Source of the DNA: Clostridiales bacterium
GTDB taxonomy: Bacteria; Bacillota; Clostridia; Christensenellales; Aristaeellaceae
Direction of reading: 5' to 3'
Length of the DNA: 64,000 nucleotides
Assembly (NCBI GenBank): GCA_015056245.1
Contig: SVGQ01000001.1
Location: 62,001-126,000, forward strand
The position numbers were made by a program, and so were the translations under genes. The stretch's first letter is position 1. Every line of letters starts with the position of its first letter. The notes beneath the pieces are model-generated. The model had not been told where the DNA came from. It made no database searches and saw nothing but the letters and a program-made list of their open reading frames with translations. Shown in pieces: positions 1-64,000 of this stretch.

Positions 1-380
1 AACCCCCGACGGGCTTCTGCCTCGGTCAGGGCTTGTTTTCTTTGCCCCGTTGGGCTGCACAGGAAGTAATAGCTGATGAACAGCCAGTCCTCATAATGCT
101 CCCGCAGGCACAGAAGCGGCTTTTCGACCCGCGCGATCACACCGGTTTCTTCTTCGATTTCCCGCAGGCAGCAGGCTTCCAGCGTCTCGCCGTCCTCCAG
201 CCCTCCGCCGGGGATCAGATACCAGCCGGAGTTCAGTTCGTGGGAGATCAGCATTTCGTCACCACGGAGCACAATGCCCCGGCAGCCCGCCCGCACATGG
301 GTATAGGTGGGGTGGGCATTGGCACCGGTAATGTGCATTACCGGGTAGCCCGCAAAAGCGGCAGGGATTTCAATATCCAT
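1..380 (-). CDS. NUDIX hydrolase, partial (C-terminus runs off the window)
   Basis: Reverse-strand translation from ATG at 380 reads MDIEIPAAFAGYPVMHITG...GWYLIPGGGLEDGETLEACCLREIEEETGV, a NUDIX box. Confidence 0.85.
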   Translation of the reverse strand, partial: MDIEIPAAFAGYPVMHITGANAHPTYTHVRAGCRGIVLRGDEMLISHELNSGWYLIPGGGLEDGETLEACCLREIEEETGVIARVEKPLLCLREHYEDWLFISYYFLCSPTGQRKQALTEAEARRG

Positions 381-420
381 GGAAAACCTCCGGTCGGAAT
401 CATGCGCAGTCAAAAGGATA

Positions 421-1338
421 TCAGGCAAACACGACTACCAGCACCACGTACAAAAGGATGCTGATCAGCGTCAGCAGGGACAGGGCGGAGGAAATATCCG
501 CCCGCTCTTCCTCCACATCAGCAAAGATGGGCAGCACATAGGGCGGCGGCAGGATCAGCATCATCCAGAGCGCGCCGGTATGCATGATATTGCCCAACAG
601 GTGGTTGACCACCAGCAGAAGACCCAGCACAATGGCGGATACCACCAGCCGCAGCCCCACCAGCGACAGGGTCTGCTTCCAGCGCACTTCGGTGAATACC
701 AGATCATAGCCGATGGCCAGCAGGATGATAGCGCTGGTGGGCGCCGCCACAAAGCTGGTGATGGCATCTACGATGCTGCTTACGCCGGAGGGCTTCAGCG
801 CGCTGTACAGGCCGCTGACGCCTACGATCAGGCCAGCGATGATGGCCCAGACCGTGGGGGAGGTAACGGCTTCGTGCCATACGCCTTTCAGGCCGCCCTT
901 GCCAGCCAGCAGGGCTTTGTATACAGTAAACACAAACAGCACCTGTCCCAGATCCACAATGGCAAAGGCAGGGCGTTCCGCTTCGGAAAACAGAATGGCG
1001 AAGAGGGCATAGCCCAGCATACCGGCTTCAAAGCCAGCTGCCATAAAGGGCGACAGCCTTCCTTTGATGCCGAACAGCTTACAGCCGGCGAATCCCAGAA
1101 ACAGCGCCAGCAGGCAGGCTGCGAACAGGCTTACTGGAATGGAAATACTGCTCAGGCTGTACTCAGCGGTGGCAAAAGCCGAGAACATAACCGCAGGCAG
1201 GGTGATGTTCACCGCCACGGATTTCAGGGTATTGACCCCCTCACGGGACAGCAGGTTGGTTTTGCGGCAGAGCATACCCAGTCCCAGCATGATGAAAACC
1301 GGCAATGCTTTTTCCAGAATGCTGACGATATCGATCAT
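421..1338 (-). CDS. AEC-family (auxin efflux carrier-like) transporter
   Basis: ORF with about 10 hydrophobic segments; MIDIVSILEKALPVFIMLGLGMLCRK..; GGAGG RBS upstream of ATG at 1338. Confidence 0.8.
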   Translation of the reverse strand: MIDIVSILEKALPVFIMLGLGMLCRKTNLLSREGVNTLKSVAVNITLPAVMFSAFATAEYSLSSISIPVSLFAACLLALFLGFAGCKLFGIKGRLSPFMAAGFEAGMLGYALFAILFSEAERPAFAIVDLGQVLFVFTVYKALLAGKGGLKGVWHEAVTSPTVWAIIAGLIVGVSGLYSALKPSGVSSIVDAITSFVAAPTSAIILLAIGYDLVFTEVRWKQTLSLVGLRLVVSAIVLGLLLVVNHLLGNIMHTGALWMMLILPPPYVLPIFADVEEERADISSALSLLTLISILLYVVLVVVFA

Positions 1339-1583
1339 ACGATGACCTCCTGTTTTGAAAAACAGTATAATAGGAAACACTTCACCTCAGTATACCATAG
1401 AAAAGCGGCTGTGTATCGCCCTGCAGCCCGGTTTTGCCAAAAATACCAAAGAGAAACCAAGTGGATTGTATCCAAAAAAGTTTCATCATTTTAGGCTTGT
1501 ATTTCGGAGATTTCCATGCTAAAATGCTCAAAACTTGCGGAAAAAAAGATCCTATTCCGTAAAAGAACGAGAGGAACTTGCAT

Positions 1584-4070
1584 ATGGATATTCTCAATCA
1601 GCCCAAGGGTTTTGTGCTGGATCAGGATGCTGGCTATTTTCAGAATGCCGGTGTGAGCGTGATGGCATTCAGCGATTTCTACGCGGCAGGTCATCAGAGC
1701 GGCGTGAGCATTCTGATGCATGGTCACCGGGTGGCTACCAACGGCGATGTGCGCTTTGAGCAGACGCCGGGTCAGTGGCAGCCTCTGCCCAAGCAGCAGG
1801 AGCGGGTAATGGAAGGCAACACCATTGCCACCACCATGCATTACCCGGATATGGAACAACATTTGCGGGGCTTTAACCCGATGATTTACCCGGATTATGA
1901 GTTCAGCTACACCGTGCGCGTCACAGGCATGGGTGAATCGGTTGTGGTGACGGTGGATCTGGATAAGCCCATCCCGGCAGACTATGCTGGCAAAATGTGC
2001 TTCAATCTGGAACTGTTCCCGGGCGATCTGTTCGGTAAGCCGTGGATCATGGATGACCAGCAGGGCATTTTCCCCACCCAACCCAACGGCCCCACCATGG
2101 CGATCCGTTCCAATTATGAAAAGACCGCCACCCTTGTCCCCAAGGAGGGCATCACGGCGGATCGGGCCTATCTGGCGGGGGAGGGCAGAGGTTACAATCC
2201 CATGACTGCGGATGGCCTCATTGCGCTGCCCTATGCCCAGGGCAAGCAGTTCACCGTGCGCCCGGATGATCCCCTTGTGCGTTTTATTGTGGAGAGCAAG
2301 GGCGCGCCCCTGAAGCTGTACGATGGACGCATGAACCACAACAACGGCTGGTTTGTGCTCAGCAGCGAGATCCCTGAGGGTGTAGCTGAAGGCGCTGTCC
2401 AGTGGGTCATCACCCCCAATGTGGTGCCGGAGTGGCGCTACACCCCCGTGGTGCAGACCTCGCAGGTAGGTTATCTGCCCAACCAGCCCAAGATGGCAGT
2501 CATCGAGCTGGACAGCCGCACGGAGGAGCGGGAGACCATCTCCCTGCACCGGATCGATGCCAACGGTCCGGTACCGGTGCTCTCCGGCGAAGGTAAAGCA
2601 TGGGGCCGCTTCCTGCGTTATGAATATTTGACTTTTGATTTCAGCGATGTGAAGGAACCGGGCCTGTATCAGGTGCGCTACGGACAGTCCGTGTCCTCGG
2701 TATTCCGCATCGGCGCGGATGTGTATGACCGGGGCGTTTGGCAGCCTGTGCTGGAGTATTTCCTGCCGGTTCAGATGTGCCATATGCGGGTCAGCGAGAA
2801 GTACCGGGTCTGGCATGGCCTGTGCCACAACGATGATGCGCTGATGGCCCCTGTGAACTGGAACCATTTCGATGGTTATCTGCAAGGCCCCTCCACCCTG
2901 TGCAAGTATCAGCCCGGGGATAAGGTGCCGGGGCTCAACGTGGGCGGCTGGCACGACGCGGGCGACTTTGACCTGCGCATCGAGTCTCAGGCGGGAGAAT
3001 CCTATATCCTGTCCCTGATTTATGAGGCTTTCCATGTGGATTACGATGCCACCGCCATCGATCAGGCCACCAAGACGGTGGAGATCCATCAGCCGGACGG
3101 CAAGAACGATCTTCTGCAGCAGATCGAGCACGGCGCGCTGTCTGTGATAGCGGGCTACAAGGCGTTGGGACGGCTGTACCGTGGCATCATCTGCAATGAT
3201 CTGCGCCAGTATGTGCTTCTGGGCGATCCTGCCAACATGACCGACGGCGTGGCTGGCAACGGGGATGACCGCTGGGTATTCACCGAGGACAACCCGCCCC
3301 GGGAACTGTCCACTGCTGCCCAGTTGGCTGCCATTGCCCGCACCCTGAAGGACTTCAATCCCCAACTGTCTGCGGACGCGCTTCAGGCTGCCCGGGAACT
3401 GTTTGAAGTGACCGATCACCAGCGCAACGAATGGGCTCAGGCCATGGCGATCCATGCGGCGGTGGAGCTGCTCATCACCACTGGCGAAGAAAAATACCGT
3501 TCCTATGTGCTGGATGCGCAGGAACGGATCATCAGCAACAGCAAGCGGCTGGGCTGGATCGCTGCCAAGGGACTGGATGCGATCGCTGATCCCGCCTTTA
3601 CGGTGGCACTGCGTGCTGCGTTGGTTGCTGAAAAGGCAGAAATCGACAAGATGTGTCAGGAAACGCCCTACGGGATTCCGTACCGGCCCCATATCTGGGG
3701 CGCGGGCTGGCAGATCCAGCGCATGGCAATGGAGTATTACTATCTGCATAAGGCCTTCCCGGAGCTGTTCGGACCGGAATTGATCCTCAACTCCCTGAAC
3801 TTTGTGCTTGGTTGCCATCCGGGTTCCAACACCGCCTCCTTTGCTTCTGGTGTGGGCGCAGTATCCGCTACCACCGCCTATGGCATGAACCGTGCGGATG
3901 CTTCCTTTATCCCCGGCGGCGTGATCTCCGGCACGGCTTTGATCCGTCCTGACTTCCCTGAACTGCTCACATGGCCTTATCTCTGGCAACAGACGGAGTA
4001 TGTGCTGGGCGGAGGCTCTTCCTGCTACATGTTCCTGGTGCTGGCGGCCCGCCAACTGATGGGCGAATGA
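1584..4070 (+). CDS. Glycoside hydrolase family 9 protein with long N-terminal region and no signal peptide
   Basis: CelD_N/Ig-like segment (QVGYLPNQPKMAVI) followed by GH9 motif GGWHDAGDFD; N-terminus MDILNQPKGF is not a signal peptide. Confidence 0.85.
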   Translation: MDILNQPKGFVLDQDAGYFQNAGVSVMAFSDFYAAGHQSGVSILMHGHRVATNGDVRFEQTPGQWQPLPKQQERVMEGNTIATTMHYPDMEQHLRGFNPMIYPDYEFSYTVRVTGMGESVVVTVDLDKPIPADYAGKMCFNLELFPGDLFGKPWIMDDQQGIFPTQPNGPTMAIRSNYEKTATLVPKEGITADRAYLAGEGRGYNPMTADGLIALPYAQGKQFTVRPDDPLVRFIVESKGAPLKLYDGRMNHNNGWFVLSSEIPEGVAEGAVQWVITPNVVPEWRYTPVVQTSQVGYLPNQPKMAVIELDSRTEERETISLHRIDANGPVPVLSGEGKAWGRFLRYEYLTFDFSDVKEPGLYQVRYGQSVSSVFRIGADVYDRGVWQPVLEYFLPVQMCHMRVSEKYRVWHGLCHNDDALMAPVNWNHFDGYLQGPSTLCKYQPGDKVPGLNVGGWHDAGDFDLRIESQAGESYILSLIYEAFHVDYDATAIDQATKTVEIHQPDGKNDLLQQIEHGALSVIAGYKALGRLYRGIICNDLRQYVLLGDPANMTDGVAGNGDDRWVFTEDNPPRELSTAAQLAAIARTLKDFNPQLSADALQAARELFEVTDHQRNEWAQAMAIHAAVELLITTGEEKYRSYVLDAQERIISNSKRLGWIAAKGLDAIADPAFTVALRAALVAEKAEIDKMCQETPYGIPYRPHIWGAGWQIQRMAMEYYYLHKAFPELFGPELILNSLNFVLGCHPGSNTASFASGVGAVSATTAYGMNRADASFIPGGVISGTALIRPDFPELLTWPYLWQQTEYVLGGGSSCYMFLVLAARQLMGE

Positions 4071-4079
4071 TTCGCCCAA

Positions 4080-4112
4080 AACCGTCCTGCTGCATGCGTC
4101 AGCAGGACGGCT
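4080..4112 (+). repeat. Left flanking direct repeat (33 bp) of hairpin-array element copy 1; contains the GH9-gene terminator hairpin
   Basis: AACCGTCCTGCTGCATGCGTCAGCAGGACGGCT; identical to 4276-4308; 11-bp stem CCGTCCTGCTG/CAGCAGGACGG. Confidence 0.9.
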
Positions 4113-4275
4113 CAGGTTGTCAAAAAAGGGGAAGGTGCAGGAAACTCAGTTTCCTGCCGGGTGTGGGCAGAGCCCACAAAACCTTGCGCCGCAGCGCTTT
4201 TCAGCAAGCACAGCGAGCACCGTAGGTGCAAGATGTGCGACTTTTGAACAGAAGTATGGGTTTTTCGACAGTCTG
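4113..4275 (+). mobile_element. 163-bp MITE-like hairpin-array element, copy 1
   Basis: Starts CAGGTTGTCAAAAAAG, ends TTTTTCGACAGTCTG (imperfect TIRs, 12/15). Matches the reverse complement of 50053-50215 at every base; flanked by a 33-bp direct repeat. Confidence 0.85.
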
Positions 4276-4308
4276 AACCGTCCTGCTGCATGCGTCAGCA
4301 GGACGGCT
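4276..4308 (+). repeat. Right flanking direct repeat (33 bp) of element copy 1; terminator hairpin followed by T-run
   Basis: Exact copy of 4080-4112, followed by TTTATC. Confidence 0.9.
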
Positions 4309-4412
4309 TTTATCTATGCAACGATTGGTTGCGCTCTTGCAGCCCGCAGATGGTTGTCATGTACCCGGGGATTCTGTATGCTGATAACAAGCATAAGCAA
4401 GGAGGAATGACG

Positions 4413-5096
4413 ATGGATTTTGCAACCAAACTGACCATGTTGCGGCGCAATCGCGGGTATTCTCAGGATGTGCTGGCAGAGAAACTGAATGTGTCCCGGC
4501 AGGCGGTTTCCAAATGGGAAAGGAGACTGAGCGAACCGGAGATCACCAGCCTGTTGGCGATCAGTCGTCTGTTTCAGGTGACGGTGGATTATCTGGTCCG
4601 TGAGGATACGGATTGTATGGTGCAGCCGGTTAGGCTGACAGATGATTCCACACAGTTGGATACGGAACTGCTGGCCTTTCTGGCTCGGGCCAGCCGGGAA
4701 ACCTACGCGGGCTACGGAGAGGAAACGGCCTCCAGCCGCCCGGCATCCCATGATTATCATTATCAGGAAGGGGAATGGGAATATATCGATACATGGCTGG
4801 GCGGGCAGGCTTTTGCAGGCGAAGAGGCAGTATGGAAAAATGGACGTGCTCTGTATGCCATGAACTATTGCGGCAGAGTGGTTGGCGAAAATTTTAGTGG
4901 CGATTTTCTCAAAGCGGCTCTCCGAGCCGCGCCGGAGCACCAGCCCTTTCGCGGGCCTGCACATTATGATGATGGTGACAACTGTTATGAATGCACGATT
5001 CAGGGCAGCTTGGAGTGGTTTCAGGGTTATGAGGAGATTCGCTGGCAGGGTGAAAAGGTGTATGAGTGTTTTTATCACGGAGGAAAAATGGGATAA
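4413..5096 (+). CDS. XRE-family transcriptional regulator with C-terminal DUF5680-like domain
   Basis: HTH: LTMLRRNRGYSQDVLAEKLNVSRQAVSKWERRLSEPEITSLLAISRLFQVTVDYLV; GGAGG RBS at 4401. Confidence 0.85.
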   Translation: MDFATKLTMLRRNRGYSQDVLAEKLNVSRQAVSKWERRLSEPEITSLLAISRLFQVTVDYLVREDTDCMVQPVRLTDDSTQLDTELLAFLARASRETYAGYGEETASSRPASHDYHYQEGEWEYIDTWLGGQAFAGEEAVWKNGRALYAMNYCGRVVGENFSGDFLKAALRAAPEHQPFRGPAHYDDGDNCYECTIQGSLEWFQGYEEIRWQGEKVYECFYHGGKMG

Positions 5097-5172
5097 ATCC
5101 TTATGAAACACCGTTTTGTAACATAGTTATGGAATTGTTTTACGTAACTGGGAAGATTAAAGCAGAGTAACA

Positions 5173-5188
5173 AATACGTTTTCGTTAC
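5173..5188. promoter_or_regulatory. Candidate LacI-family-type operator, upstream site
   Basis: AATACGTTTTCGTTAC; shares 12-bp core AATACGTTTTCG with 5342-5358. Confidence 0.4.
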
Positions 5189-5277
5189 CGATGAAAAAAT
5201 AGGGTCAATCAATGGAAGAATGAGGGGCAAAAAAACACAATAAGGACAGAAATCAACCAAAAAATAAAAATTAGCAC

Positions 5278-5306
5278 TTGCAATCTGCACAAAAATGCGC
5301 TATGAT
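5278..5306 (+). promoter_or_regulatory. Predicted sigma-70-type promoter of the ABC transporter operon
   Basis: TTGCAA - 17 nt - TATGAT. Confidence 0.6.
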
Positions 5307-5341
5307 TACTACCGTAAGTTGAGTATCACCGTTCTGTTTCG

Positions 5342-5358
5342 AATACGTTTTCGATAAC
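5342..5358. promoter_or_regulatory. Candidate LacI-family-type operator, downstream site
   Basis: AATACGTTTTCGATAAC, about 30 nt after the predicted start site. Confidence 0.45.
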
Positions 5359-5571
5359 GAACGAGGCTGAAAAGGAAGGTTCACTACTTGGATGGCCTCG
5401 TGAAGTGTCTGCTGTTCCTTCTTTCACTTTGAACAACAAACGCTATTCAACAGCGTTTTCTCTTCCGCCAGATCAGAAGCTTTGTGCAGATGCTTTTATT
5501 GATTGTAATCGGCATTGCCGGTGACAATAAACTTCGTTTTTAAGTAATGATAAACCAAAGGAGATGGCACC

Positions 5572-6477
5572 GTGAGAGGGTTTTTCAGCAACATCTGGAA
5601 AAATAGAGCGCACGTAGTAATGGCTCTCCCCGGCTTTCTGATCTTGTTCTTCATTATGTATGTTCCCATGGCCGGTCTGGTAATGGCATTCAAGAAGTTC
5701 GACTACCAGCTGGGCATTTTCGCCAGCCCTTGGTGCGGCTTGGATAACTTCCAGTTCCTGATTCAGTCCTGGAAGACCTTCGTCAACATGACCAAGAACA
5801 CCGTGCTGTACTACCTGCTGTTCACCATCGTGGGCACGCTGCTGAACGTGGTTCTGGCCATCGCCATCGACCAGATGCGGCTCAAGCGGGCTGCCAAGAC
5901 CATGCAGACGCTGATGATCATTCCCGTGTTCATCTCCTATGCTGCGGTGCAGTTCATCGTGTACGCGTTCCTGGCCAAGGACACCGGTCTCATCAATAAC
6001 ACGCTGGGTCTCAACGTAAGTTTCTACTCCAAGGCCGCCTACTGGCCCTGGATTCTGCTGATCGTCAAGATCTGGAAGGACACTGGTTACGGCTCCGTGC
6101 TGTACATGTCCGTGCTGGCTGGTATCGATACCTCCCTGTACGAGGCTGCTGAGATCGACGGTGCCAACAAGTGGCAGCAGATCAAGCACATCACCATCCC
6201 TTCTCTGGTTCCCATGATCACTGTTATGTTGCTTTTGTCCGTCGGTAACGTGATGCGTTCCGATACGGGTCTGTTCTATCAGGTCACCCGCAACAACGGC
6301 ATCCTGTACTCCACCACGCAGGTTATCGACTCCTACGTGCTGGGTCAGATCTTCAAGAGTTCCAACTTCGGCTTCCCGGCTGCTACTTCCTTCTTCCAGT
6401 CCGTGGTTGGCCTGCTGCTGATGCTGTTCGCCAACTGGACGGTTCGCAAGATTGAACCCGAAAATGCACTGTTCTAA
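5572..6477 (+). CDS. Carbohydrate ABC transporter permease (LplB-like)
   Basis: Binding-protein-dependent permease signature EAAEIDGANKWQQIKHITIPSL; GTG start after AAAGGAGATG. Confidence 0.88.
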   Translation: MRGFFSNIWKNRAHVVMALPGFLILFFIMYVPMAGLVMAFKKFDYQLGIFASPWCGLDNFQFLIQSWKTFVNMTKNTVLYYLLFTIVGTLLNVVLAIAIDQMRLKRAAKTMQTLMIIPVFISYAAVQFIVYAFLAKDTGLINNTLGLNVSFYSKAAYWPWILLIVKIWKDTGYGSVLYMSVLAGIDTSLYEAAEIDGANKWQQIKHITIPSLVPMITVMLLLSVGNVMRSDTGLFYQVTRNNGILYSTTQVIDSYVLGQIFKSSNFGFPAATSFFQSVVGLLLMLFANWTVRKIEPENALF

Positions 6478-6493
6478 GAAAGGAGTGAGCTTA

Positions 6494-7432
6494 ATGGAAA
6501 AGACTGCAACTGTAGCTCCGATCAAGTATAACCATAAGCGCCTCGCTCCCAAGGTAATCGCGGGTCAGACGATTCTGACCATTCTGATCACCCTGTTCAC
6601 GGTGTTCTGCTTCGCTCCCGTGCTGCTCACCTTCATCTCCGCTTTCACCGATGAGATGACCATCAACCAGAACGGTTTCTCCTTCTGGCCTGAGAAGTGG
6701 TCTATGGTGGGTATGAATTCCGTACTCAAGTACGGCAACAAGCTGTTCACCTCCTATATGGTGACCATCTTCGTTACCGTGTTCGGTACCCTGTTCGGTC
6801 TGTTGGTGATGAGCATGTACGCTTACTCCATCAGCCGCAAGGGCTTCGTGCTGTCCGGCTTCCTGAGCCTGTTCCTGCTGATCCCCATGCTGTTCAACGG
6901 CGGCCAGCTGTCCGGCTACATGATTTTCACCCGCTACTACGGCCTGAAGAACAACCTGCTGGCGTTGATCCTGCCGCTTTGCATGACCACGATGAATGTT
7001 ATCATTCTTCGTACCTACATCGCCAACAGCATTCCCGGCGAACTGATGGAAGCTGCCAAGATCGACGGCGCCGGCGACTACCGCACCTTCTTCCAGATCA
7101 CCCTGCCGCTGATGAAGCCCTCCCTCGCGGCTGTTGGCTTCATGCTGGCTACCACCTACTGGAACGACTGGCAGAACGCCCTGCTGTACATCTCCGATGA
7201 CAAGCTCAAGCCTCTGCAGCTCTTGCTGGTCAACATTCAGAAGAACATTTCCTTCCTTCTGAACAACACCAACGTTCCCGCTTCCGTCCGCGCTGCCATG
7301 GGCGGTGCCATTCCCCAGTACTCCGCGACCATGGCCACGGTTCTCGTGGTTATCGGCCCCATCATGGTGGTGTACCCCTTCTTCCAGAAGTACTTCATCA
7401 AGGGTCTCACCGTGGGTTCCGTCAAGGGCTGA
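6494..7432 (+). CDS. Carbohydrate ABC transporter permease (YtcP/MalG-like)
   Basis: EAAKIDGAGDYRTFFQITLPLMKPSLA; ATG after AAAGGAG. Confidence 0.88.
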   Translation: MEKTATVAPIKYNHKRLAPKVIAGQTILTILITLFTVFCFAPVLLTFISAFTDEMTINQNGFSFWPEKWSMVGMNSVLKYGNKLFTSYMVTIFVTVFGTLFGLLVMSMYAYSISRKGFVLSGFLSLFLLIPMLFNGGQLSGYMIFTRYYGLKNNLLALILPLCMTTMNVIILRTYIANSIPGELMEAAKIDGAGDYRTFFQITLPLMKPSLAAVGFMLATTYWNDWQNALLYISDDKLKPLQLLLVNIQKNISFLLNNTNVPASVRAAMGGAIPQYSATMATVLVVIGPIMVVYPFFQKYFIKGLTVGSVKG

Positions 7433-7508
7433 TGCCCGCATCACTTCGTTTCTGGCGCTTCTGTATAATGGAGCGTTAAGAATAAAAAATTTTGGGAGGA
7501 AAACAACC

Positions 7509-8969
7509 ATGAAAAAGCTCGTTTCTCTGGTGCTTGCTCTTTGCATGCTGCTGTCCGTTGTGGCCGTGGCTTCTGCTGAAGACAAGGTCGTCATCAACGT
7601 GTGGCGCAAGACCTTCAACCTGGCCCAGCCCGATCAGGAGCAGGTCAAGAAGGTTGAAGCTGCTATCAACGCTTACATCGCCGACAAGGCCAACGTTCAG
7701 ATCGTTCTGACCGACATGGCTGGCGAGTACGAAGACCAGGCCAAGCTGGCTCTGGCCAACAACGAGATCGACCTGCTGTGGACTGCTTCCTGGGAGTCCA
7801 TCATCGGCACCAACGATCTGGTTCCCGCCAACGCTGTGGCTGACATCACCGATTACCTGCCCGGCACCGCCCTGTACGGCTCCATGAGCGAAGGCCAGTG
7901 GGAAGCCACCAAGTACAACGGCCGCAACTACTTCATCCCCGTCTACAAGGACAACGTTGAAGGCTATGACTTCATGTTCCGTAAGGACGTTGTGGATCAG
8001 TACGGCTGGGACATCAGCACCGTGAAGACCCTGGCTGACGCTGAGCCCATGCTCATCCAGGCCAAGGAAGGCGGTCTGAAGTACCCCTACCTGACCCAGA
8101 AGACCTCCATGTTCTATCGCTGGAACATCGACAAGTTCGATTTCTTCACCGCTGATGCTTCCACCAACTTCTTCGCCGTGGATCGCGCCACCAACGAAGT
8201 TGTGAACGTGCTGGCCACCGCCGACTACGTTGACTTCTGCAAGCTGATGGGCAAGTGGGGCGAAATGGGCCTCATCCACGAGGATGACTGGACCAAGGTT
8301 ACCACCGACACCACCACCCAGTCTCAGGATTGGGCCATGTCCTGGTGGACCGACATCCCCGTCAACGCCGAAGCTAACGCTCGCTATGGTCAGGAAGTCG
8401 TCATGACCCCCGCCACCCAGCGCTATGCTCACAGCACCTCCGCTCTGGGCTCCTGCTACGCCATCACCACCACCGATGAAGCCAAGATCAAGGCTGCCAT
8501 CGACTTCATGGGCCTGCTGTACACCGACAGCAAGCTGGCTGACATGTACACCTTCGGTATCGAAGGCGAAGACTTCACCTACACTCAGGAAGAAGGCCAG
8601 ACCATCCAGCACGTGACCCAGACCAGCGAGAAGTACAACCACTCCATGTGGGAATCCGCCAACGCTACCATCGTTACTCCTCTGGCCAACGAGCCCGACA
8701 ACAAGGCTGACCTGTACGATGCCTTCAACGGCGGCGCTCTGACCTCCTGCGCTGCTGGCTTCCGCTTCGACAAGACCCCCGTTGAAGCTGAATACGCTGC
8801 TTGCCAGGCTCTGTTCGATCAGTACGGCTTCGTGCTGGAGAACGGTGGCGTGCCCGCTGACGCTGTGGAAGACTACATCGCTCAGTATCAGGCTGACCTG
8901 GATGCCGCTGGCTTCCAGACCTGCTTGGCCGAGTTCCAGAATCAGTACAACACCTGGAAGGCTCAGTAA
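7509..8969 (+). CDS. Extracellular solute-binding protein (sugar ABC transporter)
   Basis: Signal peptide MKKLVSLVLALCMLLSVVAVASAED; adjacent to two permeases; DUF3502-like C-terminus possible. Confidence 0.85.
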   Translation: MKKLVSLVLALCMLLSVVAVASAEDKVVINVWRKTFNLAQPDQEQVKKVEAAINAYIADKANVQIVLTDMAGEYEDQAKLALANNEIDLLWTASWESIIGTNDLVPANAVADITDYLPGTALYGSMSEGQWEATKYNGRNYFIPVYKDNVEGYDFMFRKDVVDQYGWDISTVKTLADAEPMLIQAKEGGLKYPYLTQKTSMFYRWNIDKFDFFTADASTNFFAVDRATNEVVNVLATADYVDFCKLMGKWGEMGLIHEDDWTKVTTDTTTQSQDWAMSWWTDIPVNAEANARYGQEVVMTPATQRYAHSTSALGSCYAITTTDEAKIKAAIDFMGLLYTDSKLADMYTFGIEGEDFTYTQEEGQTIQHVTQTSEKYNHSMWESANATIVTPLANEPDNKADLYDAFNGGALTSCAAGFRFDKTPVEAEYAACQALFDQYGFVLENGGVPADAVEDYIAQYQADLDAAGFQTCLAEFQNQYNTWKAQ

Positions 8970-9020
8970 TCTGACTCTTTCCTTGGTTGGTTGACAAGCA
9001 ATTGTTAACTGATTGATTCA

Positions 9021-9052
9021 GGGAGGATCAACGAAAGTTGATCCTCCCTTTT
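9021..9052 (+). terminator. Intrinsic terminator after the solute-binding protein
   Basis: GGGAGGATCAAC-GAAA-GTTGATCCTCCC-TTTT. Confidence 0.85.
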
Positions 9053-9163
9053 CGTATGCCTGTATTTCCTGCTGCGGGCAATGAGTCGTGCCCATTGCGT
9101 ATCGGACAAAAAGCGGGTATAATAAGACATCCCAATAAAGTTCCTCTGAAAGGACAGAGACAT

Positions 9164-10234
9164 ATGGATATTTTCAACTATCTGGAAGGCATGGCGGTGC
9201 AGCTGGGCCCCAGCGGTCACGAGGGCAAGGTGTCTCAGTGGCTGGCGGACTGGTTCCGTCCCTTGGTGGACAGTGTGGAAATCGACCCGCTGTACAATGT
9301 CATCGCCGTGAAAAAAGCGACGCTGCTTACCCCGGACGGCTCTCCGGCCCCCAAGGTGCTGCTGTGCGCTCATCAGGATGAAATTGCTCTGATGGTCTCC
9401 GATATTCTGCCGGACGGTACCCTGCGCATGGGTCAGGTGGGTGGTGTGGATCCCCGCATTCTGCCCGCTGGCGTTGTGAATGTGCATGCGTCCCTCAGTG
9501 GGGAAGTACTCATCGGCGTGGTGGGCGCAGTGCCGCCGCATCTGTTGTCTGATGCGGATCGCAAGAGCAATTACAAGCGGGAAGACCTGTTTGTGGATCT
9601 GGGCCTTGCTGCTGAAACAGTGCGTGAAAAGGTAGCTATCGGCGATCTGATCACCCTGACAGGCCCGGCAACCAAGCTGCTCAACGACCGTTGTGCTGCC
9701 AAGACCATGGATGACCGCGCATGCGTGGGCGTGCTGCTGGAAGCAGCGGAGCGCCTTCAGCGGATGCAGCATATGTGCGATGTTTATTTCGTTGCCACAT
9801 CTCAGGAAGAGGTGGGCTGCAAGGGTGCTGCGGTAGCGGCTAATACCGTGGATCCCGATCTGGCGGTGGTGCTGGATGTATCCCATGCCACCATTCCCGC
9901 CAGCCGCCCGGATACCACGGTGCCGCTGGATGCTCCCGCCGCCACCTATGGCCCCTTTGTGCAGCATAAGCTGCTGGAGAAACTGAAAAAGACCGCGGGG
10001 GATCATCATATCAAGCTGAATACGGAGCACGCCACCAGCCGTACCGGTACCGATACCGATAATGTGCAGGTAGCCCGGGCTGGCATCCCCTGTGTGCTTA
10101 TCGATCTGCCGCTGAAGTACATGCATACCAGCGTTGAACTGCTGGATATGGGCGTGATTCGCGAATGCGGCAGACTGCTCAGTCATTTCCTGTGTGATAT
10201 CGACGAAAGGTGGGACGAAGACCTATGGAGCTGA
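9164..10234 (+). CDS. M42-family metallopeptidase
   Basis: LLCAHQDEIALMVSDI, KTMDDRACVGVLLEA, VATSQEEVGCKGA. Confidence 0.88.
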   Translation: MDIFNYLEGMAVQLGPSGHEGKVSQWLADWFRPLVDSVEIDPLYNVIAVKKATLLTPDGSPAPKVLLCAHQDEIALMVSDILPDGTLRMGQVGGVDPRILPAGVVNVHASLSGEVLIGVVGAVPPHLLSDADRKSNYKREDLFVDLGLAAETVREKVAIGDLITLTGPATKLLNDRCAAKTMDDRACVGVLLEAAERLQRMQHMCDVYFVATSQEEVGCKGAAVAANTVDPDLAVVLDVSHATIPASRPDTTVPLDAPAATYGPFVQHKLLEKLKKTAGDHHIKLNTEHATSRTGTDTDNVQVARAGIPCVLIDLPLKYMHTSVELLDMGVIRECGRLLSHFLCDIDERWDEDLWS

Positions 10235-11268
10235 AACAGCTTTGTGAAATGCAGGGCATCAGCGGACGGGAAGAACCCGTGCGCATGGCGATCTACCACG
10301 AATGCGTCGAAAAGCTGGGCAAGGAAAATGTGACCATCGACAAGATGGGCAATGTGATCGCCCATAAGGCGGGCAAAAAACCCGGTGCGCCCCATGTGAT
10401 GCTCACTGCCCATATGGATGAAGTGGGTTTGATGGTTATCAATGCCACGGACGATGGCCTTTTGCGGGTTCGCGCCATTGGCGGCATCGATCCCCGGGTA
10501 TTGGTTTCCAAGCGGGTTCGGGTAGGCTATGATGTGCCTGCCAAGGATGGCAAGGACGAAAAGAAGGCCATTTCTGGCGTGATTGGCGCGATGGCGATCC
10601 ATCAGCAGTCGGCGGCAGACCGGAAGAATGTGCTGCCTATCGACCAGCTGTTTGTGGATATTGGCGCCAAGGACAAGGACGAAGCCCTGCGCTATGCTCC
10701 CGCTGGCACGCCCATCACCTTTGATACGGCATTCACGCCTTTTGGCGATGGTCTTTTGCTGTGTAAGGCCGCCGATGACCGGGTGGGTTGCTACAACATG
10801 CTGCGTCTTTTGGATGCGGATGTGTCCGGCGACACGGATTTTGTTTTTACCTGTCAGGAAGAAGTGGGCTGCCGTGGCGCAACAGGCGCTGCGTTCCGTC
10901 TGATGCCCGATGTGGGCATTGCGCTGGAAGGCACCACCGCCAACGACGCGGGCGATACGCCGGAGGCCCAGAAGGTATGCAAAGTAGGTCAGGGCGTAGC
11001 GATCAGCTTTATGGACAATGCTTCCATTGCTCAGCCGGAGATGTTTGCAGAGATGCTGGCGGTTGCCAAGGAATGCGGCGCGCATCATCAGGTGAAGATG
11101 AGCGTATCCGGCGGCAACGAGGGCGGCGTGATTCAGCGCAGCGGAAGCGGCAGACGCACCTGCGTGCTCAGCGTACCCTGCCGCTATATCCACAGCCCGT
11201 CCACCGTCTGCTCGCTCAGCGATGTGGAAGCCCAGTATCAGCTGGCGAAAGCCTATCTTGAAAAGTAA
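10225..11268 (+). CDS. M42-family metallopeptidase
   Basis: LTAHMDEVGLMV, KAADDRVGCYNML, FTCQEEVGCRGATGAA; start overlaps upstream stop. Confidence 0.88.
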   Translation: MELKQLCEMQGISGREEPVRMAIYHECVEKLGKENVTIDKMGNVIAHKAGKKPGAPHVMLTAHMDEVGLMVINATDDGLLRVRAIGGIDPRVLVSKRVRVGYDVPAKDGKDEKKAISGVIGAMAIHQQSAADRKNVLPIDQLFVDIGAKDKDEALRYAPAGTPITFDTAFTPFGDGLLLCKAADDRVGCYNMLRLLDADVSGDTDFVFTCQEEVGCRGATGAAFRLMPDVGIALEGTTANDAGDTPEAQKVCKVGQGVAISFMDNASIAQPEMFAEMLAVAKECGAHHQVKMSVSGGNEGGVIQRSGSGRRTCVLSVPCRYIHSPSTVCSLSDVEAQYQLAKAYLEK

Positions 11269-11282
11269 GGGGGATGCAACCC

Positions 11283-12269
11283 ATGTATGATTTGATTGAA
11301 AAACTGGTCAATGCCTACGGCCCCACGGGTCGGGAAACCCTTGTGGCGGACACCATCGAGGAAATGGTGAAACCCTATGTGGATACCATTCGCCGGGATG
11401 CCATGGGCAATCTGATCTGCGAAAAGCAGGGCGATACGGATGGCAAGCGCATCATGCTCTCTGCCCATATGGATCACATCGGCTTTATCGTTGTGGCAGT
11501 GGAAAAGGAAGGCTTCCTGCGGGTAATGCCCGTGGGCGGCATCAGCATGAATGCCAGCCTGACCCGCCATGTGTCCTTTGGCAATGGCGTGGAGGGCATC
11601 ATCTGCCGGGAACCCGTCCGGGAGGGTGAGACCCCTGCCATGAAGCACATGTTCATCGACATCGGCGCCGAGAACGAGGCTGAAGCCCTGAGCATGGTCA
11701 ATTTGGGTGATATGGCGGTGTACAGCAACGATTGCTTCCGCCTGGGCCAGCACAAGGTGGCGGCTCCCGCAATGGATGACCGCATTGCCTGCGCGCTGCT
11801 GGTGGCGGTGCTGAAAGAGCTGCCCAAGCAGACCAAGAACACCATTATCGCTGTTTTCTCCACTCAGGAGGAAGTGGGCTGCCGCGGTGCCAAGACCGCC
11901 GCTTACGGCATTGAGCCGGATATCGGTATCGCGCTGGATGTGACCGCCAACGGTGATACCCCTGAAACCAAGCTGCCCGCTGTCAAGCTGGGCGCGGGCG
12001 CTGCCATCAAGGTGATGGATCGGGGCAGTATCTCCAACCCCGAGCTGTTTAACGATCTGATGGCTGCCGGCAAGGCTGCCGGTGTGCCCACCCAGCGGGA
12101 AGTGCTGCCTTTTGGCGGTACCGATGCCAGTGCCATCCAGCTTACCCGTGGCGGCGTGAAGGTTTGCACCGTCTCCATTCCCTGCCGTTATGTGCACAGT
12201 GCCTGCGAAGTCATTGACCTGCGGGATGTGGACGCTGCCAAGAAGCTGCTGGTAGAGTATTTGAAGTAA
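11283..12269 (+). CDS. M42-family metallopeptidase
   Basis: LSAHMDHIGFIVVAV, PAMDDRIACALLVAVL, FSTQEEVGCRGAKTAA. Confidence 0.88.
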   Translation: MYDLIEKLVNAYGPTGRETLVADTIEEMVKPYVDTIRRDAMGNLICEKQGDTDGKRIMLSAHMDHIGFIVVAVEKEGFLRVMPVGGISMNASLTRHVSFGNGVEGIICREPVREGETPAMKHMFIDIGAENEAEALSMVNLGDMAVYSNDCFRLGQHKVAAPAMDDRIACALLVAVLKELPKQTKNTIIAVFSTQEEVGCRGAKTAAYGIEPDIGIALDVTANGDTPETKLPAVKLGAGAAIKVMDRGSISNPELFNDLMAAGKAAGVPTQREVLPFGGTDASAIQLTRGGVKVCTVSIPCRYVHSACEVIDLRDVDAAKKLLVEYLK

Positions 12270-12271
12270 AT

Positions 12272-12380
12272 GCGGGGGTACGGGACGCTGTCCTGTAGCC
12301 TGCCAAAGGGCTCTGCCCTTTGGAAACCCGGCAGGAGGCATTGCCTCCTGCACCTCGGTTTTGCGCCCGCTCTGCGGACG
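12272..12380 (-). repeat. Degenerate hairpin-array repeat, related to the 163-bp element
   Basis: Reverse strand reads GAGGTGCAGGAGGC-AAT-GCCTCCTGCCGGGTTTCCAAAGGGC-AGA-GCCCTTTGGCAGG; same module order as the element at 4113. Confidence 0.65.
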
Positions 12381-12394
12381 CAAGAGGGAGGAAG

Positions 12395-12432
12395 AGCAAG
12401 CCATGGCAAGGCGTTTGCCATGGCTTGCTTTA
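12395..12432 (+). terminator. Intrinsic terminator
   Basis: AGCAAGCCATGGCAA / TTTGCCATGGCTTGCT hairpin followed by TT. Confidence 0.7.
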
Positions 12433-12456
12433 AAAATATGATTGGAGCATACCACC

Positions 12457-13110
12457 ATGCAGATCAAACTGGCTATTTTTGATTTTGACGGCACCATTGC
12501 CGATACCCGGGAAGCCATCATCGTAGCCAAGCAGGAGACCATGCGCATATACGGCCTGCCTGTTGCGGATGAAGCCGCCTGCGCTTCCACCATTGGCTAT
12601 ACGGCAAAGGCGGGCTTTCAGCGGCTGTATCCCGATCTGGAGGGAGAAAAGCTGGAGCAATGCGTGGCGACCTACCGCCAGCTGTTTGAAGAGAAGAAAA
12701 AGACCATCCCGCCCAAGTTGTTCCCCGGCATGATCGAAACGCTGGAAGCGCTGGTGGAAAAAGGCATCACCTGTACCATTGCCACAGCCCGCAATCAGGT
12801 ATCCTGTCATGAAATGCTGGAGCAATTGGGCGTGAAGAAGTACTTTGGCTATATTCTTTGCGGCGAAAGCACCCAGAACCTGAAACCCCATCCCGAGGCA
12901 GTGTTGAAAACCTTGAGTGATCTGGACTGCAGGCCGGAGGAAGCCATCGTTGTCGGCGATATGCCCATGGATATCGGCATGGGCAAGGGCGCAGGGGTCA
13001 CTACCTGCGGTGTCACCTATGGCAATGCCAGTCGGGAAACCCTGCTGGAGGCTGGCGCAGATTTTGTGTTTGATGAGATCGGGGAATTGCTGGGGATTCT
13101 GGGAAATTGA
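12457..13110 (+). CDS. HAD-family hydrolase (phosphoglycolate phosphatase-like)
   Basis: MQIKLAIFDFDGTIADTREA; VVGDMPMDIGMGKGAG. Confidence 0.85.
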   Translation: MQIKLAIFDFDGTIADTREAIIVAKQETMRIYGLPVADEAACASTIGYTAKAGFQRLYPDLEGEKLEQCVATYRQLFEEKKKTIPPKLFPGMIETLEALVEKGITCTIATARNQVSCHEMLEQLGVKKYFGYILCGESTQNLKPHPEAVLKTLSDLDCRPEEAIVVGDMPMDIGMGKGAGVTTCGVTYGNASRETLLEAGADFVFDEIGELLGILGN

Positions 13111-13120
13111 AGACAATTGG

Positions 13121-13158
13121 AAAGCTCTCTGCATGGAATTCTATGCAGAGAGCTTTTT
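13121..13158 (+). terminator. Intrinsic terminator
   Basis: AAAGCTCTCTGCAT...ATGCAGAGAGCTTTTT. Confidence 0.75.
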
Positions 13159-13181
13159 GCTGCATTGGGCAAGGTGGTCGT

Positions 13182-13643
13182 TTATTCGTAAGTCACTATA
13201 TGCGCAATGGTTTGGGGCAGCTTAGCAAGTGCCTCCTTCAAAAAGGAGGGCACCAATGGTGCTGTTTTCAATTGGTCAAGAGGCAACCAACACAACATTT
13301 CATTCGCTTGATCGGTGGGCTGATCATGAACAATGGAAACGGCGCAAGGTTTCATCAGGTAGAAGAAAACCACCTCGTGATGCTGCTTGCCGCCAGCGGT
13401 GAAGAAGCGTTCCTGCACAAAAACCAGACGGTCGATCACGAAGGATGCTCCAATTTCTTCATAGCACTCGCGAAGCACGGCTTCCTCTGTGGTTTCACCA
13501 ATCCGAACCCCTCCGCCGATGGTGTAGCAGCAGTTGGCGGCGGAGTTCTTCACCACCAGCAGTTGTTGGTTGTGGATGATCAAAGCAGCTGCTCGAAGGG
13601 TGAAGCGGTTGTCTGTGTCATCAAAACGGATTTCCATGGGCAA
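13182..13643 (-). CDS. NUDIX hydrolase
   Basis: CYTIGGGVRIGETTEEAVLRECYEEIG NUDIX box. Confidence 0.88.
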   Translation of the reverse strand: MPMEIRFDDTDNRFTLRAAALIIHNQQLLVVKNSAANCCYTIGGGVRIGETTEEAVLRECYEEIGASFVIDRLVFVQERFFTAGGKQHHEVVFFYLMKPCAVSIVHDQPTDQANEMLCWLPLDQLKTAPLVPSFLKEALAKLPQTIAHIVTYE

Positions 13644-13716
13644 TCACTCCTATACAAACCGATCAAAAACAACAAGTGGCTGCTGCAAATTTCGCAACAA
13701 CCACTTGAATGGATGG

Positions 13717-15051
13717 TCAATTCTCCTTCTGCTTTTCACGCAGAATAAACCGGATGGGCGTACCCGCGAAACCAAAGCTCTTGCGGAACTGGTTTTCCAG
13801 ATAACGCTCATAGGCGAAGTGCATCAGTTCTTCATCGTTGATAAAGAACACGAAGGTGGGCGGGCACACGCTCTGCTGGGTGGCGTAGTAGATCTTCAGG
13901 CGGCGACCGCCGGACATGGGCGGCTGCAGGCTGGCCTGTGCATCTGCCAGCGCCTCGTTGAGCACGCCGGTGGGGATGCGTTTGCGGTACTGCTCAAAAG
14001 CGGCTTTGACCGCACCCAGCACGTTGTTCACGCGCTGACCGGTGAGGGCAGAGAGAAACAGCACAGGAGCGTAGCTCATGAACTTCAGATCGCCAAGGAT
14101 CTTCTTGCGCATCTGTTCCATGGTGTTGGTGTCCTTCTCGATGGCGTCCCACTTATTGACCACAACGATAACGGCCTTGCCAGCGTTCAGAATGAGACCG
14201 GCGATTTTGGTATCCTGTTCGGTCACGCCGGTCTGGGCATCGATCAGCAGCAGCGCCACATCGCAGCGGTCAATGGCGGCGATGGAGCGCAATACGCTGT
14301 AACGTTCCAGACTTTCGTCTTCAACGGCCTTTTTCTTGCGCATACCAGCGGTATCAATGATGTTGAAACGGGTACCGTCGGTATCAGTAAACAGGGTATC
14401 GATGGCGTCGCGGGTGGTGCCGGGAATATCGCTGACCATGGTGCGCTCCTGACCCAGCAGCTTGTTGGTCAGGCTGCTCTTGCCTACGTTGGGACGGCCT
14501 ACCAGCGCCAGCTGGATCACATGTTCCTCGTCTTCCATCTCGTCCTCCTCTGCCGGGGGCAGTTCCTTGACGATGGCTTCCAGCAGGTCGCCCAGTCCCA
14601 GCATGTTGGTGGCGCTGATGGCGATGGGATCACCCAAACCCAGATTGTAGTATTCGTAAAGCTGGTCGTTGAGGCCCATGTGGTCCATCTTGTTGACCAC
14701 CAGCAGCAAAGGCTTGTGGGTCTTGCGCAGATAGTTGGCAATGTCCTCATCATCGGGGGTCATGCCGGTGCGCCCGTCGCAGAAGAAGCAGATCACATCG
14801 GCGGTATCCATGGCGATTTCCGCCTGACGGCGCATCTGGCTCAGCAGCACATCCTCGGAGCGCATGTCCAGACCGCCGGTATCCACCATGCTGAAACGGC
14901 GGCCCATCCATTCAACGTCAGCGTAGACGCGGTCACGGGTCACACCGGGGATGTCCTCCACGATGGAGATACGCCGACCGGCAATTTTGTTGAAGAAAGT
15001 GGATTTGCCCACGTTGGGGCGGCCTACGATAGCCACAAGCGGTTTTGCCAT
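13717..15051 (-). CDS. der: Ribosome biogenesis GTPase Der (EngA)
   Basis: Two tandem GTPase domains: AIVGRPNVGKSTFFNK and ALVGRPNVGKSSLTNK; VVNKMDH, VVNKWDA. Confidence 0.97.
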   Translation of the reverse strand: MAKPLVAIVGRPNVGKSTFFNKIAGRRISIVEDIPGVTRDRVYADVEWMGRRFSMVDTGGLDMRSEDVLLSQMRRQAEIAMDTADVICFFCDGRTGMTPDDEDIANYLRKTHKPLLLVVNKMDHMGLNDQLYEYYNLGLGDPIAISATNMLGLGDLLEAIVKELPPAEEDEMEDEEHVIQLALVGRPNVGKSSLTNKLLGQERTMVSDIPGTTRDAIDTLFTDTDGTRFNIIDTAGMRKKKAVEDESLERYSVLRSIAAIDRCDVALLLIDAQTGVTEQDTKIAGLILNAGKAVIVVVNKWDAIEKDTNTMEQMRKKILGDLKFMSYAPVLFLSALTGQRVNNVLGAVKAAFEQYRKRIPTGVLNEALADAQASLQPPMSGGRRLKIYYATQQSVCPPTFVFFINDEELMHFAYERYLENQFRKSFGFAGTPIRFILREKQKEN

Positions 15052-16367
15052 TATTCTCTACCTCTCAATGCGTCATACAATGCCTGCCCGTCGTTTTCCA
15101 CCAGCTGCACGGGAAGCGGCGAGCGTTTGCAGAATTCATCAATACTCATGTCATCCAGGAACAGATCCCGCTCATGGCGCAGCATTACAGCGCACAGGAG
15201 CAAAGCATCACAATTCTGGATGTTTTCCGGGGTCAGTGCCTCCAGCACATCCCCGCCGGTCAACAGGCCCGTTACCGTAACCGTCTCCCCAAAGAAGCGG
15301 TTACGCACCGGCAGCACACGAACGGACACACCTTCCGGGGCAAAGCGCTTGCACAATCGTTTGATGTGGGGTGCCGCGCTGACACCGGTGGCGATCAGAT
15401 AGTTGCGGTGGGGAACGGGGGAGGTGGGATCGTCATCAAAGAAGCGGGCGTCTTCCATTTCCATCTCAAGGCGCCGCAGCAGGCCCACGCCATTTTCGAT
15501 CTGAGGAAAGCCTTCATACCAGTCCTCATCGGGTATGGTGCGCCCGCACAGGCAATAGAACTCATCGCTGGGAAAGGCGAAGGTGGTGCCAAGGGCCTTG
15601 CGGCATTCTTCCTGGAAGGGAGCGATGCTGTCCAGCAATTCAGCCGCACCTTCGGCAGTAAAGGGAGTCAGGGGCGCGAGATCTTCACGGCACTTGGTCA
15701 GCCCCACTGGAACCATGGCAACGGTCATGGCGGCAGGAGCCAGCGAGCGCAGATCCTGCAAAGTGTTCAGCAGCACCTGCCCATCGTTGTAGCCGGGACA
15801 GACCACGATCTGGCAATGGAAGCGGATGCCCGCGTCCTTCAGGCGGCGCAGCTTGTCCATCAGGCTGCCCGCAAAGCGATTGTTCATCATCCGGCAGCGA
15901 AGAGCAGGATCGGTGGCGTGGACGCTGATGTACAGCGGCGAGGCTTTCCGCTTGATGATGCGGTCCATTTCCTCATCGGAGACATTGGTCAGCGTGACGA
16001 AGTTGCCCATCATCAGGGAATAGCGCCAGTCGTCGTCCTTCACGTACAGGGTGTCCCGCAGACCTTTTGGCATCTGGTCGATAAAGCAGAACACGCATTT
16101 GTTGTGACAGGTGCGGGGGGAAAGGGTCATGCTCTGCCCGAAATGCAGGCCCAAGGGTTCCCAGTCCTGCTTGCGGATGAGCAGTTCCTCCTGTTTGCCG
16201 CTTTTGCGGATCAGCTGCAGGGTGAGCCGGGAGGAGGCGATCAGTGCCTGATAGTCGATTTCATCAACGATGGTTTCCCCGTTGATGGCGCAGAGGGTAT
16301 CTCCTGCCTCCAGTCCATTTCGGGCGGCAGGGCTGCCGGGTTCAACGGCGGTAATCAGATGCTCCAT
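15051..16367 (-). CDS. DUF512 family protein (PDZ-like plus radical SAM-like)
   Basis: PGSPAARNGLEAGDTLCAINGE; CHNKCVFCFIDQMPKGLRDTLYVKDDDWRYSLMMGNFVTLTN. Confidence 0.9.
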   Translation of the reverse strand: MEHLITAVEPGSPAARNGLEAGDTLCAINGETIVDEIDYQALIASSRLTLQLIRKSGKQEELLIRKQDWEPLGLHFGQSMTLSPRTCHNKCVFCFIDQMPKGLRDTLYVKDDDWRYSLMMGNFVTLTNVSDEEMDRIIKRKASPLYISVHATDPALRCRMMNNRFAGSLMDKLRRLKDAGIRFHCQIVVCPGYNDGQVLLNTLQDLRSLAPAAMTVAMVPVGLTKCREDLAPLTPFTAEGAAELLDSIAPFQEECRKALGTTFAFPSDEFYCLCGRTIPDEDWYEGFPQIENGVGLLRRLEMEMEDARFFDDDPTSPVPHRNYLIATGVSAAPHIKRLCKRFAPEGVSVRVLPVRNRFFGETVTVTGLLTGGDVLEALTPENIQNCDALLLCAVMLRHERDLFLDDMSIDEFCKRSPLPVQLVENDGQALYDALRGRE

Positions 16368-16620
16368 AGCCTCACTCCTTCCGTGCAGTTTATAAGACTG
16401 ATCATCCATGCACAACTTATTAATGATACCTTATGATTGATTGAAAAGTCAAGATTTACCCGTGATTGACATCTGGGATGGATGAGCGTTTATACAAATG
16501 TTACGTTTATATTACATTGACATTCATAAAATTGTAGGATATAATAGGGAACGTATCCGCGATTCGATCCGTCTAATAGGGTGGATCCCAATGTTTGCTA
16601 AGTATTAAGGAGGCAAAATC

Positions 16621-17817
16621 GTGAAGAAACTGATTTCTGTTCTTTTGGTTCTGGCCCTGTTGCTGACCAGCGCAATGGCATTGGCAGAGTCCGATGCTGA
16701 CAAGGGTGCCAAGTATACCATGAGCACCAAAAATTCCGTCGTTCTGCAGAACACAGAAGACCGTAAGATCGCCTATGACAAGAGCCAGCTGAGCGATAAC
16801 CCTGTTATCGAAGGCGAAAGCCCCACCACCGGTCTGCCTCTGGGCGAGGGCTGGTACTATCCCGTGCTGGTTCAGATTTCGAACCCTGAAGATACCGTGA
16901 AGGTGGATGGTAAGAAGGTTACCACCGCTGGCGTCGGCACCCGCGCTCCCTGGAGCGGTCAGTATGCCGATATCGTGTATGAAGGCATCCTCTACCGTGA
17001 AGGCCAGACCCGTATTACCTTCATGTTCAGCGACAGCCTGTACGATGGCATGCCCACCAGCGCCGGCCCCGTGCGTTCTGCCCGTATTGGTCACGCACTG
17101 CTGCGCGAAGAGTGGCAGGGCGGCATCGTGTTCATGGGCGGCCCCCGTGTTGATGGCAATGATATCGTTGAAACCTTCCGTTCTTTGGGCGCTATCGAAA
17201 AGGGCGGCGTGTTCAATTTGGATTCCAACGATTACAACGACTACTGGTATCGTGTGGAAGGCCTGAAGAATCCCGAGAACGTGACTGTCAACCCCGTTGG
17301 CATCCGTGAAACCGTTCCTCAGGAATGGCGCAATGCCACTCCCCATCCCTTCCTGTTTGTGGATTTCAGCCCCTATACCGAAGGCTACGAGCAGGCTTAC
17401 TCCATCAATCTGGACTGGGGCCACAAGCGTTACATCTCTCATTTCTATTACGATGAGACCAACAACCTGTACCTGCGCTACAGCGCCAACGTGCCCTATA
17501 TGTCTTCTGAATCTGCCGAGAACCGCGATGAAGAGTACGCTGAGCAGCTCAGCTTCTCCAACGTGATCATCCAGCGCGTACCCTACGAGTACGTCAATGG
17601 CAACAAGACCATGCCCAAGATGCTGTCTGTTGGTCAGGGCAATGCTGATATTTTCATCGGCGGCCGTTACATCCCCGGCTACTGGGTACGCGAGAGCGAA
17701 AGCAGCCCCACCGTTTTCTTTGACGATCAGGGCAACGAGATCCAGCTCACCCGCGGCAAGACCTTTATCGCCCACTTCCCGCCGGAGCGTCTGCTCACCT
17801 ACGGCGGCGCCAACTAA
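16621..17817 (+). CDS. DUF3048 (YerB-like) exported protein
   Basis: Signal peptide plus TGLPLGEGWYYPVLVQISNPEDTV.. and DGMPTSAGPVRSARIGH motifs; GTG start. Confidence 0.85.
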   Translation: MKKLISVLLVLALLLTSAMALAESDADKGAKYTMSTKNSVVLQNTEDRKIAYDKSQLSDNPVIEGESPTTGLPLGEGWYYPVLVQISNPEDTVKVDGKKVTTAGVGTRAPWSGQYADIVYEGILYREGQTRITFMFSDSLYDGMPTSAGPVRSARIGHALLREEWQGGIVFMGGPRVDGNDIVETFRSLGAIEKGGVFNLDSNDYNDYWYRVEGLKNPENVTVNPVGIRETVPQEWRNATPHPFLFVDFSPYTEGYEQAYSINLDWGHKRYISHFYYDETNNLYLRYSANVPYMSSESAENRDEEYAEQLSFSNVIIQRVPYEYVNGNKTMPKMLSVGQGNADIFIGGRYIPGYWVRESESSPTVFFDDQGNEIQLTRGKTFIAHFPPERLLTYGGAN

Positions 17818-17834
17818 GCGATGCCATGATTTAC

Positions 17835-17873
17835 GAACCGCAGTTTCTGCCAAGGAACTGCGGTTCCTTTTTG
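17835..17873 (+). terminator. Intrinsic terminator
   Basis: GAACCGCAGTT...AACTGCGGTTCCTTTTT. Confidence 0.8.
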
Positions 17874-17999
17874 TCTGTCAACGGCTGGCTGGTCACGAAA
17901 CCATGCGGGATTTGGCGGTTGCAACCGCATCCGTTATGCACTATAATAGAGATATCATTCCCGCTGGTTTTTCGGCGGAGGGAAGGATGGCAACTGATC

Positions 18000-19115
18000 A
18001 TGAATATGTACCGTCAAAACCCTGTGGCATTTTATCTGCGTGCGCTTACTTACACGCTGTTTGCCCTGCTGCTTCGGCTGCTGATGCTTGCGCCGCTGCT
18101 GTTTTTGCTTTTGCCTCAGGGTTCCCCCTGGCGCTGGGGTGCGCTTCTCTGTCCTGTTATGCTGGTTTTTGTAGTGCTGCCCATGCGCTATTCCTTTGCA
18201 GACGCTTTGGTGCAGAAACCCCGCCAGCGTTTCTTCTCCTTTGATACAGCGTTGAGCACGGAGCATTATGGTGAAAAATTGGGCGAAAGCCTGCTGCATG
18301 TGCTCAGCGTTGCCAAGTGGGCGCTGCCATTGGTGGTGCTGGTGGCTTTTGCTGGCTGGTACTATCTTTATCCGCTGGAGGAGAGCCCGGCAGAATTGTT
18401 GGAAACCCTGAAGGCTATGGGTCAGTGGGGCGCGTCTGTCTGGTATGGCATTTCTGATTTCTTTGTGCGTCTTTTCGGCCAGACTCCGGCTGCCCATCTG
18501 GAGGGTTCGCTGGTGGAAGGCCTGTATGTAATACTGATCGTTCTGGGCATCGGCCTGTTGGTTTTCTTCTATGGAATCATGCGCAACAGCTGTAACCGTT
18601 ACATCTGGGTGGCTGCCACCCGGGAGGAGCGCAATCCCCGTACTGAGATCCGCCGTCGGATGCGGGGTCGCCGCCTGCGTCAGCTGCTGGTAGGCCTTCT
18701 CAATTTGGTGCTTCTGTTGCCCTTCCTGGTGGTGACTTGGCTGTACCTGAAAGACGTGTTTGCCCCCACGATCGATCTGATCAGCACCAATATGGTCACC
18801 AAGTTCCTGAAGGTGCATGAACTCAACGAGCTGGTGCTTCCGCTGGTACTGGCGGTTCTGTTGCTTTATCTGCCGCTTCTGCCTGTGCGGCGCATTCTGA
18901 CCGCTACCTTCTCCACTGCCCGCAAGCGTCATGCGGTAGCGGAGAACATGGTGGATACCAGCGCTGCAGCCAAGAGCATTCAGGCTTCTCAGATGGTATC
19001 CGATGTACCCATGCCTGAAATGCCTGTGGTGCCCCAGTGGGTGCAGCAGGAAAGCGTGACGTATTTTCCCCAGAATGCTCAGAGTGTCCAGAACAATCAG
19101 AACGTAGAAGGCTGA
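18000..19115 (+). CDS. Multi-pass membrane protein, function unknown
   Basis: Several hydrophobic segments (ALTYTLFALLLRLLMLAPLLFLLL..). Confidence 0.7.
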   Translation: MNMYRQNPVAFYLRALTYTLFALLLRLLMLAPLLFLLLPQGSPWRWGALLCPVMLVFVVLPMRYSFADALVQKPRQRFFSFDTALSTEHYGEKLGESLLHVLSVAKWALPLVVLVAFAGWYYLYPLEESPAELLETLKAMGQWGASVWYGISDFFVRLFGQTPAAHLEGSLVEGLYVILIVLGIGLLVFFYGIMRNSCNRYIWVAATREERNPRTEIRRRMRGRRLRQLLVGLLNLVLLLPFLVVTWLYLKDVFAPTIDLISTNMVTKFLKVHELNELVLPLVLAVLLLYLPLLPVRRILTATFSTARKRHAVAENMVDTSAAAKSIQASQMVSDVPMPEMPVVPQWVQQESVTYFPQNAQSVQNNQNVEG

Positions 19116-19117
19116 GT

Positions 19118-19879
19118 ATGAGACTGGATAAGTATCTGTCCCAGAGTGGAGAATATTCCCGCAGCGAAGCTGGAAAACTGATCCGTTCTGGCGCTGTACG
19201 GGTCAATGGAGAGCCGGTTCGCAAGCCGGATACTCAAATCGGCCCTGATGCACAGGTTGTGCTGGCAGGTGAAGTGATTGGTGATAATAGCCTGCAATAT
19301 TACCTGCTGCACAAACCTGCAGGCGTGCTCACTGCCGCCCGGGACAGCCGGGCACAGACGGTAATGGATCTGGTGCCGGAGAATCTGCGGAAACGAAAAG
19401 TGCAGCCGGTAGGCCGTCTGGACAAGGATACCACTGGTCTGCTTCTGTTAACCAATGACGGCGAACTGGCTCACTTTTTGCTGAGCCCGAACCGGCACGT
19501 ATGGAAGCAGTATCGGGCCACAGTGACCGGGCAGCTGACTTGTGCGGACGCAGAGGCCTTCGCCAACGGATTGCCCTTGTCGGATTTTGTTACCAAGCCT
19601 GCCAAGCTGACCATCGTAAGCAGCACGCCGGAAGAGAGCGTCGGCTTGGTTGAGGTGCGGGAAGGCAAGTTTCATCAGGTGAAGCGCATGTTCGCCGCCA
19701 CAGGTCACGAGGTAACGGCGCTGCACCGGCACCGTTTCGGCCCGCTGACCCTGCCGGATGACTTACCGGTTGGTCAATGCCGTCCCCTGACAGAGGATGA
19801 GATTCAGGCGCTGCGTCAGAGTGTGCAGACCCGGAAAACGGATGGTACAGAAACTGGGCTGTCCGAAGGGAAAGGATAG
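19118..19879 (+). CDS. RsuA/RluB-family rRNA pseudouridine synthase
   Basis: S4 domain MRLDKYLSQSGEYSRSEAGKLIRSGAVRVNG; PVGRLDKDTTGLLLLTNDGELAH. Confidence 0.93.
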   Translation: MRLDKYLSQSGEYSRSEAGKLIRSGAVRVNGEPVRKPDTQIGPDAQVVLAGEVIGDNSLQYYLLHKPAGVLTAARDSRAQTVMDLVPENLRKRKVQPVGRLDKDTTGLLLLTNDGELAHFLLSPNRHVWKQYRATVTGQLTCADAEAFANGLPLSDFVTKPAKLTIVSSTPEESVGLVEVREGKFHQVKRMFAATGHEVTALHRHRFGPLTLPDDLPVGQCRPLTEDEIQALRQSVQTRKTDGTETGLSEGKG

Positions 19880-19883
19880 AAAA

Positions 19884-20501
19884 ATGGCTGACCATTATTA
19901 TACAGCACAACCCGAAAGCAAACATAAATATGGTTTGGTTACGTATACCTACCGCGAGGAGGCACTCCGCTTTGAAACGGACAGCGGGGTGTTTTCGCGC
20001 ACAGAGATCGATAAAGGAACCGATATCCTGCTCAGAGCGCTGCCGGAGTCGGTCAGCGGCGATGTGCTGGATATGGGCTGCGGATATGGTGTGATCGGTG
20101 TATCGGTTGGCAAGCATTGGCCCGGCACCTGTATCACCATGGCAGATGTGAATGAGCGGGCTTGCGGGCTGAGTCAGCAAAACGCCCAAAAGAACGGCGT
20201 TGCGGCACAGGTGATCGTATCGGACGGATACGAAAAAGTGCTGGGAAACCGGTATGATCTGATCTTACAGAATCCTCCCATCCGGGCAGGGAAAGCAGTC
20301 ATCTATCAGATGTTCGCGGACGCTGCCAACTGCCTGAAGGAAGGCGGTCAGCTGTGGTTGGTCATTCGCAAGCAGCAGGGCGCCCCTTCGGCCCTTACCT
20401 ATCTGCGCACCCTCTATGAGCAGGCGGAAGTGGTGGAAAAGGAAGCCGGTTATTGGATCATTTGCTGCCAGCAGCCTTTGGAGCAGGAGGAACACCAATG
20501 A
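19884..20501 (+). CDS. RsmC-like class I SAM methyltransferase
   Basis: VLDMGCGYGVIGV and DLILQNPPIRAGK. Confidence 0.88.
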   Translation: MADHYYTAQPESKHKYGLVTYTYREEALRFETDSGVFSRTEIDKGTDILLRALPESVSGDVLDMGCGYGVIGVSVGKHWPGTCITMADVNERACGLSQQNAQKNGVAAQVIVSDGYEKVLGNRYDLILQNPPIRAGKAVIYQMFADAANCLKEGGQLWLVIRKQQGAPSALTYLRTLYEQAEVVEKEAGYWIICCQQPLEQEEHQ

Positions 20502-21679
20502 GAACCTACGACAAAGCCTTTTTTGATCAGGGGATCGATCGCCGGAATACCGCATGCGAAAAGTGGGACGGCATAGCCAGCAGAATGGGGGCGGACATGC
20601 TGCCTGTATGGGTGGCGGATATGGATTTCCCTTGTGCTGACGAAATCATGGAAGCTGTTCAGAAGCGGGCGCAGCATCCTGTATTTGGGTATACCAGTTA
20701 TGAAAAAGAATGCGCCGAAGCCCTGCTGGGCTTTATGGAACGCCGTCACGGTCTGACGCTGCCGCTGGAAGCCCATGCCATGCTGCCCTGCGTGATCACG
20801 GGTTTGAAAACAGCGGTTCTGTCGCTGACCCAGCCCGGGGATGGCATTATCATTCAACCGCCGGTGTATGGACCGTTCTACAGCAGTGTTCGGGAAAATG
20901 GTCGCAAATTATGCGAATGTCCCTTGCTGCGGGATGAACGCGGCTACTATACCATGGATCTGGCAGCGGTGGAGGATGCGCTCAAGGATGGAGCCAAAAT
21001 GATGATCCTCTGCAACCCACACAATCCTGTGGGACGCGCATGGACGACAGAAGAATTAACGGCCTTATGGCTACTGCTCCAGCAGTATGACTGCATGCTG
21101 ATCTCTGATGAGATCCATATGGATTTTGTGCTGGGAGAAAAGCCTTTTGTTTCGATTTTGTCCATTGCTACCGGCGATGGCGACAGGGTAGCGGCTCTCA
21201 CCAGTGCCAGCAAAACTTTTAATCTGGCAGGTTTACAGCAGGCTGCGATCCTGTGCCGTAACCAGGAAATCCTTGCAGCCATGAAGAAGCAAATGAGCGC
21301 TGCCGGAGTGACACAGGGCAACATTTTTGCCATGGTGGCCTGCGAAGCAGCGCATCGCCATGGAGATGCATGGTTGGATGGGCTTAAGGACTATCTGCGT
21401 CAGGCAGTCAGCATTGTCCGGGAAGAATTGGCAACGCGCCTTCCCAAGGCTGTTTTCATGCCCATGGAGGCTACTTATCTGGGCTGGATCGATTTGCGGG
21501 CTTATGGGTTTTCCCATGAGGAGCTGATCCGCCGTACTCAGGAGAGCGGCGTATTCTTCTCCGAAGGCCGATTCTTTGGTCAGGAAGCAGGCGCAGGTTT
21601 TCTGCGCATCAATGTGGCTTGCCCGCACAGCTATACCCGGGAGGCCATCAAGCGGCTGGAAGCAGCCATGAAAGCATAA
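20498..21679 (+). CDS. MalY/PatB-type PLP-dependent C-S lyase/aminotransferase
   Basis: WVADMDFPCADEI, LCNPHNPVGRAW, SASKTFNLAGLQ. Confidence 0.9.
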   Translation: MRTYDKAFFDQGIDRRNTACEKWDGIASRMGADMLPVWVADMDFPCADEIMEAVQKRAQHPVFGYTSYEKECAEALLGFMERRHGLTLPLEAHAMLPCVITGLKTAVLSLTQPGDGIIIQPPVYGPFYSSVRENGRKLCECPLLRDERGYYTMDLAAVEDALKDGAKMMILCNPHNPVGRAWTTEELTALWLLLQQYDCMLISDEIHMDFVLGEKPFVSILSIATGDGDRVAALTSASKTFNLAGLQQAAILCRNQEILAAMKKQMSAAGVTQGNIFAMVACEAAHRHGDAWLDGLKDYLRQAVSIVREELATRLPKAVFMPMEATYLGWIDLRAYGFSHEELIRRTQESGVFFSEGRFFGQEAGAGFLRINVACPHSYTREAIKRLEAAMKA

Positions 21680-21694
21680 TGGAGGAACAATCAA

Positions 21695-23065
21695 ATGGAT
21701 ATCAACAGCATCATTGACACCATGCGGGATGATCTGGTGGATACACTCAAACGTTGGATCGCTGTTCCCAGCGTGAAGGAGGCTGCACAGCCCGGCGCGC
21801 CCTTTGGCGAGGAAGTGAAGCGCATGCTGCACATGGCGCTGGAAGACGGCGCAGCCATGGGCTTTGAGACCCGCAACATCGACGAATACGCAGGCGACCT
21901 GCGCATGGGTCCCATCGGTGTTGATCCGTTGGGCATTCTGGCCCATCTGGATGTGGTGCCTGCCGGTGACGGCTGGCAAACCCCGCCTTTTGAGCCTACG
22001 CAGGTGGGGGACCGGATCTATGGTCGCGGCACTTCTGATGATAAAGGCCCTGCGATTGCTGCTCTCTTTGCCATGAAGGCCATCCAGGAAGCCGGTATTC
22101 CCCTCAAGCGGGAAGTACGCCTCATCCTTGGCTGTGACGAGGAAAGCGGCTGGGAGGATATGCGGTATTATTGCAGCCACTGCGATATGCCCAAAACGGG
22201 TTTCAGCCCGGATGCCAGTTTCCCTGTCATCAACACGGAAAAGGGCATGCTGCATCTGAGCCTGCGCGCATCCTATTGCGCAGAGGGTTTGGAGGTAAAG
22301 GAAATCAACGTGGGTGAACGGTGCAATGTCATTCCCGGCAATGCCACTGCCCTCATCGGCGGCACGGAGGATGAATGCGAAAAGATCAACCGTCTGGCTG
22401 AGGATATGCTGGTACAGGTGGAAGCGGAGTACCTGGGGGAACACACCATTAAGCTGATTTCCACCGGCATTCCCGGTCACGCTGCCTATCCTGAAGCTGC
22501 CAGAAATGCACTGGGCCAGCTGCTCATCATGCTGCGGGCTCTGGGTGTTTCCGGTGCGTTGAAAACGTTGGCTGATGTGGTGGGCATGGAGTCCGATGGC
22601 TGCGGCTTGGGCATCCGTTGCAGCGATGAAACCAGCGGCGGCCTTACCTGCAATCTGGGCATCCTGCGCTATGCCCCTGAAACCGGCCTGTATGCCACAC
22701 TGGATATCCGTTACCCCATTCTGTGTAAGTGGGAAGCTTTGTTGGCTGCTGCCACTGCCGCACTGGGCAAGAAGATTCAGGTGACCGTGGACGAGCAGAA
22801 GGATCCCCATCATGTGGCTCCCAGCAGTGAACTGGTGACGGCTTTGCTGGATGCCTATCACGAAGTGACAGGCCGTCCCAAGGAGTGTATCGCCACTGGC
22901 GGCGGTACCTATGCCCGCTGTCTGGAAGAGGGCGTGGCCTTTGGCAGCGCTTTCCCGGAGGATGAAGAACTGGCCCATCAGGCAGGCGAGTATGCCAGCA
23001 TTGATGGCCTGATGCAGAATGTGCAGATTTTCGCCCGGGCGATTGAACTGCTGGCGGGGGAATAA
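21695..23065 (+). CDS. Sapep/PepV-like M20 Mn2+-dependent dipeptidase
   Basis: GILAHLDVVPAGDGW, YGRGTSDDKGPAIAALFAMK, GCDEESGWEDMRYY. Confidence 0.9.
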   Translation: MDINSIIDTMRDDLVDTLKRWIAVPSVKEAAQPGAPFGEEVKRMLHMALEDGAAMGFETRNIDEYAGDLRMGPIGVDPLGILAHLDVVPAGDGWQTPPFEPTQVGDRIYGRGTSDDKGPAIAALFAMKAIQEAGIPLKREVRLILGCDEESGWEDMRYYCSHCDMPKTGFSPDASFPVINTEKGMLHLSLRASYCAEGLEVKEINVGERCNVIPGNATALIGGTEDECEKINRLAEDMLVQVEAEYLGEHTIKLISTGIPGHAAYPEAARNALGQLLIMLRALGVSGALKTLADVVGMESDGCGLGIRCSDETSGGLTCNLGILRYAPETGLYATLDIRYPILCKWEALLAAATAALGKKIQVTVDEQKDPHHVAPSSELVTALLDAYHEVTGRPKECIATGGGTYARCLEEGVAFGSAFPEDEELAHQAGEYASIDGLMQNVQIFARAIELLAGE

Positions 23066-23067
23066 AC

Positions 23068-23205
23068 GACAAAGCGCGGGGTGCAGGGGGATCATCCCCC
23101 TGCCGAGGTGTGGGGCAGAGCCCTACGAAACTGCACCGAAGCGCAAAACCCCGCAAGCGCAGCGAGCGCTGAAGGCGCAAGATGCGCGGCTGTCATTTGA
23201 ATGAA
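23068..23205 (+). repeat. Degenerate full-length relative of the 163-bp hairpin-array element, without recognisable TIRs
   Basis: Aligns module by module with 4134-4250: GGTGCAGG[GGGA]TCA[TCCC]CCTGCCG, GGGGCAGAGCCC, CAGCGAGCGCTGAAGGCGCAAGATGCGCGGCT. Confidence 0.7.
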
Positions 23206-23285
23206 TTTGCTTGCTGTCGAATTTTTACAATACAAATTGATGGCTGCCTGTTACGATAGGCACACCAATAAATGGAGTGGTTGTA

Positions 23286-23690
23286 GTGAGCAGATTCAAC
23301 GAAAAAGGATATTATGTAAAAGAAAACGCCCCCATCTATTGTACCAATGATATGGATGCTACTGCAAAATGGTTCGAGGATGTTCTGGGTTGGTACAGTC
23401 AGATTGTGGCATGGGATGCGGAAGGTAAAGGAAGCTATGGGGTTGTTTTTGACATGCTTCCGGAAGTCGAGCATACCCATCTGGCTCCTTTCACAGGTTT
23501 TCAGCTTTTTAAGGGAACCCCTGTACCGCATTTGATCTCCTTTATGCAGGTAAGCGATGTTGAGAAGATGCATCAATGGATTGTATCCAAAGGCTGGAAA
23601 CAGGTAACGGAGATGGTAATGGAACCTTGGAGCAGAAAAACGTTTGTACTGACAACCATCGACGGATATACCATCAAAGTATTCGGGTAA
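23286..23690 (+). CDS. VOC/glyoxalase-like protein
   Basis: NAPIYCTNDMDATAKWFEDVLGW fold pattern; start codon uncertain (23277 or 23286). Confidence 0.7.
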   Translation: MSRFNEKGYYVKENAPIYCTNDMDATAKWFEDVLGWYSQIVAWDAEGKGSYGVVFDMLPEVEHTHLAPFTGFQLFKGTPVPHLISFMQVSDVEKMHQWIVSKGWKQVTEMVMEPWSRKTFVLTTIDGYTIKVFG

Positions 23691-23719
23691 GACCGGTACT
23701 GTTTGGCGGAGGGGAGAAA

Positions 23720-24325
23720 ATGCGTCTACTGATCATTCGGCATGGCGAATCGGAAGCAGATCTGTTGGATGTCCATGAGGGTCGTGCTGATTTTGCATTG
23801 ACAGCGAAGGGCCATCAGCAGGCAGAGGCTCTGGCACGTTTTGTGAAGGAACGATACATTCTCTCAGCCATCTATGCAAGTCCGTTGCAACGAGCTGTGC
23901 AAACGGCATGCCATTTGTCTGAAATTGCAGGTGTTACGGTAACAACCGATGATCGGCTGATGGAGTTCAACAATGGCCTGATTGCCGGGATGAATCGTCA
24001 AGAGGCCTTGAAAAAGTATCCTCCTGTCAAGGATCTGCCAGTTCATGCGGCAGTTTATGAACAGGAGTCGCGGCTGCACTTCCGCTGTCGTGCGGAGGAA
24101 GTGCTTTCTGAAATCATTTCCAATTCAGGCGAGGATGAGACTGTTGCCGTTGTATCCCACGGCGGCACGATCAACCAACTGTACAGCGCTTATCTCCGCT
24201 TGCCGATCGATTGCGGCACAGTGTTTCTGACGGGGGATACCGGCATTCACGAATGGTTGATCCGGGATGGAAAAAGAATCATCGTCGGTTCTAATTCTCT
24301 GGCCCATCTTTCATCAGAAAATTGA
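23720..24325 (+). CDS. Histidine phosphatase (phosphoglycerate mutase-like)
   Basis: MRLLIIRHGESEADLL; YASPLQRAVQTA; VVSHGGTIN. Confidence 0.92.
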   Translation: MRLLIIRHGESEADLLDVHEGRADFALTAKGHQQAEALARFVKERYILSAIYASPLQRAVQTACHLSEIAGVTVTTDDRLMEFNNGLIAGMNRQEALKKYPPVKDLPVHAAVYEQESRLHFRCRAEEVLSEIISNSGEDETVAVVSHGGTINQLYSAYLRLPIDCGTVFLTGDTGIHEWLIRDGKRIIVGSNSLAHLSSEN

Positions 24326-24329
24326 CACA

Positions 24330-24376
24330 AAAACGAACCGCCCATTGCTCTTCAAAAGCAATGGGCGGTTCGTTTG
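24330..24376. terminator. Bidirectional intrinsic terminator between convergent genes
   Basis: AAACGAACCGCCCATTGCT / AGCAATGGGCGGTTCGTTT. Confidence 0.85.
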
Positions 24377-24394
24377 TATGTTTGTCAAATTTCG

Positions 24395-26059
24395 TCAAAT
24401 CTCCATAATGATCGGCAGGATCATGGGATTGCGCTTGATTTGATCGAAGATGTAGCGGTGCAGCTCATCCTTGATGCGGTTCTTCATGTTCTGCCACTCA
24501 CTGCCATCGATGCGGCCGTAGCTGGCAATGATGCTGCGGGCCAATTCGCGGCTGTTTTCAATGATGTCCTCGTTCTCACGCACATACACGAAACCGCGGC
24601 TGATCAGGTCGGGGCCGGATACCAAGGTGCCGCTGTCCCGATCGATGGCCATGACCACGATGATCAAGCCGTCCTGACTGAGATGTTTACGGTCGCGGAG
24701 CACCACGTTACCCACATCGCCGATACCAAGGCCGTCCACCAGCACGCCGCCGGTGGGCACCGAGCCGGTGATGTCGAGGAAGTCGTCGCTCATCTCGATC
24801 ACCTGACCGATTTCCGGAATGATGATGTTCTGGCTGGGGGTGCCCAGCGATTCCGCCAGTTCGGCGTGCTGCCACAGCTTGGCGTACTCGCCGTGAATGG
24901 GGATAAAGTAGCGGGGCTTGCACAGCACGTGCAGCAGCTTGATCTCTTCCTCGCAGGCGTGGCCGGAAACGTGTACTTCGCCCAACTGACCATACATCAC
25001 GTTGGCGCCGCAGCGGTACAGCTGGTTGATAACGCGGGCTACCGGCTTTTCGTTGCCGGGGATGGGATGGGCAGAGATAATGACCATATCGGTAGGACGG
25101 ATCTGCAGCTTGCGGTGTTCACCGTATGCCATGCGGGTGAGGCCAGCCATGGCTTCACCCTGACTGCCGGTGGTTACCACCAGCACTTCCTCGTCGGGAT
25201 AGCTGTCGATATCGTCCACATCGATGATGTTTTCTTCGGGGATTTTCAGCTCACCGATGGACATGGCAACGCGGGTCACGTTCACCATACTGCGGCCTAC
25301 AAAGCAAACTTTGCGTCCGAAGAGCTGAGCAGAATCCACCACCATCTGCACGCGGTGGATGTTGGAGGCAAACATGGCTACGATCACGCGGCCTTTGGCT
25401 TGCTGGAACATGTCGATGAAGGTTTGACCGATCTTGGTTTCGGACATGGTGTGGCCTTTGCGCTCCACGTTGGTGCTTTCGCACAGGAAAGCCAGCACGC
25501 CGTCGTTGCCCAACATGGCAAAGCTGGCAAGATCAGCTACTTCGCCGTCAATGGGGGTGAAGTCAATCTTGAAGTCGCCGCTGAACACAATGGTGCCCGC
25601 CGGACAGGTGATGGCAATGGCTACCGCGCCGGCGATGGAATGGTTCACATGGATGAACTTCACATGGAAACAGCCCAGATCCAGCTCGTCCCGGGGTTTG
25701 ACCACGTTCAGGGGAATGCCGGCAACCCGGTGTTCCTTCAGCTTCAGATCCACCAGCGCCAGCGTCAGCTTGGTGCCGTACAGAGGCATGGGCACCTGCC
25801 GCAGCACATAGGGTGTTGCACCGATGTGGTCTTCATGACCATGGGTCAGCAAAAGACCCCGGATGCGATGCCGGTTCTTGATCAGATAGGTCACATCGGG
25901 AATGACCAGATCAACGCCCAGCATGTCTTCCTTGGGGAAGATGGAACCGCAGTCCACCACAAGCATGTCATCGCCGTATTCCACAACGGTGATGTTTTTA
26001 CCAAATTCATCAACGCCGCCAAGAGGGATAATTTTGAGTCTCTGTTCGGTATCTGCCAT
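24395..26059 (-). CDS. rnj: Ribonuclease J
   Basis: GGVDEFGKNITVVEYGDDMLVVDCG; LLTHGHEDHIGATPYVL; TTGSQGEAMAGLTRMA. Confidence 0.95.
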   Translation of the reverse strand: MADTEQRLKIIPLGGVDEFGKNITVVEYGDDMLVVDCGSIFPKEDMLGVDLVIPDVTYLIKNRHRIRGLLLTHGHEDHIGATPYVLRQVPMPLYGTKLTLALVDLKLKEHRVAGIPLNVVKPRDELDLGCFHVKFIHVNHSIAGAVAIAITCPAGTIVFSGDFKIDFTPIDGEVADLASFAMLGNDGVLAFLCESTNVERKGHTMSETKIGQTFIDMFQQAKGRVIVAMFASNIHRVQMVVDSAQLFGRKVCFVGRSMVNVTRVAMSIGELKIPEENIIDVDDIDSYPDEEVLVVTTGSQGEAMAGLTRMAYGEHRKLQIRPTDMVIISAHPIPGNEKPVARVINQLYRCGANVMYGQLGEVHVSGHACEEEIKLLHVLCKPRYFIPIHGEYAKLWQHAELAESLGTPSQNIIIPEIGQVIEMSDDFLDITGSVPTGGVLVDGLGIGDVGNVVLRDRKHLSQDGLIIVVMAIDRDSGTLVSGPDLISRGFVYVRENEDIIENSRELARSIIASYGRIDGSEWQNMKNRIKDELHRYIFDQIKRNPMILPIIMEI

Positions 26060-26420
26060 TTGGGACCTCCTTCAGCGCGGGGTGCGCGAGCAATCGTAAA
26101 AGAAATAAACAAAGATAAGCATACAACAGCATATGCAAACAGCTGCTTATGCGTACGTTTCGTTCATTAGATTATCGATGGTTGTGCAAACGTTCCCATC
26201 TAACAACAATAGTATAACACAAGCGGAGAATTTTGAACAGGGGAGAAATGGAGTTTTTTTGGCGTATTTATGCAAAAAGCCACCCTTTGACAGCCTGCTT
26301 CAGGCAGGACTTTGGCAAGGGATGTGAAATGCGTGTGGATGCTCCGAAGTTCTTTCAAACAAAAACTGCTGCGCCGTTGAGCGCAGCAGCAGGCATGACA
26401 AATATCGAATGAGGAGATGC

Positions 26421-27899
26421 TTATTGAGATTTCAGCGTGATGTTTTTGTCGGTATAGAAGGTTACAAAGCCTACGTTCGTCCAGAAAGTGGGATCCCAGT
26501 GGATGCCCGGGGAACCCAGCAGAGGGCTTTGCAGATCGAGGGAGGAGACCACTTCAGTTTCTTCAGTGGTCTGCAGCGTGTCTACCAGATCATCGTAGCT
26601 TTGGGCGTAGCGTTTGGAGTGCCCCTGCACCAGATGGATCGCGGCTTTCAGGGGAGCGTATTCGCTGGTGACACGGAAGGGGGAAAGCGTCAGTGTGGTT
26701 TCAAAAACAGCAGCGAAGATCAGCGCAAAAGCCAGAACAAAAGCGATGGTCTTGTTCAGGCTGAACAGGTCGCCTTTCTGATAGACAGCGGACAGCCCCT
26801 GCGCGATCCAGACAACCAGCAGCGCTTCGTTAATGAACAGGAGTACAGTAAAGTGCAGAAACACCATGTTGTCGTGGCGGTCAAGGATGGGATAGGAGGA
26901 AAAGATCAACGGAAAGAAGGCGGCAGCAAGCACGCAGACTGAGCCAACGGGAACAAGGAACCAGTACTTGGGCAGCTTGGGAACATACTGGCTCAAACGC
27001 GCGAAGACGGGCAGCAGCAGGATGCCAAAGAAATAATACCGGCCTTCATGAGTGCAGGTCTGAATGGCATTGAGGAATGAATTCACAAAAGATTCGAACA
27101 GAGGCAGTCTTTCGCCCACCACCGCCTGACGGTTAGCGTTTCCGGGAGCCAAAATCGCGACCATGTAGCCGATCAGCAAAAATAGGAACGGAAGCAGAAA
27201 ACGCAGGGATTTTTTTCGGGCAATGATATAAATGGCAAGAAAACCATACACCACAATGGACAGGGTAGGGGTCATCCAGTTGGCGCCGCCCAGAAGGAAG
27301 AAACCAATGCAGCTGAAGAAAAGGCCGATGCAGTTCTTGAAGGTCGCAGGCCGGTTGGCGGCAACCGCCTGAAAGAGGCAGGCAAAGAGCAGCAGGCTCA
27401 GCGCAAAGTAAAAAGTATAGTTGACAGCGCCGCTGTACCAGTAAATGCCGCCGGAAATATCAGGCATGGTCGTAATCAGCGCAATACTGAGCAATGCGGC
27501 GATCAGATGGATATAGGCACGGGGAATACCGGCGTTGATGATCCACAGGCATTTAGCAGCCTTATAGCTGGCGAAAATCATCAGGGCGATCACCAGAACA
27601 GGGTGAATAAAGCCGTAGGTATAGTTGAAGATATAGGGGGCGAATACGGACAGGAACATGGAGGAAAAAATGCCGTTGCGCGCATGCCAGATGCTGATGG
27701 TTTCTTTGATGGATGCGACAAAGGCCTGCCAGAACGAGCCGGTTTCCCGGTAAGTTACCGTAGGGGCGTACGGCTGGACAAGATCGTCTGCAATGGGGCG
27801 GTTATAGATGGATGTGATCAGCAGCGGAAGGATCAGAATGATCAATGCTGTAATGGCAAGGATCGATAATGTCTGGACAGAAATCGTACGCTTTTTCAT
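26421..27899 (-). CDS. DUF6056-like polytopic membrane protein
   Basis: Many TM segments; N-terminal ITSIYNRPIADDL pattern typical of this family. Confidence 0.7.
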   Translation of the reverse strand: MKKRTISVQTLSILAITALIILILPLLITSIYNRPIADDLVQPYAPTVTYRETGSFWQAFVASIKETISIWHARNGIFSSMFLSVFAPYIFNYTYGFIHPVLVIALMIFASYKAAKCLWIINAGIPRAYIHLIAALLSIALITTMPDISGGIYWYSGAVNYTFYFALSLLLFACLFQAVAANRPATFKNCIGLFFSCIGFFLLGGANWMTPTLSIVVYGFLAIYIIARKKSLRFLLPFLFLLIGYMVAILAPGNANRQAVVGERLPLFESFVNSFLNAIQTCTHEGRYYFFGILLLPVFARLSQYVPKLPKYWFLVPVGSVCVLAAAFFPLIFSSYPILDRHDNMVFLHFTVLLFINEALLVVWIAQGLSAVYQKGDLFSLNKTIAFVLAFALIFAAVFETTLTLSPFRVTSEYAPLKAAIHLVQGHSKRYAQSYDDLVDTLQTTEETEVVSSLDLQSPLLGSPGIHWDPTFWTNVGFVTFYTDKNITLKSQ

Positions 27900-27936
27900 G
27901 GCGTAAATCCTCCTTGGTTGGGTAAGTCGGCTTTGT

Positions 27937-27951
27937 CAGTATACCATACTT
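27937..27951. repeat. Left 15-bp direct repeat flanking element copy 3
   Basis: CAGTATACCATACTT, identical to 28159-28173. Confidence 0.85.
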
Positions 27952-28158
27952 CAGCTCGTCAAAAAACTCGCCTACGGCGACTTTTTTGACGACTTTTGCA
28001 CCGTTTGCCTAGGAGCCTACGGCTCCCCGGGCGGCAAACGGTGATAGGAATCCCTTGCTACGCAAGGGTTCCGAAACCACCGTACACGCCGCTGGTTTCG
28101 GATTGGCAATCGGAGGGCTGCGGCCCTCCGATACCTCTGGGGCTTTTTCGACAGTCTG
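27952..28158 (+). mobile_element. 207-bp hairpin-array element, copy 3 (same ends, different internal cargo)
   Basis: CAGCTCGTCAAAAAA ... CTTTTTCGACAGTCTG; ends shared with the 163-bp element; exact 15-bp direct repeats abut both ends; at least five internal stem-loops. Confidence 0.8.
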
Positions 28159-28173
28159 CAGTATACCATACTT
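28159..28173. repeat. Right 15-bp direct repeat flanking element copy 3
   Basis: CAGTATACCATACTT. Confidence 0.85.
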
Positions 28174-28275
28174 TTGATTGATGTAAAACATTGCAAAAAG
28201 GAAGGCATGAATTGTAAAGGGGCATCATGTCCGGATAACATGACACCCCTTTGTTTATTTGCCAGCAAAAATGCT

Positions 28276-28716
28276 TTATTCCTGCCCGCAGCCCAGCACG
28301 CCGGTATCCGGCTTCTGATCGTACACCTGTGCAATATGCGGTATCCATTCGGGTTTGCCGCTGATCAGCCTGTCGCACAGCTTCATGCCTGCAAGGCCAG
28401 CTGCCAGACCGATCAGACTGCCGCCCATGGCCCATAGTTCGTTGCCGCCGGATAGCTGGTTGCCCAGTAACAATCCCGCCACGAAGCAAATCAGCGGGAT
28501 CACATAGGCCATCAGCGTGGCGCTGAGGAAGCGGCTATCCGGCAGCTCCACACGCACCCAGTCGCCTTCTTTGCAGTCAGCTTTCAGAGTGATGGAGCCA
28601 GTCTGACTCATGGCGTTGCAGCCACCGCATTTTTCGCAGGCATCGGGACGAATGTAAGTGATGGTAGCCATTCGGGTTTTTGGGTCGTATGCGGTCACCT
28701 GACCGAATTTGATCAT
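28276..28716 (-). CDS. SoxR-reducing system RseC-family protein
   Basis: MIKFGQVTAYDPKTRMATITYIRPDACEKCGGCNAM.. plus two C-terminal TM segments. Confidence 0.85.
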   Translation of the reverse strand: MIKFGQVTAYDPKTRMATITYIRPDACEKCGGCNAMSQTGSITLKADCKEGDWVRVELPDSRFLSATLMAYVIPLICFVAGLLLGNQLSGGNELWAMGGSLIGLAAGLAGMKLCDRLISGKPEWIPHIAQVYDQKPDTGVLGCGQE

Positions 28717-28807
28717 AGGATTCACCTCGAAAAATGTATCCGTAAAAACAATTTCAGAACAATCCGGAAAAAACTTGGGAAAATAAAGAAGCTTTCCGCT
28801 GAAAGTA

Positions 28808-28836
28808 TTGACAGACGCGTATGAGGGCGCTATAAT
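28808..28836 (+). promoter_or_regulatory. Consensus sigma-70-type promoter for rpoB
   Basis: TTGACA - 17 nt - TATAAT. Confidence 0.85.
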
Positions 28837-28999
28837 ATAGAATTGCATCAGTATCTAAACTGCTCATTCTATGCCGGTGCTCGCAGGTATTGTACATGCC
28901 TTTGCGAAAAAATGCAACAGGAAATTCCTGCTGCCTTGCAAACCGGTGTGAATTCTATGTTTTGGTCAGGTGCGAGGAACATAAGGGGTGATGGCATTT

Positions 29000-31900
29000 A
29001 TGGTGCATGAAATGGTGCATGAAGTTCAAATGGGTAAGCACAGAACGCGCCAGAGCTTCTCTCACATCGACGAGATTCTGGATATGCCCGATCTCATCGA
29101 GGTGCAGAAGAACTCATACCAGCGCTTTTTGGAGACCGATCTTCGCGAAGTGCTGGACGACGTGTCGCCGATCGTAGACTACACGGAAAATCTCTCGCTG
29201 GAGTTTGTGGACTATTCTCTGGAAGAGCCCAAGAACAGCGTTGAACGCTGCAAGGAGCGCGACATGACTTATGCCGCGCCGCTGAAGGTTTTTGTCCGCC
29301 TGAAGAACCGCGAGACAGGCGAGATCAAGGAATCCGACGTTTTCATGGGTGACTTCCCCCTCATGACCGAGCACGGCACCTTTATCATCAACGGTGCGGA
29401 GCGCGTTATCGTCAGCCAGCTGGTCCGTTCTCCCGGCGTGTATTACGGCGATCAGATCGACAAGACCGGCAAGCACCTGTTTTCCACCACGGTGATCCCC
29501 AACCGCGGTGCCTGGCTGGAGTACGAAACCGACTCCAACAACGTGCTGTGGGTCCGTATCGACCGCGCCCGTAAGCTGCCCATCACGCTGATCCTGCGCG
29601 CACTGGGCTACGGCACTGATGCGCAGATCATCGACCTGCTGGGTGAGGACGAGCGCCTGATGGCCACCATCCAGAAGGGTGACGGCGCCAAGAGCATGGA
29701 TGAAGGTCTCATCGAGATCTACAAGAAGCAGAAGCCCGGCGAGCCTCCCACGAAGGAGAGCGCCACCAACCTGTTCAACTCCCTGTTCTTCGACGCCAAG
29801 CGCTATGATTTGATGCGCGTAGGCCGCTATAAATTCAACAAGAAGCTCTCTCTGGCGACCCGTATTCAGGATCGGATCGCTGCGGAGGATATCGTCAATC
29901 CCGAGACCGGCGAAGTGATGGCCAAGGCTGGCGATGTGATCGAAAAGGACGTGGCCCGTGCCATCCAGAACGCCGGTATCAACGAGGCGTATGTGGATGT
30001 GGACGGCAAGGCCCATAAGGTTGTGGGCAACCATTTTGTGGATGCTGCCTGCTACCTGCCCTTTGACCCCAAGGAAGCCGGCGTGCAGGAGCAGGTGCTC
30101 TACCCCGTGCTTAAGGAGATTCTGGCCACCTGCGATGGCGAGGAAGCTCTCCGCAACAAGGTCAAGGAGCGTCTCCACGACCTGATGCCCAAGCACATCA
30201 TCACCGAGGACATCGTGGCCTCCATCAGCTACCTGCTGGGCCTGCCCTATGGCATCGGCTTCACCGATGATATCGACCATCTGGGCAACCGCCGTCTGCG
30301 CTCTGTGGGCGAGCTGCTTCAGAACCAGATCCGCATCGGTCTGAGCCGTCTGGAGCGCGTGGTGCGTGAGCGCATGGCCATTCAGGATGCCGACGATGTA
30401 AAGCCCGGCGAACTGATCAACATCCGCCCGGTGAGCGCAGCCATCAAGGAGTTCTTCGGCTCCTCCCAGCTGTCTCAGTTCATGGATCAGCCTAACCCGC
30501 TGGCTGAGCTGACCCACAAGCGCCGTCTGTCCGCTCTGGGCCCTGGCGGTCTGAACCGCGACCGTGCCTCTTTCGAGGTCCGCGACGTTCACTACAGCCA
30601 CTATGCCCGTATCTGCCCCATTGAGACCCCTGAAGGTCCCAACATCGGTCTGATCGGCTCTCTGGCTACCTATGCCCGCATCAACGAGTACGGCTTCATC
30701 GAAGCTCCCTACCGCAAGATCGATCCCAAGACCCACAAGGTCACCGATGAGATCGTCTACCTGACTGCCGACGAAGAAGACTTCTTCGTGGTGGCGCAGG
30801 CCAAGGAGCCTCTGGAGGCCGATGGAACCTTTACCAACGAATATATCACCGTCCGTGACAAGGCCGAGTTCGTGCAGGTACACCGTGAGAACGTTGACCT
30901 GATCGACGTCAGCCCCCGTCAGATCGTTTCCGTCGCCACCGCCATGATCCCCTTCCTGGAGAACGACGACGCTACCCGCGCTCTGATGGGTTCCAACATG
31001 CAGCGTCAGGCCGTGCCTCTGCTGGTGCCTGAAGCCCCCATCGTTGGTACCGGTATGGAATTCAAGGCTGCCCACGACAGCGGCGTTGTGCTGCTGAGCA
31101 AGGAAAGCGGCGTGGTGGAAAAGGTTGCCGGCGATGTGATCGTTGTCCGCGATGACAACCGCGAAGCTCATACCTACAAGCTGAGCAAGTTTGCCCGCTC
31201 CAACCAGGGCACCTGCATCAATCAGCATCCCCGTGTCAAGGCTGGTCAGCGCATCGAAAAGGGCGACCTGCTGGCGGACGGCCCCTCCACCGAAAAGGGT
31301 GAGATCGGTCTGGGCCGCAACGTGCTCATCGGCTTCATGACCTGGGAAGGCTACAACTACGAAGACGCCGTCCTCATCAGCGAAAAGCTGGTCAAGGAAG
31401 ACATCTATACCTCCATCCACATCGAGGAGTTCGAATCCGAAGCCCGCGAAACCAAGCTGGGACCGGAAGAGATCACCCGTGACATTCCCAACATCGGCGA
31501 TGACGCCATCAAGGATCTGGACGAAGACGGTATCATCCGCATCGGCGCCGAGGTCCGTGCAGGCGACATCCTGGTGGGTAAGGTGACCCCCAAGGGCGAA
31601 ACCGACCTGACTGCTGAAGAACGCCTGCTGCGCGCCATCTTCGGCGAAAAGGCCCGCGAGGTGCGCGACACCTCTCTGCGTGTGCCCCATGGCGAAGGCG
31701 GTATCGTCGTTGACGTGAAGGTCTTTACCCGCGAAAACAAGGACGAGCTGTCTCCCGGCGTGAACATGATGGTTCGCGTCTACATCGCTCAGAAGCGTAA
31801 GATCAGCGTGGGCGACAAGATGGCAGGCCGCCACGGTAACAAGGGTGTTGTTTCCCGCATTCTGCGCGAAGAGGATATGCCCTTCATGCCCGACGGCACC

Positions 31901-32731
31901 CCCCTGCAGATCGTTCTGAACCCCCTGGGCGTTCCCTCCCGTATGAACATCGGTCAGGTGCTGGAAGTGCACCTTGGCATGGCTGCCAAGACCCTTGGCT
32001 GGCATGTTGCCACGCCAGTGTTCGACGGCGCCACCATGGATGACATTGCCAAGTGTCTGGAAATGGCTGGCAAGGATCCCAGCGGCAAAACCATCCTTTA
32101 CGACGGTCGTACGGGCGAGCCCTTCGAAAACCCTGTCACCGTCGGTTACATGTACTTCCTCAAACTCCACCATCTGGTCGACGACAAGATGCACGCCCGC
32201 TCCGTCGGTCCGTACTCTCTCGTCACCCAGCAGCCTCTGGGCGGTAAGGCCCAGTTCGGCGGTCAGCGCTTCGGCGAGATGGAAGTCTGGGCTTTGGAGG
32301 CCTACGGCGCCGCCAATACCCTGCAGGAGATCCTCACTGTGAAGTCCGACGATATCGTGGGCCGTGTCAAGGCTTACGAAGCCATCGTCAAGGGCACCAA
32401 CATCCCCGCTCCCGGCGTGCCGGAGAGCTTCAAGGTTCTCATCAAGGAACTCCAGTCCCTGGCGCTGGATATCCGCGTGCTGGATGCCAATAAGGAAGAA
32501 ATCATCATCCGCGAGCTGGATGACGAAGACTTCGATATGGACATCTCTTCCTCCCGCGGCGAAGAAAAGGCCGAAGAAGAGACCGAAGAAGTTGCCACCG
32601 CTGAGCAGGAAGCTGCCGCTGATGTGGACATGGATGTTGATTTCAGCATGGATGCGCTGGATGATTTCGATATGGATCTGGGCGATGACCTGGGTGCTAT
32701 GGATTTCAGCGACCCCATGGATGAGGAGTAA
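29000..32731 (+). CDS. rpoB: DNA-directed RNA polymerase subunit beta
   Basis: [77 protein letters not shown]. Confidence 0.98.
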
Positions 32732-32770
32732 CACCCGTCAAGCCGATACACTGAAAGGAAGTGCCGAATT

Positions 32771-35700
32771 TTGTTTGACCTGAACAATCTTGATTCCATC
32801 CAGATCGGCATGGCTTCTCCAGAGCAGATCCGTGCATGGAGCTGCGGCGAGGTTACCAAGCCTGAAACCATTAACTATCGTACCTTGAAGCCTGAAAAGG
32901 ACGGCCTGTACTGCGAGCGCATCTTTGGACCTACCAAGGACTGGGAGTGCAACTGCGGTAAGTACAAGCGCATTAAGTTCAAGGACAAGAATAAGATCTG
33001 CGACAAGTGCGGTGTGCAGGTAACCCGCGCTAAGGTTCGCCGTGAGCGCATGGGCCACATCGAGCTGGCTGCCCCTGTAAGCCATATCTGGTATTTCAAG
33101 GGCATCCCCAGCCGTATGGGTATGCTGCTGGACATCAGCCCCCGCACGCTGGAGAAGGTGCTGTATTTCGCCAACTTCATCGTGCTGGATCCCGGCGATT
33201 CCAGCCAGACCGGCCTGAAGATGCACGAGCTGATCAACGATGCCAAGTACCGCGAGGTAGAGGCCAAGTGCGGTCGCGGCAGTTTCCGTGCCGGTATGGG
33301 TGCGGAGGCTGTGAAGGAGCTGCTCCAGTCTTTGGATCTGGATCAGCTCAGCGTGCAGCTGAAGAAGGAAATCGCTGAACTGGCTGAGAAGGAACGCGAT
33401 CGCGATACCGAAGGCCAGAAGCGTGCCCGCGCTGTGAAGCGTCTGGAAGTGGTGGAAGCTTTCCGCCTGTCCAATAACAAGCCCGAGTGGATGATTCTGG
33501 ACGTGATTCCGGTTATGCCCCCGGATCTGCGCCCCATGGTACAGCTGGACGGCGGCCGTTTTGCCACCTCCGACCTCAATGACCTGTACCGCCGTGTCAT
33601 CAACCGCAACAACCGTCTCAAGAGACTGATCGAGCTGCGCGCTCCCGACATCATTGTCCGCAACGAGAAGCGCATGCTGCAGGAAGCTGTTGACGCCCTG
33701 ATCGACAACGGTCGCCGCGGTCGTCCTGTGACGGGCCCCGGCAACCGCGCCCTCAAGTCCCTGTCTGACTTCCTGCGCGGCAAGCAGGGTCGTTTCCGTC
33801 AGAACCTGCTGGGTAAGCGTGTTGACTACTCCGGTCGTTCCGTTATCGTTGTCGGCCCCGAACTGAAGCTGTATCAGTGCGGCGTGCCCAAGGAAATGGC
33901 GCTGGAGCTGTTCAAGCCCTTTGTTATCGAACGTCTGGTGGCCCAGAACAAGGCTCACCACGGCAAGAACGCCAAGCGCATGGTGGAAAAGGGCCGCCCC
34001 GAGGTGTGGGATATCCTTGAAGAAGTGATCAAGGAGCATCCGGTGCTGCTCAACCGTGCACCTACGCTGCACCGTCTGGGCATTCAGGCCTTCGAGCCCG
34101 TGCTGGTAGAAGGCAAGGCCCTCAAGCTGCATCCTCTGGTATGTACCGCTTACAACGCCGACTTTGACGGCGACCAGATGGCTATCCACGTGCCGCTGAG
34201 CTTGGAAGCGCAGGCAGAAGCCCGTTTCCTGATGCTGGCCCACAACAACATCCTGAAGCCTCAGGATGGTAAGCCCGTTATGTCTCCTTCTCAGGACATG
34301 GTTATCGGCTGCTACTACCTGACACTGGAAAACCCCGATGCTTTGGGCGGCTTCCAGAAGGATGAAAATGGCGAGTATATCGTGGACGAGAAGGGCGAAC
34401 CTGTCCGCCACAGCTACGGCAGCCCCGACGAAGCCATGCTGGCCTATCAGACTGCACAGTTGAGCCTGCAGGCTCCCATCCGCGTCCGTGTGGAACGTGA
34501 GTTTGACGGCGTGAAGGCTACTAAATCCATTAACTGCACCTTGGGTCAGCTCATCTTCAACGATGTGATTCCGCAGGATATCGGACGTAAGCCCCGTACC
34601 TGCATGGAAGAAATGTTCCCGCTGGAAGTTGACACCCTTGTTGGCAAGAAGGAACTGGGCAAGGTCGTCGATGAAGTGTATCTGAAGCACGGCATCCATC
34701 GTACTGCTCAGGTGCTGGATAACATCAAGGCGCTGGGCTTCAAGTATTCCACTCGTGGCGCTGTTACTGTTGCTGTTAGCGACATCAAGGTGCCTGTGGA
34801 TAAGCCCGCCATCATGGAAGAAGCCGACAAGAATGTTGCCGAGATCAACGACATGTACCGCATGGGTATGGTGTCCGAGGACGAGCGCTACAGCATGGTC
34901 GTGGAGATCTGGAACAACACCACTGCCAAGCTGCGCGGCATGATTCTGCCCGGTCTGAGCAAGTTCAACCCCATCCGCATGATGACCGACTCCGGTGCCC
35001 GTGGTAGCGCCGCTCAGGTTTCCCAGCTTGCCGGTATGCGCGGTCTGATGGCTTCTCCCAGCGGTCGTACGCTGGAATTGCCCATCCGTGCTAACTTCCG
35101 TGAAGGTCTGGGCGTGCTGGAATTCTTCCTGTCCTCTCACGGTAGCCGTAAGTCTCTGGCTGATACCGCTCTGCGTACGGCTGACTCTGGTTACCTGACC
35201 CGCCGTCTGGTGGACGTTTCTCAGGAAGTGATCGTCCGCGAGGATGACTGCTTTGCCACTCGTGGCGAAAAGGTCCGCGGCATCACCATTCAGGAGATCA
35301 GCATCAACAACCAGATTATCGAAAGCCTGGAGGATCGCCTGATCGGTCGTGTGGCTGCTGAAGATATCATCCATCCCGAAACCGGCGAGATTCTGGTCTC
35401 CCTTAACGAGACCATTACCCACGATAAGGCCAAGCTGGTCGTCAAGGCCGGCATCACCAAGGCGCAGGTACGCTCTGTGCTGACCTGCCGCAATGAAACC
35501 GGCGTTTGTGCCCGTTGCTACGGCATGAACCTTGCCACCGGTGGCGCTGTGGATGTGGGTGAAGCCGTTGGTATCATCGCTGCTCAGGCTATCGGTGAAC
35601 CCGGTACCCAGTTGACCATGCGTACGTTCCATACCGGCGGTATCGCCAGCGGCGACGATATTACGCAGGGTCTTCCCCGCGTCGAAGAACTCTTCGAAGC

Positions 35701-36388
35701 CCGTAAGCCCAAGCGTGATGCCATCCTCAGCGAAATCTCCGGTAAGGTTTCTCTGGGCGAAAACAAGAAAAAGCGCGAGATCGTGGTTACCTCTGTGGAC
35801 GATGCTCACGAGCAGAAGACCTATCAGATCAACTACGGCAGCCGCTTGAAGGTAAACGAAGGCCAGATGGTGGAGGCCGGTCAGGAACTGATCGAAGGCT
35901 CCATCAATCCCCACGACCTGCTGCGCATTCTGGGCGTGAAGGCTGTGCAGGATTATCTGCTGCGCGAAGTTCTCAGCGTATACCGTCAGCAGGGCGTTAA
36001 CATCAGCGATAAGCATATTGAGGTTATCGTCAAGCAGATGCTGCGCAAGGTTCGCGTGGAGGACAGCGGCGATACCAGCCTGCTGCCCGGCTCTCTGGTG
36101 GATATCTACCGTTTCGAGGAAGCCAACAAGGAGACCATCATGGCTGGCGGCAACCCCGCCATCGCCAAGCGCGTGCTGCTGGGTATCACCAAGGCTTCTC
36201 TGGCAACGGAGAGCTTCCTGTCCGCCGCTTCCTTCCAGGAGACCACCCGCGTGCTCACCGATGCCGCTATCAAGGGCAAGGTTGACCCGCTGCTGGGCCT
36301 GAAGGAGAACGTGATCATCGGTAAGCTGATTCCTGCCGGTACCGGCATGAAGCGCTACAGCGATATCAATCTGGTGGAGAACTTCTAA
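32771..36388 (+). CDS. rpoC: DNA-directed RNA polymerase subunit beta'
   Basis: [38 protein letters not shown] start. Confidence 0.98.
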
Positions 36389-36403
36389 GTTCAAACCAAG
36401 GAA

Positions 36404-36434
36404 AAGGACTGCTGCGATTTTGCAGCAGTCCTTT
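36404..36434 (+). terminator. Intrinsic terminator after rpoC
   Basis: AAGGACTGCTGC-GATTTT-GCAGCAGTCCTTT. Confidence 0.8.
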
Positions 36435-36460
36435 GCTGTATGGAGAAAGAGTGGCACACA

Positions 36461-37294
36461 ATGAATACTTTGAAAAAATACCTGCCAAGTTTGATCATTT
36501 TCAGCATTTTTGAGGCAGTTGCCATCACTTTGTGGCTCAGCAAGGACAATTTGTTCTATCTGTTTAACTTTACGTACATCGGTGGGTTTCTTGCTTTGGG
36601 GCTCGTTCTGTATGCACGGAAATACAAATACGCCCGTCAGGTGGTGCAGTTGGGCGTTGGGCTGTATATGCTGGTCTATCTGGGGCTGATGTGCAATGAA
36701 AACATGCAGATCGAAGGTTTCTGGTACTATTTGTTTCTTGGTGTGTTTGAAGCTGCCACGATCCATTATGCTGTTGCCAAGATCTTTGGGCCGCTGGTGT
36801 TTGGGCGTGGCTGGTGCGGCTATGCCTGCTGGACTGCAATGGTGCTGGATTTCCTGCCATACAAACAGCCTGAGGAACCAAGAAGAAAACTGGGCTTTTT
36901 GCGTTATGTGATGTTTGGGCTGTCGTTGGCATTTGTCAGCGGTTTGTTTCTGCTCCAGGTACAGGAGCTGGAGACTGTGATGTTCTGGAGCTTTGTGATT
37001 GGGAATGGGCTGTATTATGCTGCTGGCATCGCTCTGGCCTTTGCTTTCAAGGACAACCGGGCGTTCTGCAAGTATCTTTGCCCCATCACGGTTTTTCTGA
37101 AGCCGGCAAGCTACTTTTCCCTTATGCGAATAACCGTGGACACTGATCGCTGCGTTTCCTGCGGAAAGTGCAAACAGGTCTGTCCTATGAATGTGGATCT
37201 GCTGAATCCAGCAAGGAGCAGAGCAAACGGTACGGAATGCATTTTGTGCATGAATTGTGTGAATGCCTGTCCCAAAGAAGCGGTTAAGTTGTGA
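36461..37294 (+). CDS. NapH-like membrane protein with two [4Fe-4S] motifs
   Basis: GYACW segment, TM helices, CVSCGKCKQVCPMNVD and CILCMNCVNACP. Confidence 0.85.
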   Translation: MNTLKKYLPSLIIFSIFEAVAITLWLSKDNLFYLFNFTYIGGFLALGLVLYARKYKYARQVVQLGVGLYMLVYLGLMCNENMQIEGFWYYLFLGVFEAATIHYAVAKIFGPLVFGRGWCGYACWTAMVLDFLPYKQPEEPRRKLGFLRYVMFGLSLAFVSGLFLLQVQELETVMFWSFVIGNGLYYAAGIALAFAFKDNRAFCKYLCPITVFLKPASYFSLMRITVDTDRCVSCGKCKQVCPMNVDLLNPARSRANGTECILCMNCVNACPKEAVKL

Positions 37295-37346
37295 ATAACG
37301 GATACAGTCAATGGATGATACATATCAAACCATGAGAAGATAGCAC

Positions 37347-37375
37347 TTGTGTTTTGCTCTGTCATCCTCTATAAT
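37347..37375 (+). promoter_or_regulatory. Predicted promoter of the queuosine-precursor transporter operon
   Basis: TTGTGT - 17 nt - TATAAT. Confidence 0.65.
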
Positions 37376-37383
37376 AGCAACGC

Positions 37384-37484
37384 CGACAGTTCATTTGTGC
37401 CATCCTGTCGTTAAACAAAACCAGGACTGCGATTCATCCTTACGGGATGAAAGCGGCTTTGCGTTTTGCAGAGCCTTTTCTTTT
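37384..37484 (+). promoter_or_regulatory. preQ1-I-like riboswitch with downstream intrinsic terminator
   Basis: P1 CGACAG/CTGTCG, loop beginning TTC, A-rich tail TTAAACAAAACCAGG; then GGCTTTGC-GTTTT-GCAGAGCC-TTTTCTTTT; precedes a VUT/YhhQ gene. Confidence 0.65.
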
Positions 37485-37551
37485 GCAGAAACAGGCAGGT
37501 TTGGTGGGGCAGGTACTGGGCTGCGGATCCTGAGGAGAAGGAGAAAGATCT

Positions 37552-38292
37552 GTGAAGCAACGTATTATGAAAGAAGCGGCTGAATTCCGGCTGCTGCTGC
37601 GCTCCATTCCTGCAACAGTGGTCACGCTGTTTGTGGTCAGCGTGATCTGTATGAATCTGCTGGCGAATAAAACGCTTTTGCAGCTGGATTGGATCGCTTT
37701 GGATGGCGGTGTACTGATCTCCTGGCTGTCCTTTATGTGTATGGATGTGATCACCAAGCATTTCGGGCCCAAGGCATCCAACAGTATCACCCTGCTGGCT
37801 GCAGGGATCAATCTGCTCACCTGCCTGATCTTTTTTGCAGCCAGTGCCATTCCTTCCAATGCAGGAGATTTCGGCGCTTTTGACAGCATCTTTGGCGGTG
37901 CATGGTTTATTCTGCTGGGAAGTACGGTGGCATTTCTGGCATCAGGGTTCATCAACAATACCCTGAATTGGCTCGTTGGACAGGCATTCCGGCGCAATCC
38001 GGATGGCAGGGCAGCCTATGCTGCCAGAACGTATATTTCCACATTTGTGGGGCAGTTTCTGGATAATTTCATATTCTCAATGATTGTCTTTGTGGGCTTT
38101 GCACCGCTATTCTGGAATGGTTTTCACTGGACTCCTCTCCAATGCACCACATGTGCACTGACGGGCGCTGTGGCTGAGTTATTGATGGAGATCGCATTCT
38201 CTCCGATGGGGTATCGCATTTCGCGGCGCTGGCAGACAGAAGCGGTAGGAAAAGAGTATCTGGATGCAATCAAGGAGGCAGAGGGCGTATGA
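37552..38292 (+). CDS. VUT/YhhQ-family queuosine precursor transporter
   Basis: SWLSFMCMDVITKHFGPKASNS, six-TM pattern; GTG start. Confidence 0.85.
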   Translation: MKQRIMKEAAEFRLLLRSIPATVVTLFVVSVICMNLLANKTLLQLDWIALDGGVLISWLSFMCMDVITKHFGPKASNSITLLAAGINLLTCLIFFAASAIPSNAGDFGAFDSIFGGAWFILLGSTVAFLASGFINNTLNWLVGQAFRRNPDGRAAYAARTYISTFVGQFLDNFIFSMIVFVGFAPLFWNGFHWTPLQCTTCALTGAVAELLMEIAFSPMGYRISRRWQTEAVGKEYLDAIKEAEGV

Positions 38293-38942
38293 AAGTTTTG
38301 ATTACAGGTACATCGCAGGGAATTGGCAAGGCGATTGCAGAGGAGTTTCTGCACAACGGACACAGGGTCTATGGTATTGACCGGGAAGTGAGTAGCATTG
38401 AGCATACAGACTATACTCATTTTGTGTGCGATGTGCGGGATCGGGATCATCTGCCGAAACTGGACCGAGTAGAGATCCTCATCAATAATGCCGGAACGCA
38501 GAATGAAGCAGATATTGATATCAATTTGAAAGCGCTCATCCATATAACAGAAATCTATGGGGTACAGCCTGATATAAAGTCTGTATTGAATATTGGTTCT
38601 GCCAGCGGACATACCGGCGCGGAATTTCCGGAGTACTGTGCCAGCAAGGGCGGTGTGATGGCATATACCAAAAATGTAGCTATGCGTATCGCCCCCTATG
38701 GCGCGACATGCAACAGCCTTGATCCTGGCGGCGTGCTGACTCCCCTGAACGAATGTGTTATGAATGATCCCGAACTGTGGGCGCAGATCATGGAGGAAAC
38801 GCCACTGAAACGGTGGGCAACACCGCAGGAGATCGCTCAGTGGGCGTATTTTCTTACGGTTGTCAATCGGTTTTGTACCGGTCAGAGCATTCTGGTGGAT
38901 GGCGGCGAAGCCATCAATTATCATTTTGTCTGGAAAGACTGA
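38289..38942 (+). CDS. SDR-family oxidoreductase
   Basis: LITGTSQGIGKAIAEEF, INNAGTQNE, YCASKGG; ATGA overlap with the upstream gene. Confidence 0.9.
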   Translation: MKVLITGTSQGIGKAIAEEFLHNGHRVYGIDREVSSIEHTDYTHFVCDVRDRDHLPKLDRVEILINNAGTQNEADIDINLKALIHITEIYGVQPDIKSVLNIGSASGHTGAEFPEYCASKGGVMAYTKNVAMRIAPYGATCNSLDPGGVLTPLNECVMNDPELWAQIMEETPLKRWATPQEIAQWAYFLTVVNRFCTGQSILVDGGEAINYHFVWKD

Positions 38943-39110
38943 TCATGCAGATCCCCGTCGTGCTGCCGCTGAGAATGGACAGCAGGGCGGTGATCTGCAT
39001 ATTGGATATTTTTAGCTTATGAAAAGCGAAACTGGGCCAATCCATTGCTGAGGGGTTCGTGATATAATGTTCATAGAGACCATACGTTGCATACGAACGG
39101 AGGAATAAGA

Positions 39111-40184
39111 ATGAAAAAGCAATGGCCTTTGGATACTGCAGTTTCTTTTGATCCATATGCTGGCGAACCCAATCGGGATGGCGATCAGGGATACGAGATT
39201 CTGGATGGGGGAAAAGTGTTTTTCCGCATCAAGGCTCCCAACGCCAAGGAAGTTGCGATCGATCAGTTTGGCAATATGCAGCTGCTGAGCAAAGTGGATG
39301 ATGAAATGTGGGAAGGTACCGTCACTTTTGGTGAGGGTTTTAAGTATTTCTTCCTGAAAATCGATGGCGCGGATGTGTTGAATCCTTATCTGCCTATCGG
39401 TTATGGCTGCTGCCGTCCCATGAACTTTGTGGATATTCCTGTGGCTGGCGAAAACTGGGATGAACTGGAAGGCATCCCGCATGGCAGCGCCGCCCGGCAT
39501 TATTATCCCTCCACGGTTACCGGAAAAATGGAAAGCTGTCTGGTATACATGCCTCCTTTCTTTGATGCCACCAAGAAGTACCCGGTGCTCTACTTGCAGC
39601 ATGGCTATGGTGAGAATGAAACCGGTTGGGTGTATCAGGGGCATTTGCTTCGCATTGCCGATCAGCTGCTGGCAAAGGGCGAGATGCAGGAAATGATCAT
39701 TGTGATGGGCAATGGCATGACGCAGATCAACTTTGCGGAAAGCGGACGCATGCTGTTCCCGGAAGTGCTGCTGAAGGATTTGATTCCTTACATTGAGAGC
39801 ACCTTCAATGTATATACCGATAAGTGGCATCGCGCCATGGCAGGCCTTAGCATGGGCAGCTATCAAACCAGCATTGTCACCCTGTCCAACCCGGATCAGT
39901 TCGGCTATGCGGGCGTGTTCAGCGGTTTCCTGCGCTTCCCCCGCGGCGGTGAGGAAACCCATCTGGCGCTGCTCGATGACGCTGAGAAGTTCAACGAGAG
40001 CTTCCGTGTTTTCTATCGTGCCATGGGTACTGAGGATCAGTTCTTCAACAGCTTTGAAAGCGATGACGAGATGCTGAAAGATAAGCCTGTTACCATGATC
40101 CGCCGTACCTTCCCCGGCGGCCACGACTGGAGTGTCTGGCGCCGCTGCATCCACGATTTCCTACCGATGATTTTCAAAGATTGA
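39111..40184 (+). CDS. Esterase D-like alpha/beta hydrolase with N-terminal CBM48-like domain
   Basis: VFFRIKAPNAKEVAIDQFG; YLQHGYGENETGW; AGLSMGSYQT nucleophile motif. Confidence 0.85.
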   Translation: MKKQWPLDTAVSFDPYAGEPNRDGDQGYEILDGGKVFFRIKAPNAKEVAIDQFGNMQLLSKVDDEMWEGTVTFGEGFKYFFLKIDGADVLNPYLPIGYGCCRPMNFVDIPVAGENWDELEGIPHGSAARHYYPSTVTGKMESCLVYMPPFFDATKKYPVLYLQHGYGENETGWVYQGHLLRIADQLLAKGEMQEMIIVMGNGMTQINFAESGRMLFPEVLLKDLIPYIESTFNVYTDKWHRAMAGLSMGSYQTSIVTLSNPDQFGYAGVFSGFLRFPRGGEETHLALLDDAEKFNESFRVFYRAMGTEDQFFNSFESDDEMLKDKPVTMIRRTFPGGHDWSVWRRCIHDFLPMIFKD

Positions 40185-40238
40185 TCAACAAAAGCACCAT
40201 CTTCCTCTGTGTTTTGCAGATGAAGATGGTGCTTCTGT

Positions 40239-41090
40239 TTATGCATCGGTATCGATTCGTAATCTTTGCCTGCGGAATGCAGATGGTGACATTCCATATC
40301 GTTTCTTGAACTGGAGATAAAATGTCTGGCGATTGGAGAAGCCGATCATGTTATCGATCTCGTTGATGGGAATGGCAGGTTGTGCCAGCAGTTCCTCAGC
40401 GGCAGCCAGCCGGCAGGCTGTAACACTTTCCCAAAGGGTCTTGCCGGTGGCTTTCTTGTAGATCCGCTCCAGATAGGTCACATTCAGGCCGATGTGTTCT
40501 GCGATCTGTTCGTTATTACGGATCAGGTAGAACGATTCCTTGATGTAGTTCTGCGCTTTTGCTGTATAAAACTGCACGGAGGTTTGCTCCGTCTGTGGCA
40601 GCCTTGCAATCTCCGACAGCAAATGGTAGCTCAGGGAGTTCAGGAAGAATGGATCGCGGCGGCAGTCATATTCCCGTGCCAGACGAAGTATATCACCGTG
40701 CAGCGACCGCGCATCCGGAAAGACGATTGCGCCAACCAGTGTCTGGAACAAATGGCGGATATCCTGCGCCTGGTTGAGCACATCCCTCATGCAGGGCATG
40801 GCGGCAGGTTCGTTTTCTGCAGCGAACGACAGTGATAGTCCCATTACCGTGCAAGGATGCTCATGATTGAAACTGATCTTGTGGGGGAGGGAGGAGTCCA
40901 GCAGGATCAGATTCCGTTTGTTCAAATGATACGGAACACCTGCAATTTCATAGACACAGCACCCCTCTGCAATATAGTTGCATTCGATAAAGCCATGCTG
41001 ATGGATATCCATGGTGTAATATTTCCAGTTACCGTTGATGTAAGCCATATCGGTGTACAGCGGCTTGTTCGGCAAAATATCGAGATTCAC
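40239..41090 (-). CDS. AraC-family transcriptional regulator
   Basis: C-terminal two-HTH region EHIGLNVTYLERIYKKATGKTLWE..IGFSNRQTFYLQFKKRYGMSPSAFR; GGAGG then GTG at 41090. Confidence 0.9.
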   Translation of the reverse strand: MNLDILPNKPLYTDMAYINGNWKYYTMDIHQHGFIECNYIAEGCCVYEIAGVPYHLNKRNLILLDSSLPHKISFNHEHPCTVMGLSLSFAAENEPAAMPCMRDVLNQAQDIRHLFQTLVGAIVFPDARSLHGDILRLAREYDCRRDPFFLNSLSYHLLSEIARLPQTEQTSVQFYTAKAQNYIKESFYLIRNNEQIAEHIGLNVTYLERIYKKATGKTLWESVTACRLAAAEELLAQPAIPINEIDNMIGFSNRQTFYLQFKKRYGMSPSAFRRQRLRIDTDA

Positions 41091-41278
41091 AGGAATTCCT
41101 CCTTCCATCGCAGCATAGCATATCATGTTAAAAATCGCAACCATACCAATAAAACAAGTCGCGATAAGGTATGGAAAAACTGTGAGGATTCCGGTAGAAT
41201 AAGGGTGCATAATCCGTTGAATAACCGGCAGTCTGCCGGATCGTATCAGAACAAACCAAAGAACAGGAGAGAATGCGT

Positions 41279-43468
41279 ATGGCGATCCGTTATTGTGAAG
41301 AAAGCAGAAGTTTTCAACTGGACACAAAGGCATCTTCTTATGTGATCGGCGTGGTGGATGCAGAGGGCTTTGTGGGACACGCCTATTTTGGCAAAAAACT
41401 GGGTGCAGATGATGTGACCTATCTGATGCGCACTGGCGAAAATCCCTTTACGCCGGAAACCAACGCCCGCGACCGGCTTTCCTTTCTGGACAGTTTCCCC
41501 ATGGAGTATCCCTGCGGCGGCGTAGGCGATTTCCGGGAAAGCGCCATCGTGGTCAGAAGCAGCGATGGTCATCGTGGGTTGCAGCTTACCTACGACAGCC
41601 ACCAGATTTTCAAAGGCAAGAAACCGCTGGAAGGTCTGCCTGCCACCTGGGGCAGCGAGGAGGATACCGAAACGCTGGAACTGGTGTTGGTTGATAAGGC
41701 GCTGAGCCTGAAGGCGATTCTTTCCTACAGCATCTTTGAAGGAATTGATGCAGTGGTCAGAAGTGTGAAGTTGATCAACGAAAGCCAGCAGCCGGTATTG
41801 ATCGACCGGATCATGTCCGCGTCCATGGATATGGATAACCGGGAGTATGATAAGATCCTGCTGCATGGTTCCTGGGCCCGGGAACGCCGCATTGACCGCA
41901 CCCCTGTCAACTATGGCATTCAGGGCATGTCCTCCATTCGCGGCGAGGAGGGCCACCAGAATCATCCCTTCATGGCCTTGCTGGACAAGACCGCTACGGA
42001 AGACGCCGGCGATGTTTACGGCATCAATTTGATCTATTCCGGCAATTTCCTCACCCAGACCGACCGCAGCCAGTTTGACAGCGTGCGCCTGATGACGGGC
42101 ATCAATCCGGAAGGTTTCTGCTGGAAACTGAACCCCGGCGAAAGCTTCCAGTCTCCCGAGGCGGTGCTGGTGTATTCCGCAGAGGGACTCAATGGCATGA
42201 GCCACGCTTTCCATGATCTGTACCGGGAGCATCTCATCCGCGGCGAATACCGCAACAAAAAGCGGCCGATTCTGATCAACAACTGGGAAGCCACCTATTT
42301 CAACTTCAATACCGAAAAACTGTTGGATATCGCCCGTCAGGCATCGCAGTTGGGCATTGAGATGCTGGTGATGGATGATGGCTGGTTCGGTAACCGTTTC
42401 GATGATAACCGGGCGCTGGGTGACTGGTTCGTTAACGAAGAAAAGCTGCAGGGCGGCCTGCGGTATCTGGTGGATGAGGTCAACAAGCTGGGCATGAAGT
42501 TCGGCATCTGGCTGGAACCTGAGATGATCAGCCCGGATTCTGACCTGTACCGTGCCCATCCTGACTGGGCGATTCAGATTCCCGGCAGAACCGCTGGTCT
42601 GGCCCGCAATCAGTATGTGCTGGATATGTCCAGAACCGAAATTCAGGACTATATCTTTGATTTGATTTCCAAGGTGTTGCGCAGCGCAAACATTGAATAT
42701 GTCAAGTGGGATATGAACCGGCCTCTGGCGGATATCGGCAGCTATGCCCTCACAGCAGAGTGTCAGGGCGAACTGTACCACCGGTATGTGCTGGGCGTCT
42801 ATCGTTTGCAGGAGCGTCTGGTGACTGAGTTCCCGCACCTGTTGCTGGAAAACTGCTCCGGCGGCGGCGCCCGCTTTGACGCGGGCATGCTGTACTACAG
42901 TCCCCAGATCTGGTGCTCTGACGATACCGATGCCATTGAACGCCTGTCCATTCAGGAAGGCACGGCGCTGATCTATCCTCTCTCTGCCATGGGCGCGCAC
43001 GTAAGCGATTGTCCCAACCACACCGTAGGCCGCACCACGCCCTTTGAAACCAGAGGTTATGTGGCGCTGGCAGGCACCTTCGGCTATGAACTGGATGTGA
43101 CCAAGATCCCCGAGGAAGACCGGAACATGATTCCGCAGCAGGTCGCCATGTACCACAAGTATAATGATCTTGTCCGCACCGGTGATTATTACCGCATTGC
43201 CTCCTATCAGCAGAATCATATGTATGACTGCTACATGGTGGTGGCAAAGGATCGCTCCGAAGCGCTGGTCACCTTCATTCAGGTGATGGGCAGAGCCAAT
43301 GCTCATTCCCGCCGCATTCTGCTCAAGGGCCTTTGCCCGGATAAAACCTACCGTATTGAGGGCGAAGAGCGCACCTATTTGGGCAGCACCCTGATGCAGG
43401 CTGGTCTTCTGGTGGGCAATCTGTGGGGCGACTACAAGGGCAAGCTCATCCATATTGTAGAGGCTTGA
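41279..43468 (+). CDS. GH36 alpha-galactosidase
   Basis: RPILINNWEATYFNF, MLVMDDGWFGNR, FGIWLEPEMISPDSDLYR, YVKWDMNR. Confidence 0.96.
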   Translation: MAIRYCEESRSFQLDTKASSYVIGVVDAEGFVGHAYFGKKLGADDVTYLMRTGENPFTPETNARDRLSFLDSFPMEYPCGGVGDFRESAIVVRSSDGHRGLQLTYDSHQIFKGKKPLEGLPATWGSEEDTETLELVLVDKALSLKAILSYSIFEGIDAVVRSVKLINESQQPVLIDRIMSASMDMDNREYDKILLHGSWARERRIDRTPVNYGIQGMSSIRGEEGHQNHPFMALLDKTATEDAGDVYGINLIYSGNFLTQTDRSQFDSVRLMTGINPEGFCWKLNPGESFQSPEAVLVYSAEGLNGMSHAFHDLYREHLIRGEYRNKKRPILINNWEATYFNFNTEKLLDIARQASQLGIEMLVMDDGWFGNRFDDNRALGDWFVNEEKLQGGLRYLVDEVNKLGMKFGIWLEPEMISPDSDLYRAHPDWAIQIPGRTAGLARNQYVLDMSRTEIQDYIFDLISKVLRSANIEYVKWDMNRPLADIGSYALTAECQGELYHRYVLGVYRLQERLVTEFPHLLLENCSGGGARFDAGMLYYSPQIWCSDDTDAIERLSIQEGTALIYPLSAMGAHVSDCPNHTVGRTTPFETRGYVALAGTFGYELDVTKIPEEDRNMIPQQVAMYHKYNDLVRTGDYYRIASYQQNHMYDCYMVVAKDRSEALVTFIQVMGRANAHSRRILLKGLCPDKTYRIEGEERTYLGSTLMQAGLLVGNLWGDYKGKLIHIVEA

Positions 43469-43514
43469 CCAGCCGGTTGCCGCGTTGATATCATCCCAAT
43501 GTTGGAGGAATCCT

Positions 43515-44123
43515 ATGAAGATCAATACAGCCGACATGAAATGGATTCGGGCGCCCAAGCAGTACAGCATCACGGAGGATCGGGTGGAGATCATCACCCA
43601 GCCCCATACTGATCTGTGGCAGCGTACGTACTATCACTTCCGCAATGATAATGCGCCCGCTTTACAGCAGGAAACGGAAGAAGAGTACTTTTCTTTCTCC
43701 TTCAAAACAGAATTCGACAGCAAGGTACGCTTCGATCAAAGCGGCGTTGTGATGTACCTGAACAGCGATAACTGGCTCAAAGCTTCCATTGAGTATGAGA
43801 ATGACCGGATCCAGCGACTGGGCAGTGTGGTGACCAACAATGGTTATTCAGACTGGGCATCCATAGATGTGGATGCAGGAATCAAAAGCATGTGGTTCCG
43901 GCTCAGCCGCCGTGGACAGGATTTCTGCATCGAGAATTCTGAGGATGGCGAGCATTACAATCAGATGCGCATCTGCCACATGTTCAACGCAGAAAAGACC
44001 GTCCGCTTTGGCATCTATGCGTGCAGCCCGGAGGAATCCAGTTTCAAGGCGGTGTTTTCCCATCTGGAACTGACGGAATGCAAATGGCAGGCGCATGATG
44101 GTCAAGCACCGGATGAAGCATAA
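43515..44123 (+). CDS. DUF1349 (concanavalin-like) protein
   Basis: FDQSGVVMYLNSDNWLKASIEYENDRIQRLGSVVTNNGYSDW. Confidence 0.85.
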   Translation: MKINTADMKWIRAPKQYSITEDRVEIITQPHTDLWQRTYYHFRNDNAPALQQETEEEYFSFSFKTEFDSKVRFDQSGVVMYLNSDNWLKASIEYENDRIQRLGSVVTNNGYSDWASIDVDAGIKSMWFRLSRRGQDFCIENSEDGEHYNQMRICHMFNAEKTVRFGIYACSPEESSFKAVFSHLELTECKWQAHDGQAPDEA

Positions 44124-44153
44124 CCGTTCGGAAGAGCGATAAAAGCATCAAAA

Positions 44154-44193
44154 AACCAATCCCGCAAGCGGTAAGCTGGCGGGATTGGTTTTT
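44154..44193. terminator. Intrinsic terminator between convergent genes
   Basis: AAACCAATCCCGC...GCGGGATTGGTTTTT. Confidence 0.75.
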
Positions 44194-44220
44194 CATATGT
44201 GTTTTTTTGTTTGTCAGATA

Positions 44221-45300
44221 TCAGGTCTGAATCTGGAGAAGCTGCTCCAGCATGCCGTCATCATCGAACACCAGGAAGTCCCGTACGCCGATGCCAACCT
44301 GCTGTCCATCCGTCAGATCTTTGAAAGCATAACCGGGCGCGATCACGCGGACAAGGCTGTCACCCACGCGTATACGGCAGTCATCCACATCGCCCAGATA
44401 GTACTGAGACTCCAACACGCCGGTGAGCTGTCCTTCTTCCGGGGTTGTGAAGAACAGGTTCTCGGGGCGGATCGCTACTTCCACCTTGCCGGTCTTGGGG
44501 CCGTCGTAGAGGATGGACTGGTTGTTCATGGCAGGGAAGGTGATCTTGCCATCCTTGGCTTCCCCCTTGAAGAACTCCACCTTGCCCAGGAAGTCTGCCA
44601 CAAATTGATTACTGGGCTGGTTGTAGATCACTTCAGGGCTGTCGCACTGCTGCACCACGCCACGGTTGATCAGGAAAATTCGGTCAGACATCGCCATGGC
44701 TTCGGTCTGGTCGTGGGTCACGTACACGACGGTAATGCCCAGTTCCTTCTGGATTTCCTTGATTTCAAAGCGCATGGATTCACGCAGCTTGGCATCCAGA
44801 TTGCTCAGCGGTTCGTCCAAAAGAAGCAGCTTGGGCGCAGCCACCAATGCGCGGGCCAGTGCCACACGCTGCTGCTGACCGCCGGAAAGCTGATTGGGGA
44901 AGCGATCCGCATACTGGGACAGATGAACGATACCCAGCACACGCTCTACCTGCTTTTTGATATCTGCCTTGGGGGTCTTCTTGATGGTGAGGGGGTAAGC
45001 CACGTTATCAAAAACGTTCATGTGGGGCCATACGGCGTAGGACTGGAATACCATGCCCACACTGCGCTTTTCCGGGGGAACGAAGGTTTTGCCGCCGGAT
45101 ACCAGTTGATCGTCAATGTAGAGTTCGCCGGAAGTGGGCTTTTCGAAACCAGCAATGATGCGCAGCATGGTGGTCTTGCCGCAGCCAGAGGGGCCCAGCA
45201 GCGTTACAAATTCGCCGTCCTGAAAGGTTTCGTTGAACTCTTTGAGCACCACGTTATCGCCAAAGGACTTGGTGATATGCTTAATGGTTACAGTTGCCAT
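44221..45300 (-). CDS. ABC transporter ATP-binding protein (FbpC/PotA-like with TOBE region)
   Basis: LLGPSGCGKTTMLRIIAGFEKPTSG, LSGGQQQRVALARAL, LLLDEPLSNLDAKLR. Confidence 0.95.
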   Translation of the reverse strand: MATVTIKHITKSFGDNVVLKEFNETFQDGEFVTLLGPSGCGKTTMLRIIAGFEKPTSGELYIDDQLVSGGKTFVPPEKRSVGMVFQSYAVWPHMNVFDNVAYPLTIKKTPKADIKKQVERVLGIVHLSQYADRFPNQLSGGQQQRVALARALVAAPKLLLLDEPLSNLDAKLRESMRFEIKEIQKELGITVVYVTHDQTEAMAMSDRIFLINRGVVQQCDSPEVIYNQPSNQFVADFLGKVEFFKGEAKDGKITFPAMNNQSILYDGPKTGKVEVAIRPENLFFTTPEEGQLTGVLESQYYLGDVDDCRIRVGDSLVRVIAPGYAFKDLTDGQQVGIGVRDFLVFDDDGMLEQLLQIQT

Positions 45301-45362
45301 CAGGATCCGTCCTTTCTTGTCAGAGAGAAAATCCTGCCGTACCGGGCGTTATGCCGGCCCGG

Positions 45363-47858
45363 TCAGATGGAGAACTCACCCTTGGTGAGCTTGTTGAGCA
45401 GGAAGTTGATCGCCACAACGATCAGCAGAATGCCAAATGCCATTGCCGAGGCCTGCTGCTGGCTGGTGTAAGTCCAGTATTCATACAGCTGGAAGCCAAT
45501 CGTCTTGGTATTGTTGGAATAGAGCAGCGCAGTCATGGACAGTTCGTAGAAACTGGGGATGAAGATCAGGAACCAACCGGCGGCAATAGAGGGGAAGATC
45601 AACGGACCGGTGATCTTGAACATGGTCTTTGCCCAGCTGGCACCGGAGATCTGCGAGCATTCTTCCAGCGATACGTGGATCTGGCTCATGGCGGAAACCA
45701 CCGTACGCATGCCCATCATCAGGTACTTGATCAAATACGCGATGATCATGATATAGGCAGTATTGTAAATGTTGACGCCGAAATCGCCCTTCATGGTCAT
45801 GATCAGGCCCAACGCGATTACTACAGAGGGCGTACCGGAACCCAGCGTGATCAGGAAGTCGGGGATCTTGCGCCCGCGGATCCGGGTGCGCTGCAACAGG
45901 TAGCTCATGGTGCAAGCCACCACGATGCCCACCGTGGCAGTGATGGCACCGAAGATCAGTGAGTTCTTCAGGCATTCCAGTGTTTCGGAACGGGTGAAGA
46001 TGGTCTGCCAGTGGCTGAGGGTAATGTTGGAGAAATCCAGCAGGGATTTGCCCAGGTCCACCTTGAAGGAGGTGGTCAGGATGGTGGCAAAGGGGATGAG
46101 GATCACCACAACAGCAAACAAACCAACCAGCATCGTCAGCGGGATACGCCACTTGTTCAGCTCCACGATGTTGGGGCGGGTAGATTTACCGGATACCGTA
46201 ATGTACTGTTTCTTGGCGATCACAAAGTCTGAAATGTACAGAACAATAATGGCAATCAGCATCAGGAAAACGGAAAGGCCTGTGGCATCACTGAGGCCTT
46301 GCGCGCCAATGCCGTTGTACTCAATAATACGGGTGGTCACGGTGTGAACCTTGCCCGGTGCGCCAATGATGGAGGGAATGCCGTAGCAGCTTGCAGCGCA
46401 TACAAACACCAGCAGAGCACCGGCGATCAGGCTGGGGGTCATCATGGGCAAGGTGACCTTGAATACCGTCTTCAGGGGAGAGGCACCGCTGACGCGGCTG
46501 GCTTCTTCCAGAGAAGGATCCATTTTCTCCATGGCGCGGGAAATGGTAATGAATGCGTAGGGATAGTAGAACGTGGTCAGCACCCAGATCATGCCGCCCA
46601 GAGAATAGATGTTCAGCGGGCCGGGTGTATCGCCCAGCTGGAAAATGGTGCGAAGGATCACGTTAATGGTACCCACGTTGGGGTTCAGCAGCCGCAGCCA
46701 TGCCATAGCGCCCAGATAGGGGGGCACCATATAGGTAAGCACAAACAGCGAGCGGAAGAACTTTCTGCCATACAGATTGGTACGGCCGATCAGCCATGCC
46801 AGCGGGAAGGCCAGCAGCGTGCCCAGTACCATGGTGGCAGCAGCGGCGATGAGGGTATTGCTCAGCGCGCCCAGATTCATGGGGTAGGTATACAGTCGCT
46901 TGAATACCTCGAAGGTAAAGGTACCTTCCGGGAAGAAGGCCTTCACCACCAGATAGATCAGCGGCAGCACCTGGAACAGCAGAAGGAAGTCCACGATCAG
47001 CAGAATGACCAGCCACTTCAAATCCATGTGCCAACTGCCTTCGGCCCGAAGCAGGAAGATCAGCAGCAACACATCCAGCAGCAGCAGAATACCGGCAAGG
47101 ATCACCGTTTTGCTGTTGGACAGGACCATTTGAGCCGCCCAGGGTACCTGATTGCGGCTGACCATGCCGTAGGCGGTAATGCGTGCATCCGCGCTGCGGG
47201 CAGCTTTTTTGAGACCGTTGACATTGTCAGTGGTCAGCGGTTCATTATCGGCATTGCTGCTGGTCAAAAACAGCTGCATCAGGATCGCAGCGCGTTCAAG
47301 ACCTTCTTCACCTTCTACGGCGCCGAGGGCGGGTTCGGGCAGAACTGCCGCTTCGTCTGCGATGCCCTGAAGCATCTGGATCCGGAAGGCTTCCCGTTCT
47401 TCATCGGTCATGGCTGCCATGGCTTTCTTTTCTTTGGAGGAAACTTTGGGGCCAGCGACAGAATAGGAGATCGCCAAAAGCTCCATCTTTTCCCGGGCGG
47501 GATCAGATGCAGCGTTCAGATATGTATCAACGGCAGCAGAGCGGTCTTCCTTGGCAGCATCCGACCAGGCGGAAGCCAGCAGTTCACCGCTGCGCTGTTC
47601 AATGACGGATTTCGTGTTGGCGTCCACGCAGTTCAACAAGGGCGCAACGCCGTTTTCATACAGTTTGTCTACCTCTCCGGACAGCTTGTGGATGTAGCCA
47701 TAGGCTGCTTCCTGATCAAACCCGGATTGATTGTATTGGTTGATGCCCCAGAAACCGGCTGCGATCAAAGCTGCACCAATCAGCAGACAAAGGATCAGGC
47801 CGATCTTGCATCGGGTTTCGGAAGAATTTTTGTTTTGGATATCTGCTTGTACCTGCAT
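45363..47858 (-). CDS. Fused two-domain ABC permease (FbpB/PotB-like) with N-terminal extracytoplasmic region
   Basis: EEASRVSGASPLKTVFKVTLPMMTPSL and EECSQISGASWAKTMFKITGPLIFPSI; about 230-aa soluble region between TM1 and TM2. Confidence 0.9.
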   Translation of the reverse strand: MQVQADIQNKNSSETRCKIGLILCLLIGAALIAAGFWGINQYNQSGFDQEAAYGYIHKLSGEVDKLYENGVAPLLNCVDANTKSVIEQRSGELLASAWSDAAKEDRSAAVDTYLNAASDPAREKMELLAISYSVAGPKVSSKEKKAMAAMTDEEREAFRIQMLQGIADEAAVLPEPALGAVEGEEGLERAAILMQLFLTSSNADNEPLTTDNVNGLKKAARSADARITAYGMVSRNQVPWAAQMVLSNSKTVILAGILLLLDVLLLIFLLRAEGSWHMDLKWLVILLIVDFLLLFQVLPLIYLVVKAFFPEGTFTFEVFKRLYTYPMNLGALSNTLIAAAATMVLGTLLAFPLAWLIGRTNLYGRKFFRSLFVLTYMVPPYLGAMAWLRLLNPNVGTINVILRTIFQLGDTPGPLNIYSLGGMIWVLTTFYYPYAFITISRAMEKMDPSLEEASRVSGASPLKTVFKVTLPMMTPSLIAGALLVFVCAASCYGIPSIIGAPGKVHTVTTRIIEYNGIGAQGLSDATGLSVFLMLIAIIVLYISDFVIAKKQYITVSGKSTRPNIVELNKWRIPLTMLVGLFAVVVILIPFATILTTSFKVDLGKSLLDFSNITLSHWQTIFTRSETLECLKNSLIFGAITATVGIVVACTMSYLLQRTRIRGRKIPDFLITLGSGTPSVVIALGLIMTMKGDFGVNIYNTAYIMIIAYLIKYLMMGMRTVVSAMSQIHVSLEECSQISGASWAKTMFKITGPLIFPSIAAGWFLIFIPSFYELSMTALLYSNNTKTIGFQLYEYWTYTSQQQASAMAFGILLIVVAINFLLNKLTKGEFSI

Positions 47859-47924
47859 CCAAGTACACTCCTCATACGGTTTGCATTCCCGGAACGACCG
47901 GGGATTTCAGAGGGATAGTGATGA

Positions 47925-47953
47925 GGGGAAGCCGCCGCTTGGGCGGCTTCCCC
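47925..47953 (-). other. Intercistronic stem-loop without T-tract
   Basis: GGGGAAGCCGCC-GCTTG-GGCGGCTTCCCC. Confidence 0.7.
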
Positions 47954-48018
47954 CGGAAGTCGTCAGCGCTGGCTGCCGCAGGGCAGCGTGCGCTATCAGT
48001 CATAGATAATCAATGAAA

Positions 48019-49044
48019 TTATTCGACGGTAACGCGCTCCTGGAACTCGGTGCGGATTTCTTCGCGCTGGGTGTAGCAACGGTTCCAATCAACGCCCATG
48101 TCCTTGGTGATCAGCTCGTCGGTGCTGATGGAATCATAGGGCACTTCGGTCATGCCGGCGAAAACGCTGTGCATGTAGCCTTCCAGAATCAGTTTCTGGC
48201 CTGCTTCGCTCAGCAGCCAGTTGGCAACAGCTTCGCAGCCTTCGATGTTCATGTTGGCGCTCTTTTCCTCAGCCACGATCATAGCGGTGGAGGGGATCAG
48301 GATGACGCCGTCTTCGGGGTAGATGCAGGCCAGCTTGGAGCCCTTTTCCTTGCGCTCCTTCAGCACGGACTCTTCCAGAATCATAACGGCCTTGCACTCG
48401 CCGGTTTCCAGCTTGCCCAGAGCAACGGAGCCGGACTCGATCATCACGTCGTTGGCACCCAGAGCGTCGAAGTACTCATAGCCGTACTTGTCGGTCAGCG
48501 CAGCCACAGCAGCCATGGTGGTGCCGGAGGTGAGGGGGTTGCCCATGGAGATCAGGCCCTTGAGGGAAGGATCTTCAGCGAACTCCTTGAAGGTCTTGGG
48601 CAGCTGATCGGGGGTGTAGAGCTCGGGGTTGTAGGCCAGCACCATGTTGCAAACGCGGACAGGATACCAGAAGCCTTCTTCATCGTAGGGGAAGCGAAGG
48701 ATGTTTTCAGCATCTTCCACTTCGAAGGAATGCAGCCAGCCGCCTTCCTTCAGTTCCAGGGAGTAAGCGGGCTCAGCAACCAGCATCATGTCGCAGCCCA
48801 GAGTGCCGGTTTCCATTTCGCCGGTCAGCTTGGTCTGCAGGGAGCCGGTGCCGCCGTAGAACATTTCCACTTCCAGGTTGGGGAACTCAGCCTTGAGTTC
48901 TTCCATCATCATGTCGATAACGAACTGATAAATGGAAGTATAGATGGTAACCTTGCCTTCAACGTCCTCGTTGACAGCCAGAGCACCGGAGAAGCAACCA
49001 AAGACCAACAGAAGAGCCAGAACGAGGGATGCTAGTTTTTTCAT
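48019..49044 (-). CDS. Extracellular solute-binding protein (FbpA/PotD-like)
   Basis: Signal peptide MKKLASLVLALLLVFGCFSGALA; KVTIYTSIYQFVIDMMMEELKAEFP. Confidence 0.87.
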   Translation of the reverse strand: MKKLASLVLALLLVFGCFSGALAVNEDVEGKVTIYTSIYQFVIDMMMEELKAEFPNLEVEMFYGGTGSLQTKLTGEMETGTLGCDMMLVAEPAYSLELKEGGWLHSFEVEDAENILRFPYDEEGFWYPVRVCNMVLAYNPELYTPDQLPKTFKEFAEDPSLKGLISMGNPLTSGTTMAAVAALTDKYGYEYFDALGANDVMIESGSVALGKLETGECKAVMILEESVLKERKEKGSKLACIYPEDGVILIPSTAMIVAEEKSANMNIEGCEAVANWLLSEAGQKLILEGYMHSVFAGMTEVPYDSISTDELITKDMGVDWNRCYTQREEIRTEFQERVTVE

Positions 49045-49203
49045 GTGGATAACCTCCAATTTTTTATGCCGGACATGGATAACGAACTGCCGACATTACT
49101 CTGGATATATTATACCAAAAACAAGGTTGGAGAATCAATAGCTTTTCTGTTGTCATGACAAAAACCGTGATGAAACATGGCAAAAGATAGATGTTGCTTC
49201 TTT

Positions 49204-49980
49204 TCAGCCAAGCATATGTTCGATCCAACAGGCGATACCATCCTCATCATTGCTGCCGGTCACCAGATTCGCAATGGCCTTCACCTCTGGAATGGCGTTG
49301 CCCATGGCGATGCCTGTTCCGCAAAGCCGGAGCATTCCCATATCCGCGTAGTCGTCACCGAAGGCTGCAATTTGCGCGGGCTGTAAACCCAAAGCATCGC
49401 ACATCTGCAGGATCGCCGTTTCTTTGGTTGCGTTCTTGGGGGTCAGTTTGTACCATGGGCCATCGGAGAAATGAATCAGATCGCAATGGGGGAGAGCGGC
49501 AGCCACAGCGTCCGCAATGGAAGCAACATGGCATTCAAAGCAGATCTTCAGGCTGGGCATGGAGAATCCGGCATAGTCGGTCATGTGCCCCATAGCCCAG
49601 GTCTGGTCGGCATCGGTGGCGGGCACTTCGTAATTGCGGTAGTAATCATCCACGGTATCCACCGTCATGAAGACCTGGGAACCGCAGACGGCTTGCAGGG
49701 TCTTGAGCACGTGGGAAGTTTCCTCGGCGGTGAAGCCGTTGTTGTTGATGATCTGCCCTTGGCAGCGCACCAATGCGCCTGCGCTGGTGATGATGCCGTC
49801 CGGCTGGATCTGTTTCAGAAAGCCCATGGCATTCTGTTCTCCCCGGGATGTGGCAACGCCGATGAGGATGCCCAGACTGCGGCAGCGCTGCAGCGCTTCC
49901 TGTGTGCGCGGGGAAATGGTTTTGTCACTGCGAAGCAGGGTGCCGTCCAGATCAAATAACAGCATGCGATGATTCATCAT
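49204..49980 (-). CDS. Cof-type HAD-IIB hydrolase
   Basis: MLLFDLDGTLLRSDKTISPRT; AAFGDDYADMGMLRLCGTGIAMGNA. Confidence 0.92.
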   Translation of the reverse strand: MMNHRMLLFDLDGTLLRSDKTISPRTQEALQRCRSLGILIGVATSRGEQNAMGFLKQIQPDGIITSAGALVRCQGQIINNNGFTAEETSHVLKTLQAVCGSQVFMTVDTVDDYYRNYEVPATDADQTWAMGHMTDYAGFSMPSLKICFECHVASIADAVAAALPHCDLIHFSDGPWYKLTPKNATKETAILQMCDALGLQPAQIAAFGDDYADMGMLRLCGTGIAMGNAIPEVKAIANLVTGSNDEDGIACWIEHMLG

Positions 49981-50017
49981 TTATTCTCCTCATGTGTGGA
50001 TTGACTGATTGTAAGCA

Positions 50018-50052
50018 AAGCGAGCTTCTCCCTGCAGGGGAAAAGCTCGCTG
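50018..50052. repeat. 35-bp direct repeat of element copy 2, T-tract-proximal terminator hairpin
   Basis: AAGCGAGCTTCTCCCTGCAGGGGAAAAGCTCGCTG; 33/35 identical to 50216-50250. Confidence 0.85.
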
Positions 50053-50215
50053 CAGACTGTCGAAAAACCCATACTTCTGTTCAAAAGTCGCACATCTTGC
50101 ACCTACGGTGCTCGCTGTGCTTGCTGAAAAGCGCTGCGGCGCAAGGTTTTGTGGGCTCTGCCCACACCCGGCAGGAAACTGAGTTTCCTGCACCTTCCCC
50201 TTTTTTGACAACCTG
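50053..50215 (-). mobile_element. 163-bp MITE-like hairpin-array element, copy 2
   Basis: Reverse complement matches 4113-4275 along its full length in my base-by-base reading. Confidence 0.88.
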
Positions 50216-50250
50216 AAGCGAGCTTCTCCCTGAATGGGAAAAGCTCGCTG
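50216..50250. repeat. 35-bp direct repeat of element copy 2, gene-proximal terminator hairpin
   Basis: AAGCGAGCTTCTCCCTGAATGGGAAAAGCTCGCTG; differs from the other copy at 2 loop positions. Confidence 0.85.
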
Positions 50251-50254
50251 ATGA

Positions 50255-51364
50255 TTACCCGAAGATGCAGAATTCGCACTCCAAGCGGCCGTTATACAAA
50301 CGGCGTTTTTTGTCGGCGCGGCGGCCGAAATTGCGCTCAAAAGCGCTGTCAGAGGTGATGACCGCCATCTTCCAACCGGGATGACGCTTAAGCAGCAGCC
50401 CCATTTCTTTGTATAAGGCACGGGCTTGCTGCTGGTCGCCCAGACGCTCGCCATAGGGCGGATTGCACAGGAACAAGCCGGGTTCGCCCTCCAATTGCAG
50501 CGTGCGGAGATCCTGCTGTACGGCTTGAATGCGTCCTTCAAAGCCCGCCTGCCTGATGTGGCGGTTACACAGGGTCAGGGCTTCGGGATCGATATCGCTG
50601 CCAGCGATCTGGAAAACGCTTTCCTGCGCAGCCTTCAGGCGGGCCTCAGCCTTCATATCCGCCATGGCATCCTTGGGCATAAAGGAGAACTGCTCGCAGG
50701 CAAAGCTGCGGTTCATGCCGGCGGGGCGCTGTGTGGCCTTGATCGCCGCTTCAATCAGCAAAGTACCGGTGCCGCAGCAGGGATCGTACAGGCGCATGCC
50801 GGGCCGCCAGGGGCTTAGATCTACCAAGGCTGCAGCCAGCGTTTCCCGCAGAGGGGCTTCTCCATTCCATGTGCGGTAACCGCGCCGGTTGAGGGCCTCG
50901 CCGCTCATGTCCAGCGTAATGCGGGCCAGATCCTTCACAATGGCAACTTCAATGGGATACTCCGCGCCGTTTTCCGGCAGTCGGTTCACATGCAGCTTCT
51001 GTTGCATCCGGTTCACGATGGCCTTTTTGGTAATGGACTGGCAGTCCCGTACGCTCATTAGCTGGGAACGGACGCACTTGCCGCTGACATGGATAGCGGC
51101 ATCCCGGGGCAGCAGGTTTTCCCATGGAATGCTCTCCACCAGCCGGAAGAGCTGGTCAAAGGTGTTCACCTGCGCTTCTTTCAGGCAGTAAAGGACGCGG
51201 TCCGCTGTGCGCAGATACAGGTTGGCACGGTAGGCATCCGTCCAGCTGCCCTCGAACCGGGCACCTCCCTGCTCTGCTTTGGCAGGGATACCCATGCGCT
51301 TCAGTTCGTTGGCTACCACGCCTTCCAGACCGAAGGCGGCGGTGGCAAGAAAGGTTTTGGTCAT
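50255..51364 (-). CDS. THUMP-domain RNA methyltransferase (RlmL/YpsC-like)
   Basis: FLATAAFGLEGVVANELKRMG; DPCCGTGTLLIEAA; GLFLCNPPYGERLGD. Confidence 0.92.
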   Translation of the reverse strand: MTKTFLATAAFGLEGVVANELKRMGIPAKAEQGGARFEGSWTDAYRANLYLRTADRVLYCLKEAQVNTFDQLFRLVESIPWENLLPRDAAIHVSGKCVRSQLMSVRDCQSITKKAIVNRMQQKLHVNRLPENGAEYPIEVAIVKDLARITLDMSGEALNRRGYRTWNGEAPLRETLAAALVDLSPWRPGMRLYDPCCGTGTLLIEAAIKATQRPAGMNRSFACEQFSFMPKDAMADMKAEARLKAAQESVFQIAGSDIDPEALTLCNRHIRQAGFEGRIQAVQQDLRTLQLEGEPGLFLCNPPYGERLGDQQQARALYKEMGLLLKRHPGWKMAVITSDSAFERNFGRRADKKRRLYNGRLECEFCIFG

Positions 51365-51368
51365 GCGA

Positions 51369-52856
51369 TTACTCCAATACAAAGGGTGCCAGCGGCAGCC
51401 CGTTTTCGCCGAAGAGGTTCACGGTTACGTAGTTCAGATGAGCGTAGCGCGCTTTCGTGGGATGGGGAACAGCGTCTGCACGCAGCAGGATGCGATCGCC
51501 TTCCAGCTTCGCTTCCGCTTTGACAAATTGTCCGTCGGCACCAGCAAGTTCAAAGAACGCACTGGCTTCGCCTCTCTCCAGCACCTTGCCTGACAGAGTC
51601 ACAACCAGTTGATCCCCCTGAGGATATTTACCCGTGGCGTATACGGACATTTCGCCGGGCTGGTCGTACACAATGGGCAGCGCCACTTGATAGAGACGCT
51701 CGCCTACCGTGCGCTTGTCGGTGGGGTGGATATTGCCCAACTCGCCGCAGTCAATGGTGATGGCAAGGCCGGAGTTGCGCAGGTTGCGGTATACCTTCCA
51801 CTGCTGGTGGCGCAATTCGCCCCAGTTGTTATAATCTTCTTCGCCATGGTTCTTAAACACGGGCAACTGCACATTCAGGAAGGGGATTTCATTGTCGCCA
51901 AACAGTTTGCGCCAGTTGAGCACCATGGTGCCAAGCAGCATCTCATACCATTCGGGACGGGCAGTGTCTTCTTCACCCTGATAGAACAGGAAGGCTGTTA
52001 CATTGTAGGGGGCTACGCGCTTGAGCATGGTCTCCACCAGACCGGCGGGCCGGAAGGGGGACTTGCTGCCCATGGGTGGCGGCCAGGGACAATCGCCTGC
52101 GATTTTGATCAACTCGCCCCAAGCGATATCAGGGGTAGCGGCTTTCACTTCCTCCACCCGCTTGCACCATTCGGTATTGATCTTGTCGTATTCTGCCAGT
52201 TCGATATCGTATTGTTCTTCCGTCTTGTCGCCCACTTTTTCTTTGTACAGATCCAGATAGACCTGCCCTGCGGCATTCTGATGCAGCACGCTTTCTTCGA
52301 TCCAGCAGGAGGCAGAGGTGCCGCCCCAGTTGCAGCCGATGATACCCACAGGAACATTTTGCTCCTTGCGTACCTTCAAAGCGAAGAAATAGGCCACTGC
52401 GCTGATGATCTTGATCTTCCCGGGAGCGCAGACTTCCCAGCAGGAATGCTGGCGTTCGTTCTGGATAAATTCGTCGGTCAGGGTAGGCACCTTGGGTACA
52501 TAGAAGGAACGCAGCAGGGGATCGTTGTGGGTTTTGATCAGTTCCTGACCTTCATCAGCATTCTGCAATTCCAGTTCCATGTTGCTCTGACCGCCTGCCA
52601 GAAACACATCGCCAATGGCGACATCGGTAAAAGTATAGCTGGTTTCGCCGTCAGTAAGGGTCAGGGTGTAATCCGTACCGGCTTCCATGGGGGGAAACAA
52701 CAGCTGAAAACGACCATTCTGCACCTTTGCAGCGGCGGTTGTGCCATTGAGCGTACCGGTGACGGTACGGCCTTCGTCAGCCATACCGAAAACACGGATT
52801 TCCTTGCGGCGGCTGAGGATCATATGATCAGAAAAAATCGGTGCCGGGAGAAACAT
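51369..52856 (-). CDS. Sialate O-acetylesterase-like SGNH hydrolase
   Basis: FLAGGQSNMELEL, GIIGCNWGGTSASCWIEE, LFYQGEEDT. Confidence 0.88.
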   Translation of the reverse strand: MFLPAPIFSDHMILSRRKEIRVFGMADEGRTVTGTLNGTTAAAKVQNGRFQLLFPPMEAGTDYTLTLTDGETSYTFTDVAIGDVFLAGGQSNMELELQNADEGQELIKTHNDPLLRSFYVPKVPTLTDEFIQNERQHSCWEVCAPGKIKIISAVAYFFALKVRKEQNVPVGIIGCNWGGTSASCWIEESVLHQNAAGQVYLDLYKEKVGDKTEEQYDIELAEYDKINTEWCKRVEEVKAATPDIAWGELIKIAGDCPWPPPMGSKSPFRPAGLVETMLKRVAPYNVTAFLFYQGEEDTARPEWYEMLLGTMVLNWRKLFGDNEIPFLNVQLPVFKNHGEEDYNNWGELRHQQWKVYRNLRNSGLAITIDCGELGNIHPTDKRTVGERLYQVALPIVYDQPGEMSVYATGKYPQGDQLVVTLSGKVLERGEASAFFELAGADGQFVKAEAKLEGDRILLRADAVPHPTKARYAHLNYVTVNLFGENGLPLAPFVLE

Positions 52857-53115
52857 AGGGGGTCATCCTTTCCAAATGGATTTACAGGATATGCGTTGGG
52901 TAGAATCGCTTTCCCAAAAAGGAAAAAATAAAAAGGGTTACATGTATCTTATCGATTTCCCCGGTTTGTGTCAATGGTTTACAGTAACTTTATCAGCTTT
53001 TTTTCTGCTGGTTTTCTCTTTACAAATCCCTGTTTTAGGGGTATGATGAATCGACATTTGATTTGGATCAGGCTGAGCAGGAAGCGCAGCCTTGAGGATG
53101 AAGGAGGATTCAGCA

Positions 53116-54792
53116 ATGGATGCGCGTAACATGGCAACCCTCTGGGCGCAGGATCCGGCTTTTGACACCACCACCCAGCAGGAAGCCCGGGAAATTCTGA
53201 TGGATAGCGAGCGGCTGCTGGCTACCTTCGGCACGGAACTGCATTTTGGTACCGGCGGCCTGCGCGGCATTCTGGGTACCGGCACCGCGCGGATGAACCG
53301 CTATACCGTGGCCCGGGCTACCCTTGGTCTGGCGCATTATCTCAAGAAGCAGTATAAGGCTCCCTCTGTGGCGATTGCCCACGACAGCCGCCATGGCAGC
53401 GAAGAATTCACCCAGGCTGCTGCCGAAGTGCTCTGCGCTGAGGGTGTGAAGGTGCATGTGTTTGATACGCTGGCTCCTACCCCCATGCTCAGCTATGCCG
53501 TGCGTGTTCTGCACTGTTCAGCCGGCGTGATGATCACCGCCAGCCATAACCCCGCCATCTATAACGGCTATAAGGTCTATGGCGAAGATGGCTGTCAGAT
53601 CACGGATCATGCCGCTGATCTGATCACCGCTGAAATCGAGCAGGTCAGCTATACCGAGGCTGCTTATCTGCCCAAGGCCAAGGCGATGGCTGAGGGATTG
53701 TGGCTGCCCGTTGGTGATGATGTGCGCCGCAGTTTTGCGCAGGCCTGCCTGTTCTGCCGCCCCGATCCCACCATCAGCACCGGCGTCCACGTGGTGTATA
53801 CCCCCCTCCATGGTACGGGCTTGCTGCCTGTACGGGAGGTACTCTCCCATATGCAGGGCGTGCATGTGACCGAAGTGGAAGCCCAGTGCGAGCCTGACGG
53901 CGCTTTCCCCACCTGCCCCAAGCCAAATCCCGAGCTGGATGAGACCCTTGCCATGGGTATTGCCCTTGCCAAGGAAACCGGCGCGGATATGCTGCTGGCT
54001 ACCGACCCGGACTGCGACCGCGTGGGCGTTGCTGTGCGGGATGCCCAGGGCGAGTACCATCGCCTCAGCGGCAATGAAGTAGGCCTGTTGCTCAGCGAAT
54101 ATGTGCTGCGCACCCGGAAGCAGAACGGCACCATGCCCAAGAAGCCTGTGCTGGTCAAGACCATTGTTACCTCCGATCTGGCTTTCCCCATTGCCAAGGC
54201 CTACGGCGTGGAAGTGAAAGAGGTGCTCACCGGCTTCAAGTACATTGGAGAAGTGATCGGCGGCCTGGAGAAGAAAAAGGGCGAGGATCGCTATGTGTTT
54301 GGTTTCGAGGAAAGCTGCGGCTATCTGGCGGGCACCCATGTGCGCGACAAGGACGGCGTGATGGCTTGCATGCTGGTTTGTGAAATGGCGCAGGCCTGCA
54401 AGCGGGATGGTCTCACCGTGTGGGACAGCCTTTGCAAGCTGTATGAAACCTATGGCTACATGGGCACTGCTCTGCTCAACTTCGACATCGAAGGCGCGCT
54501 GCCCATGCAGGAGATGGAGCGGGTCATGGTGCAGATGCGTCAGAATCCTCCGGCTCAGCTGGCTGGCAAGGCCGTTGCGGTGGTGAAGGATTACCTGCCC
54601 GGCATCGAGGGCCTGCCGGCGAGCAATGTGCTCAGCTATGCCACCGATGACGGCTGCAAGGCCATCGTGCGCCCCTCCGGCACCGAGCCCAAGGTGAAGG
54701 TGTACCTGTCTGCCAAGACAGAGAACCGGGAGGCCGCTGACGAACTGCTCCAGCAGATGACGGAGCAGATGACCCAGCTGATTCAGGGCTAA
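53116..54792 (+). CDS. Phospho-sugar mutase (phosphoglucomutase/phosphomannomutase family)
   Basis: GTGGLRGILGTGTARMN, MITASHNPAIYNGYKVY, ATDPDCDRVGVAV, RPSGTEPKVKVY. Confidence 0.95.
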   Translation: MDARNMATLWAQDPAFDTTTQQEAREILMDSERLLATFGTELHFGTGGLRGILGTGTARMNRYTVARATLGLAHYLKKQYKAPSVAIAHDSRHGSEEFTQAAAEVLCAEGVKVHVFDTLAPTPMLSYAVRVLHCSAGVMITASHNPAIYNGYKVYGEDGCQITDHAADLITAEIEQVSYTEAAYLPKAKAMAEGLWLPVGDDVRRSFAQACLFCRPDPTISTGVHVVYTPLHGTGLLPVREVLSHMQGVHVTEVEAQCEPDGAFPTCPKPNPELDETLAMGIALAKETGADMLLATDPDCDRVGVAVRDAQGEYHRLSGNEVGLLLSEYVLRTRKQNGTMPKKPVLVKTIVTSDLAFPIAKAYGVEVKEVLTGFKYIGEVIGGLEKKKGEDRYVFGFEESCGYLAGTHVRDKDGVMACMLVCEMAQACKRDGLTVWDSLCKLYETYGYMGTALLNFDIEGALPMQEMERVMVQMRQNPPAQLAGKAVAVVKDYLPGIEGLPASNVLSYATDDGCKAIVRPSGTEPKVKVYLSAKTENREAADELLQQMTEQMTQLIQG

Positions 54793-54868
54793 GAAATCAA
54801 AGGCGGTATGGGTGTATGGCCTGTGCCGCCTTTTTCGTATATGTTTCAAGAAACAGGAGGACCATCTC

Positions 54869-55309
54869 GTGATCCAGATCACCAAAGCCACCCCGCAGGA
54901 AGCCGCCGCCGTCGCTGCCCTCGCCATCCGCATGTGGGAGGACAACACGCTGGAAGGCCTCACCGAAGAGTTTGAAGAGATGCTCTCCAGTCAGGAAGCC
55001 GCTGTATATCTGCTCTATGCAGACAATCAGCCCGTAGCCTTCGCCCAATGCCAGCTTCGCCATGACTATGTGGAAGGCACGGAAACCAGCCCTGTAGGTT
55101 ATCTGGAGGGCATCTATGTGGACGATACCTGTCGTGGACGCGGCTATGCCAAAATGCTGCTTTGCGCTTGCGAGGATTGGGCCAGAGACATGGGCTGCAC
55201 CGAGTTTGCCAGCGATTGCGAACTGGACAATACCGGCAGTCTGGCCTTTCATCTGGCGATGGGGTTTGAGGAAGTAAACAGGGTCATCTGTTTTGCCAAG
55301 AAACTGTGA
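54869..55309 (+). CDS. GNAT acetyltransferase resembling aminoglycoside 6'-N-acetyltransferases (AAC(6')-I type)
   Basis: YLEGIYVDDTCRGRGYAKMLLCACEDWARDMGCTEFASDCELDNTGSLAFHLAMGFEEVNRVICFAKKL; GTG start after CAGGAGG. Confidence 0.75.
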   Translation: MIQITKATPQEAAAVAALAIRMWEDNTLEGLTEEFEEMLSSQEAAVYLLYADNQPVAFAQCQLRHDYVEGTETSPVGYLEGIYVDDTCRGRGYAKMLLCACEDWARDMGCTEFASDCELDNTGSLAFHLAMGFEEVNRVICFAKKL

Positions 55310-55398
55310 AGAAATCGAGAGAATACAAGAACAGACCAACAGCCGGACTGCATCCTGCGCAGCCCGGCTGTCGTTTTCCTTTAATCGTGACAGAATGA

Positions 55399-55887
55399 TT
55401 ATTTTGCTGAATCAATGATCCCTCTGATCTCATCCACCACTTCACGCACACTTTTACCATCCGTATTCACCACAAAATCCCCCGGATGGGCAGGCAAATG
55501 CAACCAGAAAAACGAGCATTCGTTGGGGTCGCCCCGCTTGCGGTGGCGTTCCAGCAGCGTTTCCTCACTACAGGTCAGGGTGATGCCGATCACCTGATAA
55601 TCTTCTGCGGTGATATCGTTGAGAATATTCCGGCGAATTTCTTCATTCACAACGACAACAGAAGAGAAGAACACATAATCAAAGGCTGAGTTTAGATAGG
55701 TGGACAGGGCAAAGGACATGGTTTTGTCGCCGTTTCGCAGTCGAGGATCCTCCACGGAGAACGGATGGACGCACCATGCCCAGTCGCCGTCGAAGAATGC
55801 ACTGTTGTCATAGGACATAAATAACTTATCCGTCACAGTGGTTTTTCCAACGCAAGGAGAGCCGGTAATGATGATCAATTTCTGCAT
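55399..55887 (-). CDS. P-loop AAA/kinase-like protein
   Basis: IIITGSPCVGKTTVTDKLF Walker A; small kinase-like ORF. Confidence 0.8.
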   Translation of the reverse strand: MQKLIIITGSPCVGKTTVTDKLFMSYDNSAFFDGDWAWCVHPFSVEDPRLRNGDKTMSFALSTYLNSAFDYVFFSSVVVVNEEIRRNILNDITAEDYQVIGITLTCSEETLLERHRKRGDPNECSFFWLHLPAHPGDFVVNTDGKSVREVVDEIRGIIDSAK

Positions 55888-55888
55888 G

Positions 55889-57040
55889 TCAGTCCTCCAC
55901 TTCCTCCCCACGCCCAGCCATCAACAGCTCCGTATAGCACATCAAAAACGGCGCCAGACCCTTGGCATCGTTCTCCACCACGGGTTCGGAGATGTAGTAT
56001 TCATAGCTGCCATCCCGGCGGCGGTTGTTTTCCGGCCCAAGGCCAGCCACCAGGCATATGCCGCCCAGATTCAGCTGCCCATCACGTTCGGAAAGATAAC
56101 GCTTGCAAATGGCAAGGAAGATCTTCGCGCCCACATCAGCATAAGATGCATCCAGCATGCCAAGGCGTGCGCCTTTCAGGTAGAAATAGGCTACCATGGC
56201 AGAGCCGGAGGTTTCCGGATAGTTTCCCTCCCGCCCGATCTGGTCAGGCACCTGCCAGAGCATGTTGGTTTCCGGGTCGATGTAGCGAAGCAGGTTCTGG
56301 GCCAGTTCCCGGGCGATGACGGTCATTTCTTCCCGGAAGTCTTCGTGCCCGGGTGCGATCTCAGCAGTCACATCGATCAAAGCCGCGCTGAACCAGCCAA
56401 GGCTGCGCAGCCACGGATTGCGGGAAGTGCCGGTCTCCGGGTCAGCCCAGAAGGCGGTTTTGCTGGCATCGTAACCGTGTCGGTACAGGCCGGTGGATTC
56501 ATCGAACATGCGCTCCCGTACCGTGCGGAATTGCTGGCGGATGTCCTCGTAGCCGCGGCAGTTCTCCATTGCGGTGGTGTAACGGGCGTAGAAAACCTGC
56601 GCCATGTACAGGCCATCCAGCCACACCTGATGGGGATAGATCTGCTTGTGCCAGAAATTGCCCTCGTGGGTGCGGGGCTGGCGCAGAAGCTGCCCATACA
56701 GGGTGTCGATGGCCTTGCGGTACTTTTCTTTGCCGCTTAACCGGTACACATCAAACAGCACCCGTCCCTCGCAGATATTGTCCAGATTGTAGTCCTCTTC
56801 TTTGTAGCCGCGCAGGCTGCCATCTTCAAATACATAATGGTCGAGGAAATGCTCCGCGAACTGGTAATAGCGGCTTTCGCCGGTGATGCGGTGCAAATTC
56901 AGCAGGGCGATCATCATGCAGCCGTCGATATAGTTCCAGCCGTTGATTTTGCCTTCCTTGATTTTCTCAATATTCCAAAGGGGCTTTTCCGGGGTGGATT
57001 CGGTCATCATCCGCTCCACGTATCGCTCGATCATATTCAT
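55889..57040 (-). CDS. GH88/GH105-family unsaturated glycuronyl hydrolase
   Basis: NWNYIDGCMMIALL-like (GWNYIDGCMMIALLNLHRITG), HKQIYPHQVWLDGLYMAQVFYARY, GSAMVAYFYLKG. Confidence 0.88.
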   Translation of the reverse strand: MNMIERYVERMMTESTPEKPLWNIEKIKEGKINGWNYIDGCMMIALLNLHRITGESRYYQFAEHFLDHYVFEDGSLRGYKEEDYNLDNICEGRVLFDVYRLSGKEKYRKAIDTLYGQLLRQPRTHEGNFWHKQIYPHQVWLDGLYMAQVFYARYTTAMENCRGYEDIRQQFRTVRERMFDESTGLYRHGYDASKTAFWADPETGTSRNPWLRSLGWFSAALIDVTAEIAPGHEDFREEMTVIARELAQNLLRYIDPETNMLWQVPDQIGREGNYPETSGSAMVAYFYLKGARLGMLDASYADVGAKIFLAICKRYLSERDGQLNLGGICLVAGLGPENNRRRDGSYEYYISEPVVENDAKGLAPFLMCYTELLMAGRGEEVED

Positions 57041-57151
57041 GGAATGTCCTCCTGAATGGATTGTATCCCCATTATACCATAAAACTGCAAAAAGAGGATT
57101 GTTTTGTCCTATCTTTGATGCAAGGTTTCTATGCATCTTGGAATTGAATGC

Positions 57152-57180
57152 TTGCATCCAAGGGACATTTTCCGTACAAT
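57152..57180 (+). promoter_or_regulatory. Predicted promoter of the GH43-GH51-esterase operon
   Basis: TTGCAT - 17 nt - TACAAT. Confidence 0.55.
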
Positions 57181-57272
57181 GATATCAACACAAAGGAATA
57201 TGCGACGGTTTGGGCAGCGGCAACCAAGGGACAAACAATCGCCCACCGGACGCACAGGAAGGAATGAACGGC

Positions 57273-58667
57273 ATGAAGAAGCTCGGTTTCAATCCCTATC
57301 TGCCCTCCTGGGAATACATCCCCGATGGCGAACCCTATGTTTTTGGCGACCGGGTGTATGTATACGGCTCCCACGACCTGTTCAACGGCTGGGTGTTCTG
57401 TATGGGCGACTATGTATGCTGGTCTGCCCCGGTGGATGATCTGACCGACTGGCGCTACGAGGGTGTTATCTACCCCCGCAACGAGGATCCCATGAACAAG
57501 GACGGCTCCATGTGCCTTTACGCCCCGGATGTGACTGTAGGCCCTGATGGACGCTACTACCTGTACTATGTGCTGGATCATCTGGATATCGTGGCAGTGG
57601 CGGTGTGTGATACCCCGGCAGGCCGCTACCAGTTCTATGGCAACGTGCACTATGCGGATGGCACCCTGTACGGACGCAAGGAAGGCGACGAGCCGCAGTT
57701 TGACCCCGGTGTGCTCACCGAGGGGGATACCACCTATCTGTACACCGGTTTCTGCGCTCGCGGCGATAAGAGCCGCCATGGCGCTATGCTGGTGGAACTG
57801 GGCCCGGATATGCTGACCATTCAGGGTGAAAAGCGTTTTGTGGCACCCGGCGTGGAATATGCTGAGGGTACCGGCTATGAAGGCCATGCCTTCTTTGAGG
57901 CTCCCTCCATCCGCAAGCATGGCGATACCTACTATTTCGTGTATTCTTCCACCCCCATGCATGAATTGTGCTACGCCACCAGTAAGGATCCCCGGCAGGG
58001 CTTTACCTATGGCGGCGTCATTGTCAGCAACTGCGATTTGCACCTCGGTGATGAACCCGATCTGCCCAAGGCCTACGGCGGCAACAACCACGGCAGCATC
58101 ATTGAGATCAACGGTCAGTGGTACATCTTCTACCATCGCCAGACCAACCGCAGCTGGTACAGCCGTCAGGGCTGTCTGGAACCTATCCAGATCCTGCCCG
58201 ATGGCAGCATCCCCCAGGTGGAGATGACCTCCTGCGGCCCCAATGGCGGCCCCCTGCCCGGCAAGGGCGAGTATCCCGCCTATATCGCCTGCCATCTGTT
58301 TGATAAGGAACGCCACATGATCACCGGCGCGCCCAACTCTGCCTATGTAACGCAGGATGGCAAGGATGGCGACGAGATCGACGGTCATATTGCCAACATT
58401 CATGATGGCACGGTCATCGGTTTCAAGTACTTCGATTTCGACGATGTGAGCAAGGTCACTCTGATGGTACGCGGCTACGGCTGGGGCGGCACGCTGCATG
58501 TGAAGACCAGCAAATTCGGTCCTTCCCTTGCTTCCATGAAGCTGGAGAACACCAATATCTGGACAGCCTTCTCCGCTCCCATCACCCTGCCCAAGGGCAA
58601 GAGCCCCCTGTACATCACCTACGAGGGCGGCGGCAGCATCATGCTGAAATCCGTGATTTTTGAATGA
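57273..58667 (+). CDS. GH43-family glycosidase
   Basis: DRVYVYGSHDLFNGW, CLYAPDVTVGPDGRYYLYY, EAPSIRKHGDTYYFVYSS. Confidence 0.88.
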   Translation: MKKLGFNPYLPSWEYIPDGEPYVFGDRVYVYGSHDLFNGWVFCMGDYVCWSAPVDDLTDWRYEGVIYPRNEDPMNKDGSMCLYAPDVTVGPDGRYYLYYVLDHLDIVAVAVCDTPAGRYQFYGNVHYADGTLYGRKEGDEPQFDPGVLTEGDTTYLYTGFCARGDKSRHGAMLVELGPDMLTIQGEKRFVAPGVEYAEGTGYEGHAFFEAPSIRKHGDTYYFVYSSTPMHELCYATSKDPRQGFTYGGVIVSNCDLHLGDEPDLPKAYGGNNHGSIIEINGQWYIFYHRQTNRSWYSRQGCLEPIQILPDGSIPQVEMTSCGPNGGPLPGKGEYPAYIACHLFDKERHMITGAPNSAYVTQDGKDGDEIDGHIANIHDGTVIGFKYFDFDDVSKVTLMVRGYGWGGTLHVKTSKFGPSLASMKLENTNIWTAFSAPITLPKGKSPLYITYEGGGSIMLKSVIFE

Positions 58668-58676
58668 TTTTTGTTT

Positions 58677-58716
58677 CCCCTGCCCGAAGGCGCAACCATG
58701 CGCCGTCGGGCAGGGG
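58677..58716 (+). other. Intercistronic stem-loop between GH43 and GH51 genes
   Basis: CCCCTGCCCGA.GGCGCA-ACCA-TGCGCC.TCGGGCAGGGG, no T-tract. Confidence 0.7.
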
Positions 58717-58745
58717 CGCGTGCTATTTGGCAAGAAAGGATCAAA

Positions 58746-60359
58746 ATGGCTATGAAAAAGGCAAAAGTGACTCTGCATCCCGCCTATCGCATCGGCGATA
58801 TTTCCAAGCGGCTGTTCGGCGCGTTTTTGGAGCCCATTGGTTCCATGGTCAACGGCAGCATGTACAACCCCAAGCACCCCACCGCTGATGAGCAGGGTTT
58901 CCGTCAGGATTTCATCGATGGGCTGAAGGAAGCGCAGCTGCCCTGCATCCGCATGCCCGGCGGCAACTTTGTGTCCGGCTGGAATTGGAAGGACTCCATC
59001 GGCCCCAAGGAAAACCGCAAGACCCGTCTGGATACGGCCTGGTATCAGTTCATCCCCAACGATGTGGGCCACGATGAATACCTGCAATGGGCTGAAAAAT
59101 GCGGCGCAGAAGCCATGTATACCATCAATCTGGGCACCGGCACCATGCAGGATGCCATGGATATTGTGGAATACACCAACTTTGAGGGCGGCACCGACTG
59201 GTCGGAGCAGCGCCGGAAGAATGGTCACGACAAGCCCTATGGGGTGAAAACATGGTATCTGGGCAATGAGATGGACGGCCCGTGGCAGATCGGTTCCTAT
59301 CAGAAGGATCCCAGAGGCTACGGCGTGCTGGCCCATGAAACCTCCAAAGCCATGAAGTGGATCGATCCCACCATTGAGACCATCGCCTGCGCCTCTTCTT
59401 CGCCCTTCCTGAACCATTACCCGGATTGGGATATGCAGGTGCTGGAGCAGTGCTATGATGTGGTGGACTATATCTCCCTGCATCACTATCACTCCGCACC
59501 TGTTGGCAATGTAGCGGCCCTGATGGCTGGCTCTCAGGCCTTTGAAAACTACATTCAGACGGAAATCGCCATGTGCGACTACCTGAAAACCCACCTGCGT
59601 TCCGATAAAACCATGATGCTGTCGCTGGATGAATACGCCTGTTCCTACCGCCCTGCGCAGGGTGCGAAGCTGGGTATGGCAGGCCGCCAGCCCGCCATGG
59701 GCTTCCTGGGACTGGATCCGGAGCGCAAGTATGTGCGCCATGACCCGGATGATTGGTCTACCCGCCGCAGCTTCCCCAAAAACGGGGAAATGGCCCGCAC
59801 CCTTGCCACCGCTACGGTGATGCTCACCATGCTGCGCCACGCGGACCGTATCAAGATCGGCTGCGCCACCAGCGGCATCAACATGCTCTGCGCCACTGAC
59901 CGGGAGCATACGTGGAAGAGCGCGGCTTATTATCCCATGACCCAGATGATCCGCTACGCCAAGGGCGTGTCCCTCACTCCCGTGGTGGAAAGCGAAACCT
60001 TCGACGTGGAAGGCTACGCCATTGACGATATGAACCAGTACAAGGGCTTCACCGATGTGCCCTATGTGCAGGCCGCTGCCGCCCTCCATGAGGAAGCGGG
60101 CGAGCTGACCGTGTTCGTCGCCAATACGGACTGGCAGGAAGCCCACCAGTTCACGCTGGATGCCGCTGCCTTTGAAGGCTGGCAGTTTGTGGGCCATACG
60201 GAACTGTTCAGCGAGGATCCCGAGGCCTATAACGATTACGATCAGCCTGAAACCATCGTACCCAAGCCGGTTGCGGAAACCACCTGCGAGGGCGGCTGCG
60301 TCAGCGCGGTGCTGAAGCCTGTATCCTGGAATATGTTCCGTTTTGAGAAGAAAGCGTAA
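58746..60359 (+). CDS. GH51-like alpha-L-arabinofuranosidase
   Basis: LFGAFLEPIGSMVNGSMYNP, IRMPGGNFVSGWNWKDSIGP, WYLGNEMDGPWQIG. Confidence 0.93.
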   Translation: MAMKKAKVTLHPAYRIGDISKRLFGAFLEPIGSMVNGSMYNPKHPTADEQGFRQDFIDGLKEAQLPCIRMPGGNFVSGWNWKDSIGPKENRKTRLDTAWYQFIPNDVGHDEYLQWAEKCGAEAMYTINLGTGTMQDAMDIVEYTNFEGGTDWSEQRRKNGHDKPYGVKTWYLGNEMDGPWQIGSYQKDPRGYGVLAHETSKAMKWIDPTIETIACASSSPFLNHYPDWDMQVLEQCYDVVDYISLHHYHSAPVGNVAALMAGSQAFENYIQTEIAMCDYLKTHLRSDKTMMLSLDEYACSYRPAQGAKLGMAGRQPAMGFLGLDPERKYVRHDPDDWSTRRSFPKNGEMARTLATATVMLTMLRHADRIKIGCATSGINMLCATDREHTWKSAAYYPMTQMIRYAKGVSLTPVVESETFDVEGYAIDDMNQYKGFTDVPYVQAAAALHEEAGELTVFVANTDWQEAHQFTLDAAAFEGWQFVGHTELFSEDPEAYNDYDQPETIVPKPVAETTCEGGCVSAVLKPVSWNMFRFEKKA

Positions 60360-60377
60360 GGAAAGGAGCTGTTCATC

Positions 60378-61976
60378 ATGGGCATGAAAACCATTCCTGA
60401 GGTGACCCGACTGCCCGGCGGCGAGGCCTGCTGGCAGCATACCTTTGACCGTTTTCGGGTGAAGGTGTTCGTTCCCAAGGGTCATGAACTGTCTGACCTG
60501 ATCAATTTCGGCTTCCTCGCGCCGTATCTGCTGGTGCTGGAAGAAAACGAAATGACCATGGAAGACGCCGTTGCCTTTGCCAAGAACAAGGGCTTTGCCA
60601 AGATCGCTGCGGAATACTCCACCAGCGTGGTGTTCGTGTATCCCACGGCTCCCGGCGGCTGGGCGGAGGCAGATGAAAACCTGTTCATCGACCTGATTGC
60701 TGAAAGCCGCATCCAGCAGTACTATCAGGATGGCATGATCCTCAGCCGGGATCGTTTCACCAAGGAGTGGGGCGACCGGTTCATCCGCGGTGCCATCTTC
60801 CGCACCTTCCTGTATGGCTACGGGGCTTCTGCGGATTATATCGCCCGGCATCTGCTGAAAACCATCAATGGCCTGTACCTGTGGGGCCCCGGCGAGATCA
60901 CGCCTGCGGCTGCCATTCTGGAGGGCTTGTCCGTGATGCCTCAGCCGGAACGCCGGGATATCCCCGTGGTATCCGTAGGCAATAGCGATGCAGTGAATGC
61001 TGCGCTGGAAACCTCCTGCGATCATCTGCTGGTGAAAGAAACCGCAGATGTGTACGCCGACTTTAAAGCCTTTGTATATCGCTTCAAACGCTGGTGTGGC
61101 GCGCTGGAGCGGGAAGATGTGATGGAAGAGATCGGCATGGTGCAGGAATATGGCTGCGCCACTGTGAAAACCTCCCCGGATAATCTGGGCGATGACACGG
61201 GCACGGCTGAACACCGCATCGGCTATGTGGCCCATTACAACAAAGGCCTGCTGGATAACGGCCCGGTGCCGCTGCTGTTGGCCTTCCATGGCGGCGGGGA
61301 CTCCACCTTCTACCTGAGCCATGTATCCGGCTGGTATCGTGTTGCCAACCGCCACAACTTCCTGATGGTGGCGATTGAGAACCATCTTAATTCCACTGCC
61401 ACGGAGATGATGGAACTGCTGGAGATCCTCAAAAAGCGCTATCCCATCGACGAGCACCGCATCTATGCCAGCGGTTTTTCCATGGGTGGCTGCAAGAGCT
61501 GGGATCTGTATCAGGAATACCCGCAGGTGTTTGCTGCATTGGCCCCAATGGACGCTACCTTTGAGGTGGGTCTGAACGTATATGGACAACCTGCGCCCTG
61601 CCAGATCAATCGGGATATCCCCGTGCCCCTGTTCTACGCGGGCGGCGAGATCACCCCTCTGCCGGAATTGCCCTTCCAGGCTGAAAAATGCTGGGATCGC
61701 ATGCGCTATGTGTTCGAAGTGAACCAGCTGAAAACGCCCTACAACGTGACCTATGAGGACAAGGACCATTGGCCCGAACCCATCTGGGGCATCTGCGGCG
61801 ACCGGATCGAGAAGTTTGACGATCACAGCCGGGGCAGCGTGCTGACGGTGCATACCTTCGAGAGCAAGGACGGCGTATTCCGTACGGCTTTTGCCTGCAT
61901 CAGCGGTCAGGGGCATGAATGCCGGGAGCATACCTGTGAATATGCCTGGCGCTTTATGTCCCAATTCACAAGGTAA
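60378..61976 (+). CDS. Two-domain alpha/beta hydrolase/esterase
   Basis: C-terminal LLLAFHGGGDSTFYL and ASGFSMGGCKSW; N-terminal domain with degenerate YGYGASADYIA. Confidence 0.75.
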   Translation: MGMKTIPEVTRLPGGEACWQHTFDRFRVKVFVPKGHELSDLINFGFLAPYLLVLEENEMTMEDAVAFAKNKGFAKIAAEYSTSVVFVYPTAPGGWAEADENLFIDLIAESRIQQYYQDGMILSRDRFTKEWGDRFIRGAIFRTFLYGYGASADYIARHLLKTINGLYLWGPGEITPAAAILEGLSVMPQPERRDIPVVSVGNSDAVNAALETSCDHLLVKETADVYADFKAFVYRFKRWCGALEREDVMEEIGMVQEYGCATVKTSPDNLGDDTGTAEHRIGYVAHYNKGLLDNGPVPLLLAFHGGGDSTFYLSHVSGWYRVANRHNFLMVAIENHLNSTATEMMELLEILKKRYPIDEHRIYASGFSMGGCKSWDLYQEYPQVFAALAPMDATFEVGLNVYGQPAPCQINRDIPVPLFYAGGEITPLPELPFQAEKCWDRMRYVFEVNQLKTPYNVTYEDKDHWPEPIWGICGDRIEKFDDHSRGSVLTVHTFESKDGVFRTAFACISGQGHECREHTCEYAWRFMSQFTR

Positions 61977-62010
61977 GCTGAGCATAGAGAAAACAGAAAA
62001 CTGAGCATAC

Positions 62011-62047
62011 AAAAACGAGCGAAGATAGAAAACCTTCGCTCGTTTTG
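62011..62047. terminator. Intrinsic terminator
   Basis: AAAACGAGCGAAG...CTTCGCTCGTTTT. Confidence 0.85.
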
Positions 62048-62078
62048 CGATATACAATTTGTTGTCAATTCACTATGA

Positions 62079-62180
62079 GGGTTTTCCCTTTCGCCTGTGA
62101 AACAGGCGAAATAGCGGGTTTCCAAAGGGGCTCAGCCCCTTTGGCAGGGTGCAGGGGCAGCGCCCCTGCCCTTCGCCTCC
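62079..62180 (+). repeat. Degenerate hairpin-array repeat
   Basis: TTTCGCCTGT-GAA-ACAGGCGAAA; CCAAAGGGGC-TCA-GCCCCTTTGG; GCAGGGGC-AGC-GCCCCTGC; shares CGGGTTTCCAAAGGG and CCCTTTGGCAGG with the 12.3-kb array. Confidence 0.65.
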
Positions 62181-62181
62181 A

Positions 62182-63420
62182 TTACGGAGCCACCTTCACA
62201 GGATCGGAATACTCGCTGTAAACACGCTTGCCGTTGCTGTTTTTGTAGGCGCGTACTTTGTAGTAATAGGAACGGGTCAGGTCGTCATCCTGAATCTTTA
62301 CGTCCCAACGCTTGGTGGTGGCCTGTTCATCCACCTTGGAATAGGTGCCGGTCTTGCTGGTGGAACGGTAGAGCACGTAGCCGCTGGCACCCTTCACGTA
62401 GACGGACAGCTTGGTGTAGCTGTTGTATTCGGTGACGGTGAGTTCCGGCTCCCGATCCTTGATGGTGGCAGCGGTAACCGCCACGGCATTGCTGGCGGCG
62501 CTGCTGCCGGAGGAGCCGGAAGAAGAGGACCCGCTGCCGCAGGTAACATCCACCTTCAGGTCTTCCAAACCGGGAGCGGTGATGGTCAGGGTGCCGGAGC
62601 CGCTCTTTTTGCGCTTCACTTCGCCCTCGGCACTGACGGTGAAGAGGGAGGTGTTGCTGCTTTTGAACTTCAGATCCGCGTTTTCGCACTTGCCGATCTT
62701 CACATCGTAGCGGTCGTACAGGTTGACGGTGAGATTGGCGGTGGACTTGGACTTCAGGTTCACATCGGAGCAGCGCAACTCGAACTTCTTGTGGCTGTTG
62801 TCAGCATGGGTGTACATTTCCTTGCCGATCTCCACCTTCAGGCTCTTGCTGGCACCGGCCTTGGTGGCCTTGCCCGCTGCCTTGCCCTCGTAATCCTCGG
62901 GGAAACCAGTGAGCAGCAGGGCCCAGTAGTACTCGTTCTCGCTGCCCTTCATATAGATGCAACCTACGCCCGCATGGGTGAAGTCCGGGTCGGTAAGGCT
63001 GTCAAAGGAGGAAGTGTACCACTCCAGAGCGGTTTCTTCTGCCTTGGAGAAACCGGCGGCAATGCACTCGGAGGAAACCTCACAGGGCGCAAGGGATTCG
63101 TACTCGTCAATGATGGTATCAAAGTCGGTCATATCCGGGCGGGCATGATCAAAGAAAACAAACAGTTCTCCCGCACGCTGGATGGCCGCCTTCTCCAAAT
63201 CACCGGTCATGATCAGCTCCGGCAGCCCTTCTTCCTCACGGATCTTGTTGATCTCCTTCAGCACTTCCCGGGCGCGGTTCTGGTAGGTCTGGGCAGAGAA
63301 GGAGACAGTCAGATTGGTGGTTTTCTTGCTGGCGGCGCTGGCAAAGGGGATGGAGGTTACCAGCAAACAGCACAGGAGAACCAACGCAAGCAGTCGATGA
63401 AGAAAGCGGTTGGTGGTCAC
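62182..63420 (-). CDS. Exported CAP/SCP-domain protein with Ig-like and fibronectin III-like regions
   Basis: Signal peptide; EVLKEINKIREEEGLPELIMTGDLEKAAIQRAGEL; S-rich linker; C-terminal YYKVRAYKNSNGKRVYSEYSDPVKV. Confidence 0.82.
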   Translation of the reverse strand: MTTNRFLHRLLALVLLCCLLVTSIPFASAASKKTTNLTVSFSAQTYQNRAREVLKEINKIREEEGLPELIMTGDLEKAAIQRAGELFVFFDHARPDMTDFDTIIDEYESLAPCEVSSECIAAGFSKAEETALEWYTSSFDSLTDPDFTHAGVGCIYMKGSENEYYWALLLTGFPEDYEGKAAGKATKAGASKSLKVEIGKEMYTHADNSHKKFELRCSDVNLKSKSTANLTVNLYDRYDVKIGKCENADLKFKSSNTSLFTVSAEGEVKRKKSGSGTLTITAPGLEDLKVDVTCGSGSSSSGSSGSSAASNAVAVTAATIKDREPELTVTEYNSYTKLSVYVKGASGYVLYRSTSKTGTYSKVDEQATTKRWDVKIQDDDLTRSYYYKVRAYKNSNGKRVYSEYSDPVKVAP

Positions 63421-63953
63421 GGGCGTTCAACTCCTTGTTTGATGGTCGGACTGGAGGCATCCAGCCACAGAATATACTCGGTCAGGGGTAGAAGCTCGCC
63501 GCCGATGGCTTCGGTTTTGACGCGCCCGGAGGCCAGCATGCCCATCCGCTCATAGAAACGGCAGGCATGGTCGTTGCCGCTGAACACCCACAGGCATAAG
63601 CCGCTGAGGCCTTGCTGGCGGCAGTGCTCCACAGCTGCCTGCCACAGCTGGCGACCATATCCCATGCCGGTAAATGCCGGCAGCAGGTACAGGCCGACGA
63701 GCTCGCCAAAACTTTCCCGGGCTTCATCCCGGGCGTAGGACACAAAGGCGGTACCAATTACCTGATCATCCAGCAGGGCGACCAGATTGGCCTGCGGATC
63801 GGCTTTGAGAAGACCGATCCAGCTTTCCGGGCGCAGCTTGTCCAGATACCGCTGAGGCACGAGCCCCTGATAAGCGGTCTTCCAACTGTCTGTATAGATC
63901 TGCGCTACGGCATAAAAATCGTCGCTGGCGGTCAGGGGACGGATGATCAGCAA
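63417..63953 (-). CDS. GNAT acetyltransferase
   Basis: IRPLTASDDFYAVAQIYTDSWKTAYQGLVP; GLYLLPAFTGMGYGRQLWQAAVEHC. Confidence 0.9.
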   Translation of the reverse strand: MLIIRPLTASDDFYAVAQIYTDSWKTAYQGLVPQRYLDKLRPESWIGLLKADPQANLVALLDDQVIGTAFVSYARDEARESFGELVGLYLLPAFTGMGYGRQLWQAAVEHCRQQGLSGLCLWVFSGNDHACRFYERMGMLASGRVKTEAIGGELLPLTEYILWLDASSPTIKQGVERP

Positions 63954-64000
63954 GACCAGCCCTCCACAAAGCTGCGCAGGGCAGCCGCCACGGTTTCGAT
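63947..64000 (-). CDS. C-terminal fragment of a CDS continuing beyond the window
   Basis: Open frame ...IETVAAALRSFVEGWSC* overlapping the downstream start. Confidence 0.35.
   Translation of the reverse strand: METVAAALRSFVEGWSC

Follow-up and report, generated by a model that had tools for sequence, protein, structure and literature searches.

Each transposase is usually assumed to make target duplications of one characteristic length. Direct repeats in the IS1182 family range from 0 to 60 bp, and because of this spread curators may have had sight of single cases of hairpin duplication; a survey of an open-access library (with ISfinder and subscription papers outside its scope) did not turn up whole-hairpin duplication described as a rule. 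The papers on IS1272 and TnSha1 (PMC4923244; PMC5678879) both cite Siguier and colleagues, in a review from 2015, for the statement that some IS1182 members target palindromes. Two members of the family from staphylococci, IS1272 and TnSha1, insert into stem-loops, often terminators, that are chosen by structure and not by sequence (PMC5678879; PMC4923244). The target hairpin is deleted or replaced in the process and there is no duplication (PMC4923244; PMC5678879); duplication of the whole hairpin is drawn only as a hypothetical pathway in the IS1272 literature.

The two element families described here, A and B, resemble IS1272 and TnSha1 in using stem-loop targets that are often terminators, but at their targets the hairpin is duplicated, where IS1272 and TnSha1 lose it. 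They share long direct repeats of variable length with IS1549 and IS1634 (PMC2266710), whose transposases belong to a family other than IS1182 and have no match in the genome studied. Like the pneumococcal RUP, BOX and SPRITE elements and other bacterial MITEs, they are short, intergenic, structured and non-autonomous (PMC10969869); the part of that source drawn on here does not describe whole-hairpin target duplication for those elements. Finally, the IS1182-family insertion sequences of Clostridia (NF033551, for example locus L215) are like A and B in their ends, their hairpin target and the duplication of the whole hairpin, and differ in carrying a transposase gene (about 1.5-1.6 kb), which A and B lack.

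The element at 27952-28158 and its families

The window analysed here is a 64,000-nucleotide stretch from a Clostridiales bacterium. Within it, the 207-bp segment at 27952-28158 (plus strand) is a parasitic, non-autonomous transposable element (MITE, family B), as judged from its ends, copies, fold and covariation. The left end is CAGCTCGTCAAAAAA (27952-27966, plus strand) and the right end is CAGACTGTCGAAAAA as read on the minus strand (28144-28158). Exact 15-bp direct repeats of CAGTATACCATACTT, containing the hairpin AGTAT-ACC-ATACT, adjoin the element on the left (27937-27951) and right (28159-28173). The coordinates, the ends and the repeats are as an earlier, sequence-only reading of the window had described them. 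The window also holds two 163-bp elements of family A, at 4113-4275 (plus strand) and 50053-50215 (minus strand), which are identical in sequence. On either side of the first lies an exact 33-bp repeat made up of an entire terminator-like hairpin (left copy 4080-4112, right copy 4276-4308), and the orthologous site of this element is empty in a related genome (L321 in G001); the second has 35-bp hairpin copies on both sides, with 2 mismatches. The ends of A and B, CAGNNNGTCRAAAAA, are inverted and of the transposase type. Matches to the end motif number 5 in the window against 0.40 expected from dinucleotide shuffles, none of which reached 5, and a second scan of the window gave 6 against 0.32 expected (again, no shuffle reached 6). 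Read outward, the left end of A, TTTTTTGACAACCTG (4113-4127 and 50201-50215), contains a consensus -35, TTGACA, and could form hybrid promoters with flanking sequence.

The families extend well beyond the window. The genome assembly comprises 3.1 Mb in 189 contigs, is 81% complete and is broken at repeats. It contains at least 126 exact matches to the general end motif, 68 matches to the right end with at most 1 mismatch, and at least 52 distinct complete copies belonging to A and B; the complete copies were counted from stretches around end-pattern matches, so further copies are possible. Among the matches listed, a further 52 ends with family-like interiors lie outside complete copies, many of them at contig edges. 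Family A is mostly 163 bp with longer forms of 280-308 bp, and family B mostly 207 bp with longer forms of 303-304 bp. The 163-bp A copies have a mean pairwise identity of 97.8%, the 207-bp B copies one of 92.6%. The length of 163-308 bp, inverted ends, dispersed copies, target duplications and empty sites are those of MITEs, and both families are too short for a transposase gene and carry none. The two can also meet: at one locus (L017) A and B sit side by side on one terminator, and at another (L098:815-1085) A adjoins a hairpin inside a B element that has lost its left part, which is a nested insertion of A in B with loss of the neighbouring part.

The sequence-only reading had proposed a modular family with conserved ends around interchangeable structured cargo. 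Much of this stands, namely the conserved ends, the different interiors, their recurrence, the footprints of transposition and the structure of B. As it had maintained, the interior of B is unrelated to that of the 163-bp A (the longest common word outside the ends is 9 nt, the chance level); the same ends recur with other interiors in this genome and in relatives, and nearly all complete copies are flanked by direct repeats, so that the refutation proposed in that reading fails. The idea of interchangeable cargo is not supported: the ends match terminal inverted repeats of the IS1182 type, and the interiors of A and B are those of ordinary MITEs, unrelated to each other. No exchange of cargo was seen among the copies found.

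Duplication of the whole target hairpin

The most unusual feature of these elements, missed in the earlier reading, is that the whole hairpin is duplicated. What flanks an element is a copy of the entire target hairpin, and the duplication is therefore as long as that hairpin and not of one set size. Among the copies found in this genome, direct repeats of 15-47 bp (median 29) flank 46 of the 52 complete copies, and 24 are exact. The repeats have a mean stem-loop score of 10.2, compared with 4.2 for shuffled sequence and 4.0 for flanking windows, and in 41 copies the score beats all 60 shuffles. Repeat length correlates with hairpin length (r = 0.91), and the edges of the two mostly coincide. 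A hairpin adjoins 90% of complete-copy junctions against 2.2% of random positions and, among the matches listed, 43 of the 52 ends lying outside complete copies. The common left junction noticed earlier, CT(T)|CAG, is explained in the same way, because the element abuts the hairpin foot, where the basal pair is usually A-T.

The target hairpins have no obvious sequence in common: those flanking one element are identical or nearly so, and those at different sites differ. Most look like terminators, since A-runs precede and T-runs follow them. The A- and T-tracts beside the hairpins are nearly balanced (4.7 A before and 5.3 T after, of 9) and give no support for a preferred orientation of the elements relative to the terminator; the differences between hairpin copies give none for selection, with 6 of 72 mismatches in pairs changed on both sides, while the one-sided mismatches comprise 17 that keep the pair and 17 that break it. 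Position relative to gene ends, as judged from ORFs, was set aside, the open frames at junctions being spurious. In this genome, the repeats of two copies (L080:804-1106 and L005:1208-1515) are just 6 bp long; the right-hand one at L080 corresponds to the final 6 bases of the hairpin on the left and looks like a truncated copy of it.

The site of the element at 27952-28158 has a short target hairpin, AGTAT-ACC-ATACT, with a 5-bp stem, which is not a clear terminator. A predicted sigma-70-like promoter (minus strand, 28160-28187; TTTACA, 16 nt, TATACT, with an extended -10) overlaps this 15-bp target and lies upstream of the minus-strand ORF at 26421-27899; after the insertion the copy of the -10 on the ORF side is without its predicted -35. 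A terminator-like hairpin lies 45 bp further right, at 28218-28252, yet the smaller palindrome served as target; the larger hairpin was read from the sequence and not flagged by the scan. No empty site for this insertion was found in relatives, where only the neighbouring coding stretch is conserved.

IS1182-family transposons carry matching ends

Terminal inverted repeats that correspond to the ends of A and B are found on IS1182-family transposons of the same genus and family; matching ends occur at L194/L215, L332, L180 and many of L215-L294. Within the genus, one locus (L180) has IS1182-family transposase sequence inside matching ends and another (L332) an IS1182-family transposase with an internal stop codon inside matching ends; both lie next to a hairpin. 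A complete element of 1503 bp occurs in Eubacteriales bacterium OttesenSCG-928-N13 (L194/L215), with an intact 449-aa transposase scoring 409.9 bits against the IS1182-family cut-off of 270, ends CAGCCTGTCAAAAAAG and CAGCCTGTCAAAGAAG, and a 20-bp hairpin repeat. A further IS1182-family element of the genus (L330 in G012) has ends of the type AGGGAGTGTCTCAAAA and flanks with neither repeat nor hairpin.

The hairpin rule recurs in two further sets. It holds for 39 of 40 copies, with various interiors, in ten further genomes belonging to the genus and family (G002, G005, G006, G007, G009, G014, G022, G030, G033 and G036), with r = 0.97. In a set of 57 full-length IS1182 elements, all from other genomes and most of these clostridial, 31 have repeats, 29 of them exact, and r = 0.95. 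The repeat is absent in the other 26, some of which end at a contig edge; most of those with usable flanks have two different hairpins, which we read as recombination or mis-assembly between copies. In the present genome, the right hairpin at L085 equals the left hairpin at L027, and the hairpin that adjoins the end at L067:126 on its outer side matches the left one at L085. A more distant copy on a Bacillus cereus plasmid (40% identity) has a 32-bp hairpin repeat. At about 26% identity, ISCfr1 and Sinorhizobium members (L351, L353 and L355) have only short repeats (CGGCCG at ISCfr1), and target products are thus variable within the IS1182 family.

Since the repeats of IS1549 and IS1634 span 8-514 bp with no known structural cause (PMC2266710), one could suppose that A and B also arise through a long stagger made by a fixed mechanism, with terminator regions merely preferred and the agreement with hairpins secondary. 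Against this, hairpin and repeat edges mostly coincide, and three independent sets each show a correlation of the two lengths, of 0.91-0.97; such a mechanism is quite improbable here.

The IS1182 loci in relatives came from a search with PF13751. Within the 81% complete, repeat-broken assembly of the present genome, there was no match to an IS1182 transposase, nor to PF01609 or PF13751. IS1634, known for its long repeats, was considered as a partner and rejected, its transposase (NF033559) having no match in this genome. A and B are most likely moved in trans by an IS1182-type transposase; the link to one particular transposase is one that we infer.

The folded structure of family B

Every stem listed in the sequence-only reading is present in the predicted minimum-energy fold of B, which has z = -8.3 (z = -9.1 for the other strand). 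The left end is palindromic (27956-27992) and includes an inner stem-loop at 27968-27980 that is terminator-like in both directions, because T-runs follow it on both strands. Across 20 copies of B, 91.6% of pair cells are standard pairs. Cells changed on both sides of a pair number 24, against 7.4 in shuffles and 0 to 2 in slid structures; 5 pairs have two-sided change against 3.0 expected, a number reached by 24 of 500 shuffles, which ignore kinship among copies. The support given by the fold and covariation check proposed in the earlier reading is thus moderate, and it is for real hairpins in B, not for an RNA function.

The strong folding of B on both strands, together with these paired changes, might suggest that the elements persist because they function as structured RNAs or regulators, with ends that serve that role more than transposition. 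This is even less probable than a fixed stagger: the elements have target duplications, longer and shorter forms and matching full-length transposons, their dispersed copies are nearly identical (97.8% for A), the predicted fold of A is of modest strength (z = -2.6), and no Rfam model matches within the window at its gathering score.

Empty sites and tandem arrays

To find sites before insertion, occupied sites were joined across the element and searched in the genus. Five orthologous empty sites were found (L301, L312, L321 and L327 in G001, and L328 in G011), each with one hairpin. At L312 the hairpin is nearly the same as at the occupied site; the other four have diverged in sequence and kept a hairpin. 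The least probable alternative, replacement of the kind published for IS1272 and TnSha1 of the same transposase family (PMC5678879; PMC4923244), in which the target hairpin is removed without duplication and both flanking hairpins existed beforehand, is contradicted by these single-hairpin sites and by flanking hairpins that agree within a site and differ between sites.

In one of the related genomes, a locus (L137:1493-2224) has four tandem copies with the same 26-bp hairpin between them, a layout like that of a repeat-spacer array. The copies are about as similar to one another as to other copies in that genome, so that reinsertion is a possible origin of the array; unequal crossing-over is also possible.

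A proposed structure-guided mechanism

Very probably, then, the element at 27952-28158 is a MITE moved in trans by an IS1182-family DDE transposase that chooses a target hairpin by its structure and leaves one hairpin on each side. The basis for this is the sequence independence of the hairpin targets, the duplication of whole hairpins, the dependence on length, the single-hairpin empty sites and the full-length IS1182 elements with matching ends and a like footprint. Counting against it are the missing match to an IS1182 transposase in the incomplete assembly, the lack of an empty site for this insertion, its short hairpin that is no clear terminator, and the full-length elements without a repeat. 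The transposase would recognise the ends CAGNNNGTCRAAAAA and insert at short palindromes that can form hairpins, mostly intrinsic terminators; both this kind of target and the product, an element with one whole hairpin on each side, are seen in the data. Insertion would take place at the feet of the extruded hairpin and be followed by gap repair, with extrusion and strand polarity as presumed steps. Because each insertion yields two hairpins, the target would be regenerated, and tandem arrays of hairpins and elements may follow. Terminators may tolerate such insertions, since the outer T-tract survives and B itself supplies a two-way terminator. The present data fit the hypothetical duplication pathway drawn for IS1272.

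A broader proposal, which we consider rather likely, is that one clade of IS1182 transposons, together with its MITEs, recognises DNA by its secondary structure. The hairpin, once extruded, would serve as the target and be cut at its feet, one on each strand, and repair would then duplicate it. IS1272 would be the mirror image, cutting at the opposite feet and losing the hairpin.

Implications

If these transposases do read structure, duplication length equals hairpin length, and each insertion makes a second target, so that hairpin-element arrays can grow by reinsertion. A duplication length that follows hairpin size speaks for a transposase able to sense DNA structure in living cells, and A, B and their relatives supply many natural examples of an outcome drawn for IS1272 and not observed in the IS1272 literature covered here. 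Searches that expect short, fixed duplications may overlook hairpin-duplicating elements. The copying of terminators may affect neighbouring genes. Cruciform-directed transposition becomes testable with these elements, and their copies may mark where hairpins form in vivo.
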